From Halanaeroarchaeum sp. HSR-CO (GTDB lineage Archaea; Halobacteriota; Halobacteria; Halobacteriales; Halobacteriaceae), in contig NZ_CP087724.1 of NCBI RefSeq assembly GCF_024972755.1, positions 744,001-808,000 of the forward strand: DNA of 64,000 nucleotides, written 5' to 3'. The position numbers and the translations under genes were made by a program. Positions 1-64,000 of the stretch are shown piece after piece (position 1 is the first letter of the stretch; each line of letters starts with the position of its first letter). The notes beneath the pieces are model-generated. The model was not told the DNA's origin. It ran no database searches and saw only the letters and a program-made list of their open reading frames with translations.

Positions 1-1
1 G

Positions 2-271
2 TTCTGGATCATCGTCGGCGTCACCGCACTCGTCAGCACGATGCTCGGGTCGGGGGCCATCACCCAATCGTATCTCGCCGATACGATACCGGCAGATATC
101 CGGGGTACTGGCCTGGGTGTCGTCAGGACGACGGCGGCGACGCTCGGGTCCGCTGGGCCGGTCCTGTTCGGCATCCTGGCCGACCGCGGCTTCTTCGACG
201 AGGGCTACCTCGTTCTCGCCGCGCTGATGGTCCTCATTATCGTTTTCACGCTCAAAATGCCCCGTACGTAG
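2..271 (+). CDS. MFS transporter, C-terminal fragment (cut by window edge)
   Basis: The reading frame is open from the first bases and ends at 271, leaving about 89 residues. The fragment has hydrophobic helices separated by a short loop containing DIRGTGLG and then RTTAATLGS. This resembles the late helices of major facilitator permeases, where a conserved R-G-x-G/A loop precedes a glycine/alanine-rich helix. It ends in a last hydrophobic helix and a short basic tail. The substrate cannot be inferred from this part. The next operon starts about 175 bp downstream on the same strand. Family assignment is moderately sure; everything N-terminal lies outside the window. Confidence 0.7.
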   Translation, partial: FWIIVGVTALVSTMLGSGAITQSYLADTIPADIRGTGLGVVRTTAATLGSAGPVLFGILADRGFFDEGYLVLAALMVLIIVFTLKMPRT

Positions 272-415
272 GCCTCTCGACGGGCGACTGTCTTCGGGTA
301 ACCCTGGTGAGCCGCGGGTATCCCCGAGGGACGGGCCCTATCACGAGAGCGATTTCGGGTGGAGTTTCCCCCGGGATTTCTCCCCGTTTCCACGGTTTGG
401 AGAGTCACCGATGCA

Positions 416-423
416 CATAAGTC
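416..423 (+). promoter_or_regulatory. Probable TATA box of the CC-protein/arsR/permease operon
   Basis: An AT-rich box (CATAAGTC) lies about 26 nt before the ATG at 446. That is the spacing expected for a haloarchaeal leaderless transcript. Position-based inference only. Confidence 0.3.
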
Positions 424-445
424 ATATCGGGATAATTCGATATAT

Positions 446-547
446 ATGTCACTACTCGACCGCTTGCTCGGGACGGATACCGAGGAGAATGAGGAATCGA
501 GTTGCTGTGGTGAGATGACGATCGAAGAAATCGAATCCGAGGATTGA
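446..547 (+). CDS. Small CC-motif acidic protein at head of arsR operon (33 aa)
   Basis: A 33-residue ORF, MSLLDRLLG then an acidic stretch, SSCCGEMTIEEI and an acidic end. It starts at the ATG at 446, just after an AT-rich promoter-like stretch, and ends 6 bp before the ArsR-family gene, so co-transcription is likely. The vicinal cysteine pair (residues 20-21) suggests binding of a soft metal or metalloid, which fits the neighbours. An upstream in-frame start at 359 exists but would run through the promoter region. Function is unproven. It may be a metallochaperone-like or sensor peptide, and it is short enough for automated callers to miss. Confidence 0.55.
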   Translation: MSLLDRLLGTDTEENEESSCCGEMTIEEIESED

Positions 548-553
548 CCTCCG

Positions 554-952
554 ATGGGCGACACTCCAGACGCGCTCGATCGGAGCGAGAGCGAATCGGC
601 CAGTGGCACACTCGACAGGGCGACCGGTGGGGCCTGTTGTGAGGGTCAGTTACCGGCCAACAGGGTGGCCTCGGACGAGATCATCGAGGCCGAACAGACG
701 GTGTTCAAGGCGCTGGCGAACGAGAAACGACTTCGCATCATCGAGGCGCTTCGTGATGGCGAACTCTGTGTCTGCGACCTCGAGGCGGTGCTGGACGTTC
801 CCCAGTCGACGGTGGCCTCCCACCTCGCTCGGCTCAGGGAGGCGGGTATCGTCGGTACCCGAAAGGACGGGAAGTGGACTCACTACCGCATCACGGATAC
901 GTTGACCCTCCAGATGCTCGATCTCGCCGCCGCACTCGGTGACGGCGAATGA
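554..952 (+). CDS. ArsR-family winged-helix metal(loid) repressor
   Basis: 132 residues with a classical ArsR/SmtB winged helix at about 45-125: FKALANEKRLRIIEAL, then ELCVCDL (Cys72 and Cys74, the ArsR-type alpha-3 metalloid site) and recognition helix QSTVASHLARLREAG. A further Cys-Cys pair at 28-29 in the N-terminal extension could supply additional ligands. Members of the family bind operator DNA and release it on binding As(III), Sb(III) or soft metals. The stop overlaps the permease start (ATGA at 949-952), so the two are translationally coupled. The gene probably autoregulates this three-gene operon. Metal identity is not settled by sequence. Confidence 0.88.
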   Translation: MGDTPDALDRSESESASGTLDRATGGACCEGQLPANRVASDEIIEAEQTVFKALANEKRLRIIEALRDGELCVCDLEAVLDVPQSTVASHLARLREAGIVGTRKDGKWTHYRITDTLTLQMLDLAAALGDGE

Positions 953-1908
953 TCCCGTCGGGGTACGAGACTGCGCTGCTGGATTCCTGGGCGTACTTCG
1001 TCCACCTGGCGGTGATCCTCACGCCGCTGTTCATCGGCGCCTCGTTCCTCGTAGGCCTCGCCCAGGAGTATCTCCCGCCGGAGCGCGTCGAGGCGATGCT
1101 CCGCTCCCGGGACCACGGGAGTGGGAACGTTCTCGCGGCGGGCCTCGGCGCCGTGACGCCGTTCTGCTCCTGCTCGACGGTGCCCGTCCTGGCCGGGTTG
1201 CTGGGCGCTGGCGCTCCGCTCGGACTGGCGTTCTCGTTCCTGCTCGCCTCGCCCATCGTCAACTGGATCGCGGTGTTCCTGCTGTTCGGCCTGTTCGGGC
1301 CGACCGTGACCCTCGTCTACGTCCTCACCGCACTGCTCGCGGCGGTCGTCGGTGGGCTGGTTATCGGCACGCTCGACCTCGAACGGTACGTCAAGGACGT
1401 CCGGATCACGACTGGCAGCCGGGAGATCACGACCGATGGTGGCACCACGGAGTGTGCCTGTTCTGGCTCACCGGCCAGCACTCACGCGGAACGGGTCACC
1501 GCTGCCGGCCGTGGCGCGCTCTCCTTTTTCTGGGACACGCTTCCCTACATCGTCGTCGGCATCGCGATCGGTGCCCTCATCCACGGCGCCGTCCCCGAAT
1601 CGGTTCTCCTGCGGATCGCCGGACCCGAGAATCCGCTCGCGACGCCACTCGCCGCGCTCGCGGGTGCGCCGCTGTACGTCAGTATCAGCGGGATGCTCCC
1701 CATCGCTCACTCGTTGGCCGAACAGGGTATTCCCATCGGCACCGTTATGGCGTTCGTGATCGGTGGTGCCGGAATCAGTATCCCGAACCTGATCCTGTTG
1801 AACAAACTCTTCGACCGTCGACTGCTCGGCATCTACGCGGCCACCGTCGTCGCCATCGGCATCGCCGTCGGCGTCCTGTTCAACATGGTCCTCGTTGGTG
1901 TACTCTGA
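949..1908 (+). CDS. ArsP/DUF318-family membrane permease
   Basis: 319 residues of mostly hydrophobic helices in two repeated halves. The first half carries the family signature TPFCSCSTVP (Cys73, Cys75) followed by a glycine-rich helix and SPIVN. A hydrophilic loop near 165 holds another Cys-x-Cys pair, and the second half begins at about residue 190 (FFWDTLPYIVVG). This is the permease family of ArsP (trivalent organoarsenical efflux) and SO_0444-type Cu/Zn efflux proteins. Coupling to an ArsR repressor with a CxC metal site supports metal(loid) export. The exact substrate could be organoarsenicals, arsenite or a soft metal. Confidence 0.85.
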   Translation: MIPSGYETALLDSWAYFVHLAVILTPLFIGASFLVGLAQEYLPPERVEAMLRSRDHGSGNVLAAGLGAVTPFCSCSTVPVLAGLLGAGAPLGLAFSFLLASPIVNWIAVFLLFGLFGPTVTLVYVLTALLAAVVGGLVIGTLDLERYVKDVRITTGSREITTDGGTTECACSGSPASTHAERVTAAGRGALSFFWDTLPYIVVGIAIGALIHGAVPESVLLRIAGPENPLATPLAALAGAPLYVSISGMLPIAHSLAEQGIPIGTVMAFVIGGAGISIPNLILLNKLFDRRLLGIYAATVVAIGIAVGVLFNMVLVGVL

Positions 1909-2080
1909 GTCGGGGTCGCCCTGATGGCGCGGTCATCCACTGTCGGGACCACGTCGATCAGTGGGGCCGTCTTTAACTTGACGTGTCACGAACAATACGT
2001 ATAGTGCCAGGGCCTCCCCTCGGGAATGTCGGCATCGATGCTGCACGTGGTCGTCCTTGGAGCAGGATTCGCGGCTCAAC

Positions 2081-2158
2081 CCGTGGTCGGACCGATCGTG
2101 GAGTGGCCCGTGGTCGGATCGATCGGGGAGATACCCGCCGGCGGATCGATCCACGAGG
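2081..2158. repeat. Degenerate 27-bp tandem repeat (about 3 units)
   Basis: CCGTGGTCGGA plus CGATCG and GGAG recur at 2081-2103 and 2108-2130 with about two mismatches, and a weaker third copy sits at 2136-2158. Because 27 is a multiple of three, every reading frame shows a 9-residue repeat. None of those frames looks like a real protein, so I read this as non-coding repeat DNA between the permease and the next gene. Confidence 0.6.
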
Positions 2159-2251
2159 ACGTCGTCGACCACCGACCGTCCTCGGCCAGGCCGGCTCGGA
2201 CCGCGAACGACGGAACGAACCACGACCCATGATCGTTGCACCGAACAGGGG

Positions 2252-2923
2252 GTGTCGGCCCTCGTGATCACTTCGAGCGAAACGCGACCGTCTCTGGCGA
2301 ATCGGATCGCTCGCCGCATCGGCGGCCTCGTCAACCACGACCACGTCGTCGTCCGCTTTCTCTCGCTGTGGACGCTGTGTTTCGTGCTGTTCCTCCTGGC
2401 CTGGACCGTTTCGTATTTGTTCCTGCCGGAGGCGTTGCTCCGCCGCACGGGGGGCCCGGGACCCACGTCGCGAACCGCCGAGACGGTCGGCCGGGAGTTC
2501 GTCTCCTTATTCGCCTGGAATCTCGGATTCAGCCTGCTCGTCGTCGCCGCGAACGCGTTCCGGTCGATTCGGACGCCCCTCGGGTATCTGGTCGTTCTCG
2601 TGATGTGGATGCAGGGAGCGGTGATCTGGGGCACGAACTCGCTGACCGTCCAGACCGGCCGACTGGCACCCTCGCTGTCGGTGATCTTGGGCCGGAGTGG
2701 GGTATACGAACTCAGTGCACTGGTCGCCATCGCGGTGGCGACCCGTGGAGTGATGCTCTGGCACCAGGAATCCGGTCCACGGTGGCGCGAGGAGTTCGAA
2801 CGGGTGCGGGGACCGGGCGACTGGAGCATCTCCAGGGGCGAGATAGCCGTACTCGTCGCCGGTGTCACGGTGCTGGCGCTGGCGAACTATCGGGAGGCGG
2901 CAATGGTCGTGGCTACGGGGTGA
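2252..2923 (+). CDS. Integral membrane protein, possibly SpoIIM/DUF95-like
   Basis: About 223 residues if the GTG at 2252 is used; GTG 2264 is an alternative. The frame is open to 2057, but the extra N-terminus is Arg/Ser/Asp low-complexity sequence over a tandem repeat and is probably not translated. Hydrophobic helices lie at about residues 30-50, 80-105, 110-130, 145-165 and 195-215. Central features are an FxxN-type helix (SLFAWNLGFSLL), a glycine-flanked helix and SGVYELSALVAIAVAT. This order resembles stage II sporulation protein M-like membrane proteins (DUF95). Haloarchaea do not sporulate, and archaeal members have no settled role. Moderate confidence that it is a gene, low for the family. 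Confidence 0.6.
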   Translation: MSALVITSSETRPSLANRIARRIGGLVNHDHVVVRFLSLWTLCFVLFLLAWTVSYLFLPEALLRRTGGPGPTSRTAETVGREFVSLFAWNLGFSLLVVAANAFRSIRTPLGYLVVLVMWMQGAVIWGTNSLTVQTGRLAPSLSVILGRSGVYELSALVAIAVATRGVMLWHQESGPRWREEFERVRGPGDWSISRGEIAVLVAGVTVLALANYREAAMVVATG

Positions 2924-3738
2924 CGCCCGAGCCGTTCGACACGCGTTCCGTCGATACTGGCCTGTGATCTGATGCGTCGGGGTAGCACGCTGAATAGGTC
3001 GTGGGGTGCCTCGGTGGCCTTCCATCCAACCCGTGCAGACCAACCCGACTTGTCGCGTCTGACGATTGGTGGGGTGGGAGGTGGGTGACACAGACTCATT
3101 GTCCGTACGGTCAATTGGCGAGTTCGCCGTGCTACCCCGTCCGTTCTTTTCACGATTTGGATCCTCTTCGTTTTCCGTCGACACGGGCATCGGATTTGTA
3201 TCGGTCATTTGGGACTCGCGTGGTCTGGCCCTTTTCGAGTGACCACTACTGGCATCGGGAACTGGTCGATCCCGGAACCCCATCTGGAGCGAATATGTCC
3301 TATCGTTGGCAGTCACTATCGCCGCATAAATGCGTATCAGATAGCAGTATAACGGTCTCCGTGTTACTTAATTTCACTACTACAAATTTACAATATACAA
3401 TTTAATGACACATGGATTACTGGCAAAAACCTCTACGAAAGCTGCAATAATAAGTGTGATTGCAGTCGATACTATATTATATTGTAGAAAATACAGATAC
3501 TATGGGGCTTTTTCAGATAATACCGCAATTTAGAAAAACACCCATCTTTGACCTACTAGGCAAGATAATTATACAAACGAACAATCTTACGTCTCCTGAC
3601 AATCAAAAGAATGCTGTCAATTCAACTACGACTTACCGGTAACCTATCGAAGAAGTAATTTTTCTGGCTGGTGGCGAAAAGGTCGTCGTGTCGCCGGTGT
3701 TGGCAGTCGTCGCCGACCGCCACGCGATCTATTCCACC
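2924..3738. other. Gene-free stretch, partly AT-rich
   Basis: No ORF here has haloarchaeal codon bias or recognisable domains. About 3340-3650 is strikingly AT-rich compared with its surroundings. A 60-codon ORF at 3460-3642 is composed of AT-rich codons and has no recognisable feature. The stretch ends just before the stop codon of hemL on the other strand. Confidence 0.5.
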
Positions 3739-5073
3739 CTACAGGACGGCCTTGTACGCTTCGAGGGTTTCCTCGATGTCCGCCTGGGTGTGGGCAGCAC
3801 TGACGAACTGGGATTCGAACTGGTTGGCGGTGAGGAAGACGCCTTCGTCGAGCATCTCCTGCCAGAAGAGCCGTTCCCAGCGATCGGTGGCGGCGGCATC
3901 GACGTCCGCCCCGTTCTTCGGGCAGTACTCGTAGCGGTCGCAGGCCTCGTCCTGGCGACAGCCACCGGCACACCCTTCGCTCTGGGGACCGCCCCGTCGG
4001 GTGAAGATGATCTTGAACATGCTGTCGCGGCCCGCGACGGTGTAACTGGGCGCGCGGTCGGCGACGAGGTCGGCCAGGCCCTCGCGAAGCATGGTCCCGA
4101 GTTCCTCGACGTGCTCGTAGACGTTCTCCTCGGCAGCGTAGCGCAGCGTCTCCAGGCCGGCGGTCATGGTGACGGGATGGCCGGAGAATGTGCCGGATTG
4201 GAAGACGTCGCCCGAGGGCGTGAACTGCTCTACGTATTCGGTCTTGCCGCCGATAGCGCCGATGGGGAAGCCACCGCCGATGACCTTGCCGAAGGTGGTG
4301 AGATCGGGTTCGACGTCGAAGACGCCCTGGGCGCCCTGGAGACCGCCGACGCGAAAGCCAGTGATGACCTCGTCGAAGACGAGGAGGGCGCCGTACTCGT
4401 CGGTGAGCGAGCGGAGCGTCTGGTGGTAGCCGTCGATGGGGTGGACGATACCGTGGTTGCCGAGGATGGGTTCGGTGAGGACGGCGGCGATGTCCTCGCC
4501 TTGATCCTCGAAGACGGCAGTGATGGCTTCCTCGTCGTTGAAGGGGACGGGGATGGTGTGCTCGGCGAACGAATCGGGAATGCCGGGTGAGGATGGCTCG
4601 GCACCGTCGGGATCGCCGTCGACGAGGGTCCCCTCCTGGGCGCCGTGATAGCTGCCCTGCATGATGACGACTTTGTCGCGGCCGGTGATTCCGCGGGCCA
4701 GTCGCATGGCGGAGACGGTGGCCTCGGTACCGGAGTTGACGAACCGGAGCATCTCCACCGAGGGAACGTGGCGCACGATGAACTCGGCGAGTTCGACTTC
4801 GACTTCGGTGGGTGCGCCGTACATAGTGCCGTCGCTGACCTGGGACTGGATGGCGGCGACGACGCGGTCGGGGAGGGTGTGGCCGAGGAGGAGCGGGCCG
4901 TAACCCATGACGTAGTCGAGGTACTTGTTGCCGTCGGCGTCGATGACGTGGGCGCCGTCGCCGCGTTTGACGAAGAAGGGATACGGCTTGGTGGCGCGGA
5001 CGGACGAGTTGACGCCGCCGGCGAGGACGTCGAGAGCCCGGTCGTAGAGTGCACGGGAGCGTTCGCGGGACAT
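3739..5073 (-). CDS. hemL: Glutamate-1-semialdehyde 2,1-aminomutase
   Basis: 444 residues from the ATG at 5073 ([14 protein letters not shown]). The frame extends to 5232, but that extra part has no family similarity. This class-III PLP aminotransferase converts glutamate-1-semialdehyde to 5-aminolevulinate, the C5 entry to haem and cobamide synthesis. Visible signatures are GGVNSSVRA near the N-terminus, the PLP aspartate region [12 protein letters not shown], and the Schiff-base lysine in [14 protein letters not shown]. Near the C-terminus is a four-cysteine insert, C368-x3-C372-x5-C378-x5-C384, that could bind a metal or cluster and is absent from the bacterial enzyme as I know it. No other hem gene is adjacent. 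Confidence 0.95.
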
Positions 5074-5207
5074 AGCGAGTGCTTCGACCCCGGATGAAAA
5101 ATAGATGGCGAATTTTCCCGGGCCCGATTTACACGGCGGTCCAGGACGGCAGTGCCACTGTTGATTTATCCGGTGGTATTTTGCCGATCGACGAGTGGAT
5201 TCGCTGC

Positions 5208-5609
5208 ATGGCCGAAGACGCGTACGCCACAACGGTACATCCTCAATATCGAGATCTCGACCCGCAAGGGCACGTCAATCAAGCGGTGTATTTTAGCTGG
5301 CTTGAACAGGCACGAACGAATTATTGGGCCGAGGTGGTCGGCGAGCGACATGATCTTGCGCCGCTCGCGGTCAAACGACAAGAAATCGAGTATATCGCGC
5401 CAGTCACACTAGAGGACTCCGTGACTGTCGCCCAGCGAATAACCGATATTGGCACGACCAGTTTTGACATCGCCTACGAGATACGGACCGACGATGGACG
5501 GGTTGCCACGGCAGAAGTCGTTCTCGTGGCTATTGACCGGGAGACTGGTCGATCTGTTCCCATCCCCGAAACGTGGCGACGGCCAATTACTGCGTTCGAG
5601 GGTCTTTGA
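5208..5609 (+). CDS. Hotdog-fold acyl-CoA thioesterase (4HBT family)
   Basis: 133 residues from the ATG at 5208. The open frame runs upstream to 5079, but the family match begins just after [10 protein letters not shown]. The N-terminal [23 protein letters not shown] is the hallmark of 4-hydroxybenzoyl-CoA thioesterase-type hotdog enzymes: Asp in DLD/DxQGHVN, then the helix with Y-x-x-x-x-E/Q-A-R. The beta-strand pattern [19 protein letters not shown] follows. Such enzymes hydrolyse acyl-CoA thioesters; substrate not predictable. It diverges from hemL (start codons 134 bp apart), so the two promoters share that gap. Length is typical for the family. Confidence 0.85.
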
Positions 5610-5960
5610 AACGAACGAATCGGTACTGATAGGTATCCACTCGTCCGCCAACCGACGCTCTCCGCGTCTGTGGTATGAGGGAAAGGGGAGAGACCGTGGG
5701 AAATTCGGGGAGATATGGGGGGAGATGGAGTTCAACCGTGGTGCCAGTGGGGGATGGATGTGGTGGCGTGAACCGGCTGACAATGGACTATCCCGCTGGG
5801 ACGTTTGTCTTCCATCGGTGCAGGTGGCACTGACACCAGTTACCAATGCTACCGCAGTCGAATTAATTCTTTCTAGGGATATTTGATATGTTGTGTCGGT
5901 GAGCGTCGCTATCGGCAACCATCACTTCGAGTTGGGGTGCGGGCCGTCTCGGCGAGACCA

Positions 5961-6016
5961 GTGACTGTCGTATCGCAGGGCGGCTCACGTGACTGTCGTA
6001 TCGCAGGGCGGCTCAC
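5961..6016. repeat. Perfect 28-bp tandem duplication
   Basis: Two head-to-tail copies with no mismatch occupy 5961-5988 and 5989-6016. Each begins GTGACTGTCG and ends GGCGGCTCAC. The ends GTGA and TCAC are inverted relative to each other, so the junction reads TCACGTGA. Perfect identity suggests a recent slippage event or selected paired sites. Confidence 0.9.
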
Positions 6017-6174
6017 TATCGTGTTCTCCTTCACGATACTGGCCGCCCGGGTACACCCACAACTGGGATCAATATAGCTGTTGCCTGTACACTGGAGTCT
6101 TCAAGCGGTCGGATGTCGGCGTCGATTGCACATTCAACCCATGAAGCGCACTGATGATCGCACATTAGCTGCAG

Positions 6175-6185
6175 GGGGGGGGGGG
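6175..6185 (+). repeat. Homopolymer run of 11 G
   Basis: Eleven consecutive G residues in non-coding DNA. A similar 12-G run occurs at 28083-28094. Length in the real genome is uncertain because such runs are error-prone to sequence. Confidence 0.8.
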
Positions 6186-6468
6186 TTGCAGCGGAAGGCA
6201 CACCGAGAGCCTCGATACGCAGATGGGACTGTGACACAGTGGGTGCGAGAGCTACCGGCTCGGTCCGAGTTCATCAGTGGACAGGGACAGCTATCGTGCT
6301 CGTGGGAACGCCCCGAATCGTCTGGAAGCCGTCGGGTCGCCGACACGGCCGAGGAACTGTAACCGTCGCACCACGCTGGAGGGGTCGCTTCGAGGCGTAT
6401 CTCCCGACACGACATCTCATCGAACAACCTAATTTAAGTGGATGACCCATATAGGTATCAGCACGCAA

Positions 6469-6870
6469 ATGTACAAGATTCTCATCCCCGTCGGCGATGA
6501 CAACGACCGGGCGAAGCGCCAGGCGAGACACGTCAGGAACCTTCCCTGTGCAAGCGAAGCAATCGAAGTAACGATCACCCACGCACGTACTGGAAGGGAA
6601 AAGCAGGTCACGGCGGAGATGCAACAACCGGATCGAGTCGAGTCAGTCCGACGGGCAAAGGAAATTCTAGAGGATGCTGATATCGCGGTCGCGACACAAG
6701 ACGTGTCGTCGCCGCCTGCTGAAGGTATCGTCTCTCTTGCAACAGAGGGGAACTTCGACGAAATCGTCATTTCCGGGCGCAAACGGAGTCCGACGGAGAA
6801 GGCAATCCTGGGTAGCGTCACTCAGTCAGTCATTCTCGAAGCGGACCAGGCAGTGACGGTAGTCAACTAA
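6469..6870 (+). CDS. UspA-family universal stress protein
   Basis: 133 residues from the ATG at 6469 (MYKILIPVGDD). An upstream in-frame ATG at 6442 overlaps the promoter region. The Rossmann-like UspA fold is shown by the N-terminal strand KILIPV, an acidic and Arg-rich helix, FDEIVISGRK, and the phosphate-binding loop SPTEKAILGSVTQSV, which matches the G-x2-G-x9-G-S/T ATP-binding pattern only loosely. The final strand VTVVN is typical. Haloarchaea carry many such proteins; they are single-domain, cytosolic and stress-linked. The expected promoter AT tract lies about 33 nt upstream. It stands alone, 70 bp from the convergent dehydrogenase. Confidence 0.88.
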   Translation: MYKILIPVGDDNDRAKRQARHVRNLPCASEAIEVTITHARTGREKQVTAEMQQPDRVESVRRAKEILEDADIAVATQDVSSPPAEGIVSLATEGNFDEIVISGRKRSPTEKAILGSVTQSVILEADQAVTVVN

Positions 6871-6940
6871 CTGTCGAGTGGGACCGACGCTATTGCCATT
6901 CTATCCGTCCCACCGCTGAGTCTTTGAACGGAACTCACCG

Positions 6941-7981
6941 TTACGGAACGAGTACCGCTCTCCCTTCGATCTCTCCGGCCTCCAGCATCGCGGCGACGTC
7001 GTTTATTTCCGCCAGATCGTATGTTTCGGTCTGCAACTCGACGTCACCCTGGGCCACTAACGCCATGAGTTCCTGTAATTCGGTATACTGACCGATGAGC
7101 GAACCCCTGTAGGCCCATTCTCCGTGTACCAACGTCTGCGATGTCTCATGCAGATGCCCGCCGTACCCTGCCACGTGGTGGTCGCCGCCGAGCGCGAGCA
7201 TGTCCTCCGTGAGTGCCAGTGTATCGTCTCGACCGACGAAATCGATCGCCTGCTGGGCCCCTTCGCCGTCCGTGATCTCTTCGATAGCTGTGCCGACATC
7301 GGTGGAGGACGAATCGATCGTGTGATCGGCCCCCAACGTTTCGGCCAGGCCGAGTGCAGCCTCTTTTACATCGATGGCGATGATTTTCGCGGCACTCATC
7401 GCGTCCAGTGCCTGTAGGCCGATATGGCCCAACCCCCCGATTCCAAGGACGATCGCATAGTCACCGGGATTCAGTCCACCGACCGCTTTTTTCACCGTGT
7501 GATAGGCAGTGATACCTGCGTCTGCGTGCGGAGCGACCGTTGTGGGATCGACATCGTCCGGAAGTGGGACGACGGAACGGGCCGAAGTCCGTAGGTACTC
7601 CGCGAATCCGCCATCTCTGTTCATTCCAGGGAATGCCGAATTCTCGCAGTAGGTGTCCTTGCCTTGCCGACACGCTCTACATTCACCACACGTGTCGAGC
7701 GGATGGACAATAACCGTGTCTCCGGGTTCGACAGTGGTTACGTCCTCCCCGACCTCAGCGATGGTCCCGGCATTTTCGTGTCCCAGGGTCTGTGGGAAGT
7801 CGATGTCGACGTATTTCGTCCACATCCCTTCGACAATATGGTTGTCTGTTTGACACCAACCCGCCCCGTCGATTTCGACTAGCACGTCATTTGGACTCTG
7901 GATCTCCGGTCGAGGAATCTCCTCGATCTCGAAGGCGTCGTGCATGTCGTCCGTGTATTCGTGTAATCGTGCTGCACGCAT
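6941..7981 (-). CDS. Zinc-dependent alcohol dehydrogenase (MDR family)
   Basis: 346 residues from the ATG at 7981 (MRAARLHEYT). The frame runs open to 8122 without similarity. The catalytic zinc site is Cys43 in GWCQTDNH, His68-Glu69 in LGHEN and a later ligand. The structural zinc site is Cys98, 101, 104 and 112. Rossmann motif GIGGLGHIGLQ follows near 185, with an acidic ID after the second strand favouring NAD over NADP. Acts on primary or secondary alcohols or formaldehyde-like aldehydes; substrate open. It diverges from the VOC gene (start codons 70 bp apart). With the iron-type dehydrogenase nearby it begins a region rich in alcohol/aldehyde enzymes. Confidence 0.88.
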   Translation of the reverse strand: MRAARLHEYTDDMHDAFEIEEIPRPEIQSPNDVLVEIDGAGWCQTDNHIVEGMWTKYVDIDFPQTLGHENAGTIAEVGEDVTTVEPGDTVIVHPLDTCGECRACRQGKDTYCENSAFPGMNRDGGFAEYLRTSARSVVPLPDDVDPTTVAPHADAGITAYHTVKKAVGGLNPGDYAIVLGIGGLGHIGLQALDAMSAAKIIAIDVKEAALGLAETLGADHTIDSSSTDVGTAIEEITDGEGAQQAIDFVGRDDTLALTEDMLALGGDHHVAGYGGHLHETSQTLVHGEWAYRGSLIGQYTELQELMALVAQGDVELQTETYDLAEINDVAAMLEAGEIEGRAVLVP

Positions 7982-8051
7982 GGGTGAGATATTCACCCGT
8001 ATCTGTAATGGATGTTTGGGTACCGATCGATCGACGGTGCCGAAAGCTACA

Positions 8052-8501
8052 ATGGCAATTGACGACGAGTTACCAGTGATGGTCGACCGGACTCCACACC
8101 ACGTCGGTATCGCCGTCGCCAATCTCGATGCTGTTCGTGCGTTCTACGAACAAACCTTCGACTTCGAACTCGTCGAGGAATTCACGGTAACGGGTGAGGC
8201 CTTCGAGAAAGGGATCGGAGCAGATGACGCAACTGGGCAGTTCGCCCGTCTCTCTATGGGCGACGTCCTTCTGGAACTCGTCGAATACGATCCGCACGGT
8301 GAGAACAGAGCTGCTCCCGCTGTGACTGACCGTGGCGCGGTGCATCTCGCGTTCGAGTATGACGACGTCGCTGCGTTCTATTCGACACTGGACGCCGCCG
8401 TCGAAACGATCAGTGAACCGGTAACGACCGAGAGCGGGACCACTATCCTGTTTTTGCGCGATCCGGAAGGCAATCTGATCGAACTGGTCTCTCCCCCGTA
8501 G
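8052..8501 (+). CDS. VOC/glyoxalase-fold protein, methylmalonyl-CoA epimerase-like
   Basis: 149 residues from the ATG at 8052; the internal ATG at 8079 (MVDRTPHHVG) is an equally plausible start. Two beta-alpha-beta-beta-beta modules are visible. Metal ligands of the vicinal-oxygen-chelate fold appear in order: His in HHVGIAVANL, Glu in LLELVEY, His in AVHLAFEY and Glu in NLIELVSPP. The pattern HHVGIAV...LDAVRAFYE is close to methylmalonyl-CoA epimerases, but lactoylglutathione lyase-like activities are also possible. No methylmalonyl-CoA mutase gene lies nearby. It is cytosolic and divergent from the zinc alcohol dehydrogenase. Confidence 0.75.
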   Translation: MAIDDELPVMVDRTPHHVGIAVANLDAVRAFYEQTFDFELVEEFTVTGEAFEKGIGADDATGQFARLSMGDVLLELVEYDPHGENRAAPAVTDRGAVHLAFEYDDVAAFYSTLDAAVETISEPVTTESGTTILFLRDPEGNLIELVSPP

Positions 8502-8568
8502 CACGGGGACCGCGAGCGGATCGCAATCACCCACCGCAGCAAATAGTTCTCGACTGGCGGCTCAGTCG

Positions 8569-9762
8569 CTAGTATTCCCCGGTATACGCGTTCTCGAAAA
8601 TGGCGATCACGTCCGACCGATCGAGGGTGCGGGGATTTCTCTCGATGTTGTGTTTCGACTGTTCGAAGGCGATATCGGCGAATCGATCGAAATCGTCTGA
8701 ATCCAGGTCGCCATACCCCGCGATGTCTGTTGGAATACCGACATCATCGAGCAGTCTGAAGACGGCTTCGACACTTTCCATTGGTTCGGGTCCCATCGAG
8801 TCGTCTGGCTCCAACCAGCGAGCGATATCACTGAAACGATTCCGCTCAGCGGGAACGTTGTACGCCATCACATACGGGAGTAACAACCCATTCGTCAAGC
8901 CGTGACCAAGATGATACTCTCGACTCAGCGGATACGTTAACGCGTGAACCGCACCCAGGCCGCTATTGACGAATGCCTGTCCTGCCTGCATCGCGGCAAG
9001 ACTCATCTGATACCGTGCGCCATCGTTTTCTTCGCCCTGGAAGACTGCCGGTCGGAGGTTTTCTCCGATGCGTTCGATCGCGCTCCGGGCGAGTGTGTCT
9101 GTATACGGTGTTCGTTTCGTCGACACGTATGCCTCGATCGCGTGTGTCAATGCATCAACTCCTGTTTGTGCTGCAATCGGTCCCGGAAGCGTCGCTGTCA
9201 GTTCCGGATCGACCACGGCCAGGTCAGCGAACAGCGGGTCGGCGTAGATGACCTTTTTCGTCCCGCCGTCATCTTCATCGGCGAACACCCCGATATGGGT
9301 TGTCTCGCTCCCTGTTCCTGCTGTCGTTGGAAGTAACGCCAGTTTTCGGGTTCGGTCCGACACCTTGTCCATGCCGAGTACGTCTCTTGCACCCTTCGAC
9401 GTGTCGGCAATCCCGGCAGCTACTTTTGCGGTATCCATACTCGAGCCACCGCCGATCCCGACGACAAGATCGTGATCCCCCATCACTACCGCCTCGGCAG
9501 CATCGTTCGCCATCTTCAGCGTTGGTTCGGCCTGGACTTCGTCGAATACCTCTGTCGTCACGCCGGCCGACTCGAGAGCGGCAATCGGTTTCTCCACGGT
9601 CCCCACTTCGACGAGTGTGGCGTCGGTGACGATCAGTGCTGTCTCGATCGCCTGCTTCTCGGCGAATTCGCCCAGCGAGCCCACAGAGCCGAGTCCGTAC
9701 GTGATCCGGTCAGGTGATCGAATATCGTACGTCGCATGCGCGGATTCCAGTCCAGTCTCCAT
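8569..9762 (-). CDS. Iron-containing alcohol dehydrogenase
   Basis: 397 residues, full length for the group III Fe-ADH family. The nucleotide-binding motif GIGGGSSMDTAKVAAG (near 103-118) and TTAGTGSE are typical. The metal site is in QTGVDALTHAIEAY (Asp and His) and GAVHALTYPLSREYHLGHG (two His). These enzymes oxidise primary alcohols or reduce aldehydes with NAD(P). It is transcribed towards the VOC gene, and its start lies about 195 bp from livH, which points the other way. An alcohol/aldehyde interconversion beside the AOR and E1/E2 island is consistent but not proven. The exact substrate (ethanol, lactaldehyde, butanol) is open. Confidence 0.9.
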   Translation of the reverse strand: METGLESAHATYDIRSPDRITYGLGSVGSLGEFAEKQAIETALIVTDATLVEVGTVEKPIAALESAGVTTEVFDEVQAEPTLKMANDAAEAVVMGDHDLVVGIGGGSSMDTAKVAAGIADTSKGARDVLGMDKVSDRTRKLALLPTTAGTGSETTHIGVFADEDDGGTKKVIYADPLFADLAVVDPELTATLPGPIAAQTGVDALTHAIEAYVSTKRTPYTDTLARSAIERIGENLRPAVFQGEENDGARYQMSLAAMQAGQAFVNSGLGAVHALTYPLSREYHLGHGLTNGLLLPYVMAYNVPAERNRFSDIARWLEPDDSMGPEPMESVEAVFRLLDDVGIPTDIAGYGDLDSDDFDRFADIAFEQSKHNIERNPRTLDRSDVIAIFENAYTGEY

Positions 9763-9924
9763 AGTTCACCTCCTCGACCGGATGGGATAGATTTTTCCCC
9801 GATTACTAGCCGCCGATTTTCACCGCCTCTGCAGTAGAGTTCTCGATCTGACACCAGTGGTACCACGCTGTCGGGTGTCGGATATCACCGATACGGCAGC
9901 GGGTGTCGGATCCTGAATAGAATA

Positions 9925-9933
9925 ATATTTAAT
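9925..9933 (+). promoter_or_regulatory. TATA box of the liv operon
   Basis: AATATTTAA lies centred about 28 nt before the livH ATG at 9957, fitting a leaderless haloarchaeal transcript. The surrounding 9915-9957 is AT-rich against a GC-rich background. Confidence 0.5.
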
Positions 9934-9956
9934 GATAAGCTTAGATAGCGTACTAT

Positions 9957-10874
9957 ATGGTACAGATAGACATTCTCGTACAAATACTCGTGTACGGGAT
10001 ATTGACAGGAGGAGTGTACGCCCTGATTGCCATGGGGTTGTCGCTCATATTCGGCGTGATGGACGTGGTGAATTTCGCCCACGGGGAGTACGTCATGCTC
10101 GCGATGTACAGTTCGTTCTTCTCGTGGGAAATCTTCGGCCTCGACCCGTTCATTTCAATTCTGATCATCGCCCCGCTGTTCTTCGTGTTCGGCGTGGTCA
10201 GTGAACGGTTGATCATCCACCCGATCATCGACAAGCCAGCCTTCGCACAAATTTTTGCAACGGTCGGATTGATCTGGGTGTTCGAAAACGCCGCTCACTT
10301 CCTCTGGGGGACGAGTCCGAGGGGAATTAGAGCGGGCTACGGCGGCATCGACCTCTTCGGCATCCCCGTCCCGGAAGTTCGGGTCTACGGGTTCCTCATC
10401 GCGATGCTTGCGGCGGTCGGGCTCTACCTCTTGCTCGAGAAGACGAAAATTGGACTCGCTATCCGGGCAACGGCCCAGGATAAGGAAGCAGCGAAATTGA
10501 TGGGGATGAGTAGTGAATTCGTATACATGATCACCTTCGGACTCGGCATCGCCCTCGTCGGCGTTGCCGGTCCGGTGGTGGCGTCGATGTTCTCGACGAC
10601 GCCGACGGTCGGCGCGAACTTCGTCCTCATCGCCTTCGTTGTGGTCGTCCTTGGAGGCCTCGGCAACGTTTTCGGTGTGCTCTGGGCCGGGGTGTTGATC
10701 GGAATTATCGAGGCCCTGGTCTCGTTCTACTGGGACCCAACGTTGAGTGCCCCGGTCTATTACACCATATTCATCCTCGTCCTCGTCCTCAGGGCGACTG
10801 GATATCTCGGTGGAAGCGATGGTACGTTGCTGGAACGTCTGCTAAACGTGCGCTCAGCGAGTAGGGAGGCATAA
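9957..10874 (+). CDS. livH: Branched-chain amino-acid-type ABC transporter permease
   Basis: 305 residues with about eight membrane helices. The start MVQIDILVQILVYGILTGGVYALIAMGLSL and the motif VVNFAHGEYVMLAMY are the LivH signature. The cytoplasmic coupling loop with GGLGNVFGVLWAG is the EAA-like contact to the ATPases. It forms the membrane channel with LivM. Substrates of Liv-type (HAAT) systems include branched amino acids, urea, amides and aromatic acids, so the name does not fix the substrate. It is first in a tight four-gene operon, with livM starting 1 bp after its stop. Confidence 0.93.
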   Translation: MVQIDILVQILVYGILTGGVYALIAMGLSLIFGVMDVVNFAHGEYVMLAMYSSFFSWEIFGLDPFISILIIAPLFFVFGVVSERLIIHPIIDKPAFAQIFATVGLIWVFENAAHFLWGTSPRGIRAGYGGIDLFGIPVPEVRVYGFLIAMLAAVGLYLLLEKTKIGLAIRATAQDKEAAKLMGMSSEFVYMITFGLGIALVGVAGPVVASMFSTTPTVGANFVLIAFVVVVLGGLGNVFGVLWAGVLIGIIEALVSFYWDPTLSAPVYYTIFILVLVLRATGYLGGSDGTLLERLLNVRSASREA

Positions 10875-10875
10875 C

Positions 10876-11913
10876 ATGAGTACTTCAGCATCCACGACAT
10901 CGGGACGCGTAACACGGCTCCTACAGACGCTGGGAACGCCGACAGTGTACCTGTCGCTTCTGGCACTGGTACTGGCATTGGCCGTTCCCCTCCTCTTCAG
11001 CTCGTATATCGTCCACATCTTCGTGCTCGTGTTCATCACGGGCATCGGTGCGATTGCCTGGAACATCATCGGTGGCTATGGCGGCCAATTCTCACTCGGA
11101 AACGCCGTCTTCTACGGTATCGGTGCGTACACGACGGCAATTTTGGTGACCGACCACGGGATGAGCATAATCCTCGCGATTGGGGTCGGAATCGTCCTGT
11201 CTATGCTCGCCGCAGTTTTGGTCGGTCTGCCCACGTTCACGTTATCGGGTCACTATTTCGCCCTGGCAACGATCGCGGTCGTCGAGGGAATGTTCTTCCT
11301 CGCCGACTATTTCGGCGGAATAACCGGCGGATCACAAGGATTCACGGTCACAACCCCTCCGTGGCTGTCGAAGTTGATGATCGATAAGACGCTGACGTTC
11401 TACCTCTTCCTGACGTTCTTCGTCCTCGCCATCCTGATCTCGGTGTGGGTACGCTACTCCAAACTGGGGTACTATCTCCTCGCCATCCGTGAGGATCAAG
11501 ATGCGGCCTCGGCGTTGGGTGTCAACACTCGCCGCTACAAGGTGTATGGCTTTGCACTCAGCGCAGGGATGACTGCGTTCGCGGGGAGCATGCACGCAGT
11601 CTACGTGACCTTCCTGTCGCCGGGTGGGGCGTTTTCCCTCGACTTGTCGATCCTCTATGCGCTTATCGCGCTGATCGGCGGGATGGGGACGATTGCGGGT
11701 CCCATCGTTGGGACGTTTCTCATGGTGCCGATTCAGCAGTACGTGACGACATCGCTGGGAGGGAGCATCGGTGCGCTCTCCTATATGGGATACGGGGCGT
11801 TGCTCATCGTGATGATTATCTACGCCCCGGAAGGGATCGCCAATCGATTCTCGTTCGTTGGCCGGAAGATTAACCAGATTTTCCCGGAGGTGACATTCGA
11901 TGCTGAAGACTAA
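10876..11913 (+). CDS. livM: Branched-chain amino-acid-type ABC transporter permease
   Basis: 345 residues, helical throughout. LivM markers are AWNIIGGYGGQFSLGNAVFYGIGAYT, with the Q-x-S-x-G-x-A-x-F motif, and the C-terminal loop IGGMGTIAGPIVGTFL. A GGAGG ribosome-binding sequence precedes its ATG, as expected for an internal operon gene. Its last 14 bp overlap livG, implying coupled translation. It pairs with LivH as the membrane-embedded half of the importer. The substrate is inferred only from the adjoining catabolic genes. Confidence 0.93.
   Translation: MSTSASTTSGRVTRLLQTLGTPTVYLSLLALVLALAVPLLFSSYIVHIFVLVFITGIGAIAWNIIGGYGGQFSLGNAVFYGIGAYTTAILVTDHGMSIILAIGVGIVLSMLAAVLVGLPTFTLSGHYFALATIAVVEGMFFLADYFGGITGGSQGFTVTTPPWLSKLMIDKTLTFYLFLTFFVLAILISVWVRYSKLGYYLLAIREDQDAASALGVNTRRYKVYGFALSAGMTAFAGSMHAVYVTFLSPGGAFSLDLSILYALIALIGGMGTIAGPIVGTFLMVPIQQYVTTSLGGSIGALSYMGYGALLIVMIIYAPEGIANRFSFVGRKINQIFPEVTFDAED
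11886..11893 (+). promoter_or_regulatory. Ribosome-binding site fixing the livG start
   Basis: GGAGGTGA, the full complement of the archaeal 16S rRNA tail, ends 6 nt before the ATG at 11900. It lies inside the livM coding sequence and explains why livG begins before livM stops. Confidence 0.8.
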
Positions 11914-12604
11914 CAATATCACGAAGCGATTTGGCAGCGTCGTGGCGGTAGATGACGTCAGTATCGAAATCTCCGACGGGGATATCGTGGGGTTGATCGG
12001 CCCGAACGGGGCCGGCAAAACGACCCTGTTCAACGTAATCACTGGATTTCATCGTCCGAGTAATGGGACCGTCACCTATCGCGATGAAGACATTACGAAT
12101 CTGAAACCCCATCAGATCACACAGAAGGGGATCGTCAGGACATTCCAGGTACCGAAACCCCTGAATGACCTGACGGTGACCGAAAACGTGGTTGTGGGTG
12201 CCTTCGGAGAGGGGAAGGGACGTGAAGCGGCGTTGGCACAGGCCCACGAAACCCTCGACAGAGTGAACTTCCAGGGGGATTACTCCATGACGGCCGATAA
12301 TCTGAACGTGGCCCAACTCAAGCGGCTTGAAATCGCCAAAGCGGTTGCGACCGACCCCGACCTCCTGATGCTCGACGAAGCCGTGGCGGGTCTCAACCCC
12401 GAGGAACGAAATAAATTGGTGAACGTTATCGACAAACTCAACGACGAAGGGATCACGATCTTCCTCGTCGAACACGTGATGGACGTGGTGATGAGGCTCT
12501 CAGATAAGGTCATCGTCCTGAACGAAGGAAGGGTATTGACGGAGGGTACACCGGAGGAAGTACAGAACAACGAAGAAGTCGTCGAGGTCTACCTGGGGAC
12601 GTGA
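11900..12604 (+). CDS. livG: Liv-type ABC transporter ATP-binding protein
   Basis: 234 residues. Walker A is GPNGAGKTT (near 34-42), followed by the Q-loop region and Walker B LLMLDEAVAGLNPEE. The C-terminal VYLGT is the usual LivG ending. The ABC signature reads LNVAQLKRLEIAKA rather than LSGGQ. Related variants (LPLGLQ-like, LTLAQ-like) occur in this subfamily, so it is probably active. It energises import with LivF. Start at 11900 is supported by a strong ribosome-binding site; four bp separate its stop from livF. Confidence 0.93.
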   Translation: MLKTNNITKRFGSVVAVDDVSIEISDGDIVGLIGPNGAGKTTLFNVITGFHRPSNGTVTYRDEDITNLKPHQITQKGIVRTFQVPKPLNDLTVTENVVVGAFGEGKGREAALAQAHETLDRVNFQGDYSMTADNLNVAQLKRLEIAKAVATDPDLLMLDEAVAGLNPEERNKLVNVIDKLNDEGITIFLVEHVMDVVMRLSDKVIVLNEGRVLTEGTPEEVQNNEEVVEVYLGT

Positions 12605-12608
12605 AACC

Positions 12609-13331
12609 ATGAACGAGAACAATCCAATCCTGGAAGTCGATGAGATCGAGGTGTTCTATGGGGAGACGCAGGCCCTGTTTGGCGTCTCGTTGGACGTATA
12701 TGAGGGCGAACTCGTTACGATGATTGGTGGGAATGGCGCGGGAAAAACCACCACATTGCGGACGATTTCTGGGCTAATCAACCCACGGACTGGGACGATC
12801 ACCTTCGAGGATACGGTGATCTCTGATAAGGCGCCGGACGAGATCGTGAAGCTGGGAATCGCGCAATCTCCGGAAGGTCGGATGCTGTTTCCGGAACTGA
12901 CCGTCAAAGAGAACCTCCGCGCAGGTGCATACCACCGAAGCGACGAAGACGAGATTCAGGAGGACCTCGAGGAAGTCTACGAGTACTTCCCACAACTGCC
13001 GGATCTCCTCGACCACAAGGCAAACGATCTCAGCGGTGGACAACAGCAGATGCTCACCATCGGACGGGCACTGATGTCGGATCCCGACCTGCTACTGCTC
13101 GATGAGCCGTCCCTCGGCCTCGCTCCGCAGTTGGTCACGACGATCGGTGGCATCGTCGAGGACCTCCGGGACGCGGGACAGACGATCCTTCTCGTCGAAC
13201 AGAACGCCGAACTGGCCCTGGATATCTCGGACAGAGGGTACGTCATTCAGACAGGCGAAGTCGTTGCATCCGGCCCGACGGAGGAGCTTCGCGAAACCGA
13301 CGTCGTCGAGTCTGCGTATCTCGGTCACTGA
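12609..13331 (+). CDS. livF: Liv-type ABC transporter ATP-binding protein
   Basis: 240 residues with Walker A GGNGAGKTTT, canonical signature LSGGQQQMLTIGRAL, Walker B LLLLDEPSLGLAP and the His-loop region VEQNAELAL. RTGTITF and AQSPEGRMLFPELTV are typical LivF features. It forms the ATPase heterodimer with LivG. It is the last gene of the compact operon; the next gene starts after 62 bp with its own AT-rich promoter-like stretch, so transcription may restart there. Confidence 0.94.
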   Translation: MNENNPILEVDEIEVFYGETQALFGVSLDVYEGELVTMIGGNGAGKTTTLRTISGLINPRTGTITFEDTVISDKAPDEIVKLGIAQSPEGRMLFPELTVKENLRAGAYHRSDEDEIQEDLEEVYEYFPQLPDLLDHKANDLSGGQQQMLTIGRALMSDPDLLLLDEPSLGLAPQLVTTIGGIVEDLRDAGQTILLVEQNAELALDISDRGYVIQTGEVVASGPTEELRETDVVESAYLGH

Positions 13332-13356
13332 TAGTTCAGGCGGTCGGATTCTGGCA

Positions 13357-13366
13357 AATTATTTAG
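13357..13366 (+). promoter_or_regulatory. Possible TATA box between livF and the OCD-family gene
   Basis: AAATTATTTAGC lies about 30-35 nt before the start codons at 13394 and 13403 and stands out from GC-rich surroundings. It suggests an internal promoter rather than strict co-transcription with livHMGF. Confidence 0.4.
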
Positions 13367-13393
13367 CATAACGATTTTACCGTCGATGCCTGT

Positions 13394-14401
13394 ATGAGGA
13401 GTATGACCGCAGTCAAATACATCGATGGCAACGAAGTCGCTGGGCTCGCGACTCCCGAAGAATATGTCGATGCTGTCCGCGAAGCGTATGCTGAGCGAGG
13501 TTCCGGGGCGGATGCCAGGCCCCGGACGAAACTGGGTCGTGATGACATCCCGGGTATGATGACCGGATATCTCGCAATGCTCCCGGAAAAAGGGTACATG
13601 GGCGGGTACATGTACGCTGCAGGATTCGAGAGCGAAGACGCCTGGTTCGTTACGCCGGTATTCGATGCCGCCCACGGAGAATTGAAAGCTCTCATCGATG
13701 GGGCCAGCATGAATCCGTTCAAAACCGGTGCTGCTGGCGCAGTGGCCGTGGACGAATTGGCTCGGCGTGATGCAACTGACCTTGCTGTGATCGGTACTGG
13801 TGCACAAGCCCGTGGCCAGCTCGTCACCAGCGCTACCGTCCGTGATATCGAGACCGTCCGTGTCTACTCCCCGACGGTCGAGAATCGGGAGTCGTTCGCT
13901 TCCGATCTCGACGAAGTCCTCGACGCAAGGGTCAGTGCCGTCGAGAGCAGCGACGCCGCGATCACCGGTGCAGATATCGTCATCACGGCAACAACGGCTT
14001 CGGATCCAGTGATTGCCGACGAAAATATCGAAGCTGGCACCCATATCACGGCCATGGGACAGTACGACCCGTCGAAACAGGAGATCGAACCGGAGACGAT
14101 CGCCCGGTCGAAGTACGTCCCGGATCTACGAGAACGGGTCCATCAGGACGCTGGCTCGTTCCTCCACGCCGAAGACATCGGGCTCGTCGACGAGGATCAC
14201 ATCCACGCGGAACTCGGCGAGGTGGTCCAGGGAACCGCTTCAGGTCGTACTGACCCCGATGAAATCACGCTCTTCGATAGTGGCGGAACCGGAATCGAAA
14301 CGATCGGGGCTGCAAGTATGCTGTACGAAAAGGCGATCGGAGCAGACCTCGGGACGACGCTGGAGTTTTATCCGGCGAGCGAAGCGATGCCCGGGAAGTA
14401 A
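13394..14401 (+). CDS. Ornithine cyclodeaminase / mu-crystallin family oxidoreductase
   Basis: 335 residues (ATG 13394; ATG 13403 is in frame and equally possible). The family is NAD(P)-dependent and covers ornithine cyclodeaminase, archaeal alanine dehydrogenase, ketimine reductase and N-(carboxyethyl)ornithine-type synthases. Visible marks are GGYMYAAGFE, AHGELKALIDGASMNPFKTGA (substrate loop), the dinucleotide motif VIGTGAQARGQL with its partner ITATTASDPVI, and the C-terminal DSGGTGIETIGAASMLYEKA. It lies between the importer genes and the epimerase. A role in deaminating or reducing an imported amino or imino acid is plausible; activity cannot be picked from sequence. Confidence 0.85.
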   Translation: MRSMTAVKYIDGNEVAGLATPEEYVDAVREAYAERGSGADARPRTKLGRDDIPGMMTGYLAMLPEKGYMGGYMYAAGFESEDAWFVTPVFDAAHGELKALIDGASMNPFKTGAAGAVAVDELARRDATDLAVIGTGAQARGQLVTSATVRDIETVRVYSPTVENRESFASDLDEVLDARVSAVESSDAAITGADIVITATTASDPVIADENIEAGTHITAMGQYDPSKQEIEPETIARSKYVPDLRERVHQDAGSFLHAEDIGLVDEDHIHAELGEVVQGTASGRTDPDEITLFDSGGTGIETIGAASMLYEKAIGADLGTTLEFYPASEAMPGK

Positions 14402-14452
14402 CGGTAGCGTATTTGGGTCGGTTTTAAGTTGGCCCGGTTCTGAGCATTCTAC

Positions 14453-15418
14453 ATGAGTGATGAGACGATCCTGATAACCGGTGGGACCGGGTTTATCGGT
14501 GCATATACCGCTGCTCACGCGATTGACCGTGGTAATACAGCAGTCGCATTCGACATCAACGACGACACGACCATTCTGGAAAAGGTAGGTATCGATGAAT
14601 CCGTGGAGGTCATCACCGGTGATATCACTGATCCGACCGATGTCTTCGACGCGGTTCACCAGTCGGGCGCGACACGAATCATCCATCTCGCATCGCTTTT
14701 GACCGACCTTTCGAACGAACACCCTCGCCACGCTATCGACGTCAATATCAAGGGAACCAATACGGTCTTCGAGGCTGCGAAAACCTTTGACGACCAGATC
14801 GATCGGGTAGCGTGGGCATCGAGTTCTGCCGTGTATGCTCCTCCAGACCGGTATGCCGATCCCGAAGTCGACGAAGAAGACCTCGTGTACCCCGAGACCC
14901 TGTACGGTGCTGCCAAGGAGTACAACGAACATCAGGCAACCATCTATCGCGAAAACTATTCGGTATCGTTGATAGGACTCCGACCGACTCTCGTTTATGG
15001 ACCATATCGGCAGTCGGGGAGTGCGTCGGCCTACACGAGAGTGATCGAGGGCCCTGCACTCAACGAACCCGTCTCTGTCGGTCCAAAAGATCACGTCTTC
15101 GACTGGCAACACGTCGCCGATGCCGCCCAAGCGTTTTATCTGGGGGCGATGAGACCGGAATCGGACCTCTCCCGAACGGTGTACAACGTGTGCGGTGAAC
15201 GTGCTACAGTGGCGGAGATTGCCGACATCGTTTTGGAATATCTTCCCGATGCCGACATATCGTTACAGGCCGGGGATCCTGCACCCTGGAATCATCATAT
15301 GGACATGAGCGCGGCGAAAGCAGATCTCGGGTACGACCCGGAATACGATCTGCGGAGTGGAATCGTCTCCTACATCAATTCAGTACGGAACGAGCACGGT
15401 TTCGAGACCGTCTCATAA
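14453..15418 (+). CDS. NAD-dependent epimerase/dehydratase (extended SDR)
   Basis: 321 residues. The N-terminal Rossmann motif is ITGGTGFIGAYTA, then AFDIND, the acidic turn typical of NAD specificity. The active-site region shows Ser-Ser (WASSSAVYAP) and YGAAKEYNE, giving the Y-x-x-x-K dyad. A substrate-binding region LRPTLVYGPYRQSG follows. These are the extended short-chain dehydrogenases of the UDP-sugar epimerase group, though several act on non-nucleotide substrates such as threonine (L-threonine 3-dehydrogenase of the SDR type). It sits 51 bp after the OCD-family gene and 19 bp before an MDR dehydrogenase, so they are probably co-transcribed. Confidence 0.85.
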   Translation: MSDETILITGGTGFIGAYTAAHAIDRGNTAVAFDINDDTTILEKVGIDESVEVITGDITDPTDVFDAVHQSGATRIIHLASLLTDLSNEHPRHAIDVNIKGTNTVFEAAKTFDDQIDRVAWASSSAVYAPPDRYADPEVDEEDLVYPETLYGAAKEYNEHQATIYRENYSVSLIGLRPTLVYGPYRQSGSASAYTRVIEGPALNEPVSVGPKDHVFDWQHVADAAQAFYLGAMRPESDLSRTVYNVCGERATVAEIADIVLEYLPDADISLQAGDPAPWNHHMDMSAAKADLGYDPEYDLRSGIVSYINSVRNEHGFETVS

Positions 15419-15437
15419 CGACGGACACCGACGTCAA

Positions 15438-16466
15438 ATGAAATCAATCGCCTTACGTGATAACGGGAGTGAGAGAACGCTCGAGGTGCAGGAAACGCCG
15501 CGTCCGGAACCTGGGCCCGGGGACGTTCGACTGCGGGTGGTCTCTGCAGGGGTTTGTGGGAGTGATGTCGGAGCATGGCAGCGAAAACCGGCATATGACT
15601 TTCTCGAGACACCACGGGTTTTGGGCCACGAATACGTCGGTGTCGTCGATGCCGTCGGCGACGACGTTGTCTCGTTTGCACAGGGTGATCGAGTCGTGGA
15701 GCGACCACTGCACGCCTGTGGAACGTGTACTGCGTGTCGGCACGGCGACGAACACGTCTGTGAGGACGTCGAGATTACCGGATTCCATTTCGATGGGGCG
15801 TTCGCCGACTATACGGTTGCCCCGGCTGGATCGCTTCATCCCGTTCCCGAATCCCTCCCGCATCACCATGCTGCAGTAACTGAACCGATGGCTGTTGCGG
15901 CACGGGCGACCCTCGAACGGAGTTCGTTCACACCGGGAGATGACGTATTCGTGCTCGGAGCGGGTCCGATGGGGACGTTCAGTGCGTTGATTGCCGAGTC
16001 AAGTGGCGGTAACGCCGTCATTGGGGGTCTCTCCAACGACGAACCCCGGTTCGAGACCATCTCGGCCATCGGTATCGAGACGGTAAATCTCGAAGTTACC
16101 TCACTGGAAGCAGTGTCCGAGGAGGCAACTGGTGGGACATTCGATATACTAATCGACGCAACTGGATCAACTGCCGCACTCGAGGAAAATATCGAGGTTC
16201 TTCGACGTGGCGGCGATGCAGTGGTCATTGGGATTCCCACGGGAAGGCTGGGGATCCCCACACCATCGTTCGTACGAGGTGAGCGACGGGTTAGCGGCTC
16301 GTACGGTGCAACGATCGCCGACTTCGAACGGGCCATCGATATTCTGGGTACTGTCGAATCGGAGATGTCCGAACTGCTTCGACGGTACGACGTCGAAGCC
16401 GTGGATGACGCATTCCGGAATTTCCTCGAGGGTGACGTGATTAAACCGATCATTGACGTGAACTGA
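15438..16466 (+). CDS. Zinc-dependent MDR dehydrogenase (sorbitol/threonine dehydrogenase-like)
   Basis: 342 residues from the ATG at 15438; the open frame extends upstream through the end of the epimerase gene. Catalytic zinc ligands are Cys40 in GVCGSDVGAW and His64-Glu65 in LGHEY. Structural zinc is Cys94, 97, 100 and 108. Then VTEPMAVAARA and the Rossmann motif VLGAGPMGTFSA. The TEPMAVA segment (the third catalytic-zinc region) marks the polyol dehydrogenase branch. It would oxidise a secondary hydroxyl of a polyol or hydroxy amino acid. Its place between epimerase and binding protein suggests it acts on the imported compound. Confidence 0.87.
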   Translation: MKSIALRDNGSERTLEVQETPRPEPGPGDVRLRVVSAGVCGSDVGAWQRKPAYDFLETPRVLGHEYVGVVDAVGDDVVSFAQGDRVVERPLHACGTCTACRHGDEHVCEDVEITGFHFDGAFADYTVAPAGSLHPVPESLPHHHAAVTEPMAVAARATLERSSFTPGDDVFVLGAGPMGTFSALIAESSGGNAVIGGLSNDEPRFETISAIGIETVNLEVTSLEAVSEEATGGTFDILIDATGSTAALEENIEVLRRGGDAVVIGIPTGRLGIPTPSFVRGERRVSGSYGATIADFERAIDILGTVESEMSELLRRYDVEAVDDAFRNFLEGDVIKPIIDVN

Positions 16467-16678
16467 GCGTAACGTCGTGGTCGGCCCAGCGACCGTATAT
16501 GGTGGGCTGATGGATTCGCTATTCGGCTTGTGCTCTGAATCCGTCCCTGGGGCCGCCGTCTCTGTGTCACGACTGTCGCTCTCGATACGCTTCGTTTCGT
16601 CGTTCCCCACCGTGTTGGGGCAGATTGGGTTCACTCATGTCGAGAACCACAACTGACGGTGTGGGAAACTACAGGAAC

Positions 16679-16686
16679 TTTTATGT
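16679..16686 (+). promoter_or_regulatory. Probable TATA box of the binding-protein gene
   Basis: TTTTATGT precedes the ATG at 16717 by about 35 nt and the alternative GTG 16702 by about 20 nt. The gap from the previous gene is 250 bp, so an independent promoter is expected. Confidence 0.4.
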
Positions 16687-16716
16687 TGGTGCCCTAATAA
16701 TGTGGCATCGTTCGCC

Positions 16717-18087
16717 ATGGTAGATGATACACAGTCCGGCCGGTTCGGGAGCCATAATCGTCGTCAATTCATCAAAGCGGTGTCCGCTTCGAGTGTGGCA
16801 CTGGCGACGGGGCTTGCCGGATGTTCGACAAATCAGGGTAACGGCGATACGAACAACGGGGACCAGCCTGTCAAAATCGGCGCGCTGTATCCCCTCAGCG
16901 GCGGCCTCGCCCAACTCGGTGAGGAGAGTTTCCGGGGTGTCGAGATCGCGGTCGAGGAATGGAACGACAATGGAGGTGTAAACGGCCAGGATATCGAGCT
17001 CGTCGAAAAGGACGCTCCCGATGCCGACGCGGGTGTCAGTACCGTCGAGAATCTGACGAACGTCGAAGAGGTGAACGCGATCGTCGGCTCCTACTCGAGT
17101 ACCATTTCGAGAGCGTCCACGCAACGTGCGGCCAGCTTCGATATGCCGTACTGGGAACTGGGTGCAGTTGCTGATAGCATTACTGCAGACAATCCAGGGA
17201 ACACGTTCCGGACGAACGCGACAGCCTCGTCCTTTGGGGTATCAGGGGTCCAATCGGCAAAGGATATCGTTGCCCCCGCGCTCGACAAAGATCCCCAGGA
17301 CCTCAACGTCGCGGTGATGTACGAGAGCGGTGAGTACGGCAATTCCGTCGCGGAGACGGTGATCGAGCTGTCCGAAGAGGAGGGCATGAACGTCGTTTCC
17401 GACATCGAATACGATGCCGGCACGAGTGACCTGTCCTCGTCGATCCAGAATTTGAAAGGTGCCGATATCGACGTCATCAATCACACTGGCTACAACGCGG
17501 ACATCCACCTGCTATGGAACCAGAGTTCGGACCTGAACAACTACATCCCGGCCGCGATCGGTAATGGTGGCGGATATTCGTTGCAGTCCTTCGTCGAGAA
17601 CGTCGGAAACCCTGCGGCACTTGGTGTAATCAATCAGGACTTCACCCAGTACAACACGAACCCCGAGTACGCGCCTGGGATCGAGGAGTTCGTCCAGACC
17701 TACAACGACAAGTATGGAGAACCGCCACTGTCGGGTCATTCGCTGTCGAACTACTTCGGAACGAACGTTCTCCTTGACGTGATTTCCAGTCTGGACAGCC
17801 CGAGTGACTTCACCCTCGAGGAGATGAAAGAGGCGGCGCTGAACTACGAGAAAGAAGTCGGTACCAGTGCAACCTCGTGGGGTGTGAAATTCGACGAGGA
17901 GACGATGCAGAACACTCGCACGACCGTGACTGGCCATCAGTGGCAAGAAGACGTGTACACTGACGACATCTGGCACCCGGACCGCGATGATGGGACGGCC
18001 GACCTGTATACGCTCTGGCCGGACGAGGGACGTCTTCCCTTCGCCGAGATCAAGAATATCCCACGGCCCGAGTACCACAACCAATAA
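16717..18087 (+). CDS. Liv-type substrate-binding lipoprotein (Tat-exported)
   Basis: 456 residues from the ATG at 16717; GTG 16702 would add five residues. The N-terminus holds a twin-arginine signal, NRRQFIKA (Arg15-Arg16), a hydrophobic stretch and lipobox LAGC with Cys36 as the lipid anchor. The mature part starts VKIGALYPLSGGLAQLGEESFRGVE, the periplasmic-binding type 1 fold of LivJ/K-like receptors. Acidic surface residues are abundant, as expected outside a halophile cell. It delivers ligand to LivHMGF, from which it is separated by three enzyme genes. Abundant aromatic residues late in the protein give no firm ligand. Confidence 0.92.
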   Translation: MVDDTQSGRFGSHNRRQFIKAVSASSVALATGLAGCSTNQGNGDTNNGDQPVKIGALYPLSGGLAQLGEESFRGVEIAVEEWNDNGGVNGQDIELVEKDAPDADAGVSTVENLTNVEEVNAIVGSYSSTISRASTQRAASFDMPYWELGAVADSITADNPGNTFRTNATASSFGVSGVQSAKDIVAPALDKDPQDLNVAVMYESGEYGNSVAETVIELSEEEGMNVVSDIEYDAGTSDLSSSIQNLKGADIDVINHTGYNADIHLLWNQSSDLNNYIPAAIGNGGGYSLQSFVENVGNPAALGVINQDFTQYNTNPEYAPGIEEFVQTYNDKYGEPPLSGHSLSNYFGTNVLLDVISSLDSPSDFTLEEMKEAALNYEKEVGTSATSWGVKFDEETMQNTRTTVTGHQWQEDVYTDDIWHPDRDDGTADLYTLWPDEGRLPFAEIKNIPRPEYHNQ

Positions 18088-18282
18088 CGACGTCCAGCGA
18101 TCTCGAGGGAACGATTTTTTCGGTTCACTGCGGCCTCAGCGAGCGTAGCGACGATCATTACGGAGCCGCTCGTTTACGGGCACCCACTCGACTGGGACTC
18201 CTTCTTAACTGCTTATGGTCGGTCGATTTGAGCCCATGGATTGCTGTGAGAAAGCGATCCGCAAGACGATCGCAGGGAGTCC

Positions 18283-19953
18283 TCAGGCGACTAACTCTTC
18301 AGGCACTGTTCCGTCGTCGTTCCACCCGTGGGCCTCGTAGTACTCGTCCAGGGCCGCCTCGAATTTCGGGAGGTCGTAGGGAACGCGATCGTCTTCTCGA
18401 TCGAATCCACGTTCGTTATTGAAGTGTCGCTCAAGGGTCACGATCTGTTCGCCGATGTCGACGAGTTGGTCGTAATCCCGGTCGAAAATCGCCTCCAGGC
18501 GATCTTTTTGCATCGTGACGATTCCCCTGGAGAACCGACAGACGACACCGCTGTCCTCGACCGCCCGAAGTGCTTCCTGTTCTACGATGAGCGGGGGTTT
18601 CCCTTCCAGTCCCTCGTTGTCGACTGCGAGTTCCTTGTCGACTAATGGGTACTCGAAGGCATAGAACGTCGAATACATGTGATCGGCCCCACGATTCGCG
18701 GTCGCGAAGGACAGTCCCTGGCCATTCGCGAATCGGCCATCGTGTGCCGAGAACGACATGCCCTTGACAGTCCAATCGTCGACACCGAGCTCTTCGTGGA
18801 CACGGTGGACTCCCTCTGCGAGCAGGTCGCCTTCCTCTTCACGGTACGCGATCTTCTCGGTCAGCTCGTTCACGAGATCACCATTGCCCCATTCGTCTTC
18901 CGCGGCGATATACGCTGAGACGGTATTGCCCGCACTGATAGTGTCCATTCCGAGCTCGTCACAGAGCTCGTTGGATTTCATGATGGAAACGATATCGTCT
19001 ACCTCGGGGTTCCCACCGAACGACATGACCGTTTCGAACTCGGGCCCTTCCGTCTCGACCCCGGATTCCTCGTCTCGAGTCGGCAATTTGCAGGCGAAGG
19101 CACATTGTGAGCAGGTCGCCTTTTTGTATTTCTTCGACTCGACGACGTCTCCGTTTATCTTCTCGTATCCGTCGAAGGACGTATTTTCGAAGTATCGAGA
19201 GGGGAAAAAGCCCATCTCGTTCGCCATATCGGTAAGACTGGTCGTGCCCTGGGTCTTCATCAGGCTATCACTGGTCGCAGCATCCTGGGTTACGCTCTTC
19301 AGTGTATCCGGGGCAGGGTGCTCGACTGTTGGGGTCGAGTCTCCGTCGAATGTAACTGCCTTCACGTTTTTCGACCCCATCAATGCACCAAGTCCACCAC
19401 GACCGAACGCTCTACTCTCCGAGGTCATGATGGACGCAAATCGGACTTGATTCTCTCCTGCCGGTCCGATCGCCAGTATCTGGTCCGGACCCACGCCATG
19501 GGTCTTTTCCATGTAGTCCGTTACATCTGAGATTTTCGCCTCTCTGAGTTGCGGGACCGGTTCGAACCGAATTTCGTCGTCTGTAATGTGGATGGCGACC
19601 AGTTCGTCGCTTTTTCCAGTCACCTCGACGGCGGCATATCCCGTCGCTGCAAAATTTCGCGACAGAAAACCGCCTGCATTCGAGGACAACAGTCCGGTCG
19701 TCAGTGGTGAGAGCCCCGTCGCACTCATCCGCCCGGTAAAACTCATCGTGGAGGTCTGTAGCGGGCCAGTAGAGAAAAACAGGCGATTATCCCGACCGAG
19801 TGGATCGGCATCGAAGGGAATTCGATCGTGGGCCAATTTCGTATTCAACCCCCGACCGCCGATGAATTCCTCGAGTATGTCGCCGATATCTTCGGTGTGT
19901 GACGTTTGTTCTCCCACGTCGATGGACAGTAGCGGTCCTCGTGTGTGCAGCAT
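18283..19953 (-). CDS. Aldehyde:ferredoxin oxidoreductase, tungsten/molybdopterin type
   Basis: 556 residues from the ATG at 19953; a TATA-like box at 19978-19985 places the start of transcription there. The in-frame ATG 19977 would lie within that box. AOR family marks: IGGRGLNTKLAHD, FSTGPLQTSTMSFTGRM, GGLGALMGSKNVKAV (pterin-binding region) and the cluster ligands C281-x2-C284-x3-C288, with a fourth Cys in VVCRF. It oxidises aldehydes to acids and reduces ferredoxin, in the cytosol. At 556 residues it is somewhat shorter than the roughly 600-residue hyperthermophile enzymes. It converges on the binding-protein gene and starts 135 bp from the next, divergent, dehydrogenase gene. Confidence 0.9.
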   Translation of the reverse strand: MLHTRGPLLSIDVGEQTSHTEDIGDILEEFIGGRGLNTKLAHDRIPFDADPLGRDNRLFFSTGPLQTSTMSFTGRMSATGLSPLTTGLLSSNAGGFLSRNFAATGYAAVEVTGKSDELVAIHITDDEIRFEPVPQLREAKISDVTDYMEKTHGVGPDQILAIGPAGENQVRFASIMTSESRAFGRGGLGALMGSKNVKAVTFDGDSTPTVEHPAPDTLKSVTQDAATSDSLMKTQGTTSLTDMANEMGFFPSRYFENTSFDGYEKINGDVVESKKYKKATCSQCAFACKLPTRDEESGVETEGPEFETVMSFGGNPEVDDIVSIMKSNELCDELGMDTISAGNTVSAYIAAEDEWGNGDLVNELTEKIAYREEEGDLLAEGVHRVHEELGVDDWTVKGMSFSAHDGRFANGQGLSFATANRGADHMYSTFYAFEYPLVDKELAVDNEGLEGKPPLIVEQEALRAVEDSGVVCRFSRGIVTMQKDRLEAIFDRDYDQLVDIGEQIVTLERHFNNERGFDREDDRVPYDLPKFEAALDEYYEAHGWNDDGTVPEELVA

Positions 19954-19977
19954 ACACTCTAGTTCCAACGTAATCAT

Positions 19978-19985
19978 TATTAATC
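19978..19985 (-). promoter_or_regulatory. TATA box of the AOR gene
   Basis: On the minus strand GATTAATA sits about 27 nt before the ATG at 19953, which favours a leaderless transcript beginning at that codon. Confidence 0.45.
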
Positions 19986-20088
19986 CTATGGGGGATCTGA
20001 TTCTCGTCAGCTACCGATCCACCCAACTGACTCGGAGACCGAGAAAATAGGAAAAGACCAAGTAAGATAAACTGTAACAAACGACTGT

Positions 20089-21225
20089 ATGCCACAGAAA
20101 TCGGACGCGTTAGTGATGGAAGAACCCGGGGAATTGGCGGTCCGTCAACTCGACGTTCCCGACCTCGAACCAAAGGACATCCTCGTGAAGGTCGAACTCA
20201 GCGGGATTTGTGGATCCGACGTCCACATGTACGAGGGCGGAATGGACCTCGAGTTCCCCGTCGTTCCCGGGCACGAATTCGCCGGTGTTATCGAAGACGT
20301 GGGGTCGGACGTCGAAACAGATTCGAGAGGAAGCCCCGTCGAGCCGGGTGATAAGGTCACTGTGGTGCCTGGGGTCGTTTGCAATGAATGCTGGTACTGC
20401 AACAACGTTCCGACCCGCCCGACGACCTGCAAAAACCGGGACGTCTACGGGTTCATGAGTACCGAGTATCGCCAAGGGATCCACGGCGGGTTCAGTGAGT
20501 ACATGATTGCGGATGGTCGCTCGAGTTTCTACAAACTGCCGGATGATATGGACGTCGAGCTCGGTGCGCTGGTCGAGCCTCTTTCGGTCGCGACTCGAGC
20601 GTTCGAACGGGCCTACAGCCCAGGTATCCCGGATGCGAGAGAAGGCATTGGGGTTGGAAAGTCCGTCGCGATCCAGGGTGCCGGACCGGTCGGACTCCTC
20701 GCAATGAGCGCTGCACAGGCCGCGGGTGCCGGACAGGTGATTGCTGTTGACGCTATCGAAGAGCGGTTATCGCTTGCCGAAGATTTCGGTGCTACCCACC
20801 TCGTCGATATCACCGACTTCGATGGCGACGACGACCTCATTCGTGGGGTAAAAGAACTCACTCCCGGTAACGTTGGTCCTGACGCAGTGATCGAGGCCGC
20901 CGGGATCCCCGATGCCTTCAGGCAGGGCATCGAGTTGCCACGTGACGGTGGTACTCTGGTCGAAGTCGGCCATTACGCATACAGTGGTGAGACCGAGGTC
21001 AACCCGACCCGGGTCGTACAGAAGGACCTGGATATTCGGGGGAGTCTCGCGTATCCACCGAATCAGTTCGAGACCTCGATCTCTCTTCTCGATCAACTCA
21101 AAGACGAGATCCCCTTCGATACACTCTTCAACTACAAAGTCGGCTTCGACGACGCCGAATCCGCATACGAGAAACAGAAGAGTGGTGAGGCTTACCGGGC
21201 GACTATTCACCCATCCGGCGTATGA
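20089..21225 (+). CDS. Zinc MDR dehydrogenase, 2,3-butanediol/sorbitol dehydrogenase-like
   Basis: 378 residues. Catalytic zinc ligands Cys41 (GICGSDVHMYEGG) and His62-Glu63 (PGHEFAGV); structural zinc Cys98, 101, 104 and 114. LVEPLSVATRAFERA and the Rossmann motif QGAGPVGLLAMSAA follow. GICGSDVHMYEGG and a glycine-rich GIHGGFSEYM segment resemble butanediol and other vicinal-diol dehydrogenases. Its stop overlaps the start of the GldA-like gene by 4 bp (ATGA), so both are made together. Being immediately upstream of E1/E2 genes, it may convert a diol to the ketol or keto substrate of that complex. This is inference from gene order. Confidence 0.85.
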   Translation: MPQKSDALVMEEPGELAVRQLDVPDLEPKDILVKVELSGICGSDVHMYEGGMDLEFPVVPGHEFAGVIEDVGSDVETDSRGSPVEPGDKVTVVPGVVCNECWYCNNVPTRPTTCKNRDVYGFMSTEYRQGIHGGFSEYMIADGRSSFYKLPDDMDVELGALVEPLSVATRAFERAYSPGIPDAREGIGVGKSVAIQGAGPVGLLAMSAAQAAGAGQVIAVDAIEERLSLAEDFGATHLVDITDFDGDDDLIRGVKELTPGNVGPDAVIEAAGIPDAFRQGIELPRDGGTLVEVGHYAYSGETEVNPTRVVQKDLDIRGSLAYPPNQFETSISLLDQLKDEIPFDTLFNYKVGFDDAESAYEKQKSGEAYRATIHPSGV

Positions 21226-22298
21226 GCAATCGCTTGCTCGCCCCGGCGTCGTACGTCCAGGGGCGTGATGTGTTGTCGGCCCCCCAATCGTTCCGGACGC
21301 TGTCCGCTGAGACGGCCGTCATTCTCGGCGGCACGACGGCGCTCGAATCGGCGAGCGAGGCGTTAGTGTCGTCACTGGAAGCCGTCGGAATTACGGTCGC
21401 CGCGATAGAATCCGGGGTGGATCGTTGTACGCACGCAGTAATCGACGAACTTGCCGAACAGGCCGAGTCCGTCGGCGCGGACCTCATTGTGGGAGTTGGC
21501 GGTGGCGTCGCACTGGATACGAGCAAGGCAGTCGCCGAGAAGATCGGTGCCACACTGGCGACTGTTCCGACCATTGCCAGCACCGATGCACCGTGTAGTT
21601 CGGTTGCTGTAGTGTACGAAGAGAGCGGTGATTTCGCGGGGTACGTTCATCGGGATACCGACCCGGATCTCGTCGTAGTGGATACTGCGATCATCGCCGA
21701 CGCACCGACCAGATTCTTGCAGTATGGCATGGGGGATGCCTTCGCCACGCGCTTCGAGGCGGAAGCGGTTGAGCGGTCGAGGGCACGCACACACGCCGGT
21801 GGACGACCGACCGGGGCAGCTGTAACTTTGGCCCAAACAACGTTCGAGAACCTGGCGAATAACGGAGAACTGGCGCTTGCGTCGAGCGAACGGAATGCAG
21901 TCACACCTGCTTTCGAGTCCATCGTCGAAACGAACACGCTTCTCTCCGGGATGGGTTTCGAGTCCGGGGGGCTTGCAGCCGCTCATGCCTTTGGAAAAGG
22001 GTTCTCCACGGCTGGTACGGATGCCCCTCATGGTCTCCTTATCGCGTTTAGCACCATCGCACAACTCGTGCTGGAAAATCGCGAACCAGGCGTGATTACC
22101 GAGGCTCTCGATCTGTACCACACGCTTGGACTCGATCGCCGTCTTGCCGATTTCGACGTCGACGACGAGCTGGTCGAGTTGGTTGCGGAGTACGCCTGTA
22201 AGGACAATACGACGATGTCTAATGAACCAGTGGATGTCGATCCCGCCGACGCAGCCGCGGCCCTGAGAACGGCAGACGAGCGCATCGCGCGGTATTGA
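21222..22298 (+). CDS. Glycerol-dehydrogenase-like metal-dependent dehydrogenase
   Basis: 358 residues. NAD motif GVGGGVALDTSKAVAEK, then TIASTDAPCSSVAVVY, typical of GldA. Metal ligands fit Asp in YGMGDAFATRFEAEA, His in AAAHAFGKGFS and His in DAPHGLLIAFS. GldA oxidises glycerol to dihydroxyacetone, and relatives act on 1,2-propanediol or 2,3-butanediol. Translational coupling to the MDR dehydrogenase suggests the two work on the same or stereoisomeric diols. Length matches the family. Confidence 0.85.
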   Translation: MSNRLLAPASYVQGRDVLSAPQSFRTLSAETAVILGGTTALESASEALVSSLEAVGITVAAIESGVDRCTHAVIDELAEQAESVGADLIVGVGGGVALDTSKAVAEKIGATLATVPTIASTDAPCSSVAVVYEESGDFAGYVHRDTDPDLVVVDTAIIADAPTRFLQYGMGDAFATRFEAEAVERSRARTHAGGRPTGAAVTLAQTTFENLANNGELALASSERNAVTPAFESIVETNTLLSGMGFESGGLAAAHAFGKGFSTAGTDAPHGLLIAFSTIAQLVLENREPGVITEALDLYHTLGLDRRLADFDVDDELVELVAEYACKDNTTMSNEPVDVDPADAAAALRTADERIARY

Positions 22299-22326
22299 AC
22301 GACCTCGCTCTTTTTTGAGTGGAAAG

Positions 22327-22332
22327 TTATTA
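22327..22332 (+). promoter_or_regulatory. TATA box of the E1 alpha/E1 beta/E2 operon
   Basis: TTATTA lies about 27 nt before the ATG at 22357, with a short A/T-rich flank, so this operon likely has its own leaderless transcript. Confidence 0.45.
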
Positions 22333-22356
22333 GGTTTGTCCTGCTATGGGTAGAAT

Positions 22357-23340
22357 ATGGCACGTGATAGCGAACGTGAAGAGGTTCACGAGTATTTGTT
22401 GTTGAACCGAATATTCGAGGAGAAAGTACTGGAAGAATACGAGGATAGCGGGATCCCGGAACTACCCCATTTGAGCATCGGGCAAGAAGCAGTTGGTGTT
22501 GGTGGAACATTCGCCTTCGAGGCGGACGATTGGCTCGCCCCCTCGCTCCGGACCCGGGCGGTCATGCTGATGCGGTTGTCATTGCGTGACGTCGTTACTG
22601 GAATGTACGGAACGAAATCCAGTCCAACGGAAGGACGGACGACACAGCATCATCTGGGGTCTTCCGAGAACCATATCTTGGGAACCACCGGTCTCATCGG
22701 AAGCCATCTAAACGTCGCTGTCGGCGCCGGACTTTCGGCTCGACAACTCGACGAAGATCGTGTGACTGGTGTTTTCTTCGGTGACGGGGCGGCAACGCGG
22801 GGTGAATTCCACACCGCGATCAATTACGCCGCTGTCGAAGATCTCCCGGTCGTATTCATCCTGGAGAACAACCAATGGATCGAGGAGACGCCCGCAATGG
22901 ATGTCATCGCTGTCGAGGAAAACATCAGTGAGATGGCTGGCCACGACATCCCAAAGGAGGTCATCGATGGCCAGGACGTCGATGTGGTGCTCGAGTCCGT
23001 TTCTGGGGCAGTTGAACGGGCACGAAGTGGTGAAGGACCGACGCTCATTGAAGCCAAAACATACCGATATCGTCCGCACGCGGAGGTCATCCCGGAACGA
23101 CGAGATGAAAAAGAGATCGAGGAGTGGAAAGAGCGGGACCCGGTCCACCTACACGAGGAACGGATCCTCGACGACGGTCTCGTGGACGAGGAGTGGATCG
23201 AAGCCAAACGCGCAGAGATCACGGAGGAAGTAAATTCGGCCTTCGAATTTGCAAAGAACGACCCCATGCCAGCGGAGGACGTAATGTATCAGGTATATAA
23301 GGACACCGAGATCGACGAAAACGGAGGTGTCGTTCGATGA
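22357..23340 (+). CDS. 2-oxoacid/acetoin dehydrogenase E1 component, alpha subunit
   Basis: 327 residues. The thiamine-diphosphate motif is G142-D143-G144 (FFGDGAATRGEFHTA) ending in ENNQW about 30 residues later. HLSIGQEAVGVG near the N-terminus and KTYRYRPHAE near the C-terminus are E1 alpha marks. E1 decarboxylates a 2-oxoacid, or cleaves acetoin, and passes the acyl group to lipoyl-E2. Length of about 325 fits the acetoin/pyruvate type rather than longer branched-chain E1 alpha proteins. The stop overlaps the E1 beta start (ATGA). Substrate is undetermined; comparable haloarchaeal OADHC operons lack assigned substrates except one linked to isoleucine. Confidence 0.9.
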   Translation: MARDSEREEVHEYLLLNRIFEEKVLEEYEDSGIPELPHLSIGQEAVGVGGTFAFEADDWLAPSLRTRAVMLMRLSLRDVVTGMYGTKSSPTEGRTTQHHLGSSENHILGTTGLIGSHLNVAVGAGLSARQLDEDRVTGVFFGDGAATRGEFHTAINYAAVEDLPVVFILENNQWIEETPAMDVIAVEENISEMAGHDIPKEVIDGQDVDVVLESVSGAVERARSGEGPTLIEAKTYRYRPHAEVIPERRDEKEIEEWKERDPVHLHEERILDDGLVDEEWIEAKRAEITEEVNSAFEFAKNDPMPAEDVMYQVYKDTEIDENGGVVR

Positions 23341-24314
23341 CCGAACTGACCGTTCGAGAAAGTATCAACCAGGCACTTGCAGAGGAGATCGAACGAGACG
23401 AACGCGTCTTCCTATACGGTGAAGACGTCGGGGATTACGGCGGTCTCTATCAGGTAACCGAAGGTCTCCAGGAGCAATTAGGCGACGATCGCGTCTTCGA
23501 CACGCCTCTCTCGGAAACCACTCTCGGCGGCACTGTGGTCGGCGCAGCTCTCACCGGGTCACGACCGATCGTCGAGATAATGTTCGGTGACTTTCTATCG
23601 GTGATCGCGGACCATCTCATCAATTACGCCGCGAAGATGCACTTCAACTACGGTGATGGTACGAGTGTCCCCCTCGTCGTCCGAACGACGTATGGTGGCG
23701 GCGATCAGTTCGGCCTCCATCACAGCCAGGATCCCATGCCGTGGTTCCAGAATGTTCCTGGGCTGAAGATGGTCGCCCCCGCGACTCCGTACGATTATAA
23801 GGGGCTTCTCAAGGCAGCTGTTCGGGACGATGACCCCGTCGTCTTCTTCGAGAACAAACAGCGATACGAGGTGTCGGGAGACGTGCCCGACGAGGACTAC
23901 ACGGTCCCCATCGGTGAAGCGGACATCAAGCGACGTGGCGAGGACATGACGATCGTGGCTATCGGCGGAATGGTCGATGTCGCCATGGAGGCAGCCGACG
24001 AACTCGACGCGCAGGGCTACGACTGCGAAGTAATCGATCCACGAACGGTTATGCCCCTCGACAAAGAGACCATACTGGAATCTGTGAAAAAGACCCACGG
24101 ATTGACGATCGTTCACGAGTCCGCTCAATTCGGCGGCATGGGTGGCGAAATTGCCGCGGAGGCTGCTGATGAAGCGTTGTACTATCTCGATGCTCCCGTG
24201 AAACGCGTGGCGGCCCCATTCACGCCGGTGCCATTTGCCGAGAATCTCGAACAGAGTTATCTGCCCAACGCCGACGACGTTGAAGCAGCCGTTATCGATG
24301 CTCTTGAGGGGTAG
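23337..24314 (+). CDS. 2-oxoacid/acetoin dehydrogenase E1 component, beta subunit
   Basis: 325 residues. Marks are INQALAEEIERDERVFLYGEDVG, DTPLSETTLGGTVVGAAL, the central EIMFGDFLSVIADHLINYAAK and GGGDQFGLHHSQDP, all typical of transketolase-like E1 beta chains. The C-terminal domain with RRGEDMTIVAIGGMVDVA is intact. A GGAGGTG ribosome-binding sequence lies just before its ATG within the alpha gene. It makes the alpha2beta2 E1 enzyme; four bp separate its stop from E2. No feature separates pyruvate, acetoin or branched substrates with certainty. Confidence 0.92.
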   Translation: MTELTVRESINQALAEEIERDERVFLYGEDVGDYGGLYQVTEGLQEQLGDDRVFDTPLSETTLGGTVVGAALTGSRPIVEIMFGDFLSVIADHLINYAAKMHFNYGDGTSVPLVVRTTYGGGDQFGLHHSQDPMPWFQNVPGLKMVAPATPYDYKGLLKAAVRDDDPVVFFENKQRYEVSGDVPDEDYTVPIGEADIKRRGEDMTIVAIGGMVDVAMEAADELDAQGYDCEVIDPRTVMPLDKETILESVKKTHGLTIVHESAQFGGMGGEIAAEAADEALYYLDAPVKRVAAPFTPVPFAENLEQSYLPNADDVEAAVIDALEG

Positions 24315-24318
24315 TTCC

Positions 24319-25743
24319 ATGCAGAAACTCACACTCCCTAAGAGCGGTCAATCGATGACGGAAGGGACGCTTGTCGAGTGGCATGTCGAGGCGGGGGAGG
24401 CCATCACAGAGGGATCTCCCGTTCTGGATTTCGAGACGGAGAAGATGATTAGCGAAGTCACTGCTAATCAGGATGGAATCGTCCTCGATAAGCGAGTCGA
24501 GGCTGGAGAGACCGTTCCTGTGGGTACAGTGTTGGGGTACATCGGCCAGGAAGGTGAGACTCCTCCAAGTGACGACGCAGATGCGGCAGTACCAGGCGAA
24601 CCTGCAGGGGCTACTGACGAACCCACCGAATCTGAAGATATCCAACCATCGAAACCGGCTGAACAACCGGTCGACGGGTCTGAGGGCATAACGCGAGCGA
24701 CTCCTTCGGCACGCCGGAAGGCCCGTGAAGCGGGGGTCGATGTGGATACAGTTGGGACAACGCTGAACGTCAATCACGTCACTCCTGCGGACATCGACCG
24801 ATATCTCGAGGATGACCGAACATCTGGTGCGGCGCAGCTAGAATTCCCACCCGACAGCGAGGGGGAAGAGATCCTTGGAACCCCTTGGGCCAGAGTCGTC
24901 GCCGACGAGAAGGGGGTAACGATCCCCCAGGTTGGTCGGGCTCTCGGCAAGGACCGTATACGTGAACGCGACATCCATCAATATCTCCAGCAAGCCCCTG
25001 AATCGGGTGAATCTACACTAGGACCCGATGAAGACCTGGAGCCGACCGTCCAGGAGGAGATCGAAATCACCGGCGGCGAGAAGGTGATGTTCGATCAGAT
25101 GAGCCGTGTGGCGAACAATTATGCGAGCACGACCACTGCCGCCCGGGTTGATGTGACCGACTTACTCGACCTGTATGGCGAATTGAAGGAGAGCTGGGTA
25201 GCACAGCAGGGTGACTCCCTTTCTTTGACCGCCTTTGTTGCACGAGCAGTCGCACAGACCCTCCCGAAATACCCGCGTCTGAATGCCGAGTATGTAGAAG
25301 ATGCCAACGCTCTACGCATCTACGAGGACGTTCACCTCGGACTCGCGGTCAATAGTGACGACGGGTTGATCGTACCGACCATATATGACGCCGGTCAGCA
25401 GTCTGTTCGAGAGCTATCCCGGTCGATCGAATCCGTTGCCACGAAAGTTCAGGAGCGGAAACTCGATCCACACGACCTCGAAAATGGTACGTTTTCGATC
25501 TCGAATGCGGGGAGCCTGGGTGCCTATATAAACACGCCGCAGATCAACCCGCCACAAACGGCCATTCTCGGAGTGTGTAAAATATTCGACGATGCTGGTG
25601 TGGTCGATGGCCAGGTCGAACCCAGAAAACGGATGCATCTGTGTCTCACATACGATCATCGCGTCGTGGAAGGGGCTACGGCGGTCGAATTCCTCCAGAC
25701 CGTGAAAACACGACTGGAGAATCCACCGTCGCTTCTTTCGTAG
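24319..25743 (+). CDS. Dihydrolipoamide acyltransferase (E2) with two subunit-binding domains
   Basis: 474 residues from the ATG at 24319 (MQKLTLPKSG). Order: lipoyl domain 1-78 with lipoyl Lys42 in DFETEKMISEV; acidic, Pro-rich linker; a first peripheral subunit-binding domain at 127-163 (TPSARRKAREAGV...TPADIDRYL); a second similar module at 187-223 (TPWARVVADEKGV...RERDIHQYL); and the catalytic CAT-like domain at about 250-474 with YDHRVVEGATA (catalytic His). It moves the acyl group from lipoamide to CoA. Two binding domains are uncommon. No E3 gene is present here, so a dihydrolipoamide dehydrogenase must come from elsewhere. Confidence 0.92.
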   Translation: MQKLTLPKSGQSMTEGTLVEWHVEAGEAITEGSPVLDFETEKMISEVTANQDGIVLDKRVEAGETVPVGTVLGYIGQEGETPPSDDADAAVPGEPAGATDEPTESEDIQPSKPAEQPVDGSEGITRATPSARRKAREAGVDVDTVGTTLNVNHVTPADIDRYLEDDRTSGAAQLEFPPDSEGEEILGTPWARVVADEKGVTIPQVGRALGKDRIRERDIHQYLQQAPESGESTLGPDEDLEPTVQEEIEITGGEKVMFDQMSRVANNYASTTTAARVDVTDLLDLYGELKESWVAQQGDSLSLTAFVARAVAQTLPKYPRLNAEYVEDANALRIYEDVHLGLAVNSDDGLIVPTIYDAGQQSVRELSRSIESVATKVQERKLDPHDLENGTFSISNAGSLGAYINTPQINPPQTAILGVCKIFDDAGVVDGQVEPRKRMHLCLTYDHRVVEGATAVEFLQTVKTRLENPPSLLS

Positions 25744-26225
25744 GGCCGGATTCTGCTCTCGCAAAATTGATTTTCACGTATTACTAGTAACAATACGCCC
25801 GATATCGCTGACGGACGGCTGAAATAGTAGTAACAGACATCTACCGCCGTCTGCGGCGGCCACAGCCCCAAACATGTATTGTATATAACATTTGGCATAA
25901 CAAAAATAGGGATACGCCAATAGGTTACACTCGTATCGCAAACATCGTACAATACTGAAACCAAATTTTACTAATTGCATGACCATTAATACTCCTCCAA
26001 CCCAACATAAATGATGGATCGCATTGGCCAATTTTCCACGTCACCAGTTCACATGCGGTGAGAGCCCCCTGCCACATTGTTCATTTATTATAGTGTGCTC
26101 TGTTTCCGGTCGATTTGCTCGAGTGCCTCCCTGTCGGCCTGTATCACGATGGATCTACGCTCAATCCACTACTGCGTTTTGCAAGGGCCAAAACTATATG
26201 CTGGTTCACTGAGTAGACATCGATA
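25744..26225. other. Intergenic region upstream of the IclR gene
   Basis: About 480 bp, AT-rich in 25770-26010, with no convincing gene. A possible promoter for the IclR gene sits at its right end. It may hold operator sites for the regulator, but I see no clear inverted repeat that I can assign. Confidence 0.4.
26194..26199 (+). promoter_or_regulatory. Probable TATA box of the IclR-family gene
   Basis: CTATAT lies about 29 nt before the ATG at 26226, the spacing of a leaderless transcript. Confidence 0.45.
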
Positions 26226-27029
26226 ATGACGCCAGCAAAGGACCGCCGGCACGTTCAATCGGTCGTGCACAGCGTGAAAATTCTCGAAGAATTACAACAA
26301 CCAGGGGGCGTTACACTTTCGGAGATCGCGGAAGCGGTCGGTCTTGCACCCGGCACGACCCATACGCATCTCGAAACGTTACGGGCGCACAATTTTGTGG
26401 TCAAACGGGACGGTGAGTTCTTTCTCAGTCCCCAACTCATCACGTTAGGGGAACGCGCTCGGAGCCAGGAGCCAATCTATGAAGCGGGAAAGAAAGCCAT
26501 CCAGGACCTCGCCAGCGAAACCGGCGAGGCCGCCCACCTTATTCGCGAAATCGATGGGCGAGTGCTTCCCGTCTACGAGGTTTTCGGGGAGCGTGCCATC
26601 GGGGTCGATTACCACGTGGAGAAACGCGAGAGACTCGTCAGACACCTTCACTGCACAGCTTCGGGGAAGGCATTACTCTCCAAGCTCCCCCCAGAATACG
26701 TCGAAGAAGTACTCGAGACCCAGGGATTGGTCACGAAAACCCCAAATACCATTGACGATCGTGAAGCGTTGTTCGAGGAACTCGAGAGAGTCGAAGAGCG
26801 CGGATTTGCCATCGCTGATGAAGAGCAGATGCTCGGGATTCGAGCAGTGGGTGCACCGATCATGCGCATAGACGGTTCCGTCGCTGGGGCTATCAGTGTC
26901 TCCGGTCCGAAGTCACGATTACACGGTGCGTATCTCCGAGACGAACTCCCCGAATTAGTCCTTGAGGCTGTAAACGTTACCGAGATCAATCTCAACCGGG
27001 ATGATTCGTCCGTTGCGGACTCACTTTGA
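26226..27029 (+). CDS. IclR-family transcriptional regulator
   Basis: 267 residues. The N-terminal winged helix at about 12-70 reads QSVVHSVKILEELQQPGGVTLSEIAEAVGLAPGTTHTHLETL. The C-terminal effector domain (about 85-255) has the GAF-like IclR pattern, including HCTASGKALLSKLP, EERGFAIADEEQMLGIRAVGAPI and AGAISVSGP. These proteins bind small organic acids and control catabolic genes. As the only regulator beside the E1/E2, diol and liv genes, it is the best candidate for controlling the island. Transcribed in the same direction as the E2 operon, 480 bp downstream of it. Confidence 0.9.
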   Translation: MTPAKDRRHVQSVVHSVKILEELQQPGGVTLSEIAEAVGLAPGTTHTHLETLRAHNFVVKRDGEFFLSPQLITLGERARSQEPIYEAGKKAIQDLASETGEAAHLIREIDGRVLPVYEVFGERAIGVDYHVEKRERLVRHLHCTASGKALLSKLPPEYVEEVLETQGLVTKTPNTIDDREALFEELERVEERGFAIADEEQMLGIRAVGAPIMRIDGSVAGAISVSGPKSRLHGAYLRDELPELVLEAVNVTEINLNRDDSSVADSL

Positions 27030-28032
27030 GCAGGTCGTTTTCTCACTATTGACTCAGCTCCGCTACGTGTCCGAGGAAATACCTTTCCAATCTTAGCATG
27101 TAAAGGTTTCCGCCTTCGGGGACCGCACTTCATCCAGCGGTAGCGGCTGGGTGGTCCGTGCGCGATACGACGATCTGTGGTGTGGCGACGAGAGCCGCTC
27201 GACGCCGCAGCATACATCACAGTACCTGCAAATCATTCGACACATCATCGTATTCCGACGGCTGTCACAATCGAAGCTACGTCTGATTGGCTGCCGAAAT
27301 GGTTCAGGTAACCCTCCAGATGTATCACCGCGAGATTTTCCTGGACGGCAGCGAGATCGTCCTACCACGAGTTCGCCCGTTTGTTCAGATCCGGGAGTTG
27401 GGTCCGGACAGTCTCCATTCACCAGTGCTGAGTGTGCAGGGCTTCTCGCTTCGCTTCCAGCGGTCGTATGGATTTGCCAATCCCCGCAGTGTCTTTTCCC
27501 CGCACGAGAGTATCCCGATGGCTGTCTCCTCCGTTTTCGTTAGAGAATCGAGTGGAAGTCACGCAGTTGCCCCTTCGATATCACCCACATGCTGCATTTC
27601 GATACTGGGGGTGAGCGCTTCGAGTCTACCGTACGCCTTCGTTCAAGATTGGGGGTTTGAACGGTGTGATTCTTCTGGAACCCTTTCCATGCTTAAATTG
27701 TAAAATGTACTATCACCAGCACCGTCCGATCCCCCGGTACACGTGTCCCGCACCAGCACTCATTTTCGATGTACTCCCTGCGTGACCCATCGTGACGAGG
27801 CCGTCATTTGGGTCTGATACGGTGTACTCGTAGCTGGCCAGGGTCCCTCTCGACGATCCGCTAGTAGCTGTATGGCCCATTTCCCTGAACGGCCCAGGGT
27901 GGACTTGCCGACTGCCAAGTAGTAGCCGATGAATTATCTACACTCCTCATCCGTTTCGATATCGAATCGAAGTTCCCGAAATAGTATTGAATCTGGTAAA
28001 AATATAAAACTATCAGATAAAGTAATCAAAAG

Positions 28033-28350
28033 ATGTCTCTAGATTCATTCGAAGGCTACACAGTGGGCGGTTCCATTTCCCAGGGGGGGGGGGGTCCACC
28101 GAGATCGATCTGGGTTGAACTTCTCAAATTTGTGGCGGCTTTTGACTCGATAATGTTCAATCCACTCGAATATCGTGGATATATTAGGAAACTTCGATTT
28201 ATTAGCTACCTATGTGGGTCAATTGCTACAAATAGTGATCAAATGTCAGAACCGATCGTGCTGAAAGTGGCCTATAGCAACACCGGAGGTTGTTCAACAA
28301 GCTCAATATATTTACAAAAGTCGAAACAAAGGCAAAAATCCACGAATTAA
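28033..28350 (+). CDS. Doubtful 105-aa ORF crossing a poly-G tract
   Basis: Starts MSLDSFEGYTVGGSISQ, then four glycines and a proline pair encoded by the 12-G run at 28083-28094, then IWVELLKFVAAFDSIMF. An AT-rich promoter-like stretch (AATATAAAACTATC) lies about 30 nt upstream. Codon use is AT-rich, unlike neighbours. Any change in the G-run length would shift the frame. No family recognised. It may be nothing, or a small transferred or phase-variable gene. Confidence 0.2.
   Translation: MSLDSFEGYTVGGSISQGGGGPPRSIWVELLKFVAAFDSIMFNPLEYRGYIRKLRFISYLCGSIATNSDQMSEPIVLKVAYSNTGGCSTSSIYLQKSKQRQKSTN
28083..28094 (+). repeat. Homopolymer run of 12 G
   Basis: Twelve consecutive G in an otherwise AT-rich stretch, the second long G run of the window (see 6175-6185). 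Confidence 0.8.
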
Positions 28351-29053
28351 TGACCATAATCTAATTAATAGGGCTCGAACGTCTGTTCGCTTTCGCCTGG
28401 TATGCCGAGTGCGAACCGTTGGTCTCCCTCCCTCGATAGAACGCGGAGCGCGCAGGTCCACGACTATATATCAAATTACGAGTATACAAATAAATCAGAG
28501 AAAAATTTGACGCCAACTAGGTGAACCGTCACTCGGTTTTCCCGCCCGAAGTTGACATTTGCATGGCGATGGCAGTCCCTCGCATTCTCGTTGTCGGCAA
28601 TGTCTTGGATGGCTAGCCAATATCCGATTTTTGCGAGCTCCATTTTCATCCAGGGCCGGACGCTGTCCGTCCGAGGGCATTTCCCATCACGACATGGGGA
28701 TATCCGGGGATCGCGGGTTGAAACTCCGAATATCGGGCGAACTCTTCCAGATCGAGAACGTAAAATGACGATGTCGTCGGATCGAGACAGGGGCACCCTT
28801 GTCCCCCGAGGGGTACCAGCAAACGATGAGTGCAGTGGCTGAGGACGCTACTTCAGACCAGATGGGTGTGCTGGCTGAGAGAACAAACGACCATAGTCGC
28901 CCCAACGCGGAACGCCCAACGAATCGAGAGATCCGTCGCGATGCCAGAAAATCGATTTCCGAAGACGGACACACTCCGGGGATGCATTTGAACGCCGTTT
29001 ACCCAGGGCTCGACGGCTCTGTTAACTGGATAGTGGGCGCTCGAATTTGACAA

Positions 29054-31927
29054 TCAATCGGGGCGTTGCATGTGATCTCTGGCCCGCATTTGAAGCTGTG
29101 ATATGGAAACCGGGTCAACTGATACCCGTTCCCCATCCGCAGTGAAATACAGGCTCGCGTCGACTGACCGGTCCGGATATGTAGACGTGAGAACGTGATA
29201 GTAGACGCTCAACTGGATCCTGTATTCGTCGACGGCCCGGCGGGTCCGATCGGTCTTGTAATCGATGATTTCCACGCGATCCAAAGTTACGTGGACGAGG
29301 TCGACGATCCCCGAAATCGTCACTCGCTGGTCGTCAACCGTTAGGGGTACCGTCGCTCGCTCTTCGACGAACAGTTCCCCGTCCAACGAGTCGATGAGAT
29401 CCCGGACTCGTCGCTCGTGCTCGTTTTCAGCTTCGCCGGCTTCGTCGAGGGCGTATTGCTCGGCGAACTCGTGGACTCGGGAACCAAAATTGACCCCACC
29501 GTCTCCATTGGACGTCTCGCCATCACCCGATTCGTCGAACACCGAATCGTCCATCAGGTCGTGGGGCGTCAGCCCGACGGGGCCGTCCGGGGGCGAGACG
29601 GTGAAGGGAAGTTGCGCCTGGGTCGTCCGCTCCCTGGTGACGTTGGCGACGTCGGGATTCCCCGCCTCCAGCGCGACGGGGAGTGACTCGAGGAAGCTAT
29701 TCGGGTCCTCGCCACCGGCGAAGACGAGATGCTGTTTCGCCCGGGTGATGGCGACGTAGAGGAGTCTCCGCTCTTCGTCGTACTCGTCCGGCAAACAGTG
29801 GCGGAGCACGTCGTATCGCCAGTTGTCGTAGACGTGGGGATACTGGCCGACCTCCGCGTACTCTTTGCGCTGCCTGAGTCCCACGGATTCCTCGTACCGG
29901 ATGACCTTCGAGTCGCGGGTCGAGGGCGGGAATCGACCCTCGTTCATGTTGGCCATGACGACGATGGGATATTCGAGTCCTTTCGCCGCGTGGATCGTCT
30001 GGACGGTGACGGAGTCGTCGCCGGCACTGGTGTGGACCTCGTGGGTCGCCCCGGTGTCGATTGCTCGGGTGATGAAGCGGATCAGATCCCCGCGGGTCAA
30101 CGTCGTCGCCTGGTGGACGGACTCGATGGTGTCCAGGATCACGTCCGCGTAATCCCCGTGGTACCCATACCGATCGAAGACACGGCGGGCGACCGACGCC
30201 ACCGTGTCCATCTCCGCCACCGTCGATCGGAATGCCGCCATGTCGGTCGGGTAGTCCCCCGTCGAGAGGATGTGGTCGATTTCGTCGAGCGTGTACCCGG
30301 CCGCTTCGAGGACGACCGCCCAGCCCCGATCGGCGTCCGATTCGAGAATCCGGAGCCAGGCGAGCAGCACTTTCGCCGGGTCGGTGCGGAATAGCTCGAC
30401 ACCGCCATCGTAGGCAATCGGGACGTCGTACTGGTCGGCCACCTGGAGCAATTCTCTCCCGAAATCCCTGGTCCGGGTCAGTACAGCGATGTCTCCGTAT
30501 TCCGGGGCCCGTGGATTTCCATCGTCGTCGGCGACCGGATAGTCGTCGTTTCCGACGATGGTCTGGATCTTCGAGAGGACTGACTCGTGTTCGTCCTCGT
30601 GGTGAATCGCTTCGATGTGGGTCTCGTCGAAGGGGGCGGTACTCGAGAGGGCGTCCGCATCACCGAGCTCCACATCTTCGACGTCTTCGGTGTCGGTTGC
30701 GGGGACCGTGAGCGCGTATTTCGAGAAGTCGAGGATGGATTGGGTGGAGCGGTAATTCTCGGACAACCTGAGTGGGGTGACCTCGGGGGTCTCGAATCCC
30801 ACTCTCTTTGCGTCGTCGTTCAACGCAGCGCTGAACCGTTGCAATCGCTTCTCGAACTGTCTGATGTTGTCGACGTCCGCGTACTGAAAGCTGTAGATGC
30901 TCTGTTTCCAGTCGCCGACGACGGCGAGGTTCTCGGTGCCGGCGAGCAACAACCCGAGTTTGAACTGGATTTCGCTGGTGTCCTGGAACTCGTCGACCAT
31001 GACGTATTCGAACTCGAGTCGCTCTCGGAGGTCGTGGTCTTCCAGGAGCAACACGTACGCCAGCACCTGCAGGAATCCGAAATTCAGGTAATTTCGGCCG
31101 AGCGTGAATTCCAGATATTCGAGATAGACGTCGTGGACGAACGCTTTCAGCGTCTCTCGATCCCCGTCGAACACGCGCCTTGCGACTGCCGAATCGATCT
31201 GCTTCGTCCCGCGCCCTCCGCGTAGTTCTCCCGTGTCGGGGGCGTCCGGGAGGTACGTCTTGTTCGTCCCGAAGCGTCCCAGCTTTTCGCGGAGTTCCGA
31301 TTGCTTCCGGCCCCCGTTCCGGGGCTGGTTGGCGGCTTCGAACTGGCGCTCGAACGCCTCGAACGCGCCCTCCAGGTGGGCTTCGGAGTCACGATACCAC
31401 CCCTCCCGAGTGGGGATGACGCCCTTCGAAGCGAGTTGTTTGACGAGATCGAGGAGATCGAGGTGGTCGTCGATTGCACGAAACTGATCCGCGTACTCCG
31501 GGTGGTCGTCCTGGAATCGCCCGACGAACTCCCGGAACAGTTCGTTCTCGACGAGTTCGTCTTCGATGAGTCGGGTCGACCCGGTGATGCGGTCGTCGAT
31601 GCCGAGATGCACCGGGGCGGCGTACCCGTGTTCGTCGAGTACGTGGTGTGCGTGTGAGTGGAAGGTCCGGATCGGGGCGTCGGCGAGCTCCTGAAGTCCG
31701 TACCCGGAGTGCTCGACGATCCGCTCTCGCATTTCGGTGGCCGCACTGTTGGTGAACGTGGCGAGGAGGACGTCGTCCGGTTCGACATCCTCTTGGTCGA
31801 TGATAGTGGCGTACCGCCGCGTCACCGCGAGCGTCTTCCCCGTGCCTGCCCCTGCATCGACGAGGTAGGTCCCTTCGGTCTCGTCGATGAGCCGCCGTTG
31901 CTGCTCGTTCGGTTCGAGGTCGCTCAT
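29054..31927 (-). CDS. UvrD/AddA-like superfamily 1 helicase with C-terminal nuclease
   Basis: 957 residues. N-terminal Walker A is DAGAGTGKT (Lys31) after the Q-motif NEQQRRLI. Further SF1A motifs in order: ATFTNSAATEMRER (Ia), MVDEFQDTSEIQ (II), VVGDWKQSIYSF (III), RLSENYRSTQSIL (IV), VQTIHAAKGLEYPIVV (V) and RRLLYVAITRAKQHLVF (VI). The last 130 residues hold a PD-(D/E)xK nuclease core: GIVDLVHVT then EIIDYKTD. This is the AddA architecture, a helicase-nuclease that processes DNA double-strand ends. It overlaps its upstream partner by 4 bp. Bacterial AddAB/RecBCD-like systems are uncommon in archaea, where HerA-NurA usually does this job. Confidence 0.9.
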   Translation of the reverse strand: MSDLEPNEQQRRLIDETEGTYLVDAGAGTGKTLAVTRRYATIIDQEDVEPDDVLLATFTNSAATEMRERIVEHSGYGLQELADAPIRTFHSHAHHVLDEHGYAAPVHLGIDDRITGSTRLIEDELVENELFREFVGRFQDDHPEYADQFRAIDDHLDLLDLVKQLASKGVIPTREGWYRDSEAHLEGAFEAFERQFEAANQPRNGGRKQSELREKLGRFGTNKTYLPDAPDTGELRGGRGTKQIDSAVARRVFDGDRETLKAFVHDVYLEYLEFTLGRNYLNFGFLQVLAYVLLLEDHDLRERLEFEYVMVDEFQDTSEIQFKLGLLLAGTENLAVVGDWKQSIYSFQYADVDNIRQFEKRLQRFSAALNDDAKRVGFETPEVTPLRLSENYRSTQSILDFSKYALTVPATDTEDVEDVELGDADALSSTAPFDETHIEAIHHEDEHESVLSKIQTIVGNDDYPVADDDGNPRAPEYGDIAVLTRTRDFGRELLQVADQYDVPIAYDGGVELFRTDPAKVLLAWLRILESDADRGWAVVLEAAGYTLDEIDHILSTGDYPTDMAAFRSTVAEMDTVASVARRVFDRYGYHGDYADVILDTIESVHQATTLTRGDLIRFITRAIDTGATHEVHTSAGDDSVTVQTIHAAKGLEYPIVVMANMNEGRFPPSTRDSKVIRYEESVGLRQRKEYAEVGQYPHVYDNWRYDVLRHCLPDEYDEERRLLYVAITRAKQHLVFAGGEDPNSFLESLPVALEAGNPDVANVTRERTTQAQLPFTVSPPDGPVGLTPHDLMDDSVFDESGDGETSNGDGGVNFGSRVHEFAEQYALDEAGEAENEHERRVRDLIDSLDGELFVEERATVPLTVDDQRVTISGIVDLVHVTLDRVEIIDYKTDRTRRAVDEYRIQLSVYYHVLTSTYPDRSVDASLYFTADGERVSVDPVSISQLQMRARDHMQRPD

Positions 31928-34506
31928 CGTTCACCCTCCAGTAGCAGGTCCCGATAATCGATCCGCCGGTAGTTGGGCTCTCCGCCCGGCCCCTCGATCG
32001 GGAATCGCCCTTCCCCGGATCGATACGCGTTGATCTCCTCGATTCTGTCCTGAACGAACTCCTCGACTGCATCCAGATCCTCTTCGAAAAACGCCCGCCT
32101 CCTGATCCCGTTCAGCGCTCGGATGGCCTGGTCTGCCCCCTTCTCCGTGTCGACCTCGTCATTCGTCGCCACATCGACCGCAGCGGTGAACGTCTCGGCG
32201 AAATCCGAGGACCGCAGCTCGTCTTTCTCCGTCGTATCAGGGAATTGGCGGTCGGACAGTATCTCGCGATACTGCTCGAACCCCAGGTCCGAGAACGTCT
32301 CGACGCAATCGTTGTAGCCATCGAGCAGGGCGTCGTACGCCGCTCGAGACCCGACGAATTCGTCGAAGGTCTGGGGGTAGTAGGTGACGGTCGTCATCGC
32401 GTCGTCCAGGGTTGTCTCTCCTGTGACGGCGTCGTCCAGGGTCTCGAGGAAGTGGAAGAAGGTGAACTGGATGCGCTCGTCCGGTTGCTGTGTTCGGAAG
32501 TACGCGAGATACAGCGCGGCCTGGAAGTTTGGGGTATCGGCCGGCGGATCCGTTGCTGCCCGCTTGACGACCTGGTAGGCCGACTTCTTCGACCCGCTCT
32601 TGTAATCGACGTTATGCGTGGGCGAGCGGACCAGGTCGATCTTCCCGTTCACGCCGATATCGAGCGCCTCGAACCAGCGCTCGGTCAGTGGCGAGTCGAT
32701 CGGCTTGTCGAAGTACTCCGCGAAGAAGTTCGACCCCCACCCGGAACTCGGGGTGAGGAAATCGTGATCCTCGGGGCCGTATTCGTCGAGGTATTCGACG
32801 ATCGTTTCGAGACCAATCTGGTACTTGCTCCGCCGCAGCGGCTCCTCTGTGTCGCTGAAAAAGGGCTGGACGGTGTCGACCATCACGTCGACGATTTCGT
32901 CGAGCTCGTCCGTTCCGACGCACTCGGGATGGTTCGCGTAGAACTCGGCGAAGTCGTGGAACAGATTCCCCTCCTGGAAATGGTCCTCGTCGGGGGTTTC
33001 GAGTAAGCGACTGAAGCAGTAGTCGCGGGGGCTGTTGACGTAGCTGTTCAGACTCGACTGGCTGATCGTCTCGATGGTCGTCGTGTCGGCGTCGACCGGC
33101 GACCGGTTGAACCCCGCTCCCTCCGTCCTCTCGATCCGCGAGTGAGCCAGCGAATCGAGGTCGCTGAAGCGCTCGAACTCCTCTTCGAGGAGTTCGCCGA
33201 GGTACAGCGGTGGCGTTACCGGCTGGCCGCCCGCGGTATCCTGCACGAGATAGTACTGCTCGCTGCCGCTCTGCACGAGGAGCTGGAACTGTCGGATGTA
33301 CCGCTCGTACTGGGCCTCGGCGTCGACCCAGGGTCGATTCGGTGCCGAATGCGTCCAGCCGTCGTCCATGCCGAGGAAGAACACGACGGGCCGATCGACG
33401 TATCCGGCCGACGTCGCGTCGGCGAGCAGAACTCCCTCGTTCTCCCGATCGATCGGAACGTCGTAGGTCTGGAGATAGTACGCCAGATCCTGGACGCGCT
33501 GCTCGGTGGGTTCCTCGTCCAGGAGACCGAGCTCGTCGAGTTCGGCTCGCAGTGCATCGAGCTCCTTGCCGGCCTGTCGTTCGAAGGAAGCGAGTGCCTC
33601 CTCGAAGCTTTCCGATGCCGCTCCGCCGGTGAAGGTGGTACACCAGTCCAGTTCCGGATGGTCGACTTCGCTGATCCGCTTTTGGTCGTGTTCGACCGGG
33701 ACGTCGATCCCCAGTTGGGTGCAGATCGGGGTGACGTCGCCGACCGTGGTGTCGGAGCCCCGGTGAGCTACGCGGAGCAGCCGGAGGAAGGTCCGGTGGT
33801 ATGGGTCGTCGGCGAACCCTGGGCCGCCGTAGAAGGGGATGTCGGCCGCTTCGAGGGCCGATTCCACGAGCGAGGAGTAGCGACTCGATCGGTCGAGGAC
33901 CACCCCCACGTCGTCGGCGTTCTCCGGGGTCACGGTGTCCAGGAGGGCGTCGACGATGTCGCTGGAGCCGTCGAAGACGTGGAATGGTGGCAGTGAGAAT
34001 GCCTCCTCGGTAAAGAGGGCGACGCGGTCGGCGTCCGGCGGGAGGATGGACCGCTCGAGTTGGGTTAGCTGGTCGTAGCCCACGACGGCGACCGACTGGT
34101 CTGCTGGGGTCTCGTACTCCTGCAGTTGCCCGGAGGTGGTCTGGAGGTCGCGGAGGACGTCGATGACCGCTTCGGTCGTCTCGTCGACGAAGGCCGGGTA
34201 CGCTTCGATCGCGGTGGCGCTCCCCTGGTGTTCCCAGCACTGGAGGACGTTCCCCACCGCGTAGGCGATGGCTTTCCAGGGGTGGTCCGTTCGGTCGACG
34301 AGTTCGAGGAACGCGGTGCGATCCTCGCTTGCTTCGCGTCGGCCCGTCGCGAGGCGGCGAGGTGTGGTGGCGAAGGTGCCGAAGTGTGGTGCGTCGAGGC
34401 GGCGGTTGAGGGCGTCTGCGAGTGGATTGTTGGGGACGATGACGAGGTCGTGGTCGGCGACGTCGTCGTAGATGGATTGGAGGGGGCGCAGGCGTTGGAT
34501 GGGCAC
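31924..34506 (-). CDS. AddB-like inactive helicase/PD-(D/E)xK nuclease
   Basis: 860 residues. The N-terminal part resembles AddB-type inactivated helicases: LVIVPNNPLADALNRRL sits where Walker A would be, without a GKT motif, and VVFFLGMDDGWTHSAPNRPW resembles the late helicase region. After SQSSLNSYVNSPRDYCFSRLL begins a nuclease domain with EGNLFHDFAEFY and a PD-(D/E)xK core GKIDLVRS...NVDYKSGSKK. No four-cysteine iron-sulfur staple is evident at the expected place, but the pair CFS upstream and scattered Cys do not exclude one. It is the first gene of the pair; ATGA overlap with the helicase shows joint translation. They likely form one heterodimer. Confidence 0.8.
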   Translation of the reverse strand: MPIQRLRPLQSIYDDVADHDLVIVPNNPLADALNRRLDAPHFGTFATTPRRLATGRREASEDRTAFLELVDRTDHPWKAIAYAVGNVLQCWEHQGSATAIEAYPAFVDETTEAVIDVLRDLQTTSGQLQEYETPADQSVAVVGYDQLTQLERSILPPDADRVALFTEEAFSLPPFHVFDGSSDIVDALLDTVTPENADDVGVVLDRSSRYSSLVESALEAADIPFYGGPGFADDPYHRTFLRLLRVAHRGSDTTVGDVTPICTQLGIDVPVEHDQKRISEVDHPELDWCTTFTGGAASESFEEALASFERQAGKELDALRAELDELGLLDEEPTEQRVQDLAYYLQTYDVPIDRENEGVLLADATSAGYVDRPVVFFLGMDDGWTHSAPNRPWVDAEAQYERYIRQFQLLVQSGSEQYYLVQDTAGGQPVTPPLYLGELLEEEFERFSDLDSLAHSRIERTEGAGFNRSPVDADTTTIETISQSSLNSYVNSPRDYCFSRLLETPDEDHFQEGNLFHDFAEFYANHPECVGTDELDEIVDVMVDTVQPFFSDTEEPLRRSKYQIGLETIVEYLDEYGPEDHDFLTPSSGWGSNFFAEYFDKPIDSPLTERWFEALDIGVNGKIDLVRSPTHNVDYKSGSKKSAYQVVKRAATDPPADTPNFQAALYLAYFRTQQPDERIQFTFFHFLETLDDAVTGETTLDDAMTTVTYYPQTFDEFVGSRAAYDALLDGYNDCVETFSDLGFEQYREILSDRQFPDTTEKDELRSSDFAETFTAAVDVATNDEVDTEKGADQAIRALNGIRRRAFFEEDLDAVEEFVQDRIEEINAYRSGEGRFPIEGPGGEPNYRRIDYRDLLLEGER

Positions 34507-34593
34507 GTGGTGGACTGGGTGGGTGGGTTGGTTAAAGATGTGGGGCGGGTATTTGTGGTGTTCTGAAGAGCGGGAGGGGTTGGTACTATTCGA

Positions 34594-34720
34594 TCACTTC
34601 CGAAAGCCCCCGCCCGCTCGCCTCCCGCGGCTCGTTGCGCGCTTCGCTCCCTCCGGTCGCTCCAGTGCTTACGTCGCCGGGGTTCGGCGACCGGTCGGCC
34701 CCTTTCGAATTCCCAACCCG
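34594..34720 (+). repeat. Dispersed repeat, copy 1 (about 125 bp)
   Basis: Begins CACTTCCGAAAGCCCCC, contains GCGCTTCGCTCC and GTGCTTACGTC, and ends with CGACCGGTCGGCCCCTTTCG and ATTCCCA. An inverted copy occupies 37041-37160, with a further end fragment at 37224-37241. It sits in the gap between addB and the next gene, and GACCGGTC is a perfect 8-bp palindrome inside it. Confidence 0.75.
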
Positions 34721-34800
34721 TGTTCTATTTTCAATGTCGTTCCAGGCAAAGAGTTTCATCCCTTGCACCAGTCGTGGGCGTAGGACCGGTGTGACCGGAT

Positions 34801-35526
34801 ATGTATCAATACGAAGCCGTGAAGCAGGTGATGAAGGATAACGGTGGATACGCGACGCTAAAGCATCTGTACGAGCACGCGCCACACGTCGAAGGGAGCG
34901 AATGGGGGACGAAGACACCGAACGCCAGCATTCGTCGGATTGTCCAGCGACGTGACCCGTTCTTCAAGATTCGCCCCGGACTGTGGGGCCTGGAGGAATT
35001 CCGCGAGGAGTTGCCCGAGCACCTCAATACCGAATCGGTCTCTCCCGAGAAGGAACAGCAGTACGATCACACCTATTACCAGGGATTGCTAGCCGAGGTC
35101 GGGAATATGCGGGTTGCGGAGACCTGGATCCCGTCACAGGACAAGAACCAGGCGTTTCTTGATCAGACCCTGGCTGACGTCCGCTCGCTAGATAGCATTC
35201 CAGAGTTCGGGTACGAGGGGATGGTTCGTCGAGCCCGGACGGTCGACGTGGTCTGTTTCAACCACCGTCGGATGCCGGACAGCCTGCTGGAGGTCGAATT
35301 CTCCACGGACTTCCAGAACTCGCTTCACAAGTTTCTCGACCTGCAGGACTACTACGCGAACTTCGTCATCGTCGCCGACGAGACGCGGAAGGACCAGTTC
35401 GAAAAGCGACTGGGCCAGAGTGGATTCGAGGTCATTCGAGACCGTGTCGATTTCCTGAATTTCGATGAGGTGGTCAGGCTCCACATGGCGACGGACAATG
35501 CAGAAGGGATCGTCCCGCGGTTATAA
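34801..35526 (+). CDS. Winged-helix plus nuclease-like domain protein, unassigned
   Basis: 241 residues starting MYQYEAVKQVMKDNGG. The first 65 residues look like a HARE-HTH or related winged helix: AVKQVMKDNGGYATLKHLYE, then NASIRRIVQRRDPFFKIRPGLWGL. The C-terminal half has VDVVCFN, DSLLEVEFS and NFVIVADETRK, a strand pattern compatible with a PD-(D/E)xK-like fold (Asp ... Glu-x-Glu). HTH-nuclease fusions of this sort appear among restriction-like proteins and regulators. It is flanked by the AddAB-like pair and a palindrome array but has no methyltransferase partner here. Function not known; the gene itself is well supported by codon use and uninterrupted length. Confidence 0.6.
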   Translation: MYQYEAVKQVMKDNGGYATLKHLYEHAPHVEGSEWGTKTPNASIRRIVQRRDPFFKIRPGLWGLEEFREELPEHLNTESVSPEKEQQYDHTYYQGLLAEVGNMRVAETWIPSQDKNQAFLDQTLADVRSLDSIPEFGYEGMVRRARTVDVVCFNHRRMPDSLLEVEFSTDFQNSLHKFLDLQDYYANFVIVADETRKDQFEKRLGQSGFEVIRDRVDFLNFDEVVRLHMATDNAEGIVPRL

Positions 35527-35792
35527 GTGTCACTTAATACGTTACTTGACTCTAACTTGGAATTCGAAGGACACAGTATGAATTGCGTTGGTGTCTAGAG
35601 TGATACTGAGACGTCTAGCTTTTCGAGCTCTCTTGAGGTCTGAGTTGAGAAAGATTGAGGGAATATTGAGGCGAGTAAACGGTGACATCTGCGAGAACTT
35701 GCTGAAACTTACGCTCCCGATACATCAGGAAAAGACCCAGAAGCGACCCACTGAAGCATATGTTCGAAACCATATGGTTGAGTGTGGGGCAT
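35527..35792. other. Intergenic stretch before the palindrome chain
   Basis: About 265 bp, moderately AT-rich, with no gene. CGAAACCATATGGTTGAG near 35765-35782 includes the perfect 12-bp palindrome AACCATATGGTT. Confidence 0.4.
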
Positions 35793-36105
35793 CCGGCGAC
35801 CGAGTGGTCCGAAGGACCCGGTGGGTCGCCGGTTTTCCATCAGAGCAAGCTCTGATGACGTCTCGCTCACAGTGTTCGCGAGACCACCGAGCGCGAAGCG
35901 CTCGGGCGTCACGGCGTCGCCGTTCACCCTAATGAGACCCTCCTTCGGAGCGTCTCGCGGGCGACGAACCCCCGAAGGGGGTGAGGAAGCCTTTTCGTGT
36001 GCTCACGAAGCGAAGCTTCGTGGGATTCAGCAGTAGCTTCGCTCCTGCGCGACAGATTTTGCAGGCGGAGCGAGTGTTAGCGAGCGAAGCGAAGCAAAAG
36101 GTGCA
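35793..36105. repeat. Chain of consecutive palindromes, several with GAA loops
   Basis: Hairpins follow one another almost without gaps: 35793-35832 (CCGGCGACC with GGTCGCCGG, and nested GGTCC-GAA-GGACC); 35838-35857 (CATCAGAGC-AA-GCTCTGATG); 35860-35884 (GTCTCGC with GCGAGAC); 35887-35905 (CCGAGCGC-GAA-GCGCTCGG); 35934-35956 (GAGAC with GTCTC, nested CTCC-TTC-GGAG); 35969-35981 (CCCCC-GAA-GGGGG); 36004-36022 (CACGAAGC-GAA-GCTTCGTG); 36039-36073 (TCGCTCC with GGAGCGA). Stem sequences are unrelated, so they are not copies of one repeat. No ORF explains them. Confidence 0.85.
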
Positions 36106-36180
36106 TGGGTTCGGCCAGATTCGAACCAGAGGAAGACTCGCTTCGCTCGTCTTCCAGGGTTCGAATCCGCTCACCCATTC
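36106..36180 (-). repeat. tRNA-Val 3'-end-derived palindrome, unit 1
   Basis: 36106-36127 matches the tRNA-Val 3' end (TTCGGCCAGATTCGAAC on the plus strand). It is one arm of a hairpin: GATTCGAACC (36118-36127) pairs with GGTTCGAATC (36158-36167); a short AGA/AG internal loop follows; then GGAAGAC (36131-36137) pairs with GTCTTCC (36149-36155). TGGGT at the left end and ACCCA at the right end extend the match. It is not a complete tRNA. Confidence 0.85.
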
Positions 36181-36355
36181 TCACACGGTGCCGCGCCGAG
36201 CGCAGGCAGCGCTCGTCGCTCAGTACGTGAGAAGTGGGTTCGGCCAGATTCGAACCGAAGCCAGACGTGCTCGCTTCGCTGCGCGCGACTGGCAGGGCTC
36301 GAACTGCCCTCACACGTACGTCTGCCGCTTGCGGAATAGCTCGCGGCAGAAGTAG
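36181..36355 (-). repeat. tRNA-Val 3'-end-derived palindrome, unit 2, with spacer palindromes
   Basis: A second truncated tRNA-Val end at 36235-36256 pairs imperfectly with 36296-36306, and the inner stem GCCAG (36260-36264) pairs with CTGGC (36289-36293). Spacer palindromes flank it: TTCTCAC/GTGAGAA (36178-36184 with 36227-36233) on the left and TCTGCCGC/GCGGCAGA (36321-36328 with 36343-36350) on the right. The unit is followed directly by the functional tRNA-Val gene. Confidence 0.8.
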
Positions 36356-36429
36356 TGGGTTCGGCCAGATTCGAACTGGCGGCCTCGTCCTTGTAAGGGA
36401 CGCGTCATAACCAACTAGACCACGAACCC
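36356..36429 (-). tRNA. tRNA-Val, anticodon TAC
   Basis: Read on the minus strand it starts GGGTTCG and ends CGAACCC plus discriminator A. The anticodon stem CGTCC/GGACG encloses loop CTTACAA, giving anticodon TAC (codon GUA). The T arm is CCAGTTCGAATCTGG. CCA is not encoded. No intron is seen. Its transcription runs into the palindrome array. Confidence 0.95.
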
Positions 36430-36491
36430 ACACGCGAAACCAACCGGCGGCCGGCAAAAACGTTTGCCCTTCCGGCTCGAACCCCCACTCG

Positions 36492-37007
36492 ATGCCGTCA
36501 CGGACCGCCATCCTCGTCGCCGCTCTCCTGGCCCTGGCACTCCTCCTCGCCATCCCTGCGGCCGGCCCGGAACCCGGCACCGAGAACACCGAGGCCGACA
36601 CCGTGACGGTCCTCGACGAGTCCGGCGACCCACTCGGAACGGTGACCGTCATGGTCGCCGATACCCCAGACGAGCGCTACACCGGACTCAGCGACACCGA
36701 GTCCCTCGACCCGAACGAGGGTATGCTCTTCGTCTTCGACTCAGAAGCAGAGCGCGCCTTCGTGATGCGCAATATGTCCTTCCCGATCGATATCGTCTTC
36801 GTCGACGCCGACCGCACCATCACCGCGGTCCACCACGCCCCAGTCGAAAACGACGACGGTCAACTAACCCGCTACCGCGGCCAGGGGAAGTGGGTCCTCG
36901 AGGTCCCATACAACTGGACGACCGAACACGACGTCGAGGTCGGCGACCAGATCCGCATCGACCACGCGAACGAAACCGACCAACCGACCGGGTCGACAGC
37001 CACGTAA
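36492..37007 (+). CDS. DUF192-family protein with N-terminal membrane/signal segment
   Basis: 171 residues. The first 25 residues form a signal or anchor helix (TAILVAALLALALLLAIPAA). The remainder is a DUF192 domain: VMVADTPDERYTGLSDTESL, EGMLFVFDSEAERAFVMRNMSFPIDIVFVDADRTI and YRGQGKWVLEVP. DUF192 proteins are small beta-barrels of unknown biochemical role; the export segment suggests a cell-surface or membrane-attached location. It diverges from tRNA-Val, 62 bp away, and is followed by inverted copies of a dispersed repeat. Confidence 0.88.
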   Translation: MPSRTAILVAALLALALLLAIPAAGPEPGTENTEADTVTVLDESGDPLGTVTVMVADTPDERYTGLSDTESLDPNEGMLFVFDSEAERAFVMRNMSFPIDIVFVDADRTITAVHHAPVENDDGQLTRYRGQGKWVLEVPYNWTTEHDVEVGDQIRIDHANETDQPTGSTAT

Positions 37008-37040
37008 CCACCCGAAAACAGTTGAACGGTCACCCACCAG

Positions 37041-37241
37041 GGTGGGAATACGAAAGGGGCCGACCGGTCGGGGAAGGCGCGGGACGCAAGCACCACGACG
37101 AGCGAAGCGAGTGAGGAGCGCAGCGACCGCACCGACCCGAGCGGGAGGGGGCTTTCGGGGGTAGTTGTTCTCCGGGTAGCTCCGTGGCGGTTCCCGGAGC
37201 CAGTGGCGCGATGAGCTGAGAATCGGGGGCTTTCGGAAGTG
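37041..37241 (-). repeat. Dispersed repeat, copy 2 (inverted) plus end fragment
   Basis: 37041-37160 is the reverse complement counterpart of 34594-34720: TGGGAAT, CGAAAGGGGCCGACCGGTCG, GACGCAAGCAC, GAGCGAAGCGAGT and GGGGGCTTTCGG. A second GGGGGCTTTCGGAAGTG end follows at 37224-37241, so the right end appears twice. No gene lies in 37008-37371. Confidence 0.75.
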
Positions 37242-37371
37242 GTGTCTTCCTCCCGTACACCTCTACAAACCCGCTAACCGAGCCAGGATTTCCACAACCT
37301 AACCCACTCCTACCAGCTGAACACCTCGCCTCCTCGCCAATCCTTTTCCCCACCACGACCCCACATTCACT

Positions 37372-38388
37372 ATGGCCCTCCCGGGTGACGAGGACGACCC
37401 GTTCGAGACCCAGCGGGAGCGAACCGACAATCCGATGGGTCGACTCTTCGTCGAGTACGGCCGGGACCACTGGGGGTACTTCGTCGTCGGGCTCCTCGCG
37501 AGCGTCGTGGCCAGGGTGCTCGATCTCATGCCACCGGTGCTACTCGGCGTCGCCATCGACGCGGTCTTCCGGGACGACGTCGCCTTCGGCAGTCGATTTC
37601 CACTCTCGTTGTTCCCGGCGAGCTGGTATCCGGCCACCCAGGAGGCACAGCTCTGGTTCACCATCGCCGCCATCGCGGCCTCCTTCTTCGGCGGTGCGGT
37701 CTTCCACTACGCGCGCAACTGGGGGTGGAACGCCTTCGCCCAGAACGTCCAGCACGGGGTACGCACCGACACTTACGACGAGATGCAGCGACTCAACATG
37801 GGCTTTTTCGCGGACAAGCAGACGGGAGAGATGATGTCTATCCTCTCGAACGACGTCAACCGCCTCGAGCGGTTCCTCAACGAGGGGATGAACGGGGCGT
37901 TTCGCCTCTCGGTGATGGTCGTCGCCATCGCGGTCCTGCTCTTCGCGATCAACTGGCAACTGGCGCTGGTCGCGCTCGTCCCGGTCCCGCTCATCTGGGC
38001 GTTCACGTACCTCTTCGTCGAGCGCATCCAGCCGAAGTACGCCGCCGTGCGCGCGGCCGTCGGCAGTCTCAACTCCAGACTCGAGAACAACCTCGGCGGC
38101 ATCGCGGTCATCAAGGCGTCGAACACCGAATCATACGAATCGGGGCGCGTCGACGACGCCTCGATGGAGTACTACGACACGAACTGGGACGCCATCAGGA
38201 CGCGGATCACCTTCTTCCCGGCGCTCCGGGTGCTGGCGGGGATCGGCTTCGTCATCACCTTCGCCGTCGGGGGCGTCTGGGTGTTCTCCGGGACCGCACC
38301 GGGGCCGTTTACCGGCACCCTCCAGACCGGTGCGTTCGTCACCTTCATCCTGTTGACCCAGCGGTTCATCTGGCCGATGGCCCAGTTT
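37372..38388 (+). pseudogene. ABC exporter, 5' part (membrane domain), split by the integrated element
   Basis: Codons 1-339 of an ABC half-exporter: an N-terminal DPFETQRERTDNPMGRLFVEY, then about six membrane helices (37470-38370) and the coupling-helix region ADKQTGEMMSILSNDVNRLE, typical of MsbA-like transmembrane domains. At codon 339 (IWPMAQF) the sequence switches to the element; the frame then adds 21 foreign residues (ESAWSAPIGFG...) and stops at 38454. It lacks the ATPase domain, which lies at 46000-46924. Joining at the 9-bp core restores MAQFGQIVNMYQR. The truncated product is probably non-functional unless the element excises. Confidence 0.93.
38379..38387 (+). other. attL core
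   Basis: GGCCCAGTT, shared with the right end at 46000-46008. It covers codons 337-339 of the interrupted gene. Bases on either side differ between the two ends, so the core is 9 bp. Confidence 0.85.
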
Positions 38389-38610
38389 GAATCGGCGTGG
38401 TCTGCACCAATCGGGTTCGGGGTCCCGTCGACGGGGACGCGGGCGGTCCCGTAGGTCCCGTAACGACCAAACCGACCGACAGCACCGCCCGACTCCACAG
38501 GCGGCCCCAGGACGCCCACCAAGGCGTTTCTCCCGAGACCCGGCCCCATCCCATCGGGTCCGTCCTCGGGCGTCTCTCGTGGCCTGTGGCGGGCCAGGAT
38601 TCGCCTGGAG
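38389..38610. other. Left end of element, no gene seen
   Basis: Contains the short direct repeat GGTCCCGTA (about 38442 and 38453) and GTCCCGTCGACGGGGAC, an imperfect palindrome. These could be integrase arm sites or part of a replication origin; nothing is proven. Confidence 0.35.
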
Positions 38611-40260
38611 GTGGTCGGCGTGAGTGTCGGGACGCCGAGCGTCGCCTTCTATACGGACTGGCAACGCGCGCGAGGCGAGGGCGTCAACTCGCACAAAACC
38701 CCCGGCGTGGGGTCCACCTCAGTCGACTTGTGGCCCGACACGGTCCCCGACGCCGAGCGGGCGACCCGAATCGTCCGCCGCGTCGCCGATACCCTCGACG
38801 ACCGTGGCGTATCCTACGGCGTCCGGTTCCCGGTCCTCGTCGAGAACGTCACGGGCGAACCGGCGTTCGAGCGCCGAGACGGCGGGATAGCGGCCACGGC
38901 GGCCTATCACCGGGTATTGCGGTCGGTCGAGGACCTCGTCGAGCGTGGTATCGTTCGGCGAGAGAGAATCCCCGATTACTCGGTCGTCGACGGCGTCGTC
39001 GAGAAGGGCGACCGCGAGAACGGTGACCTCTACATCCATCCCGAGTGGGTCCCTCCTACACTCCGGCCGTCGCACTTGAAGGTAAGTAGGCAAACCTCCT
39101 CGCGGCCAGACCCCGAGACCCCGAATCGCCCGACTGCGTCGGGGTGGCTTTCGGGACACGCGGGCGGTGGGACGGCGGCCGCCGAGGCTCGCTCGGTCCT
39201 TCGGGGTCGAGCGCAAATCATGCCGGGCGAACAGTCGGATGGCGTCAGGGCAAAACTCGGCCATGCACTGGCCGCTCACCGGCAGGGCGTCGACACTGAG
39301 GGTATGCGGCCGGACACGGTGTCCTCGACGGCCCGCGCCACTCGTCGACAGGCGACGTACTTCGGGGCGTGGGACGCCGCCCTCGACCGGCGTGTCGTGC
39401 CGGAGGACGTAGCCACACACGTCACGCTGACGCCCGACAGTCCGGGGTCGTATGGCGACCTCGTCGACGTGGCGGCCGCGGTGAACGACGACGTAGACGA
39501 CTTGCTATCGTGGCTCGGCCGGCACACGCCGGGGCCGGGTCGCCCCCTCACGCTCGTGATTCGTGAGACGACGAGACGGGGCCGCCTACACATTCACGTC
39601 GTCGTATTCGGCGTGGCCCCTCAACACCTGCGAAACGAGGGTCTCGGGGACTACTGGGCGGGGACAAAGGGTCACGGTTTCGTCAACTACACTCGACTCG
39701 TCCGCCGACCCACTCGTGAGGGTCGGCGTTGGCTCGCTCTCGACGACGACGCGGGGGTCGAATCGGGGACGCCGATACGCGGCTATCTCGCGGCGGCCCT
39801 CAACGACCGTCGTCGGGTGACGGAACTCAACGCCGAGGCCCTGCATGAGGTGGCGAAGGGGGCCGAGCGCGGCGGTCTCGACCGGCGGGGTCTCGTCCAA
39901 ACGGCGATTCTGTGGGCGACGGGCGTCGAGGCGTTCTCGGCGTCGCCCGCCCTCCTCGACACTGACCCGTCCACGCCGACGCCGTCCCGAGGACACGTCA
40001 ATCGACGCGGAAATAACGTCAATGCACGTTTCAGTGGCGTGTCTTCGTCGGGACTGACGGGAGTCGCCGGGGCGATTACGTCAATGCACGTCAGCGATTA
40101 CGTCGCTCGTCCGGGTCGAGACCGCCCGCCACCCGCCCCGCCTGACTCAGTCTTCGGTCACGTCGTCGAGAAGGTCACTGAGGTCGTCGTCCTCGGCCAA
40201 ATCGTCGATGAGTGTCTCTGTGTCTGGTGTCTCGGTCAACTCATCGACGAGGTCAGATAG
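38611..40260 (+). CDS. HUH-endonuclease replication initiator (Rep)
   Basis: 549 residues from GTG 38611 (GTG 38620 also possible). Motifs of rolling-circle Rep proteins: motif 1 HVTLTPDSPG from about residue 270, motif 2 GRLHIHVVVFG with the HUH histidines 327 and 329, and a motif-3 candidate tyrosine at 392 in GYLAAALND. Such proteins nick the double-strand origin and initiate plasmid replication. The N-terminal 240 residues have no recognised domain. The last 38 codons run antisense across the acidic-protein gene. The neighbouring cluster of ACGTCAATGCACGT repeats at its 3' end may belong to the replication region. Confidence 0.75.
   Translation: MVGVSVGTPSVAFYTDWQRARGEGVNSHKTPGVGSTSVDLWPDTVPDAERATRIVRRVADTLDDRGVSYGVRFPVLVENVTGEPAFERRDGGIAATAAYHRVLRSVEDLVERGIVRRERIPDYSVVDGVVEKGDRENGDLYIHPEWVPPTLRPSHLKVSRQTSSRPDPETPNRPTASGWLSGHAGGGTAAAEARSVLRGRAQIMPGEQSDGVRAKLGHALAAHRQGVDTEGMRPDTVSSTARATRRQATYFGAWDAALDRRVVPEDVATHVTLTPDSPGSYGDLVDVAAAVNDDVDDLLSWLGRHTPGPGRPLTLVIRETTRRGRLHIHVVVFGVAPQHLRNEGLGDYWAGTKGHGFVNYTRLVRRPTREGRRWLALDDDAGVESGTPIRGYLAAALNDRRRVTELNAEALHEVAKGAERGGLDRRGLVQTAILWATGVEAFSASPALLDTDPSTPTPSRGHVNRRGNNVNARFSGVSSSGLTGVAGAITSMHVSDYVARPGRDRPPPAPPDSVFGHVVEKVTEVVVLGQIVDECLCVWCLGQLIDEVR
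40015..40103. repeat. Short direct repeats within the rep 3' end
   Basis: ACGTCAATGCACGT occurs at 40016-40029 and 40078-40091, and ACGTCAAT again just upstream at about 39995. GCGATTACGTC occurs at about 40073 and 40094. The repeats lie inside coding sequence and could be Rep or regulator binding sites. Confidence 0.6.
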
Positions 40261-40551
40261 GGCGTCCTCCTCAGTCTCCACCTCGTCGAGGACCGCGTCG
40301 AGGGCGTCTCGCCGCTCGGGTAACTCGTCGAGAAGGGCGTCGGTCTCGGCGCTCACGTCGTCGAGGAAGTCGCTGAGGTCGGGCGGCTCAGTCACCTCGT
40401 CGGCGAAGTCGACAGGTTCAGTCTCAAGTTCGGCGAGAAGGTCGGCATCGATTTCGGGGGCCTCCAACTCGTCGAGAAGGGGGTCGAGGTCGTGGTCCTC
40501 GGCCATGTCGTCGAGAAGGGCGTCGAGGTCGTAAATACTGTCCTCAGTCAT
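40147..40551 (-). CDS. Highly acidic Leu/Asp/Glu repeat protein, unassigned
   Basis: 134 residues from the ATG at 40551 (MTEDSIYDLDALL); the frame is open to 40620 and could begin there. Composition is almost entirely D, E, L, plus T, V and A. Short units such as LLDELE, LLDDV and LIDDLAEDDDLS recur with heptad-like spacing, suggesting an amphipathic helical or coiled-coil rod. It overlaps the last 114 bp of rep on the opposite strand. No family recognised; DNA mimicry or a scaffold role would fit the charge, but there is no direct evidence. Confidence 0.5.
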   Translation of the reverse strand: MTEDSIYDLDALLDDMAEDHDLDPLLDELEAPEIDADLLAELETEPVDFADEVTEPPDLSDFLDDVSAETDALLDELPERRDALDAVLDEVETEEDALSDLVDELTETPDTETLIDDLAEDDDLSDLLDDVTED

Positions 40552-40817
40552 GGGTTTGAACCCCGCAATCACCCGCAAGTATTGCGCGGCGTCTCGCCGA
40601 CTACAATCACGTTCGGCCAACCCCCCGCCAAGTGGGGTTGCAGTTCGGACAACCGTCGAGGTCGGCGCCGAGAATATCCATCAAAGAATCCGGCCCCGGA
40701 CGTGAAGGCGGCAATCCTCGAATAGATGGGCGGTACCGAGTAGTCTCGCCGAAAATGAGAAACTGATTTTATCTCGGGTGCGTTTCGCGGGCGAAGTTTA
40801 GCGGTTCTCACGCCTCA
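40552..40817. other. Intergenic stretch inside the element
   Basis: About 265 bp without a convincing gene between the acidic-protein and methyltransferase genes. CCAACCCCCCGCCAAGTGGGGTTG near 40618-40641 forms a hairpin-like inverted repeat (CAACCCC/GGGGTTG). Confidence 0.4.
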
Positions 40818-42188
40818 CTACTGGTCCGTCAACGTCGTCTGATACACTTCACCTTTCACGTCATCGGGGACGGGGAGTTTCTTCATCACCCGCGACTGTA
40901 ACCGCAGATAGCCGTTCGCGGCCCGTTGGCAATTGGCCTCGAACCACGCGTGAGCCTCCGGGCTGTTCAAAAACTCGTGGAGCGCGTAAAGGTCGTCCGG
41001 GTCTTCGGGAATGATATAGTAGACGCTGTGGCGAGGCACGACTTCACCGGTTTCATCCAACCAGAACGTCGGGTCATCGGTCACGTCCTGACACAGAATC
41101 TTCGGTTGTAGTATATCTTCCATCGGTGGATTCTCGTGCCAGCCGTACCACGGGCACTTGTTCTTCTTGACGCACGAACGGTCTTCGAGACGGTCGCGGC
41201 GGAAACTCGCCCAGTCACCGAACGCTTCGAGGTCGTTTTCGGACGGGAGTCGACCGTCCTCACGGTACGGACAGATGAACACCTCGCCGCTGTCGGGGCC
41301 GTCGTTGATACGGAGTTGTTTCCCTGAGGTCGTCGGATACGTCCAGTCGGAAAGTTGTTCAGGGACTTCGTCAGCATCCTGTACGAACACGCTGTCCGCT
41401 CCCGTGGCGACGCCACAACTAACGCGTTGGCACACGTCGCCGAGCGTTCGGTTCCCCGAGATGTTCGGTGTGTCGCCACCTCGGATAGTACTCGCCCAAC
41501 TATTCCCGTTGGCACTCAGTGTGACGTTGTCCTCACTTCCATCGCGTCGGAGCACTCGCGTCTCGCCCGGTTCGGTGGCGTCGACCGTCGTGATGGTCGG
41601 GTAGGTCGTGAAGCCGTCGAAGGCGTCTTCTTCGATGTGGTGTATCTCCCGGACATGGTAGTCCCGTGCAAGGAGCCGACGGAGCGGGGCCGCCGTCTCG
41701 GTGTATTCGAATTTCTCCGGCGTGATGAGCGTCAGCCGTCCGCCGTCGCTGAGCACGTTCAACGACTGTTCGATGAACAGAATGAATAAGTCGAACCGCC
41801 CGGTGGCGGTATCGAAGCGTTGCTTGTACCGGGCCTTCTCGTCCTCGGACAGCCCCTCGATGGGGACATATGGCGGGTTCCCGACGACGTAACGGAACTC
41901 GCCGAGGCCAGAGAGGTCGCCGAGAAAGTCACGCTCGAGGAGGTCGACTGACGCGTCGGCGTGCGTCTCGCGGGCTTCGCTCAACAGTTCCGGGTCTGTG
42001 TCCATCCCGACGCCATCGGGGACAGGAAGACCGCGCGTTTCGCAATACCGATGAACGGCGGCGACGAACGGGCCAGTTCCGACGCCTGGAAAGAGAATCC
42101 GGTCGCCGTCAGACGGTTGCCTGTCGTCAAACAACTTTTCAACAATTCGGTCAGCAAGTGCGGGCGGTGTCGGGACGTGCCCCTTCAT
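40818..42188 (-). CDS. N6-adenine DNA methyltransferase, TaqI/Eco57I-like
   Basis: 456 residues. Motif X-like start MKGHVPTPPALADRI, motif I FPGVGTGPF (33-41), motif II with an acidic GMDTD, and catalytic motif IV N104-P-P-Y107 (VVGNPPYVPI). The order X-I-IV-target domain is that of gamma-class adenine methyltransferases. The C-terminal half (about 230-440) looks like a target-recognition domain, with repeated aromatic/Asp patches and a final IPEDPDDLYALHEFLNSPE segment typical of TaqI-like enzymes. It methylates adenine in a specific, unknown sequence. It lies 50 bp downstream of a nuclease-like gene on the same strand, so it is probably one half of a restriction-modification pair. Confidence 0.87.
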   Translation of the reverse strand: MKGHVPTPPALADRIVEKLFDDRQPSDGDRILFPGVGTGPFVAAVHRYCETRGLPVPDGVGMDTDPELLSEARETHADASVDLLERDFLGDLSGLGEFRYVVGNPPYVPIEGLSEDEKARYKQRFDTATGRFDLFILFIEQSLNVLSDGGRLTLITPEKFEYTETAAPLRRLLARDYHVREIHHIEEDAFDGFTTYPTITTVDATEPGETRVLRRDGSEDNVTLSANGNSWASTIRGGDTPNISGNRTLGDVCQRVSCGVATGADSVFVQDADEVPEQLSDWTYPTTSGKQLRINDGPDSGEVFICPYREDGRLPSENDLEAFGDWASFRRDRLEDRSCVKKNKCPWYGWHENPPMEDILQPKILCQDVTDDPTFWLDETGEVVPRHSVYYIIPEDPDDLYALHEFLNSPEAHAWFEANCQRAANGYLRLQSRVMKKLPVPDDVKGEVYQTTLTDQ

Positions 42189-42238
42189 ACACTCTGTTAG
42201 GTACCTCGAGTTATTTAAAGTTATATGTGTCTCGAGTC

Positions 42239-43060
42239 CTATTCACGGGTGACGCCCCACTCGTTGAGGTGGTCGACGAGTCTGTCCAGTTCGTCCTGAA
42301 ACACCACCGCGTGAATGTTCGCCGCACTCGCCTTGTGAACCTCCTCACGTAATTTCTCGCGCCGTTCTCGCAGATTAAATTGTGTGACGTTGGCGACCGC
42401 GACGAACTTCGCGTCAGGGAAGTTCTCGGCGGCGGCCCGCGCCTCGGAACCGAACTCCTTGAATCGCTTTTGTTGGTCGCGCTGTTGGATGACCCGTACC
42501 TCGCCGACCACTTCGTATGGTTCCTCTGTCGGGACGACGAAGTCCGGTTCGCCCGGAAGCGTGTTGCCCTTGAAGTTTAGGTAGCCGTGTTCCTCGAGGT
42601 ACTCGCGGACGTACTCCTCGTACTTTGACCGTTTATGTCGCCGCTGGTCACCCTCCCACATCTTCACGAAGCCGAACAGCACGGTTTCTAGCGAGAGGTC
42701 GTGGGGGAGAAGGTCGACAAGTGCGTCGGCGAACTTGACGGCCTGTTCCTCCTCACGAAAGTCCGTTTTTCGGTCGCGGAGGTTTCCGATGTTCTTCTCG
42801 CCGTATAGCCGTTCGAACTCTCGGTCGGGAAGCCCCGTTATCTTCTGAAAGAGTGGCATCAGTGTGTGGGAATTTTCCCACAACGCATCCAGATAATCAG
42901 ACGTAGTCGCTTCGCTGAATACGACGCTCTCGTTTCCGCACTCGTCGGATTCGATAACGAAGTGCCGTCGGAGTGCGGCCTCGGCTTCATCGAGAAGTTC
43001 GTCCAATTCCTCGTACAATCCGGGTAACTCCTCACTATTCGGTCGCGGATACTGAACCAT
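42239..43060 (-). CDS. Putative restriction endonuclease partner of the methyltransferase
   Basis: 273 residues from the ATG at 43060. The first 120 residues are acidic and helical. The region 165-195 reads LPGEPDFVVPTEEPYEVVGEVRV, which fits a PD-(D/E)xK core with Asp173 and Glu187, but the final lysine is replaced by Arg189 (E-V-R). The following ANVTQFNLRERREKL and HAVVFQDELDRL look like core strands and helices. Position directly upstream of the adenine methyltransferase suggests a type II or IIG-related restriction pair in which the nuclease gene comes first. Specific family not recognised. Confidence 0.6.
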   Translation of the reverse strand: MVQYPRPNSEELPGLYEELDELLDEAEAALRRHFVIESDECGNESVVFSEATTSDYLDALWENSHTLMPLFQKITGLPDREFERLYGEKNIGNLRDRKTDFREEEQAVKFADALVDLLPHDLSLETVLFGFVKMWEGDQRRHKRSKYEEYVREYLEEHGYLNFKGNTLPGEPDFVVPTEEPYEVVGEVRVIQQRDQQKRFKEFGSEARAAAENFPDAKFVAVANVTQFNLRERREKLREEVHKASAANIHAVVFQDELDRLVDHLNEWGVTRE

Positions 43061-43276
43061 ACAAAACCCGACAGACGAGTTCCTGATAATAGCACCGACC
43101 TACTTGAATTGTTCAGTCAGTCCTTTGGTCAGAAGTCGTCGTCTCCGAGAACTTCGCCCTCGTCGGTGATGACCCCCTACCGTCTCACCACGGCATTTCG
43201 CTCGATTCGCTGTGGGTCGGCCATCGAAGACTGGGTCCCGTATCGGTCGCATCGTCCAGTGCGACGCATAGCGCCC

Positions 43277-43594
43277 TCACTCGTCCTCGTTCGACATGGC
43301 CCGGAGCGCCCCGACCGCATGGAGGCCGTCGTCCGGGTCCTCCTCGTCGGGTGTCTCCTCCTCGGTCGACATGGCGGAGAGCGCCCCGATACGGCCGAGG
43401 CCGTCGGGGTCGTCGTCGGGCGTCTCCTCCTCGTCCTTCTTCGACATGGCCGAGAGAGCGCCGACGTGGTCGAGGCCGTCAGTGTCGACGCGGTCCTCGG
43501 TCGGGCGGTTCGTCTCGGTGTCGCCCATACCCAGGCGCCGTTCGAGGTCGTCCACTCGGGCCGATAGTTGGCGGCGGGTCGCACGTCGGGTCAT
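43277..43594 (-). CDS. Small protein with three GALSAMS-type repeats
   Basis: 105 residues from the ATG at 43594, overlapping the stop of the zinc-finger gene (ATGA). The N-terminus RRQLSARVDDLERRLG predicts a short coiled coil. Then three similar units of about 22 residues follow: GLDHVGALSAMS, GLGRIGALSAMS and GLHAVGALRAMS, separated by acidic EEETPD linkers. Such a triple motif on flexible acidic linkers resembles repeated binding peptides. Its role on the element is unknown. The first and second linkers contain ETPDDDPD and ETPDEEDPDD, so duplication is recent. Confidence 0.55.
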   Translation of the reverse strand: MTRRATRRQLSARVDDLERRLGMGDTETNRPTEDRVDTDGLDHVGALSAMSKKDEEETPDDDPDGLGRIGALSAMSTEEETPDEEDPDDGLHAVGALRAMSNEDE

Positions 43595-44097
43595 TCTGCG
43601 GACACCTCCTCGACGGCGTCGTCGTCCCTGTCGGCGTGGGCCGCACCGTGTCCGTTGAGGGCGTCGCGGGACGAGAACGTCTTGCCGCACTCCCCACACT
43701 CGTACACCTGCGAGAAGTCGAGGTTGGCGCCCTGACGCCACGTCTCCAGGTCCTCGGCGTAATCCACGTCGCCCCGCGTCTCGGCCGTCGTCACGGGGTT
43801 CAATCGCTGGCCTGCGCTGTCGAGGGCGAGGATTCGCCAACCGCCTACCGACTTCCAGACCGCCGGCGTCACGAGGGTCTCGGGTATCTCCTCACCCGGC
43901 CGGAACGTGACGTGTCTGTCGCGCTCGGTGTCGACGCCGTATTCGTCTATGAGGGCGTCGGGGAGATTCTCGATACTCGTGCTGAACGGTTTGTTTACGA
44001 CGACCAGGTGAGCGGTCTCGTCGGGCCACGGCTCCTCCTCGGGTTCGTCCGATTCTCCCGAGGTCCTGGGGTCGTAGCCGATAATGTCGGGACTCAT
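43591..44097 (-). CDS. Single C2H2 zinc-finger protein
   Basis: 168 residues from the ATG at 44097; the frame opens 14 codons earlier without similarity. The C-terminal YECGECGKTFSSRDALNGH plus GAAH is a canonical C2H2 finger (Cys134, Cys137, His150, His154). The N-terminal 130 residues are acidic with strand-forming parts (VVVNKPFSTSIENLPDALI, HVTFRPGEEIPE). C2H2 regulators are common on haloarchaeal plasmids and viruses. It is translationally coupled to the repeat protein that follows. It probably binds DNA and controls the element. Confidence 0.7.
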   Translation of the reverse strand: MSPDIIGYDPRTSGESDEPEEEPWPDETAHLVVVNKPFSTSIENLPDALIDEYGVDTERDRHVTFRPGEEIPETLVTPAVWKSVGGWRILALDSAGQRLNPVTTAETRGDVDYAEDLETWRQGANLDFSQVYECGECGKTFSSRDALNGHGAAHADRDDDAVEEVSAE

Positions 44098-44495
44098 TGG
44101 TCTCCTCCGCGAGGTGTGTTGTCTATCATCGTACCTCACATGATATAGAGTCGTCGAGCGTAAAAACCCCCCGCCGTCGCGCGATTTTCACTTTCACTCC
44201 ACTACAACGCAGTATTTACGTCGGCATCTTCGACTGAGAATCGAACGCCTAACGACTCATGGCACCGCCGTCGCTCATGAGTGGTTGAAGCAAGAGGGGA
44301 ATGGGCGTCCCCCTCGTTGACAAACCCCGACGAGAAGGGAGGGTTGCACACCCCGCGGCCCCCTTTTCGTCGTACATCGTTCTTTGAGTGCGTGGGGCAT
44401 AGGGGTTTCGGCCCCCCCCTCACTCGTCGGGGTGTGACGCCCGCCATCAACACATGGCGACCACCACACCACCCCGCTCGACGCCGTCGACGCTG
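44098..44495. other. Gene-free stretch between integrase and zinc-finger gene
   Basis: About 400 bp with no convincing gene. It includes the hairpin at 44328-44372 and short C- and G-rich runs. The promoter of the zinc-finger/repeat gene pair should lie at its left end, near 44140-44150, where there is an AT patch. Confidence 0.4.
44328..44372 (-). terminator. Imperfect hairpin downstream of the integrase gene
   Basis: CGACGAGAAGGG (44328-44339) pairs with CCCTTTTCGTCG (44361-44372), with one mismatch. It lies about 120 bp past the integrase stop and could stabilise or end its transcript. Function inferred only. Confidence 0.35.
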
Positions 44496-45935
44496 TCAGT
44501 CCTCCGCACCGTCCTCGTCCACCCGCTCTACGTCCTCGGTCGCCGTGAGCGGGGTCGCCTCGGCCGACGCCATCCCGTCCGAATCCTCGGCGTATTGTGC
44601 CGACTCGGTCGGGACGAGGTTGCCGTCCTCGTCGGGGCGGAACCCGACCAACCCCCCGCCGCCGGACTCGTCGTCGAGCATGGGGGCGAACGCGTCGAGG
44701 AGCCCTTCGAGCCGGCCGAGGTCCTCGGCGGTGAGTCCCGGCACGTCCACCGCGTCGGTCCACGGCGTCGCCCCTCTCGCAGTCTCGCACTCGGGGCAGG
44801 TGTCCTCACCGGGCGAGAGGACGCGCAGGCAGTCGTCGCACACGGTGTCCCACGGGTCGACCTCGTCGCCATTCTCGCGGACGCCGGGGACGCCAAAGGC
44901 GTTGTGCGCGGCGGCGTTGTGGTCGTCGCCGGTGAGGTGAGAGTAGGTCTCCTCCATCACGTCCGAGGCGGGGGCGTGGCCCAACCAGAATTTAATATCC
45001 GCGGTGGTAATGTCGGGGTGCTTCAGGCACGTATTGACGAAGTTGTGCCTCATCATGTGGGGGTGGGCCGGTTTCGAGACGGTCACAACGTCGACTCGCT
45101 CGGCGGTTTTCTTCTTGAGTTGCGCCATCGTGTAGCGAATCGTCTCTTTCGTGACGGGCGTCGTCGGGTCCATCTTCGACGCCCCCGGCTTCGCCGTAAT
45201 CAGGTAGTCCTCGGGGTCGCCGGTGGGGTGAAAGTCGAGCCAGTCGCGGACGGCCCGATACGCCTGCGAGAGCGGCCGGGGTTCGCCGGGTCGGTCGATG
45301 TTCTTGAGGCCGTCGGCGTCGGTGTTGAACGACCACACGCCCGCGTCGAGGTCCACGTCTTTCACCCGGAGCGTCCGCAGGGCGGTGTTCCGCATCCCGG
45401 CGTAGAGGAGGAGGTGGAGAATCGCGGCGTCTCGCGGGTGGTCGACGACCGTTCGCAGGGCGGCCCGTTCCTCGGGCGTAAGCATATCGCCCTCGGTCCA
45501 CGGCGTCGTTTTCGACCGCTCGTGGACGGTAATATCGGCGGGGTCGACGCCGAGGTCGGCGTGGTAGCGATAGAACTTCTTGAGGGCGTTTTCAATATCG
45601 GCCACGCGGGAGAGGCCGGGGCCGTCCTTCGCTTTCACCCGGCCGGTGGTCCATGCGTTGACGGTATCGGCGTCGGTCTCGTCGCCGGTGAGGTGGAGGT
45701 CCTTCGCCGCCACCGAGAGGCGTTCGGCCCATGCGTCGAGCGTCCCCCGCGCTTTGTGGCCGTCTTTCCGGTCGTCGTAGAGGTCTCTCGGCAGGCTCTC
45801 GGTGGCGTCCTCGGCGTCGTAGGCGGCGCACAACTCGCGGATGGCGTCGCCGTCGTCGGGGTGAATCTCGCCGTCCTCGACGCGGCGGTCGAGACTGTCG
45901 AGCGTGTCCTGAAACTGGGTTTGGTGTTGGCTCAT
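44496..45935 (-). CDS. Tyrosine recombinase (element integrase)
   Basis: 479 residues from the ATG at 45935; GTG or ATG codons further up are possible but lie close to the core. The N-terminal SAM-like core-binding region is at about 50-140. The catalytic domain holds Arg182 (GMRNTALRTL), His293-x-x-Arg296 (HPHMMRH), His320 (FWLGH) and nucleophile Tyr331 (ETYSHL). A Cys4 zinc-ribbon-like segment (C366, C369, C380, C383) and an acidic tail follow, giving extra length over typical 300-400-residue integrases. Adjacent to attR, it probably catalyses recombination at GGCCCAGTT. Confidence 0.9.
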   Translation of the reverse strand: MSQHQTQFQDTLDSLDRRVEDGEIHPDDGDAIRELCAAYDAEDATESLPRDLYDDRKDGHKARGTLDAWAERLSVAAKDLHLTGDETDADTVNAWTTGRVKAKDGPGLSRVADIENALKKFYRYHADLGVDPADITVHERSKTTPWTEGDMLTPEERAALRTVVDHPRDAAILHLLLYAGMRNTALRTLRVKDVDLDAGVWSFNTDADGLKNIDRPGEPRPLSQAYRAVRDWLDFHPTGDPEDYLITAKPGASKMDPTTPVTKETIRYTMAQLKKKTAERVDVVTVSKPAHPHMMRHNFVNTCLKHPDITTADIKFWLGHAPASDVMEETYSHLTGDDHNAAAHNAFGVPGVRENGDEVDPWDTVCDDCLRVLSPGEDTCPECETARGATPWTDAVDVPGLTAEDLGRLEGLLDAFAPMLDDESGGGGLVGFRPDEDGNLVPTESAQYAEDSDGMASAEATPLTATEDVERVDEDGAED

Positions 45936-45999
45936 ACTGCTCACTACGCCGGGGGCGACCATAGCACTTCCGGGTTTGTGCAGATGAGGTCGAGACAAA

Positions 46000-46008
46000 G
46001 GCCCAGTT
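46000..46008 (+). other. attR core
   Basis: GGCCCAGTT, identical to 38379-38387. Flanks differ: CAAA before and CGGTCAG after, against CGAT and TGAATCG at the left end. Confidence 0.85.
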
Positions 46009-46924
46009 CGGTCAGATCGTGAATATGTACCAGCGCGCCCGCGCGTCGAGCGCCCGGATCTTCGGGCTGATGGACGAACCCAGCCGCATCGAGTCGGCCG
46101 AGGACGCGCCACCGCTGTCCATCTCGGACGGGAGCGTCGTCTACGACCACGTCTCCTTCGAGTACGAAGACGAACCCATCCTCCGGGACGTCTCCTTCGA
46201 GGTCGACGGGGGCGACACCGTCGCGCTGGTCGGCCCGACCGGGGCGGGGAAGTCCACGGCGCTGAAACTCCTCCTCCGCATGTACGACGTCGACGCCGGC
46301 GCCATCCGCATCGACGGGCAGGACCTCCGGGCGGTTAGTCTCTCGAGTCTGCGCGAACACATCGGTTACGTCAGCCAGGATACGTTCCTCTTCTACGGGA
46401 CCGTGCGGGAGAACATCGCCTACGGTCGGGAGGACGCGGATCAGGCGGCCGTCGTCCGGGCCGCGAAGGCTGCCGAGGCGCACTCGTTCGTCTCGAATCT
46501 CTCCGAGGGATACGACACGATGGTGGGCGAACGCGGCGTCAAACTCTCCGGTGGGCAGCGCCAGCGCATCGCTATCGCCCGCGCCGTCCTCGCCGACCCG
46601 GAGATACTGATCCTCGACGAGGCGACCTCCGACGTCGACACCGAGACGGAGATGCTCATCCAGCGAAGCCTGGATCGGCTGACCACCGACCGCACCACAT
46701 TCGCCATCGCCCACCGCCTCTCGACGGTCAGGGACGCGGATCAGATCGTCGTCCTCGAAGACGGCCGTATCGCCGAACGGGGCACCCACGACGAACTCAT
46801 CGAAGCCGACGGACTCTACGCCAACCTCTGGGGGGTGCAGGCGGGCGAGATCGAGGAGCTACCTGCCGAGTTCGTCGAGCGAGCGATCGAACGCCAGTCG
46901 GACCGGCGGAACGCCGACGACTGA
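46000..46924 (+). pseudogene. ABC exporter, 3' part (ATPase domain), split by the integrated element
   Basis: Codons from 339 on of the interrupted exporter (304 residues after the junction). Walker A GPTGAGKST, Q-loop region GYVSQDTFLFYG, signature LSGGQRQRIAIARAV, Walker B ILILDEATSDVD and H-loop IAHRLSTV are all intact. On its own it could be translated from GTG 46019 or the ATG at 46025, but no promoter belongs to it. The combined protein would be 643 residues, normal for an MsbA-like half-exporter; the substrate is unknown. Confidence 0.92.
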
Positions 46925-46963
46925 CCGACACGGTTTATTGATCCGCCGCACGGACGCTGTGGT

Positions 46964-47698
46964 ATGCGCCTCGCGGACGTACCCTGGACCGACGCCGACG
47001 CGGCCGACGTGGACGTCGTCCTCTTGCCCGTCGGGAGCACCGAACAACACGGCCCCCACGCACCGCTCGGGACCGACCATCGTAGCGCCGAGGCGGTCGC
47101 CGAGGTCGCTGCCGACGCCACCGAACTCGAGGCCGTCGTCGCGCCGACTATCCCGGTCGGCATCTCGGAGGAGCACCGCCAATTCACCGGCACCACGTGG
47201 GTCTCGCCGGACACCTTCCGGGCCTACGTCCGCGAGACGATCGAATCGCTGTTCGGTCACGGCTGGAATCGCGTCGTCATCGTCAACGGCCACGGCGGCA
47301 ATTCGGCCGCCATCGAGGAGGTCGCTGCCCGACTCACCCGGAACAACGACGCACTGGTCGCTCCGTTCACCTGGTTCGACGCGGTCGACGTCGACGTGCC
47401 GATGGGCCATGCTGGCCCGCTCGAGACGTCGTTTCTCCTCGCGGCGTTCCCCGACCTCGTCCACGAGGATCGGTTCGAGTCGGCCGCAGGTGGCGCTGCG
47501 GACCGCTGGGGCGACTGGGTCGGTGGGACCAATCTGGCCCCGGACAGCGTCCAGTTCGCGGAGAACGGCGTCGTCGGGGATCCACGAGCGGCGAGTACAG
47601 CGATCGGCGAAACCCTCGAACAGCAGGCGAGCGACGCCCTCGTCTCGGTGATGGAGGCGGTACTGGAGCGCGACGTCACCACCCCTGCCCACCGATAA
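46964..47698 (+). CDS. Creatininase-family amidohydrolase, possibly ArfB
   Basis: 244 residues. Creatininase fold marks: LLPVGSTEQHGPHAPLGTDH (metal ligands Glu, His, Asp), VVIVNGHGGNSAAIEE, PMGHAGPLETSFLLA. Archaeal homologs include ArfB, the formylamino-pyrimidine deformylase of riboflavin and F420 synthesis, and the family also holds mycofactocin and creatinine enzymes. I favour ArfB because a pterin gene (mptD) lies 700 bp away and haloarchaea need F420, but this is not proven. It starts 40 bp after the ABC gene end. Confidence 0.72.
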   Translation: MRLADVPWTDADAADVDVVLLPVGSTEQHGPHAPLGTDHRSAEAVAEVAADATELEAVVAPTIPVGISEEHRQFTGTTWVSPDTFRAYVRETIESLFGHGWNRVVIVNGHGGNSAAIEEVAARLTRNNDALVAPFTWFDAVDVDVPMGHAGPLETSFLLAAFPDLVHEDRFESAAGGAADRWGDWVGGTNLAPDSVQFAENGVVGDPRAASTAIGETLEQQASDALVSVMEAVLERDVTTPAHR

Positions 47699-47702
47699 CT
47701 GC

Positions 47703-48101
47703 TTACGATTCGTCCTGGAGGTCCTCGAGTTGGCCCTTGAGGTCGGGGACCGACGCCGTCAGGTCACCCACCGCCTCGGCCATCTCGTCGATGGTCGTCA
47801 CGACCGTTTCTACCGATTCGATCCGCGCTTCGAGGTCGTCGGCGTCCTCGAACGCCTCCGCGCGCTTGCCCATGGTGTACCACTTCTTCGCGTCCCGGAG
47901 ATGATCGCGGGCCTCGCCCGCATCGAGTGCCGACCGGAGGGCGTTGAGGACGCCGAGCGTGTTCGCCGATTCCACGTCCCAGATGGCCGTCGGCTCGGGT
48001 AGCTCGTCGGTCGCGGCTTCGAGGTGCGCTTCGACGTCGGCCCGCACCTCTTCGGCGGCTTCGCCGAAGAGGTCGTCGTCATCGAGGGTGGTCTGGCTCA
48101 T
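47703..48101 (-). CDS. Haloarchaeal DUF5790-family protein
   Basis: 132 residues, acidic and mostly helical. It begins SQTTLDDDDLFGEAAEEVRADVE and has a central LGVLNALRSALDAGEARDHLRDAKKWYTMGKRAEAFEDADD, patterns I know from a protein restricted to haloarchaea (DUF5790). No function is known for the family. The C-terminal helix could form a coiled coil (VVTTIDEMAEAVGDLTASV). It converges on the creatininase-family gene, 4 bp apart. Confidence 0.7.
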   Translation of the reverse strand: MSQTTLDDDDLFGEAAEEVRADVEAHLEAATDELPEPTAIWDVESANTLGVLNALRSALDAGEARDHLRDAKKWYTMGKRAEAFEDADDLEARIESVETVVTTIDEMAEAVGDLTASVPDLKGQLEDLQDES

Positions 48102-48375
48102 GGTCTCGGGTTCGACGGGCGATGAGTTAAACGCACGGCTCGAAATGGGGTGCGTCGACGACCCCGGTCTCGCTCACCCCGGTCCGTTTGCCACTTGATC
48201 GGCGGTCACTGCGTGGGACGGCCCGGGCTTTCAGGCGGGATCGACCGGTGCCTCGGCATGCTGGTGGCAGGCGGCGACGGTTCAGTGACGCGCCGACGAA
48301 CTGGCTGTCGACCAGACGGCCCTGGGAATCGATCGGTATCCCGTTCGTCTCGTCACCGATACCGGACCAACAGTC

Positions 48376-48729
48376 TTATTCTCTCGCGTTCCTCGCTTCC
48401 ACGGTCGTGAGTTCCATCAGCGGATACCCATCGACCATGGACATCTCGGCGACCGCTTCGATTCCGTCGTAGTCGACTACGACTTCGACTGCCATGTACT
48501 CGCCCGTCAGTTCGACGTATCCGTGTTCGTCGGCCGCCTTTTCGAGGCGGTCGGTGTCGATGGAGACGGTAACGTCTCTCGCGTATGGCTGGTTCTCGAT
48601 GCTCTCCTCGATGGCGGTCGCCAGACTGTCCGCGCTGTCGGCACTTACGGGGGTCCCGGCGAACTGATGGTAGAGCGCTCCGAACTTGATTCCCGCCTCG
48701 AAGGCGGCGGTCTCGGCGTCGGTGGGCAT
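48376..48729 (-). CDS. mptD: Archaeal dihydroneopterin aldolase (MptD/DUF372)
   Basis: 117 residues. The signature FEAGIKFGALYHQFAGTPV near the N-terminus and VDGYPLMELT near the C-terminus match MptD, which converts 7,8-dihydroneopterin to 6-hydroxymethyl-7,8-dihydropterin. It differs in sequence from bacterial FolB and is smaller. Haloarchaea use the product for methanopterin-like or folate-type cofactors. It stands alone, with about 275 bp before the DUF5790 gene and 160 bp after the glutamate dehydrogenase gene. Confidence 0.85.
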   Translation of the reverse strand: MPTDAETAAFEAGIKFGALYHQFAGTPVSADSADSLATAIEESIENQPYARDVTVSIDTDRLEKAADEHGYVELTGEYMAVEVVVDYDGIEAVAEMSMVDGYPLMELTTVEARNARE

Positions 48730-48889
48730 ACTCGTCGAGTCGGTTGCGGTCGGTATGTGGGTTTGGGTCCCTCAGTCGGGTCCCAGCAGAAATCGGCCGG
48801 CACCGGTGATACGATAGCGCGGCCCGCCGATGGCGACCAGGACGATACCGGCGACGAGACGTTCTCCTGTCGGTCCTTCGCCCGATAGA

Positions 48890-50179
48890 TCAGGGCCAGA
48901 GCCCGCGCATCGTTTTCGCCTCGCCGATGCGCTGGAGGGCCACGACGTAGGCGGCTTCTCGCCAGGTGAGGTCTTTGTCCTCGTACACCTCGCGAACCTC
49001 GTCCCAGGCGCTCAGCATGTGGGTTTCCAGCTCGTCGTGCACGCGATCCAGCGTCCACTGGCGACGGTTGATGTCCTGCAGCCACTCGAAGTAGGAGACG
49101 GTGACCCCGCCGGCGTTCGCGAGGATGTCCGGGACGACCGGAATGCCGCGCTCGGCAAAGATTTCGTCGGCTCCGGTGGTCGTGGGACCGTTCGCCCCCT
49201 CGACGATGATGTCGGCTTCGACGTCGTCGGCGTTGTCATCGGTGAGGACACCGCCGATGGCCGCCGGAATCAGGACGTCGACGTCGAGTTCGAACAGCGC
49301 ATCGCTGTCCAGGGTCCGCGGCGCGTCGTAGCTGGTGACGGCGTTGGGTTCTTCGTCGTAGGAGGGAATCGCATGCGTATCCAGGCCGTCGGCATCGTAC
49401 ACCGCCCCGCCCATGTCGGAGGCGGCGACGACGTTCGCGCCCCAGTCGTCGAGGGCCCGCGCCGCGTTTGCACCGACCGATCCGTAGCCCTGGACGGCGA
49501 CGGTCGTGTCATCGAGGTCCCGGCCCTGATACTCGAGGAACTCCCGCGTGATGATCGCCACCGAACGACCCGGTGCCCCTTCTCGGCCTTCGGACCCGCC
49601 GATAACGGGGGGCTTTCCGGTCACCACTCCGGGGATGGTCTCCCCGCGGAGCATGCTGTACGCGTCCATCATCCACCCCATCGTCTCCGGGCCGGTTCCC
49701 ATGTCGGGTGCCGGGATGTCGACCGTCGGGCCGATGACGTCGCGGATTTCCTCCGTGAACCGCCTGGTCAGTCGTTCGGTCTCACGCTTGGAGAGGTCGT
49801 ACGGGTCGACGACGATACCGCCTTTTGCCCCACCGAACGGCAGGTCCATGACCGCGCATTTCCAGGTCATCCACATCGCTAGCCCGACGGACTCCTCGGC
49901 CGAGACGTCGGGGTGATACCGAATCCCGCCCTTGTACGGGCCGCGGACGTCGTCGTGTTGGGCGCGATACCCGGTGTAGGTCTCGATAGTGCCGTCGTCA
50001 CGTTCGATCGGTACGGTTACCTGCGTAACCCGGGTGGGTCGTTTCAGTCGTTCGATAACCCCCTCGTCCACGTCGACGTACTCGGCCGCGGTGTTCAGTT
50101 GGTGGAGTGCCGTAGCCAGTGCCGAGTCATCTGGTTCGTCGATGCCGTCGTCGCCAGCGGATGTCGTTTCAAATACCAT
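48890..50179 (-). CDS. gdhB: Glutamate dehydrogenase
   Basis: 429 residues. Substrate domain: [21 protein letters not shown] and [16 protein letters not shown] with the catalytic Lys. Nucleotide domain: [13 protein letters not shown]. Then [17 protein letters not shown] and [19 protein letters not shown]. It interconverts glutamate and 2-oxoglutarate plus ammonia. The symbol is tentative because haloarchaea hold several paralogues with different cofactor preference, and the glycine-rich loop does not settle NAD or NADP. Length is standard. It is monocistronic, separated by 218 bp from porB. Confidence 0.9.
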
Positions 50180-50397
50180 TGTCTGCCTCGTGTCCCGTAC
50201 ACCCTTCCGGTTGCCATTGAAGAATATGATAGTTTCTCCTCGTCGGCGCTTCGATAGAGAACCTCACACACGAAATTTGCCGTTACCGATACATATAGGT
50301 AGGGGCTCGAAATCGCGGTCGACAGCTCACGAGAATGGAATCGCGGGGCGGAAAACGGTCTACAATCAGCGTCGGATCGCCGGTCCGAAGCGACCGA

Positions 50398-51351
50398 TTA
50401 CTGGTCGAGTCCGAGTTCTTCGGCCTGCTCGTCGATGTACGCCTGGATCTCCTCGATGACCTCGTCGCCGTCGTCCTTCGCGAAGAGGTGCTTGTACCGT
50501 CCCTGTTTCTCGAGGTATTCCTCGACAGGCTTCCGGTTCGAGAGGCTCATCACGTCGGTGACCTCGCCGTTCTCGATCTCGAAGAGCGGGTGCATGCCGG
50601 TCTGAACGGCGAGCTTGGCGATATTGACCGTCTCGGCGGAATCGAACTGCCAGCCGAGCATACAGGGCGAGGAGACCTGGATGTACTTCGGCCCGTCGTG
50701 TTCGAGTGCCTTCTCGATCTTCTTCTTGAAGTCGGTCGGGTAGGCGATCGACGCCGTCGCCACGTACGAACAGCCGTGATCGGCCGCGATGGCCGGCATG
50801 TTCTTCTTGTTCGTATCGTTCCCGAAGCTCTCCTCGCCTGGCGGCGAGGTGGTGGTGGAGGCACCGAGCGGCGTCGAACTGGAGCGCTGGATGCCCGTGT
50901 TCATGTACGCCTCGTTGTCGTACGCGATGTACAGGATGTCGTGACCGCGCTCCATCATCCCACTCAGGCTCCGCATGCCGATGTCGAAGGTGGCGCCGTC
51001 GCCACCGATGACGACGAAGTTGACGTCGTCGTGGTCCTCGTACTCCTCGAAGCCCTCCTTGTTGTCGAAAGCCCGGTAGGCCGCTTCGACGCCGGAGGCC
51101 ACGCCGGGAGCGTTCGCGAACACGTCGTGGATCCAGCTCACGTCCCACGAACTCTCGGGGTACGGACTGGAGACGACTTCCATACAGCCGGTCGACTGCG
51201 AGATGATCGTGTTCTCGCCGGTCGCCTCGGTGATAAAGCGCATCGCGAGGGCGGGTCCACACCCTGCACAGGCCCGGTGGCCGGGCTTGAACAGGTCGTC
51301 GTCGTGGCTGATCTCCGGTTCGGGCGGGCTCGTCTCTTCCATTGAACTCAT
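50398..51351 (-). CDS. porB: Pyruvate-type 2-oxoacid:ferredoxin oxidoreductase, beta subunit
   Basis: 317 residues. Cysteines for the proximal [4Fe-4S] cluster are in HRACAGCGPALAMR (C-x2-C), STGCME and SSPCMLG. The thiamine motif GGDGATFDIGMRSL and the substrate loop EAYMNTGIQRSSSTP are typical of pyruvate (or branched oxoacid) four-subunit enzymes. Together with PorA it binds thiamine diphosphate and decarboxylates the 2-oxoacid, reducing ferredoxin and forming acyl-CoA. It is last in the operon porCDAB, its ATG adjoining the porA stop. Pyruvate is likely; VOR remains possible. Confidence 0.9.
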   Translation of the reverse strand: MSSMEETSPPEPEISHDDDLFKPGHRACAGCGPALAMRFITEATGENTIISQSTGCMEVVSSPYPESSWDVSWIHDVFANAPGVASGVEAAYRAFDNKEGFEEYEDHDDVNFVVIGGDGATFDIGMRSLSGMMERGHDILYIAYDNEAYMNTGIQRSSSTPLGASTTTSPPGEESFGNDTNKKNMPAIAADHGCSYVATASIAYPTDFKKKIEKALEHDGPKYIQVSSPCMLGWQFDSAETVNIAKLAVQTGMHPLFEIENGEVTDVMSLSNRKPVEEYLEKQGRYKHLFAKDDGDEVIEEIQAYIDEQAEELGLDQ

Positions 51352-52568
51352 CAGTGGGTCACCTCGTCGGGCAGGATGTCGCGATTCAGCTGTGGCCAGT
51401 CCTCTTCGCCGCGGAAGCGGCCGGCCGGGCCCGAGGTCTTCGCGTCGATGACCTCGTCGACGATATCGCTGATCTCGTCTTTGGTTACGTCTCGGCCGGC
51501 AAGCCCGAGGACGTTGCCTAGGATGGCCGGGTTGTGGCCGGAACCGTACATGGCGGATTTCAGCTCGGAGACCAGCGTGCTCTGGTGGCCGGGGGAGACC
51601 TCCTTGGTGAGCACGCCGACGGCTTCCACACCCGCGAGAGCCTCGCGAAGTGCCTCGGCGGGATATGGGCGGATGACCCGCGGCTTGACGATCTTCACGT
51701 CCGCGGGGTGCTCTGCGATGACGTCACGCATCGTCCCGACGATGGAGCCGAGACCGAGGATGGCGACGTCGGCGTCGTCGGGTCCGTATGTCTGGAGCAG
51801 GCCGCCGTATTCGAGACCGTACTCGCGACCGAACTGGTCGGCGAACTCCTCGACGACGTCGCCGATGGTCTCCTTCGACCGGAGCATCGCCTCGTGGACG
51901 GCGTAGCGGGTCTCGGTCCAGTGCTCGGGCCGCGCGAACGCACCCATCGTTTTGGGATTTTTCGGGTCGAGGGTGGCGTGGGGCTCGCGCTGCGGGAGGA
52001 ACTCGTTCGTCTCCTCCTCGGTCGGTATCTCGACGGGCTCTTTGACGTGGGTCAGGATGTAGCCGTCGAGGTTGGCGAGCGCGGGCAGGGAGATGTCGGG
52101 ATCCTCTGCGACGCGGTAGGCCATCAGCATGTTGTCGACGGCCTCCTGGACGTCCTCGGCGAAGAACTGGAGCATCCCACCGTCGCGCTCGGCGAAGGCG
52201 TCAGTGTGGTCGTTCCAGATCGAGAGCGGCCCGGAGAGGCTGCGGTTCGCCACGGCGAGGACGAGCGGGAGCCGCATCCCGGACGCCGTGAACAGCGGTT
52301 CGGACATGAGCTTCAACCCCTGGGAGCTCGTCGCGCTGAAGACGCGGGCGCCGGCCCCACTCGCACCGATACACGAGGACGCGGCGTTGAACTCGGAGTC
52401 GACCTTGAGATACTCCCCACGGAGGTCGCCGTCGGCTTTCATTTGGGAGAGCTTCTCGACGATGCCGGTCTGGGGGGTGATCGGATAGGCGGAGACGACG
52501 TCCGGCTGGGCGGAGAGGACGGCGTGGGCGACGGCTTTGTCGCCTTTCAGCATCTTCTGCTCGCCCAT
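51351..52568 (-). CDS. porA: Pyruvate-type 2-oxoacid:ferredoxin oxidoreductase, alpha subunit
   Basis: 405 residues. The start MLKGDKAVAHAVLSAQPDVVSAYPITPQT is the family mark. CIGASGAGARVFSATSSQGL and MRLPLVLAVANRSLSGPLSIWNDHTD follow, then a C-terminal domain with VLTKEVSPGHQ. The alpha subunit holds substrate- and CoA-binding parts. The order gamma, delta, alpha, beta (porC, porD, porA, porB) with near-zero spacing equals the operon layout of hyperthermophiles and methanogens. Haloarchaea more often carry a two-subunit enzyme. Confidence 0.9.
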   Translation of the reverse strand: MGEQKMLKGDKAVAHAVLSAQPDVVSAYPITPQTGIVEKLSQMKADGDLRGEYLKVDSEFNAASSCIGASGAGARVFSATSSQGLKLMSEPLFTASGMRLPLVLAVANRSLSGPLSIWNDHTDAFAERDGGMLQFFAEDVQEAVDNMLMAYRVAEDPDISLPALANLDGYILTHVKEPVEIPTEEETNEFLPQREPHATLDPKNPKTMGAFARPEHWTETRYAVHEAMLRSKETIGDVVEEFADQFGREYGLEYGGLLQTYGPDDADVAILGLGSIVGTMRDVIAEHPADVKIVKPRVIRPYPAEALREALAGVEAVGVLTKEVSPGHQSTLVSELKSAMYGSGHNPAILGNVLGLAGRDVTKDEISDIVDEVIDAKTSGPAGRFRGEEDWPQLNRDILPDEVTH

Positions 52569-52569
52569 C

Positions 52570-52860
52570 TCATTTCACCTCGGGGAACATCTCGATGGCG
52601 TCGACAGGACAGACCTCTGCACAGATGCCACAGCCCTTGCAGTAGTCGTAATCGATCTCGTAGCGCCGGTCACCGACGCCTTTGGCGGCCATGTCGGGAC
52701 AGAAGGTCTCACAGAGGCCACAGCCCGTACAGGCGTCGTGGTCGATCTCCGGCATAAATTCGCGCCACGTGCCGGTCTTGTTGACCACCGACGTTCCCGG
52801 CTCTGCCACTGCACCCTTCGAGATTTCGAGATCGGAATATGGATCGATTGTATCGCTCAT
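52570..52860 (-). CDS. porD: Oxidoreductase delta subunit, 2x[4Fe-4S] ferredoxin
   Basis: 96 residues. Two cluster motifs: [12 protein letters not shown] and [12 protein letters not shown]. The N-terminus contains [20 protein letters not shown], common to PorD. It passes electrons from the thiamine site to soluble ferredoxin. Its stop lies 1 bp from the porA start, and it overlaps porC by 4 bp. Confidence 0.92.
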
Positions 52861-53399
52861 ACGGTGGATACCTCTGCGTACGCGTCGGTTGTGGCCGCAA
52901 CGTTCTGTTCGCCGATCTCACCAGGGAACTCGGTCATGATGACCGATTCCATGCTCTCCTGCTGGAGGACGCCCGTGACGCTCGCGAACGCGCCCATGAG
53001 CGCCGTGTTCATGATCGGTTTCCCCAGGTGTTCGAGTGCGATCTCCGTCGCGTCGACGGTCACCACGGTCGCGTCGGTTTCGAGGTCGAGCTCCTCGGGG
53101 TCCGCTTCGGTGTTGACGACGATTGCGCCGTCGTCCACCACGCCGCGGGCCACGTCGACGAACTCGATCAGCGACGGATCCTGGACGACGACGTAGTCTG
53201 GTTCGTCGACCTGGCTCCGGTCGGTTATCTTCTCGTCGTCGATGCGGGCGAACGCCTCGACGGGTGCCCCGCGGCGCTCGACGCCGAACGACGGGAATGC
53301 CTGTGCCCACTTGTCCTCTTCGTAGGCCGCCTCTGCGATCAGATGGGCCAGTGTCACCGACCCCTGACCGCCACGGCCGTGGATACGAATCTGTTTCAC
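52857..53399 (-). CDS. porC: Pyruvate-type oxidoreductase gamma subunit
   Basis: 180 residues beginning with GTG at 53399 ([25 protein letters not shown]), with a GAGGTGA ribosome-binding sequence 6-13 nt before it. The glycine-rich start and [17 protein letters not shown] are the signature of gamma subunits of 2-oxoacid oxidoreductases. It is first in the operon; no regulator gene lies next to it. The fourth subunit makes the complex of the ancestral four-chain type. Confidence 0.9.
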
Positions 53400-53964
53400 G
53401 ATATGTCACCTCGTGGTGTACGAACGGAGAGTCCGTTCGCGGTGCCGCCGCCAGCACCGGCGGCCATTCCACGTCTTTCTGTAGTGTCCTCCAGGGGATA
53501 TTCCCACGTCCCGTATTTTATGGGTGGTTAAGTGTATACACATCCTTAATATTCTTTAATTTACATTGATTTTACCCACGTATTGGCGATTATTGGAGCG
53601 TTCAAATCTGGCGAAAACATCCGGTAGAAGTGCTGAAACGCCGTTGGGGGTGTGATGTACCGTATTCAATGTACCATATTCCGGATAGTTACGCCCGCCC
53701 GTCCAGTTGTGGGTCCGCCTGTCATATCTGGCCGGTCGTGATGACGATCGGCCCGTTTCGACTTTCGGTCACGAACGGTGTCTTCAGGTCTCAAACGGTG
53801 TCTCCGGGTCACGAGCGATGTCTCCGGGTCACGAACGGCGGTTCGCGGTCGGTATTGGCCGACCAAAACCGGCGAAATTCGCTCCCGAGAGCGTCCCATA
53901 CCACGATTCAGGTGTTCGCCACGAGAACAATACTTTTCACGCTACATCTCCTATCGATGTCTAC
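53400..53964. other. Intergenic region with tandem repeats
   Basis: About 565 bp between the divergent porC and MIP18-family genes. The first 150 bp are AT-rich around 53510-53590. It holds the 20-bp repeat array at 53767-53846. No gene seen, although an open frame extends upstream of the MIP18-family gene across the repeats. Confidence 0.4.
53767..53846. repeat. Four tandem 20-bp units
   Basis: Units start at 53767, 53787, 53807 and 53827, exactly 20 bp apart. Each begins GGTC(A/T)C(G/A)A(A/G)CG. The second and third end TCTCCG; the first ends TCTTCA; the fourth is most diverged. A 20-bp period places copies nearly two helical turns apart, as expected for a repeated operator, about 120-200 bp before the MIP18-family gene. 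Confidence 0.85.
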
Positions 53965-54333
53965 ATGGTCGACACTGAGGCAGTACGGGAGGCCCTACGT
54001 GATGTCTACGACCCCGAGATTCCGGTCAACATCGTCGATCTCGGACTCGTCTACGACATCGAGGAACGCGAGGACAACGAGAACGCGGTCCACGTCGAGA
54101 TGACGCTCACGAGTATGGGCTGTCCGGTGGCCGATAGCATCAAGCGGAACGTGACCGTTGCCGCCGAATCGGTCGATGGTGTGGAGAATGCGTCCGTGGA
54201 ACTCGTCTACGAACCGCCCTGGTCGCCCGCGGAGGCCTCCGAGGATGGCAAAGCCCAGCTGCAGTCGCTCGGTATCCGGATTCCGGACTACGACAGCGAG
54301 GACGAAGCGGCCGCCAACGAAGCCCCGTTTTAG
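53965..54333 (+). CDS. MIP18/PaaD-family (DUF59) iron-sulfur assembly factor
   Basis: 122 residues from the ATG at 53965; the upstream open frame crosses repeats and lacks similarity. Marks are VYDPEIPVNIVDLGLVYD and TLTSMGCPVADSIKRNV, with the conserved reactive Cys in SMGCP. VELVYEPPWSPA closes the domain. The family takes part in iron-sulfur cluster assembly or phenylacetate pathways; the single-domain form suggests an iron-sulfur role. The neighbouring por operon needs several clusters, but this gene is divergent from it. Confidence 0.87.
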   Translation: MVDTEAVREALRDVYDPEIPVNIVDLGLVYDIEEREDNENAVHVEMTLTSMGCPVADSIKRNVTVAAESVDGVENASVELVYEPPWSPAEASEDGKAQLQSLGIRIPDYDSEDEAAANEAPF

Positions 54334-54541
54334 ATTCGGATCGCTTTTTTCGTTTCCGCCGACTCCTGTCCGCAATTACAAGCACCGAATCAGGGGGTCA
54401 CAACGGATACCGTATCGGCCAGACCGGTATCGAGGTCGACGTCTGTCGATGTGGTCACTCTGGCCGGCTGCCGATCCGTCGAGTGGACCGGCATCTGCCT
54501 CGTTCTGTAGCCGTTCCATGTTCGTGGCCGTGGCCACCTTC

Positions 54542-54919
54542 TCAGTGTTCGTGGTCGTGTTCCCCACGTCCGTGCCCGTGGGCATCTTCGTACTCGAATA
54601 CCGCTAACTCGTCGTTCCGGAATCTGTCGACGATCTCCTCGACCGTCCCCTCCTCCGATTGGAAGACGTCGATGCCGTAGTCGTCAAACAATCGCATTCC
54701 ACGCTTACCGACCTCCGTGACGAGGACGGCGTCGACGTCGTGCTCTGCGACGTAGGTGGGTGGCAACTTCGAGCCACCACGGTGGTCGCTCCGGTTCGCA
54801 ATGACGTCGACGGCGTCGGTTTCGGTGTCGACGATGGTGTAGTACGGTGCCTGTCCGAAGTGCCCGGACAGTTCGGCAGTGGCGCCGTCGTCGCTCGTGG
54901 TGGGTACACACGCTCGCAT
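54542..54919 (-). CDS. NifX/NifB-associated (dinitrogenase cofactor family) protein with His-rich tail
   Basis: 125 residues. The RNase H-like fold of the family appears in GATAELSGHFGQAPYYTIVDTE, then DVDAVLVTEVGKRGMRLFDDYGIDVF. The last 15 residues are rich in His, Asp and Glu (HGHGRGEHDHEH), suggesting metal binding. Members without nif genes are common in archaea and have uncertain roles in metal-cofactor handling. No nitrogenase gene is in the window. It stands alone. Confidence 0.8.
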   Translation of the reverse strand: MRACVPTTSDDGATAELSGHFGQAPYYTIVDTETDAVDVIANRSDHRGGSKLPPTYVAEHDVDAVLVTEVGKRGMRLFDDYGIDVFQSEEGTVEEIVDRFRNDELAVFEYEDAHGHGRGEHDHEH

Positions 54920-55003
54920 AGTGAACTACTACCGTTGAAGCGCGTCGTCGGTGTCAACCTTTCCGTCCCGGAAGCCACCGCACGGACCGGTCTCGAGCGC
55001 CGG

Positions 55004-55261
55004 TTACCCTTCCCCTTCGGATTGCCCGGGTTCCCCGACGGCACCGATCGAGACGTTCGACAGTATCTCGGCTTCGAGCGCTTCGGCAGATTCGAACTGT
55101 GATTGATTCACCCGTTCGAGGACCCTCGCGAGCGACTCCTCGCCGTCCGCGTACAGCACGGTCAGGTCGGCGATCTCTGCTTCGATCTCACCCTTCGTTA
55201 CCGGGTACTCAAGCGATTCGAGTACCGCGGAAACTTCGTTCAGTTTGACCTCCCCCTCCAT
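55004..55261 (-). CDS. Haloarchaeal DUF5789-family protein
   Basis: 85 residues from the ATG at 55261 (MEGEVKLNEVSAVLESL). A longer form from ATG 55288 would include MPRVTLLPP. The pattern VKLNEVSAVLESLEYPVTKGEIEAEIADLTVLYADGEESLARVLERV is the small helical domain of DUF5789. Members look like nucleic-acid-associated or regulatory proteins, but nothing is proven. No operon partner is seen. Confidence 0.65.
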   Translation of the reverse strand: MEGEVKLNEVSAVLESLEYPVTKGEIEAEIADLTVLYADGEESLARVLERVNQSQFESAEALEAEILSNVSIGAVGEPGQSEGEG

Positions 55262-55416
55262 GGGAGGTAGTAGGGTCACCCGAGGCAATAACGTTTCGGC
55301 TGGTTGATGTGATCCTCGCTATCCTGCCAGGAGCCGGTGCGTCCCCGACGCTACGCTGCGCTCATCCGGCGGTTCGGAGACTGTCTGCACCGGGAGCAGT
55401 GCCCGACAGGCCGGAT

Positions 55417-56274
55417 TCAGATGTCGTCGACGAGCGACGCCAGGTGCTCTTTCTGGTCTTCCTCGACGGGCCGATGCGGTGACCGTGGATGGCCGGCGGG
55501 GGCGCCCCGCTCGCGCATCGCCCACTTCAATCCGGGGACGCCATGCGTCGTGGTGATCCCCCGGTTCAACTCCACGAGTTCTGCATTCCGTGCGCGCGCC
55601 GCTTCGGGGTCTGCGGCGTGTGTCTCGTAGATCTCGCTCGTTCGATCCGGCGCGATGTTCGCGAGCGCGACCACGCCGCCGGTGGCGCCCGCGTCTAGCG
55701 CCTGCGCGAGGACGCTCCCGCTGCCGACCAGCACGTCGAACGCCTCCTCGGTGGTCCGATGGACGGTCCGCACGAGTTCGGCGACGTTCCCGGAGGAATC
55801 CTTCATTCCAGCGATGTTGGGGTGACTCGCCAGTCGTTCGACCGTCTCCGGTTCGATCCGGACGTCGGTGAACGCCGGTACCGAATAGAGGTATACGGGA
55901 ATCGGTGCGGCGTCCGCGACCTCGCGGTAGTACGCCTCGAGGGCCTCCTGATCGTGATTGTAGTAGAACGGGGTGACGACCAGCGCCGCGTCGGCGCCGA
56001 CCTCGGCGGCCGCCTCGGTCGCATCCACCGTCTCCTTGCGGCCCGGGCTCCCGGTTCCCGCGAGCACGGGGACGCTGGCCTCCTCGACGACGATTTCGGT
56101 GACCATCGCTCGTTCCGCTGCGGTCATCAATTCGGCTTCGCTGTTCGATCCGCAGGGGACGATGAAGTCCACGCCACGCTCTTCGACCCAGCCGACGAGG
56201 TCGCGCAGTGCGGGTTCGTCGATGTCTCCATCCTGTGTGAACGGTGTGACGAGCGGTGGTCCGACGCCTTCCAT
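55417..56274 (-). CDS. DapA/N-acetylneuraminate lyase-family aldolase
   Basis: 285 residues from the ATG at 56274 (MEGVGPPLVTPFT). TIM-barrel Schiff-base aldolase: catalytic Lys158 in IAGMKDSSG, Tyr130 in VYLYSVPAF. The substrate-binding motif reads CGSNSE in place of the classical GTTGE, which argues against plain dihydrodipicolinate synthase. Sequences of this kind are found among archaeal keto-deoxygluconate aldolases and uncharacterised paralogues. The C-terminus ends VEEDQKEHLASLVDDI. No lysine or sugar-acid gene is nearby. Confidence 0.8.
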   Translation of the reverse strand: MEGVGPPLVTPFTQDGDIDEPALRDLVGWVEERGVDFIVPCGSNSEAELMTAAERAMVTEIVVEEASVPVLAGTGSPGRKETVDATEAAAEVGADAALVVTPFYYNHDQEALEAYYREVADAAPIPVYLYSVPAFTDVRIEPETVERLASHPNIAGMKDSSGNVAELVRTVHRTTEEAFDVLVGSGSVLAQALDAGATGGVVALANIAPDRTSEIYETHAADPEAARARNAELVELNRGITTTHGVPGLKWAMRERGAPAGHPRSPHRPVEEDQKEHLASLVDDI

Positions 56275-56395
56275 GTGGAGTTGCACTGCGCACTCCGCAA
56301 AGAAGCTTCGCACCAGCCAGGCCGAGTGGCTGCCGATAATAGTCTACCGACGATGGGCCGTCATTGCCCTCCTCGGTCGAAGGATGTTGAAAACA

Positions 56396-56528
56396 CGCCC
56401 GGAGCGGGATTTGAACCACGCCCGAGAACCTGCGTCCCGCAGAACCTCGGTCTGATTCAAATCCCTGGCCGGTTTTCATCATCCACTCCCTCGTCGCAAG
56501 GCTCCTCGGTCGAAGGATGTTGAAAACA
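56396..56528 (-). repeat. tRNA-Asp 3'-end-derived palindrome, unit 1, with spacer palindrome
   Basis: 56396-56417 repeats the tRNA-Asp 3' end (GCGGGATTTGAACC on the plus strand). GGGATTTGAACC (56406-56417) pairs with GATTCAAATCCC (56454-56465) over 12 bp with one G-T. The inner stem CCGAG/CTCGG with CTGCG/CGCAG (56422-56450) is perfectly paired around symmetrical AAC loops. A spacer palindrome follows: GTTTTCATCATCC (56472-56484) with GGATGTTGAAAAC (56515-56527), one mismatch. Confidence 0.88.
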
Positions 56529-56685
56529 CGCCCGGAGCGGGATTTGAACCCTGTACAGACGTTCCGGGGTGCTCGCTTCTCTGCGCTCCCGGGCGTGCGA
56601 CTGCTGGTGTTCAAATCACCATTGGCCGTTTCCCGATTCACGCTCACTCGTCGCTACGCTCCTCGTTCGTAGTGAATCGGAAAAG
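56529..56685 (-). repeat. tRNA-Asp 3'-end-derived palindrome, unit 2, with spacer palindrome
   Basis: 56529-56550 is the second truncated copy of the tRNA-Asp end. GATTTGAAC pairs with GTTCAAATC (56609-56617). The inner part pairs CCGGG (56564-56568) with CCCGG (56588-56592). The spacer palindrome TTTCCCGATTCAC (56629-56641) pairs with GTGAATCGGAAAA (56672-56684), one mismatch. The functional tRNA-Asp gene follows at once. Confidence 0.85.
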
Positions 56686-56758
56686 CGCCCGGAGCGGGAT
56701 TTGAACCCGCGTCACGACCGTGACAGGGTCGTATGATGGGCCACTACACCATCCGGGC
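56686..56758 (-). tRNA. tRNA-Asp, anticodon GTC
   Basis: On the minus strand it begins GCCCGGATGGTGTAG and ends TCCGGGC plus discriminator G. Anticodon stem CGACC/GGTCG with loop CTGTCAC gives GTC. The T arm is GCGGGTTCAAATCCCGC. CCA is not encoded. Transcription runs into the palindrome units at 56685-56396. Confidence 0.95.
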
Positions 56759-56970
56759 TGGCTGCATTCAATGGTATCCGGGTGATAGGTATAAGGCTTT
56801 CCAAACGCAAGGGGTATGCGTCAAGGTGCCACCCAACGTCGTGTCGACGGGTTCGCCACGTGCGTCCGACTAGCATAGCCTGCCGCAGTTGACAAGACTT
56901 ATCCGTGAGCCGCCGATAAGTCCCTGTAGTATCTCGTGAGACGCACTTCTGTCCCCACCCAGGTGCATCC
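56759..56970. promoter_or_regulatory. Divergent promoter region of tRNA-Asp and the RNA polymerase operon
   Basis: About 210 bp. A TATA-like CTTATCC is at about 56898-56906, roughly 70 nt before rpoH, so rpoH would have a leader. ATAAGG at about 56789-56796 is suitably placed (on the minus strand CCTTAT) for tRNA-Asp. Confidence 0.4.
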
Positions 56971-57198
56971 ATGGTAGACGTAAGCCAACACGAACTCGTT
57001 CCAGAGCACACCGTGCTGTCAGATGACGAGGTCGAGGGCGTACTCGAGGAGTACGACATCACCCCGACCGATCTGCCGAAGATCAAACGCAAGGACCCCG
57101 CGCTCCCCGACGACGCGGAGCCGGGCGACGTCATCAAGATCGTACGAGACTCGCGAACGACAGAGAACGCAATTGTGTACCGACTGGTAATCGAATAA
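56971..57198 (+). CDS. rpoH: RNA polymerase subunit H
   Basis: 75 residues: [37 protein letters not shown] and [25 protein letters not shown] match archaeal RpoH, equivalent to the C-terminal part of eukaryotic RPB5. It sits in the jaw of the enzyme. Its stop overlaps the rpoB'' start by 1 bp. Gene order H-B''-B'-A'-A'' is the standard euryarchaeal arrangement. Confidence 0.97.
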
Positions 57199-58760
57199 TG
57201 CAACCGGATAATCGACGCGCCCTATCGCGTTCGTACTTTTCGAAAGAACGGCTCGCAGAACATCACTTTCGCTCGTTCAACGCGTTCCTCACCCGGGGGA
57301 TGCAGGACGTCGTCACCGAGAAGGAGACCATCGAGACGGACATCGGCGACAAAGAAGAAGAAGAGCCGGTGTGGGTCGAACTCGGCGACGTCCGGGTCGT
57401 CACGCCACGCGTCCGCGAGGCGGACGGGTCGGAAGAGCTCCTCTACCCACAAGAGGCCCGTCTCCGCAACATCACCTACTCCGCGCCGGTATTCATGGAA
57501 ATGTCTATCATGCGCGGGGGCGAGGAGGAGGAGATTCAGGAACTGGACACCACCGAGACCAAAGTGGGTCGGATGCCCATCATGGTCGGGTCAGAGAAAT
57601 GCAACATCGCGGGCTTCACCGACGAGGAACTGATCGAAATCGGCGAGGACCCGGCCGACCCCGGGGGCTATTTCATCATCAACGGTTCCGAGCGTGTGCT
57701 GATGACCAGCGAGGACCTCGCACCGAACAAGATCCTCGCGGAGTACGACGAGAAGTACGGCGACGAGATCCAGGTCGCCAAGACCTTCTCCCAGCGGCGA
57801 GGCTATCGTGCGCTGGTACTCGTCGAGCGGAACCGAAGCGGCATCCTCGAGGTCTCGTTCCCCTCCATCTCCGGCTCGATCGACTTCGTCACGCTCGTAC
57901 GTGCACTCGGGCTCGAATCCGACGAGGAGATCGTCCACCGCGTCTCCGAGGACCCGGAGATCGTGAAGTTCATGCTGGAGAACTTAGAGGAGGCGGAGGT
58001 CCAGACCCAGGAGGAGGCCATCGAGGAACTCGGCCGTCGCGTCGCATCGGGCCAGGGCAAGAACTACCAGCTCAAACGGGCCAACTACGTCATCGACCGG
58101 TACCTCCTGCCCCACCTTCACGAGGAGGGCATCGAGGAAGAAGAGGTCCGGATGAACAAGGCCTACTACCTCTGCCGGATGGCCGAGGCGTCTTTCGAAC
58201 TCGCGCTTCGTCGGCGTCAGCCCGACGACAAGGACCACTACGCGAACAAGCGATTGAAGGTCTCCGGCGACCTGATGAAAGACCTGTTCCGGACCGCGCT
58301 GAACAAACTCGCACGCGACGTGAAGTACCAGCTCGAACGGGCGAACATGCGCAACCGGGAACTCACCGTGAACACGGTCGTCCGCTCCGACGTGCTCACC
58401 GAGCGACTCGAACACCCCATCGCGACCGGGAACTGGGTCGGCGGCCGCTCGGGCGTCTCACAGCTCGTCGACCGGACCGACCACATGGGCGTGCTCTCTC
58501 ACCTGCGCCGACTCCGCAGTCCGCTCTCGCGGAGCCAACCTCACTTCGAGGCACGCGACTTACACGCGACGCAGTGGGGACGCATCTGCCCGTCGGAGAC
58601 GCCCGAGGGACCGAACTGTGGGCTGGTGAAGAACTTCGCACAGGCCATGGAACTCTCACAGAACGTCGAGGACGAACAAACGCTGAAGGCCGAACTCGCC
58701 TCAATGGGTGTCGAAGGCATCCCGGGTATCAGGACAGAGGCCACATCCGCAGACGACTAA
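57198..58760 (+). CDS. rpoB2: RNA polymerase subunit B'' (N-terminal half of B)
   Basis: 520 residues. Begins [25 protein letters not shown] and shows [43 protein letters not shown] and the C-terminal [35 protein letters not shown], which corresponds to conserved block C of bacterial beta. The B subunit is split in this lineage, so it ends before the second half. The ATG lies on the rpoH stop. No intein found. Confidence 0.97.
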
Positions 58761-58761
58761 T

Positions 58762-60588
58762 ATGAGCAAAGGACGAGACGCCAAGGTATACGTCAACGGA
58801 AGCCTCGTTGGGACCCACCAGGATCCCGAGGCACTCGCAGAACAGATTCGAGAAGCACGCCGTCGCGGGGACGTCTCCGAGATGGTCAACGTCTCGGTGA
58901 ACGACCGCACTGACGAAGTCATCGTCAACGCGGACGCGGGCCGGGCTCGCCGCCCCCTGCTCGTCGTCGAGAACGGCGAACTGCTCATCACGGAGGAGGA
59001 GCTGGAGGCACTCACCGAGGGCGCTATCGACTTCCAGGACCTCGTCCAGGCGGGGAAGATCGAATTCATCGATGCCGAAGAAGAGGAGGACATCCTCGTC
59101 GCGGTCGACGAAGACGAGATCACCGGGGACCATACCCATATGGAACTCGATCCCTCGCTCATCTTCGGCATCGGGGCGGGCATGGTTCCCTATCCGGAAC
59201 ACAACGCGTCGCCGCGCATTACGATGGGTGCGGGCATGATGAAGCAGTCGCTGGGGCTCCCGGCCGCGAACTACCGCATCCGGCCGGACACCCGCCAGCA
59301 CCTCATGCACTACCCGCAGAAGGCGATGGTCAACACCCAGACCACCGAACAGATCGGGTACGACGAACGGCCAGCGGGCCAGAACTTCGTCGTCGCGGTC
59401 ATGTCCTACGAAGGGTTCAACATCGAGGACGCACTCGTGATGAACAAGGGTTCCGTCGAACGAGCCCTCGCCCGATCGCACTTCTTCCGCACCTACGAGG
59501 GTGAAGAACGGCGGTATCCCGGCGGTCAGGAGGACCGCTTCGAGATCCCCGAGAACGACGTTCGTGGTTCCCGCGGTGAGGAGGCCTACACGCATCTCGA
59601 CGAAGACGGCCTCGTCAACCCGGAGACGGTCGTCGACGAGAGCTCCGTCCTCCTGGGGAAGACCTCCCCCCCACGCTTCCTCGAGGAGCCCGACGACATG
59701 GGCGGTCTCTCGCCCCAGAAGCGCCGCGAGACCTCCGTCACGATGCGGTCCGGCGAGGATGGCGTCGTCGACACGGTCACGCTTATGGAGGGCGAGGACG
59801 GCTCGAAACTCGCCAAGGTGTCCGTGCGCGACGAGCGGATCCCGGAACTGGGCGACAAGTTCGCCTCCCGCCACGGACAGAAGGGCGTCGTCGGCCACCT
59901 GGCGCCCCACGAGGACATGCCGTTCACCCAGGACGGCGTCGTGCCTGACCTCGTCTTGAACCCGCACGCGCTCCCGTCGCGCATGACGGTCGGCCACGTC
60001 CTGGAGATGCTCGGCGGGAAAGCCGGCTCGATGGAGGGCCGCTCCGTCGACGGGACCGCGTTCACCGGCGAAAACGAGGCGGAACTCCGGGAGTCCCTGG
60101 AGGAACACGGCTTCGACTCCAGCGGCAAGGAGGTCCTCTACTCCGGCGTGACGGGTGAGAAGATCGAGGCGGAGATCTTCGTCGGCACCATCTTCTATCA
60201 CAAGCTCTACCACATGGTGTCGAACAAGATCCACGCTCGCTCGAAAGGACCGGTGCAGGTCCTGACTCGACAGCCGACCGAGGGACGGGCCCGCGAAGGT
60301 GGGCTCCGACTCGGCGAGATGGAACGCGACACCGTCATCGGCCACGGGGCGGCGATGGTCCTGAAGGAGCGACTCGTCGAGTCCTCCGACAAGGAGTACG
60401 TGTACGTCTGTGGCAACTGTGGGATGGCCGCGGTCGAGAACATCGATCAACGCCGCGTCTACTGTCCCAACTGTGGCGAGGAGACGGACGTCCACCGCCT
60501 GGAGATGAGTTACGCCTTCAAACTCCTCCTGGACGAGATGAAGGCACTCGGTATCGCCCCGCGACTGAAACTGGAGGACGCAGTCTAA
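58762..60588 (+). CDS. rpoB1: RNA polymerase subunit B' (C-terminal half of B)
   Basis: 608 residues from the ATG at 58762 ([16 protein letters not shown]). Contains [20 protein letters not shown], the active-site face block [15 protein letters not shown], and a zinc-binding region CGNCGM ... CPNCG near 560-585. It starts 1 bp after the B'' stop. It completes the beta-like half of the catalytic centre. A longer in-frame start at 58708 lies within rpoB'' and is unlikely. Confidence 0.97.
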
Positions 60589-60589
60589 G

Positions 60590-63505
60590 ATGTCGACAGG
60601 ACAAAGCCCAAAGGAGATCGGCGAAATCAGCTTCGGGCTGATGGACCCCGAGGAGTACCGCGAGATGTCCGCAACGAAAGTTATCACGGCGGACACCTAC
60701 GACGACGACGGATTCCCCATCGACATGGGGCTGATGGACCCCCGTCTCGGCGTCATCGACCCGGGACTGGAGTGTAAGACCTGTGGCAAACGCTCCGGAT
60801 CCTGTAATGGCCACTTCGGCCATATCGAACTCGCCGCGCCGGTCATCCACGTGGGCTTCTCGAAGCTCATCCGCCGGTTGCTGCGGGGTACCTGTCGGGA
60901 ATGTTCACGGCTCCTCCTCACCGAGGAGGAACAGGAGAAGTATCTCGGACAGATCGATCGCACGCGGAGCCTCCGCCAGGACGTCTCGGACGTCACGAAG
61001 GCCGCGATCCGCGAGGCCAGGAAGAAGAACTCGTGTCCGCACTGCCAGGCCCCACAGTACGACGTCAAACACGAGAAACCGACGACCTACTACGAGGTCC
61101 AGGAGGTCCTGGCGGGCGATTACTCCGAACGCATCGCCGAAGCGATGCAGCCCGACCCGGACGACCCCGACGACGAGGCCGTCGCGCCCCTCGACCTGGC
61201 CGAGGAGACCGACATCGCCCTCGAACGCATCAACGAGATCCTCTCCGGTGAGTTCCGCCCTCGGCGCGAGGACCGCAAAGCGCTCGAGAAGGCACTCGAC
61301 ACCGACCTCTCGACCGAAGACATGAACAAGCTGATGCCCTCGGACATCCGCGACTGGTTCGAGGACATCCCGGACTCCGATATCGAGGCCCTCGGCATCG
61401 ACGCCGAACTCTCACGCCCCGAGTGGATCATCTTGACTGTCTTGCCGGTCCCGCCGGTGACTGCCAGGCCCTCCATCACGCTGGATAACGGGCAGCGCTC
61501 GGAGGACGACCTCACCCACAAACTCGTCGACATCATCCGCATCAACCAGCGGTTCATGGAGAACCGCGAGGCCGGTGCGCCACAGCTCATCATCGAGGAC
61601 CTCTGGGAACTGCTCCAGTACCACGTCACGACGTTCATGGACAACGAGATCAGTGGGACGCCACCGGCGCGCCACCGCTCCGGTCGCCCGCTGAAGACTC
61701 TCTCCCAGCGTCTCAAGGGTAAGGAGGGGCGGTTCCGCGGTTCGCTGTCCGGGAAGCGCGTGAACTTCTCCTCGCGAACGGTCATCAGTCCGGATCCGAC
61801 CCTCTCGCTCAACGAGGTCGGTGTGCCCGACCGTGTCGCGACCGAGATGACCCAGACGATGGTCGTCAACGACCAGAACGTCGAACGGGCCCGCCGCTAC
61901 GTGCGCAACGGGCCGGAGACCCACCCCGGTGCGAACTACGTGAAACGGCCCGACGGTCGTCGGGTCCGTGTGACCGACAAGGTCTCCGAGGAACTCGCCG
62001 AACGCGTCGAAGCCGGCTGGGAGGTTCAGCGTCACCTCATCGACGGGGACATCATCATCTTCAACCGGCAGCCCTCGCTGCACCGGATGTCCATCATGGC
62101 CCACGAGGTGGTCGTGATGCCGTACAAGACCTTCCGGCTCAACACGACGGTCTGTCCACCGTACAACGCCGACTTCGACGGCGACGAGATGAACATGCAC
62201 GCCCTCCAGAACGAGGAGGCCCGTGCAGAGGCGCGCGTGCTCATGCGCGTCCAAGAACAGATGTTGAGCCCCCGCTTCGGCGAGAACATCGTCGGCTCCA
62301 TCCAGGACCACATCACGGGGACCTACCTGCTGACCCACGACAACCCGACGTTCAACGAGACGCAGGCCTCGGACCTCCTGCGCCAGACGAGTATCGACGA
62401 ACTCCCTGCACCGAAAGGCGAGGAGGACGGCCGTCCCTTCTGGACCGGCCGACAGCTCTTCTCTGAGCTCTTGCCCGACGGACTCGACCTGGAGTTCACG
62501 AGTTCAGCCGGTGACACGGTCGTCATCGAGGACGGCCAACTTCTCGAGGGTACCATCGACGAGGACGCCATCGGTGCGTTCGGTGGGGAGGTCGTCGACA
62601 CCGTCACGAAGCAGTACGGCCGCACGCGCGCTCGTATTCTCATCAACGAGATATCGGGCATCGCCGTGCGCTCGATCATGCACTTCGGGTTCTCGATCGC
62701 CATCGACGACGAGACGATCCCGGGCGAGGCCCAAGAACAGATCGACGAGGCGATCGAGAACGCCTACGACCGCGTCCAGGAACTCATCGAGACCTACGAG
62801 CGTGGCGAACTCGAGAGCCTCCCGGGTCGAACCATCGACGAGACGCTGGAGATGAAGATCATGCAGACCCTCGGGAAGGCCCGCGACTCCGCGGGAGACA
62901 TCGCCGAGGACCACTTCGCCGAGGACAACCCGGCGGTCATCATGGCCCGCTCCGGGGCCCGTGGGTCCATGTTGAACCTCACGCAGATGGCCGGCGCCGT
63001 CGGTCAGCAGGCGGTGCGCGGAGAGCGCATCAACCGCGGTTACGAGGACCGGACGCTCAGTCACTTCAAGCCAAACGACCTGTCCTCCGAGGCCCACGGC
63101 TTCGTGGAGAACTCCTACACCGGCGGACTGACGCCGAAGGAGTTCTTCTTCCACGCGATGGGTGGCCGCGAGGGGCTCGTCGACACGGCGGTCCGGACCT
63201 CCAAGTCCGGGTACCTCCAGCGGCGACTCATCAACGCCCTCTCCGAACTCGAGACGCAGTACGACGGGACGGTCAGGGATACGAGTGACACCATCGTCCA
63301 GTTCGAGTTCGGCGAGGACGGGACCAGTCCGGTCGAGGTCTCCTCGAGTGAGGACTACGAAATCGACGTGGACGAGATCGCGGACCGCGTCATCGAGGCT
63401 GAGTTCGAGGACGAAGCCGAGAAAGAGGCGTTCCTCAGCGGCCCGAAGCTACCGACGAATCTCTCCGAACACGGCGAGAGCTGGGAGGTGGAGTCAGATG
63501 ACTGA
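60590..63505 (+). CDS. rpoA1: RNA polymerase subunit A' (N-terminal half of A)
   Basis: 971 residues. The N-terminal zinc site is [17 protein letters not shown] and a second is CRECSR with CPHCQ. The catalytic [12 protein letters not shown] starts at Asn526 and supplies the magnesium aspartates, unbroken by an intein. The bridge-helix region [24 protein letters not shown] lies near 845-870. It overlaps rpoA'' by 8 bp. The protein has an acidic insertion near residues 180-250, as expected of halophile subunits. Confidence 0.97.
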
Positions 63506-64000
63506 GATCACCGACGCGGTCGAAGCGGTCGTCGAGGACACGGAATTGCCTCTCAGGCTCCGAGAGAACGTCTACGAGACCGTCGAGGACCGAGACGATC
63601 TCTCGCTCGAACAGATCGAGGAGATCGCTTCGGCAGTCGAAGCGGAATATCTCGACAATCGCGTTCCCCCACTGGACCCCGTCGGGACAGTCTCGGCGCA
63701 GTCCATCGGCGAACCGGGGACGCAGATGACGATGAACACCTTCCACTACGCGGGCGTCGCCGAGATCGACGTGACCCAGGGCCTCCCGCGACTTATCGAG
63801 CTGGTGGACGCGCGCAAGACGCCGGACACCCCGATGATGACGGTCTACCTGGAGGACGAATACGCCACCGATCGCGAGAAGGCCCACGAGGTCGTCTGGC
63901 AGATCGAGGCGACGAAGATCCTCGCGCTGGGGGACATCTCGACCAACGTGGCGGACATGATCGTCAGCGTGAACCTGAACGAAGACACCCTCCAGGAGCG
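63498..64000 (+). CDS. rpoA2: RNA polymerase subunit A'' (C-terminal part of A), cut by window edge
   Basis: Starts at the ATG at 63498 within the last codons of rpoA' and is open to the window end (167 residues seen). [27 protein letters not shown] and [19 protein letters not shown] are the trigger-loop and conserved block of archaeal A''. The C-terminus lies outside. Confidence 0.96.

Follow-up and report, generated by a model that had tools for sequence, protein, structure and literature searches.

The window, a stretch of 64,000 nucleotides from the haloarchaeon Halanaeroarchaeum sp. HSR-CO, contains on its minus strand a tRNA-Val gene (anticodon TAC; 36355-36429) that was identified by ARAGORN, matches the Rfam model RF00005 with 69.5 bits, and is the anchor of the present analysis. 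The region 3' of this gene is made of two parts, a tRNA-proximal array of cassettes (36106-36355) and a distal mosaic of palindromes (35789-36105). Further away, on the array side of the tRNA, two overlapping minus-strand genes (29054-34506) encode a UvrD-type helicase with a PD-(D/E)XK domain and a PD-(D/E)XK protein. This pair is AddAB-like, and its helicase also matches GajB models; a genome of the same genus has a different region behind its tRNA-Val. The product of the adjoining gene (34801-35526) shows a weak HARE-HTH domain and a weak similarity to type II restriction enzymes. Beyond the tRNA, at 37372-40260, an ABC transporter gene with the membrane domain only is directly followed by a gene weakly similar to HUH replication proteins, likely an insertion that cut the transporter gene. 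Finally, a gene of the tyrosine-integrase family (44934-45443), on the 5' side of tRNA-Val and about 8.5 kb off, probably belongs to another integrated element.

Units and palindromic modules behind tRNA-Val

The array consists of two units on the minus strand. Unit 1 (121 nt, 36235-36355) lies directly 3' of the tRNA and folds to -59.6 kcal/mol. Following the tRNA strand, it has a leader hairpin (hp1, 36317-36354), a mirrored T-loop, AGTTCGAG (36298-36305), which is complementary to the T-loop of the unit's copy (see the family-wide test below), a core hairpin of subfamily B, CCTGCCAGTCG...CGTCTGGCTTCG (36256-36297), and a 21-nt copy of the tRNA-Val 3' end, GTTCGAATCTGGCCGAACCCA (36235-36255). 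Unit 2 (129 nt, 36106-36234) folds to -68.9 kcal/mol and has the same anatomy: a leader hairpin (hp1, 36178-36233), a mirrored T-loop, GGATTCGAACC (36158-36168), a core hairpin, GAAGACGAGCGAAGCGAGTCTTC (36127-36157), with a GAA triloop and tandem GA/GA, and a second copy of 21 nt (36106-36126). Both copies are identical to the last 21 nt of the tRNA, from the T-loop to the 3' end (21/21 nt; 21/22 for the terminal copy of each unit). The core types of these two units differ from the commonest core of the family described below.

The distal part is not derived from tRNA, and its sub-blocks match many sites in genomes of the same family, which makes it a mosaic of dispersed haloarchaeal palindromic modules. 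Among them is an unstranded palindromic module of 46 bp, CCGGCGACC...GGTCGCCGG (35789-35834, also L163-L173), with dozens of dispersed copies in same-family genomes, mostly away from tRNAs.

The palindromes had first been noticed in a sequence-only reading, and we recovered its hairpins, four of them with a GAA loop and one with TTC, including the two built on the copies of the tRNA-Val 3' end (36106-36126 and 36235-36255). That reading also proposed a comparison with shuffled sequence, which the chain passes: on the minus strand, 35790-36430 has a folding energy of -320.4 kcal/mol, whereas dinucleotide shuffles average -257.6 +/- 7.3 and none of the 20 does as well (z = -8.66). When 21,062 segments of 280 nt, covering 430 kb of the same genome, were ranked for hairpin chaining, the chain came second with a score of 31 (99.9th percentile: 26.9); the genome was sampled in stretches around its tRNAs. 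The first-ranked segment of this sample lies behind a different tRNA gene, and hairpin density is elevated over the 400 bp that follow tRNAs on their 3' side. The shuffles and the ranking thus rule out a chance origin of the chain.

A tRNA-anchored family in haloarchaea

We scanned behind all 43 tRNAs of the genome for each tRNA's own 3' end, using the ends of the other tRNAs as a control. Copies of the own 3' end were found downstream of 22 of the 43 tRNAs, and mismatched ends in only 4 of 968 combinations. The sequence-only reading had taken the chain for a series of independent palindromes and not a copied repeat family, which turned out to be wrong for both halves: the proximal half belongs to a repeat family present at half of the tRNAs of this genome, and the modules that compose the distal half also occur at other sites. 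Hence, neither a local oddity nor a set of independent palindromes accounts for the region.

The 43 units listed in this genome follow one order on the tRNA strand: a leader hairpin that starts within a T-rich stretch after the tRNA, a mirrored T-loop (for example GGATTTGAA), a core hairpin, and a copy in which GTTCRAATC is joined to the remaining 3' part of the tRNA, CCA excluded. The core hairpin comes in several types, the commonest being TCAGGGA-stem-GACCGTGG, and some copies are degenerate. Units are about 61-274 nt long, nearly all below 190 nt, which leaves no room for ordinary genes. The family is seen most clearly in an array (L015, 4975-5750; G000:C1:1877974) where a single tRNA is followed by six tandem copies of its own 3' end, with several units identical over 111 nt. 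The strongest palindrome chain that we found (L009, 4341-4900, behind the tRNA at G000:C1:357520) contains two copies of a longer module, TTTTTTACTTG...AAAAACCTGGAC...AAAAACGTCC, which is also present behind other arrays.

The family extends to other haloarchaea. We searched for its commonest core with the pattern TGAATCAGGGA N4-34 GACCGTGGTTCRAATC, a count that leaves other core subfamilies aside. The pattern has matches in 86 of 295 Halobacteriales genomes, spread over 48 of 88 genera, with 0 matches for a reversed-pattern control, and was absent from about 310 genomes of the same phylum outside Halobacteriales. Among GTDB genomes, it matches at least 120 stretches, all with haloarchaeal record titles except one MAG titled only Euryarchaeota. 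Of 130 cores, 117 share the strand of a tRNA and lie within 300 bp beyond its 3' end, and the tRNAs bearing them span 15 isotypes. A search independent of the core identified own-3'-end copies at 6 of 20 tRNAs in genome G034, whose units have an AGGGA...GACCG core in common, at 3 of 20 in G027 and 2 of 20 in G114, and at 0 of 20 in one genome that belongs to the phylum but not to the order. We also searched mobile elements. The commonest core has no match in the 2.9 million viral contigs of IMG/VR, and a related unit used as query has none among phage records and a single, weak match among plasmids, in a Natronorubrum megaplasmid. Carriage by known viruses or plasmids was rejected on these grounds.

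The arms of the units fit the adjacent tRNA. The ten bases that follow TTCRAATC are 96% identical to those of the own tRNA, compared with 46% when tRNAs are permuted, and the table of mirrored T-loops against tRNA T-loop variants is nearly diagonal. Units with TTCAAAT carry ATTTGA in 130 of 166 cases; those with TTCGAAT carry ATTCGA in 9 of 15 and ATTTGA in none of the 15. Even rare T-loops have their own complements (TTCAATT, 2/2; TTCAAGT, 2/2). Beyond the T-loop, the complement is only partial.

The cores are maintained as paired structures. In 30 distinct cores of 40 nt, all five apical pairs show two-sided changes, with 24 two-sided change cells against 5.0 in shuffles, and this signal is lost when the partners are slid. 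The sequence-only reading held that relatives keeping the sequence without the pairing would leave chance or decay as the explanation; relatives in fact pair through compensatory changes or have no unit. The units are also asymmetric. Computed with RNA parameters, the tRNA strand is the more stable one in 126 of the 135 units, and with DNA parameters in 119 of 135. Two-by-two internal loops on this strand are tandem GA/GA, in a Py-GA-Pu context, in 130 of 695 cases, against 23 for TC/TC and a background of 109 in 7,175. The asymmetry of both folding and internal loops suggests that the units work as a single strand. As for its nature, G.T and A.C occur at unit stem positions in a ratio of 26:12, compared with 48:0 in tRNA acceptor stems (p=2e-5), small numbers set against a strict control; this leans away from RNA and towards DNA. 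A first count gave a weak enrichment of GNA triloops on long stems, which was not used as proof of DNA. The search of the units against Rfam returned the tRNA as sole match and no other curated model, which rules out a known RNA family.

Taken together, these results support the suggestion of a new class of palindromic extragenic element for the tRNA-proximal half, given its covariation, class-wide distribution, and strict association with tRNAs. No description of tRNA-mirroring cassettes was found in the open literature searched, to which our claim of novelty is limited. Within this limit, the family apparently represents hitherto undescribed, class-wide DNA cassettes of about 100 bases in salt-loving archaea.

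Turnover of the units and possible origins

The number of units changes between species and between paralogous tRNAs. In the same-genus genome, the syntenic tRNA-Val, with the adjoining DUF192 gene, has no unit where there are two here, and other orthologous tRNAs of this pair of genomes have 6 vs 1, 3 vs 2, and 0 vs 1 copies. Several of these gains and losses have alignable upstream flanks; the downstream flanks have diverged, and the same-genus genome offers no clean pair of empty and filled sites with both flanks alignable. Within the source genome (G000), two tRNA genes have identical 3' ends over 22 nt, one with two units and the other with none. In L142, the leader hairpin that in relatives comes directly after the tRNA is separated from tRNA-Val by a different unit. 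In one array, a copy matches a different tRNA-Leu at 22 of 22 positions and its own tRNA at 21, and may be a cassette from elsewhere or the product of a single mutation. Finally, in Halorubrum, variation is low in the copy (0.02), the core (0.02), and the tRNA (0.012), and higher in the leader (0.12), the mirrored arm (0.22), and the flank (0.18). Such conservation of copy and core next to a drifting mirrored arm could reflect host function or gene conversion instead of mobility.

We give an even chance to the reading of 36106-36355 as a two-unit array of gene-less, non-autonomous haloarchaeal cassettes that insert at the T-loop and 3' end of tRNAs. The copy of 21-22 nt would then be an att-type duplication arising from site-specific insertion, with a crossover in the universal T-loop (GTTCRAAT), and each insertion would keep the tRNA whole and add one unit. 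A haloarchaeal provirus is reported to leave a tRNA duplication of the same length, 22 nt (PMC3119063). Yet, simple integration does not account for one core bearing arms fitted to 15 tRNA isotypes. By folding the tRNA-sense single strand, the mirrored arm might rebuild the tRNA target in double-stranded form, and a putative recombinase acting in trans might use the folded strand, by analogy with the use of attC by integron integrases. A bolder and rather doubtful form of this idea is that of a haloarchaeal, tRNA-anchored analogue of integrons, in which cassettes would act as tRNA-sense single-stranded DNA, their target would be rebuilt by pairing of the mirrored arm with the copy, and the putative trans-acting recombinase would insert them at many tRNA T-loops, beside the tRNA, building arrays. 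Against the cassette reading, no recombinase gene lies near the arrays; all PF00589 integrase-family matches of the genome are more than 5 kb from any array. This also rules out the simple case of a provirus att site beside an integrase.

Strand asymmetry is also compatible with RNA, which counts against the reading as DNA cassettes. The units could be transcribed with the tRNA as structured trailers that stop read-through, signal processing, or act as small RNAs, with mirrored arms that fold the spare 3' end away from the real tRNA. This is possible though on balance unlikely. It would fit the constant position of the units on the tRNA strand and 3' side, the higher stability of that strand with RNA parameters, the covariation of the stems, the conservation of core and copy, and the T-rich leader. 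However, half of the tRNAs lack units, and presence and absence at both paralogous and orthologous tRNAs argue against a required trailer. Moreover, the G.T:A.C ratio is unlike that of RNA stems, Rfam provides no match, and a terminator needs no exact copy of the tRNA.

We find it harder to believe that the units are passive scars, that is, att duplications of decayed proviruses or plasmids at tRNA 3' ends that were made palindromic by haloarchaeal replication errors. The provirus duplication cited above, the abundance of palindromes with GNA or GAA loops in these genomes, and the occurrence of degenerate copies speak for such an origin. Nevertheless, scars explain neither a core common to 15 isotypes and 48 genera nor mirrored T-loops that track rare variants, the core and copy show no decay, and the searches of viral contigs and phages gave no match. 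Least probable of all is growth without an insertion enzyme, by polymerase template switching at the near-palindromic T-loop that would write the tRNA end and T-run in alternating forward and inverted forms and extend arrays outward: it would agree with the repeating order of the arrays, in which a tRNA end is followed by a T-run and tRNA end in inverted form and then by a forward tRNA end, with near-identical tandem units such as those of the six-copy array, and with arms that fit the local tRNA, but it leaves unexplained both a core conserved across tRNAs and genera and the greater conservation of core and copy relative to the mirrored arm.

The family is conserved, spans a whole archaeal class, sits at as many as half of the tRNA genes, and apparently has no name so far. 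It could show how small DNA elements spread at essential genes in a novel and harmless way, or point to archaeal recombination that acts on folded single strands, or to a new layer of RNA linked to tRNAs. The cassettes explain the repeat-rich 3' flanks of tRNAs in haloarchaea and may affect the calling of att sites of haloarchaeal proviruses.

Comparison with known systems

The cassettes differ from other short palindromes and tRNA-targeting elements. REP/BIME elements (RAYT) and the IS605-derived PATEs of Haloquadratum are also short, mobile, gene-less palindromes, but they neither target tRNA 3' ends nor have arms that copy a target, and PATEs lack a target duplication. Their dispersed intergenic positions are unlike those of the cassettes, whose cores sit at tRNAs, and are shared by the distal chain (35789-36105). 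Casposons insert site-specifically at tRNA 3' ends, and CRISPR arrays grow beside a leader with target duplication, yet the haloarchaeal cassettes have neither terminal repeats nor spacers. Casposase duplications measure 14-15 bp, and the example from M. mazei takes in no more of the tRNA than its final 4 bp, whereas those of the cassettes are of 21-22 bp and start from the T-loop.

The att sites of tyrosine integrases at tRNAs, as in haloarchaeal proviruses (reviewed in PMC8371274), resemble the cassettes in the duplication of 22 nt of the tRNA 3' end that keeps the tRNA whole, and the copies of 21-22 nt next to restored tRNAs agree with att remnants. In contrast, the cassettes are gene-less, tandem units of about 100 nt, found at half of all tRNAs, with a mirrored arm and a core common across isotypes; no PF00589 match lies within 5 kb of them, and the core is absent from viral contigs and phages.

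There are also parallels with integron attC sites and with CALINs, cassette arrays that lack an integrase, described in archaeal MAGs (PMC9668308): both systems have arrays of imperfect palindromes, a strand bias, a high turnover, and one strand that folds into hairpins, which in the haloarchaeal units would resemble a recombination site. One-strand folding and stem pairing are observed in the units, and a role of the fold in recombination is putative. Archaeal integrons known so far contain both genes and an integron integrase, and the text describing them (PMC9668308) makes no mention of Halobacteria. The haloarchaeal cassettes, unlike integrons, hold no genes between their sites, and their site follows the adjacent tRNA.
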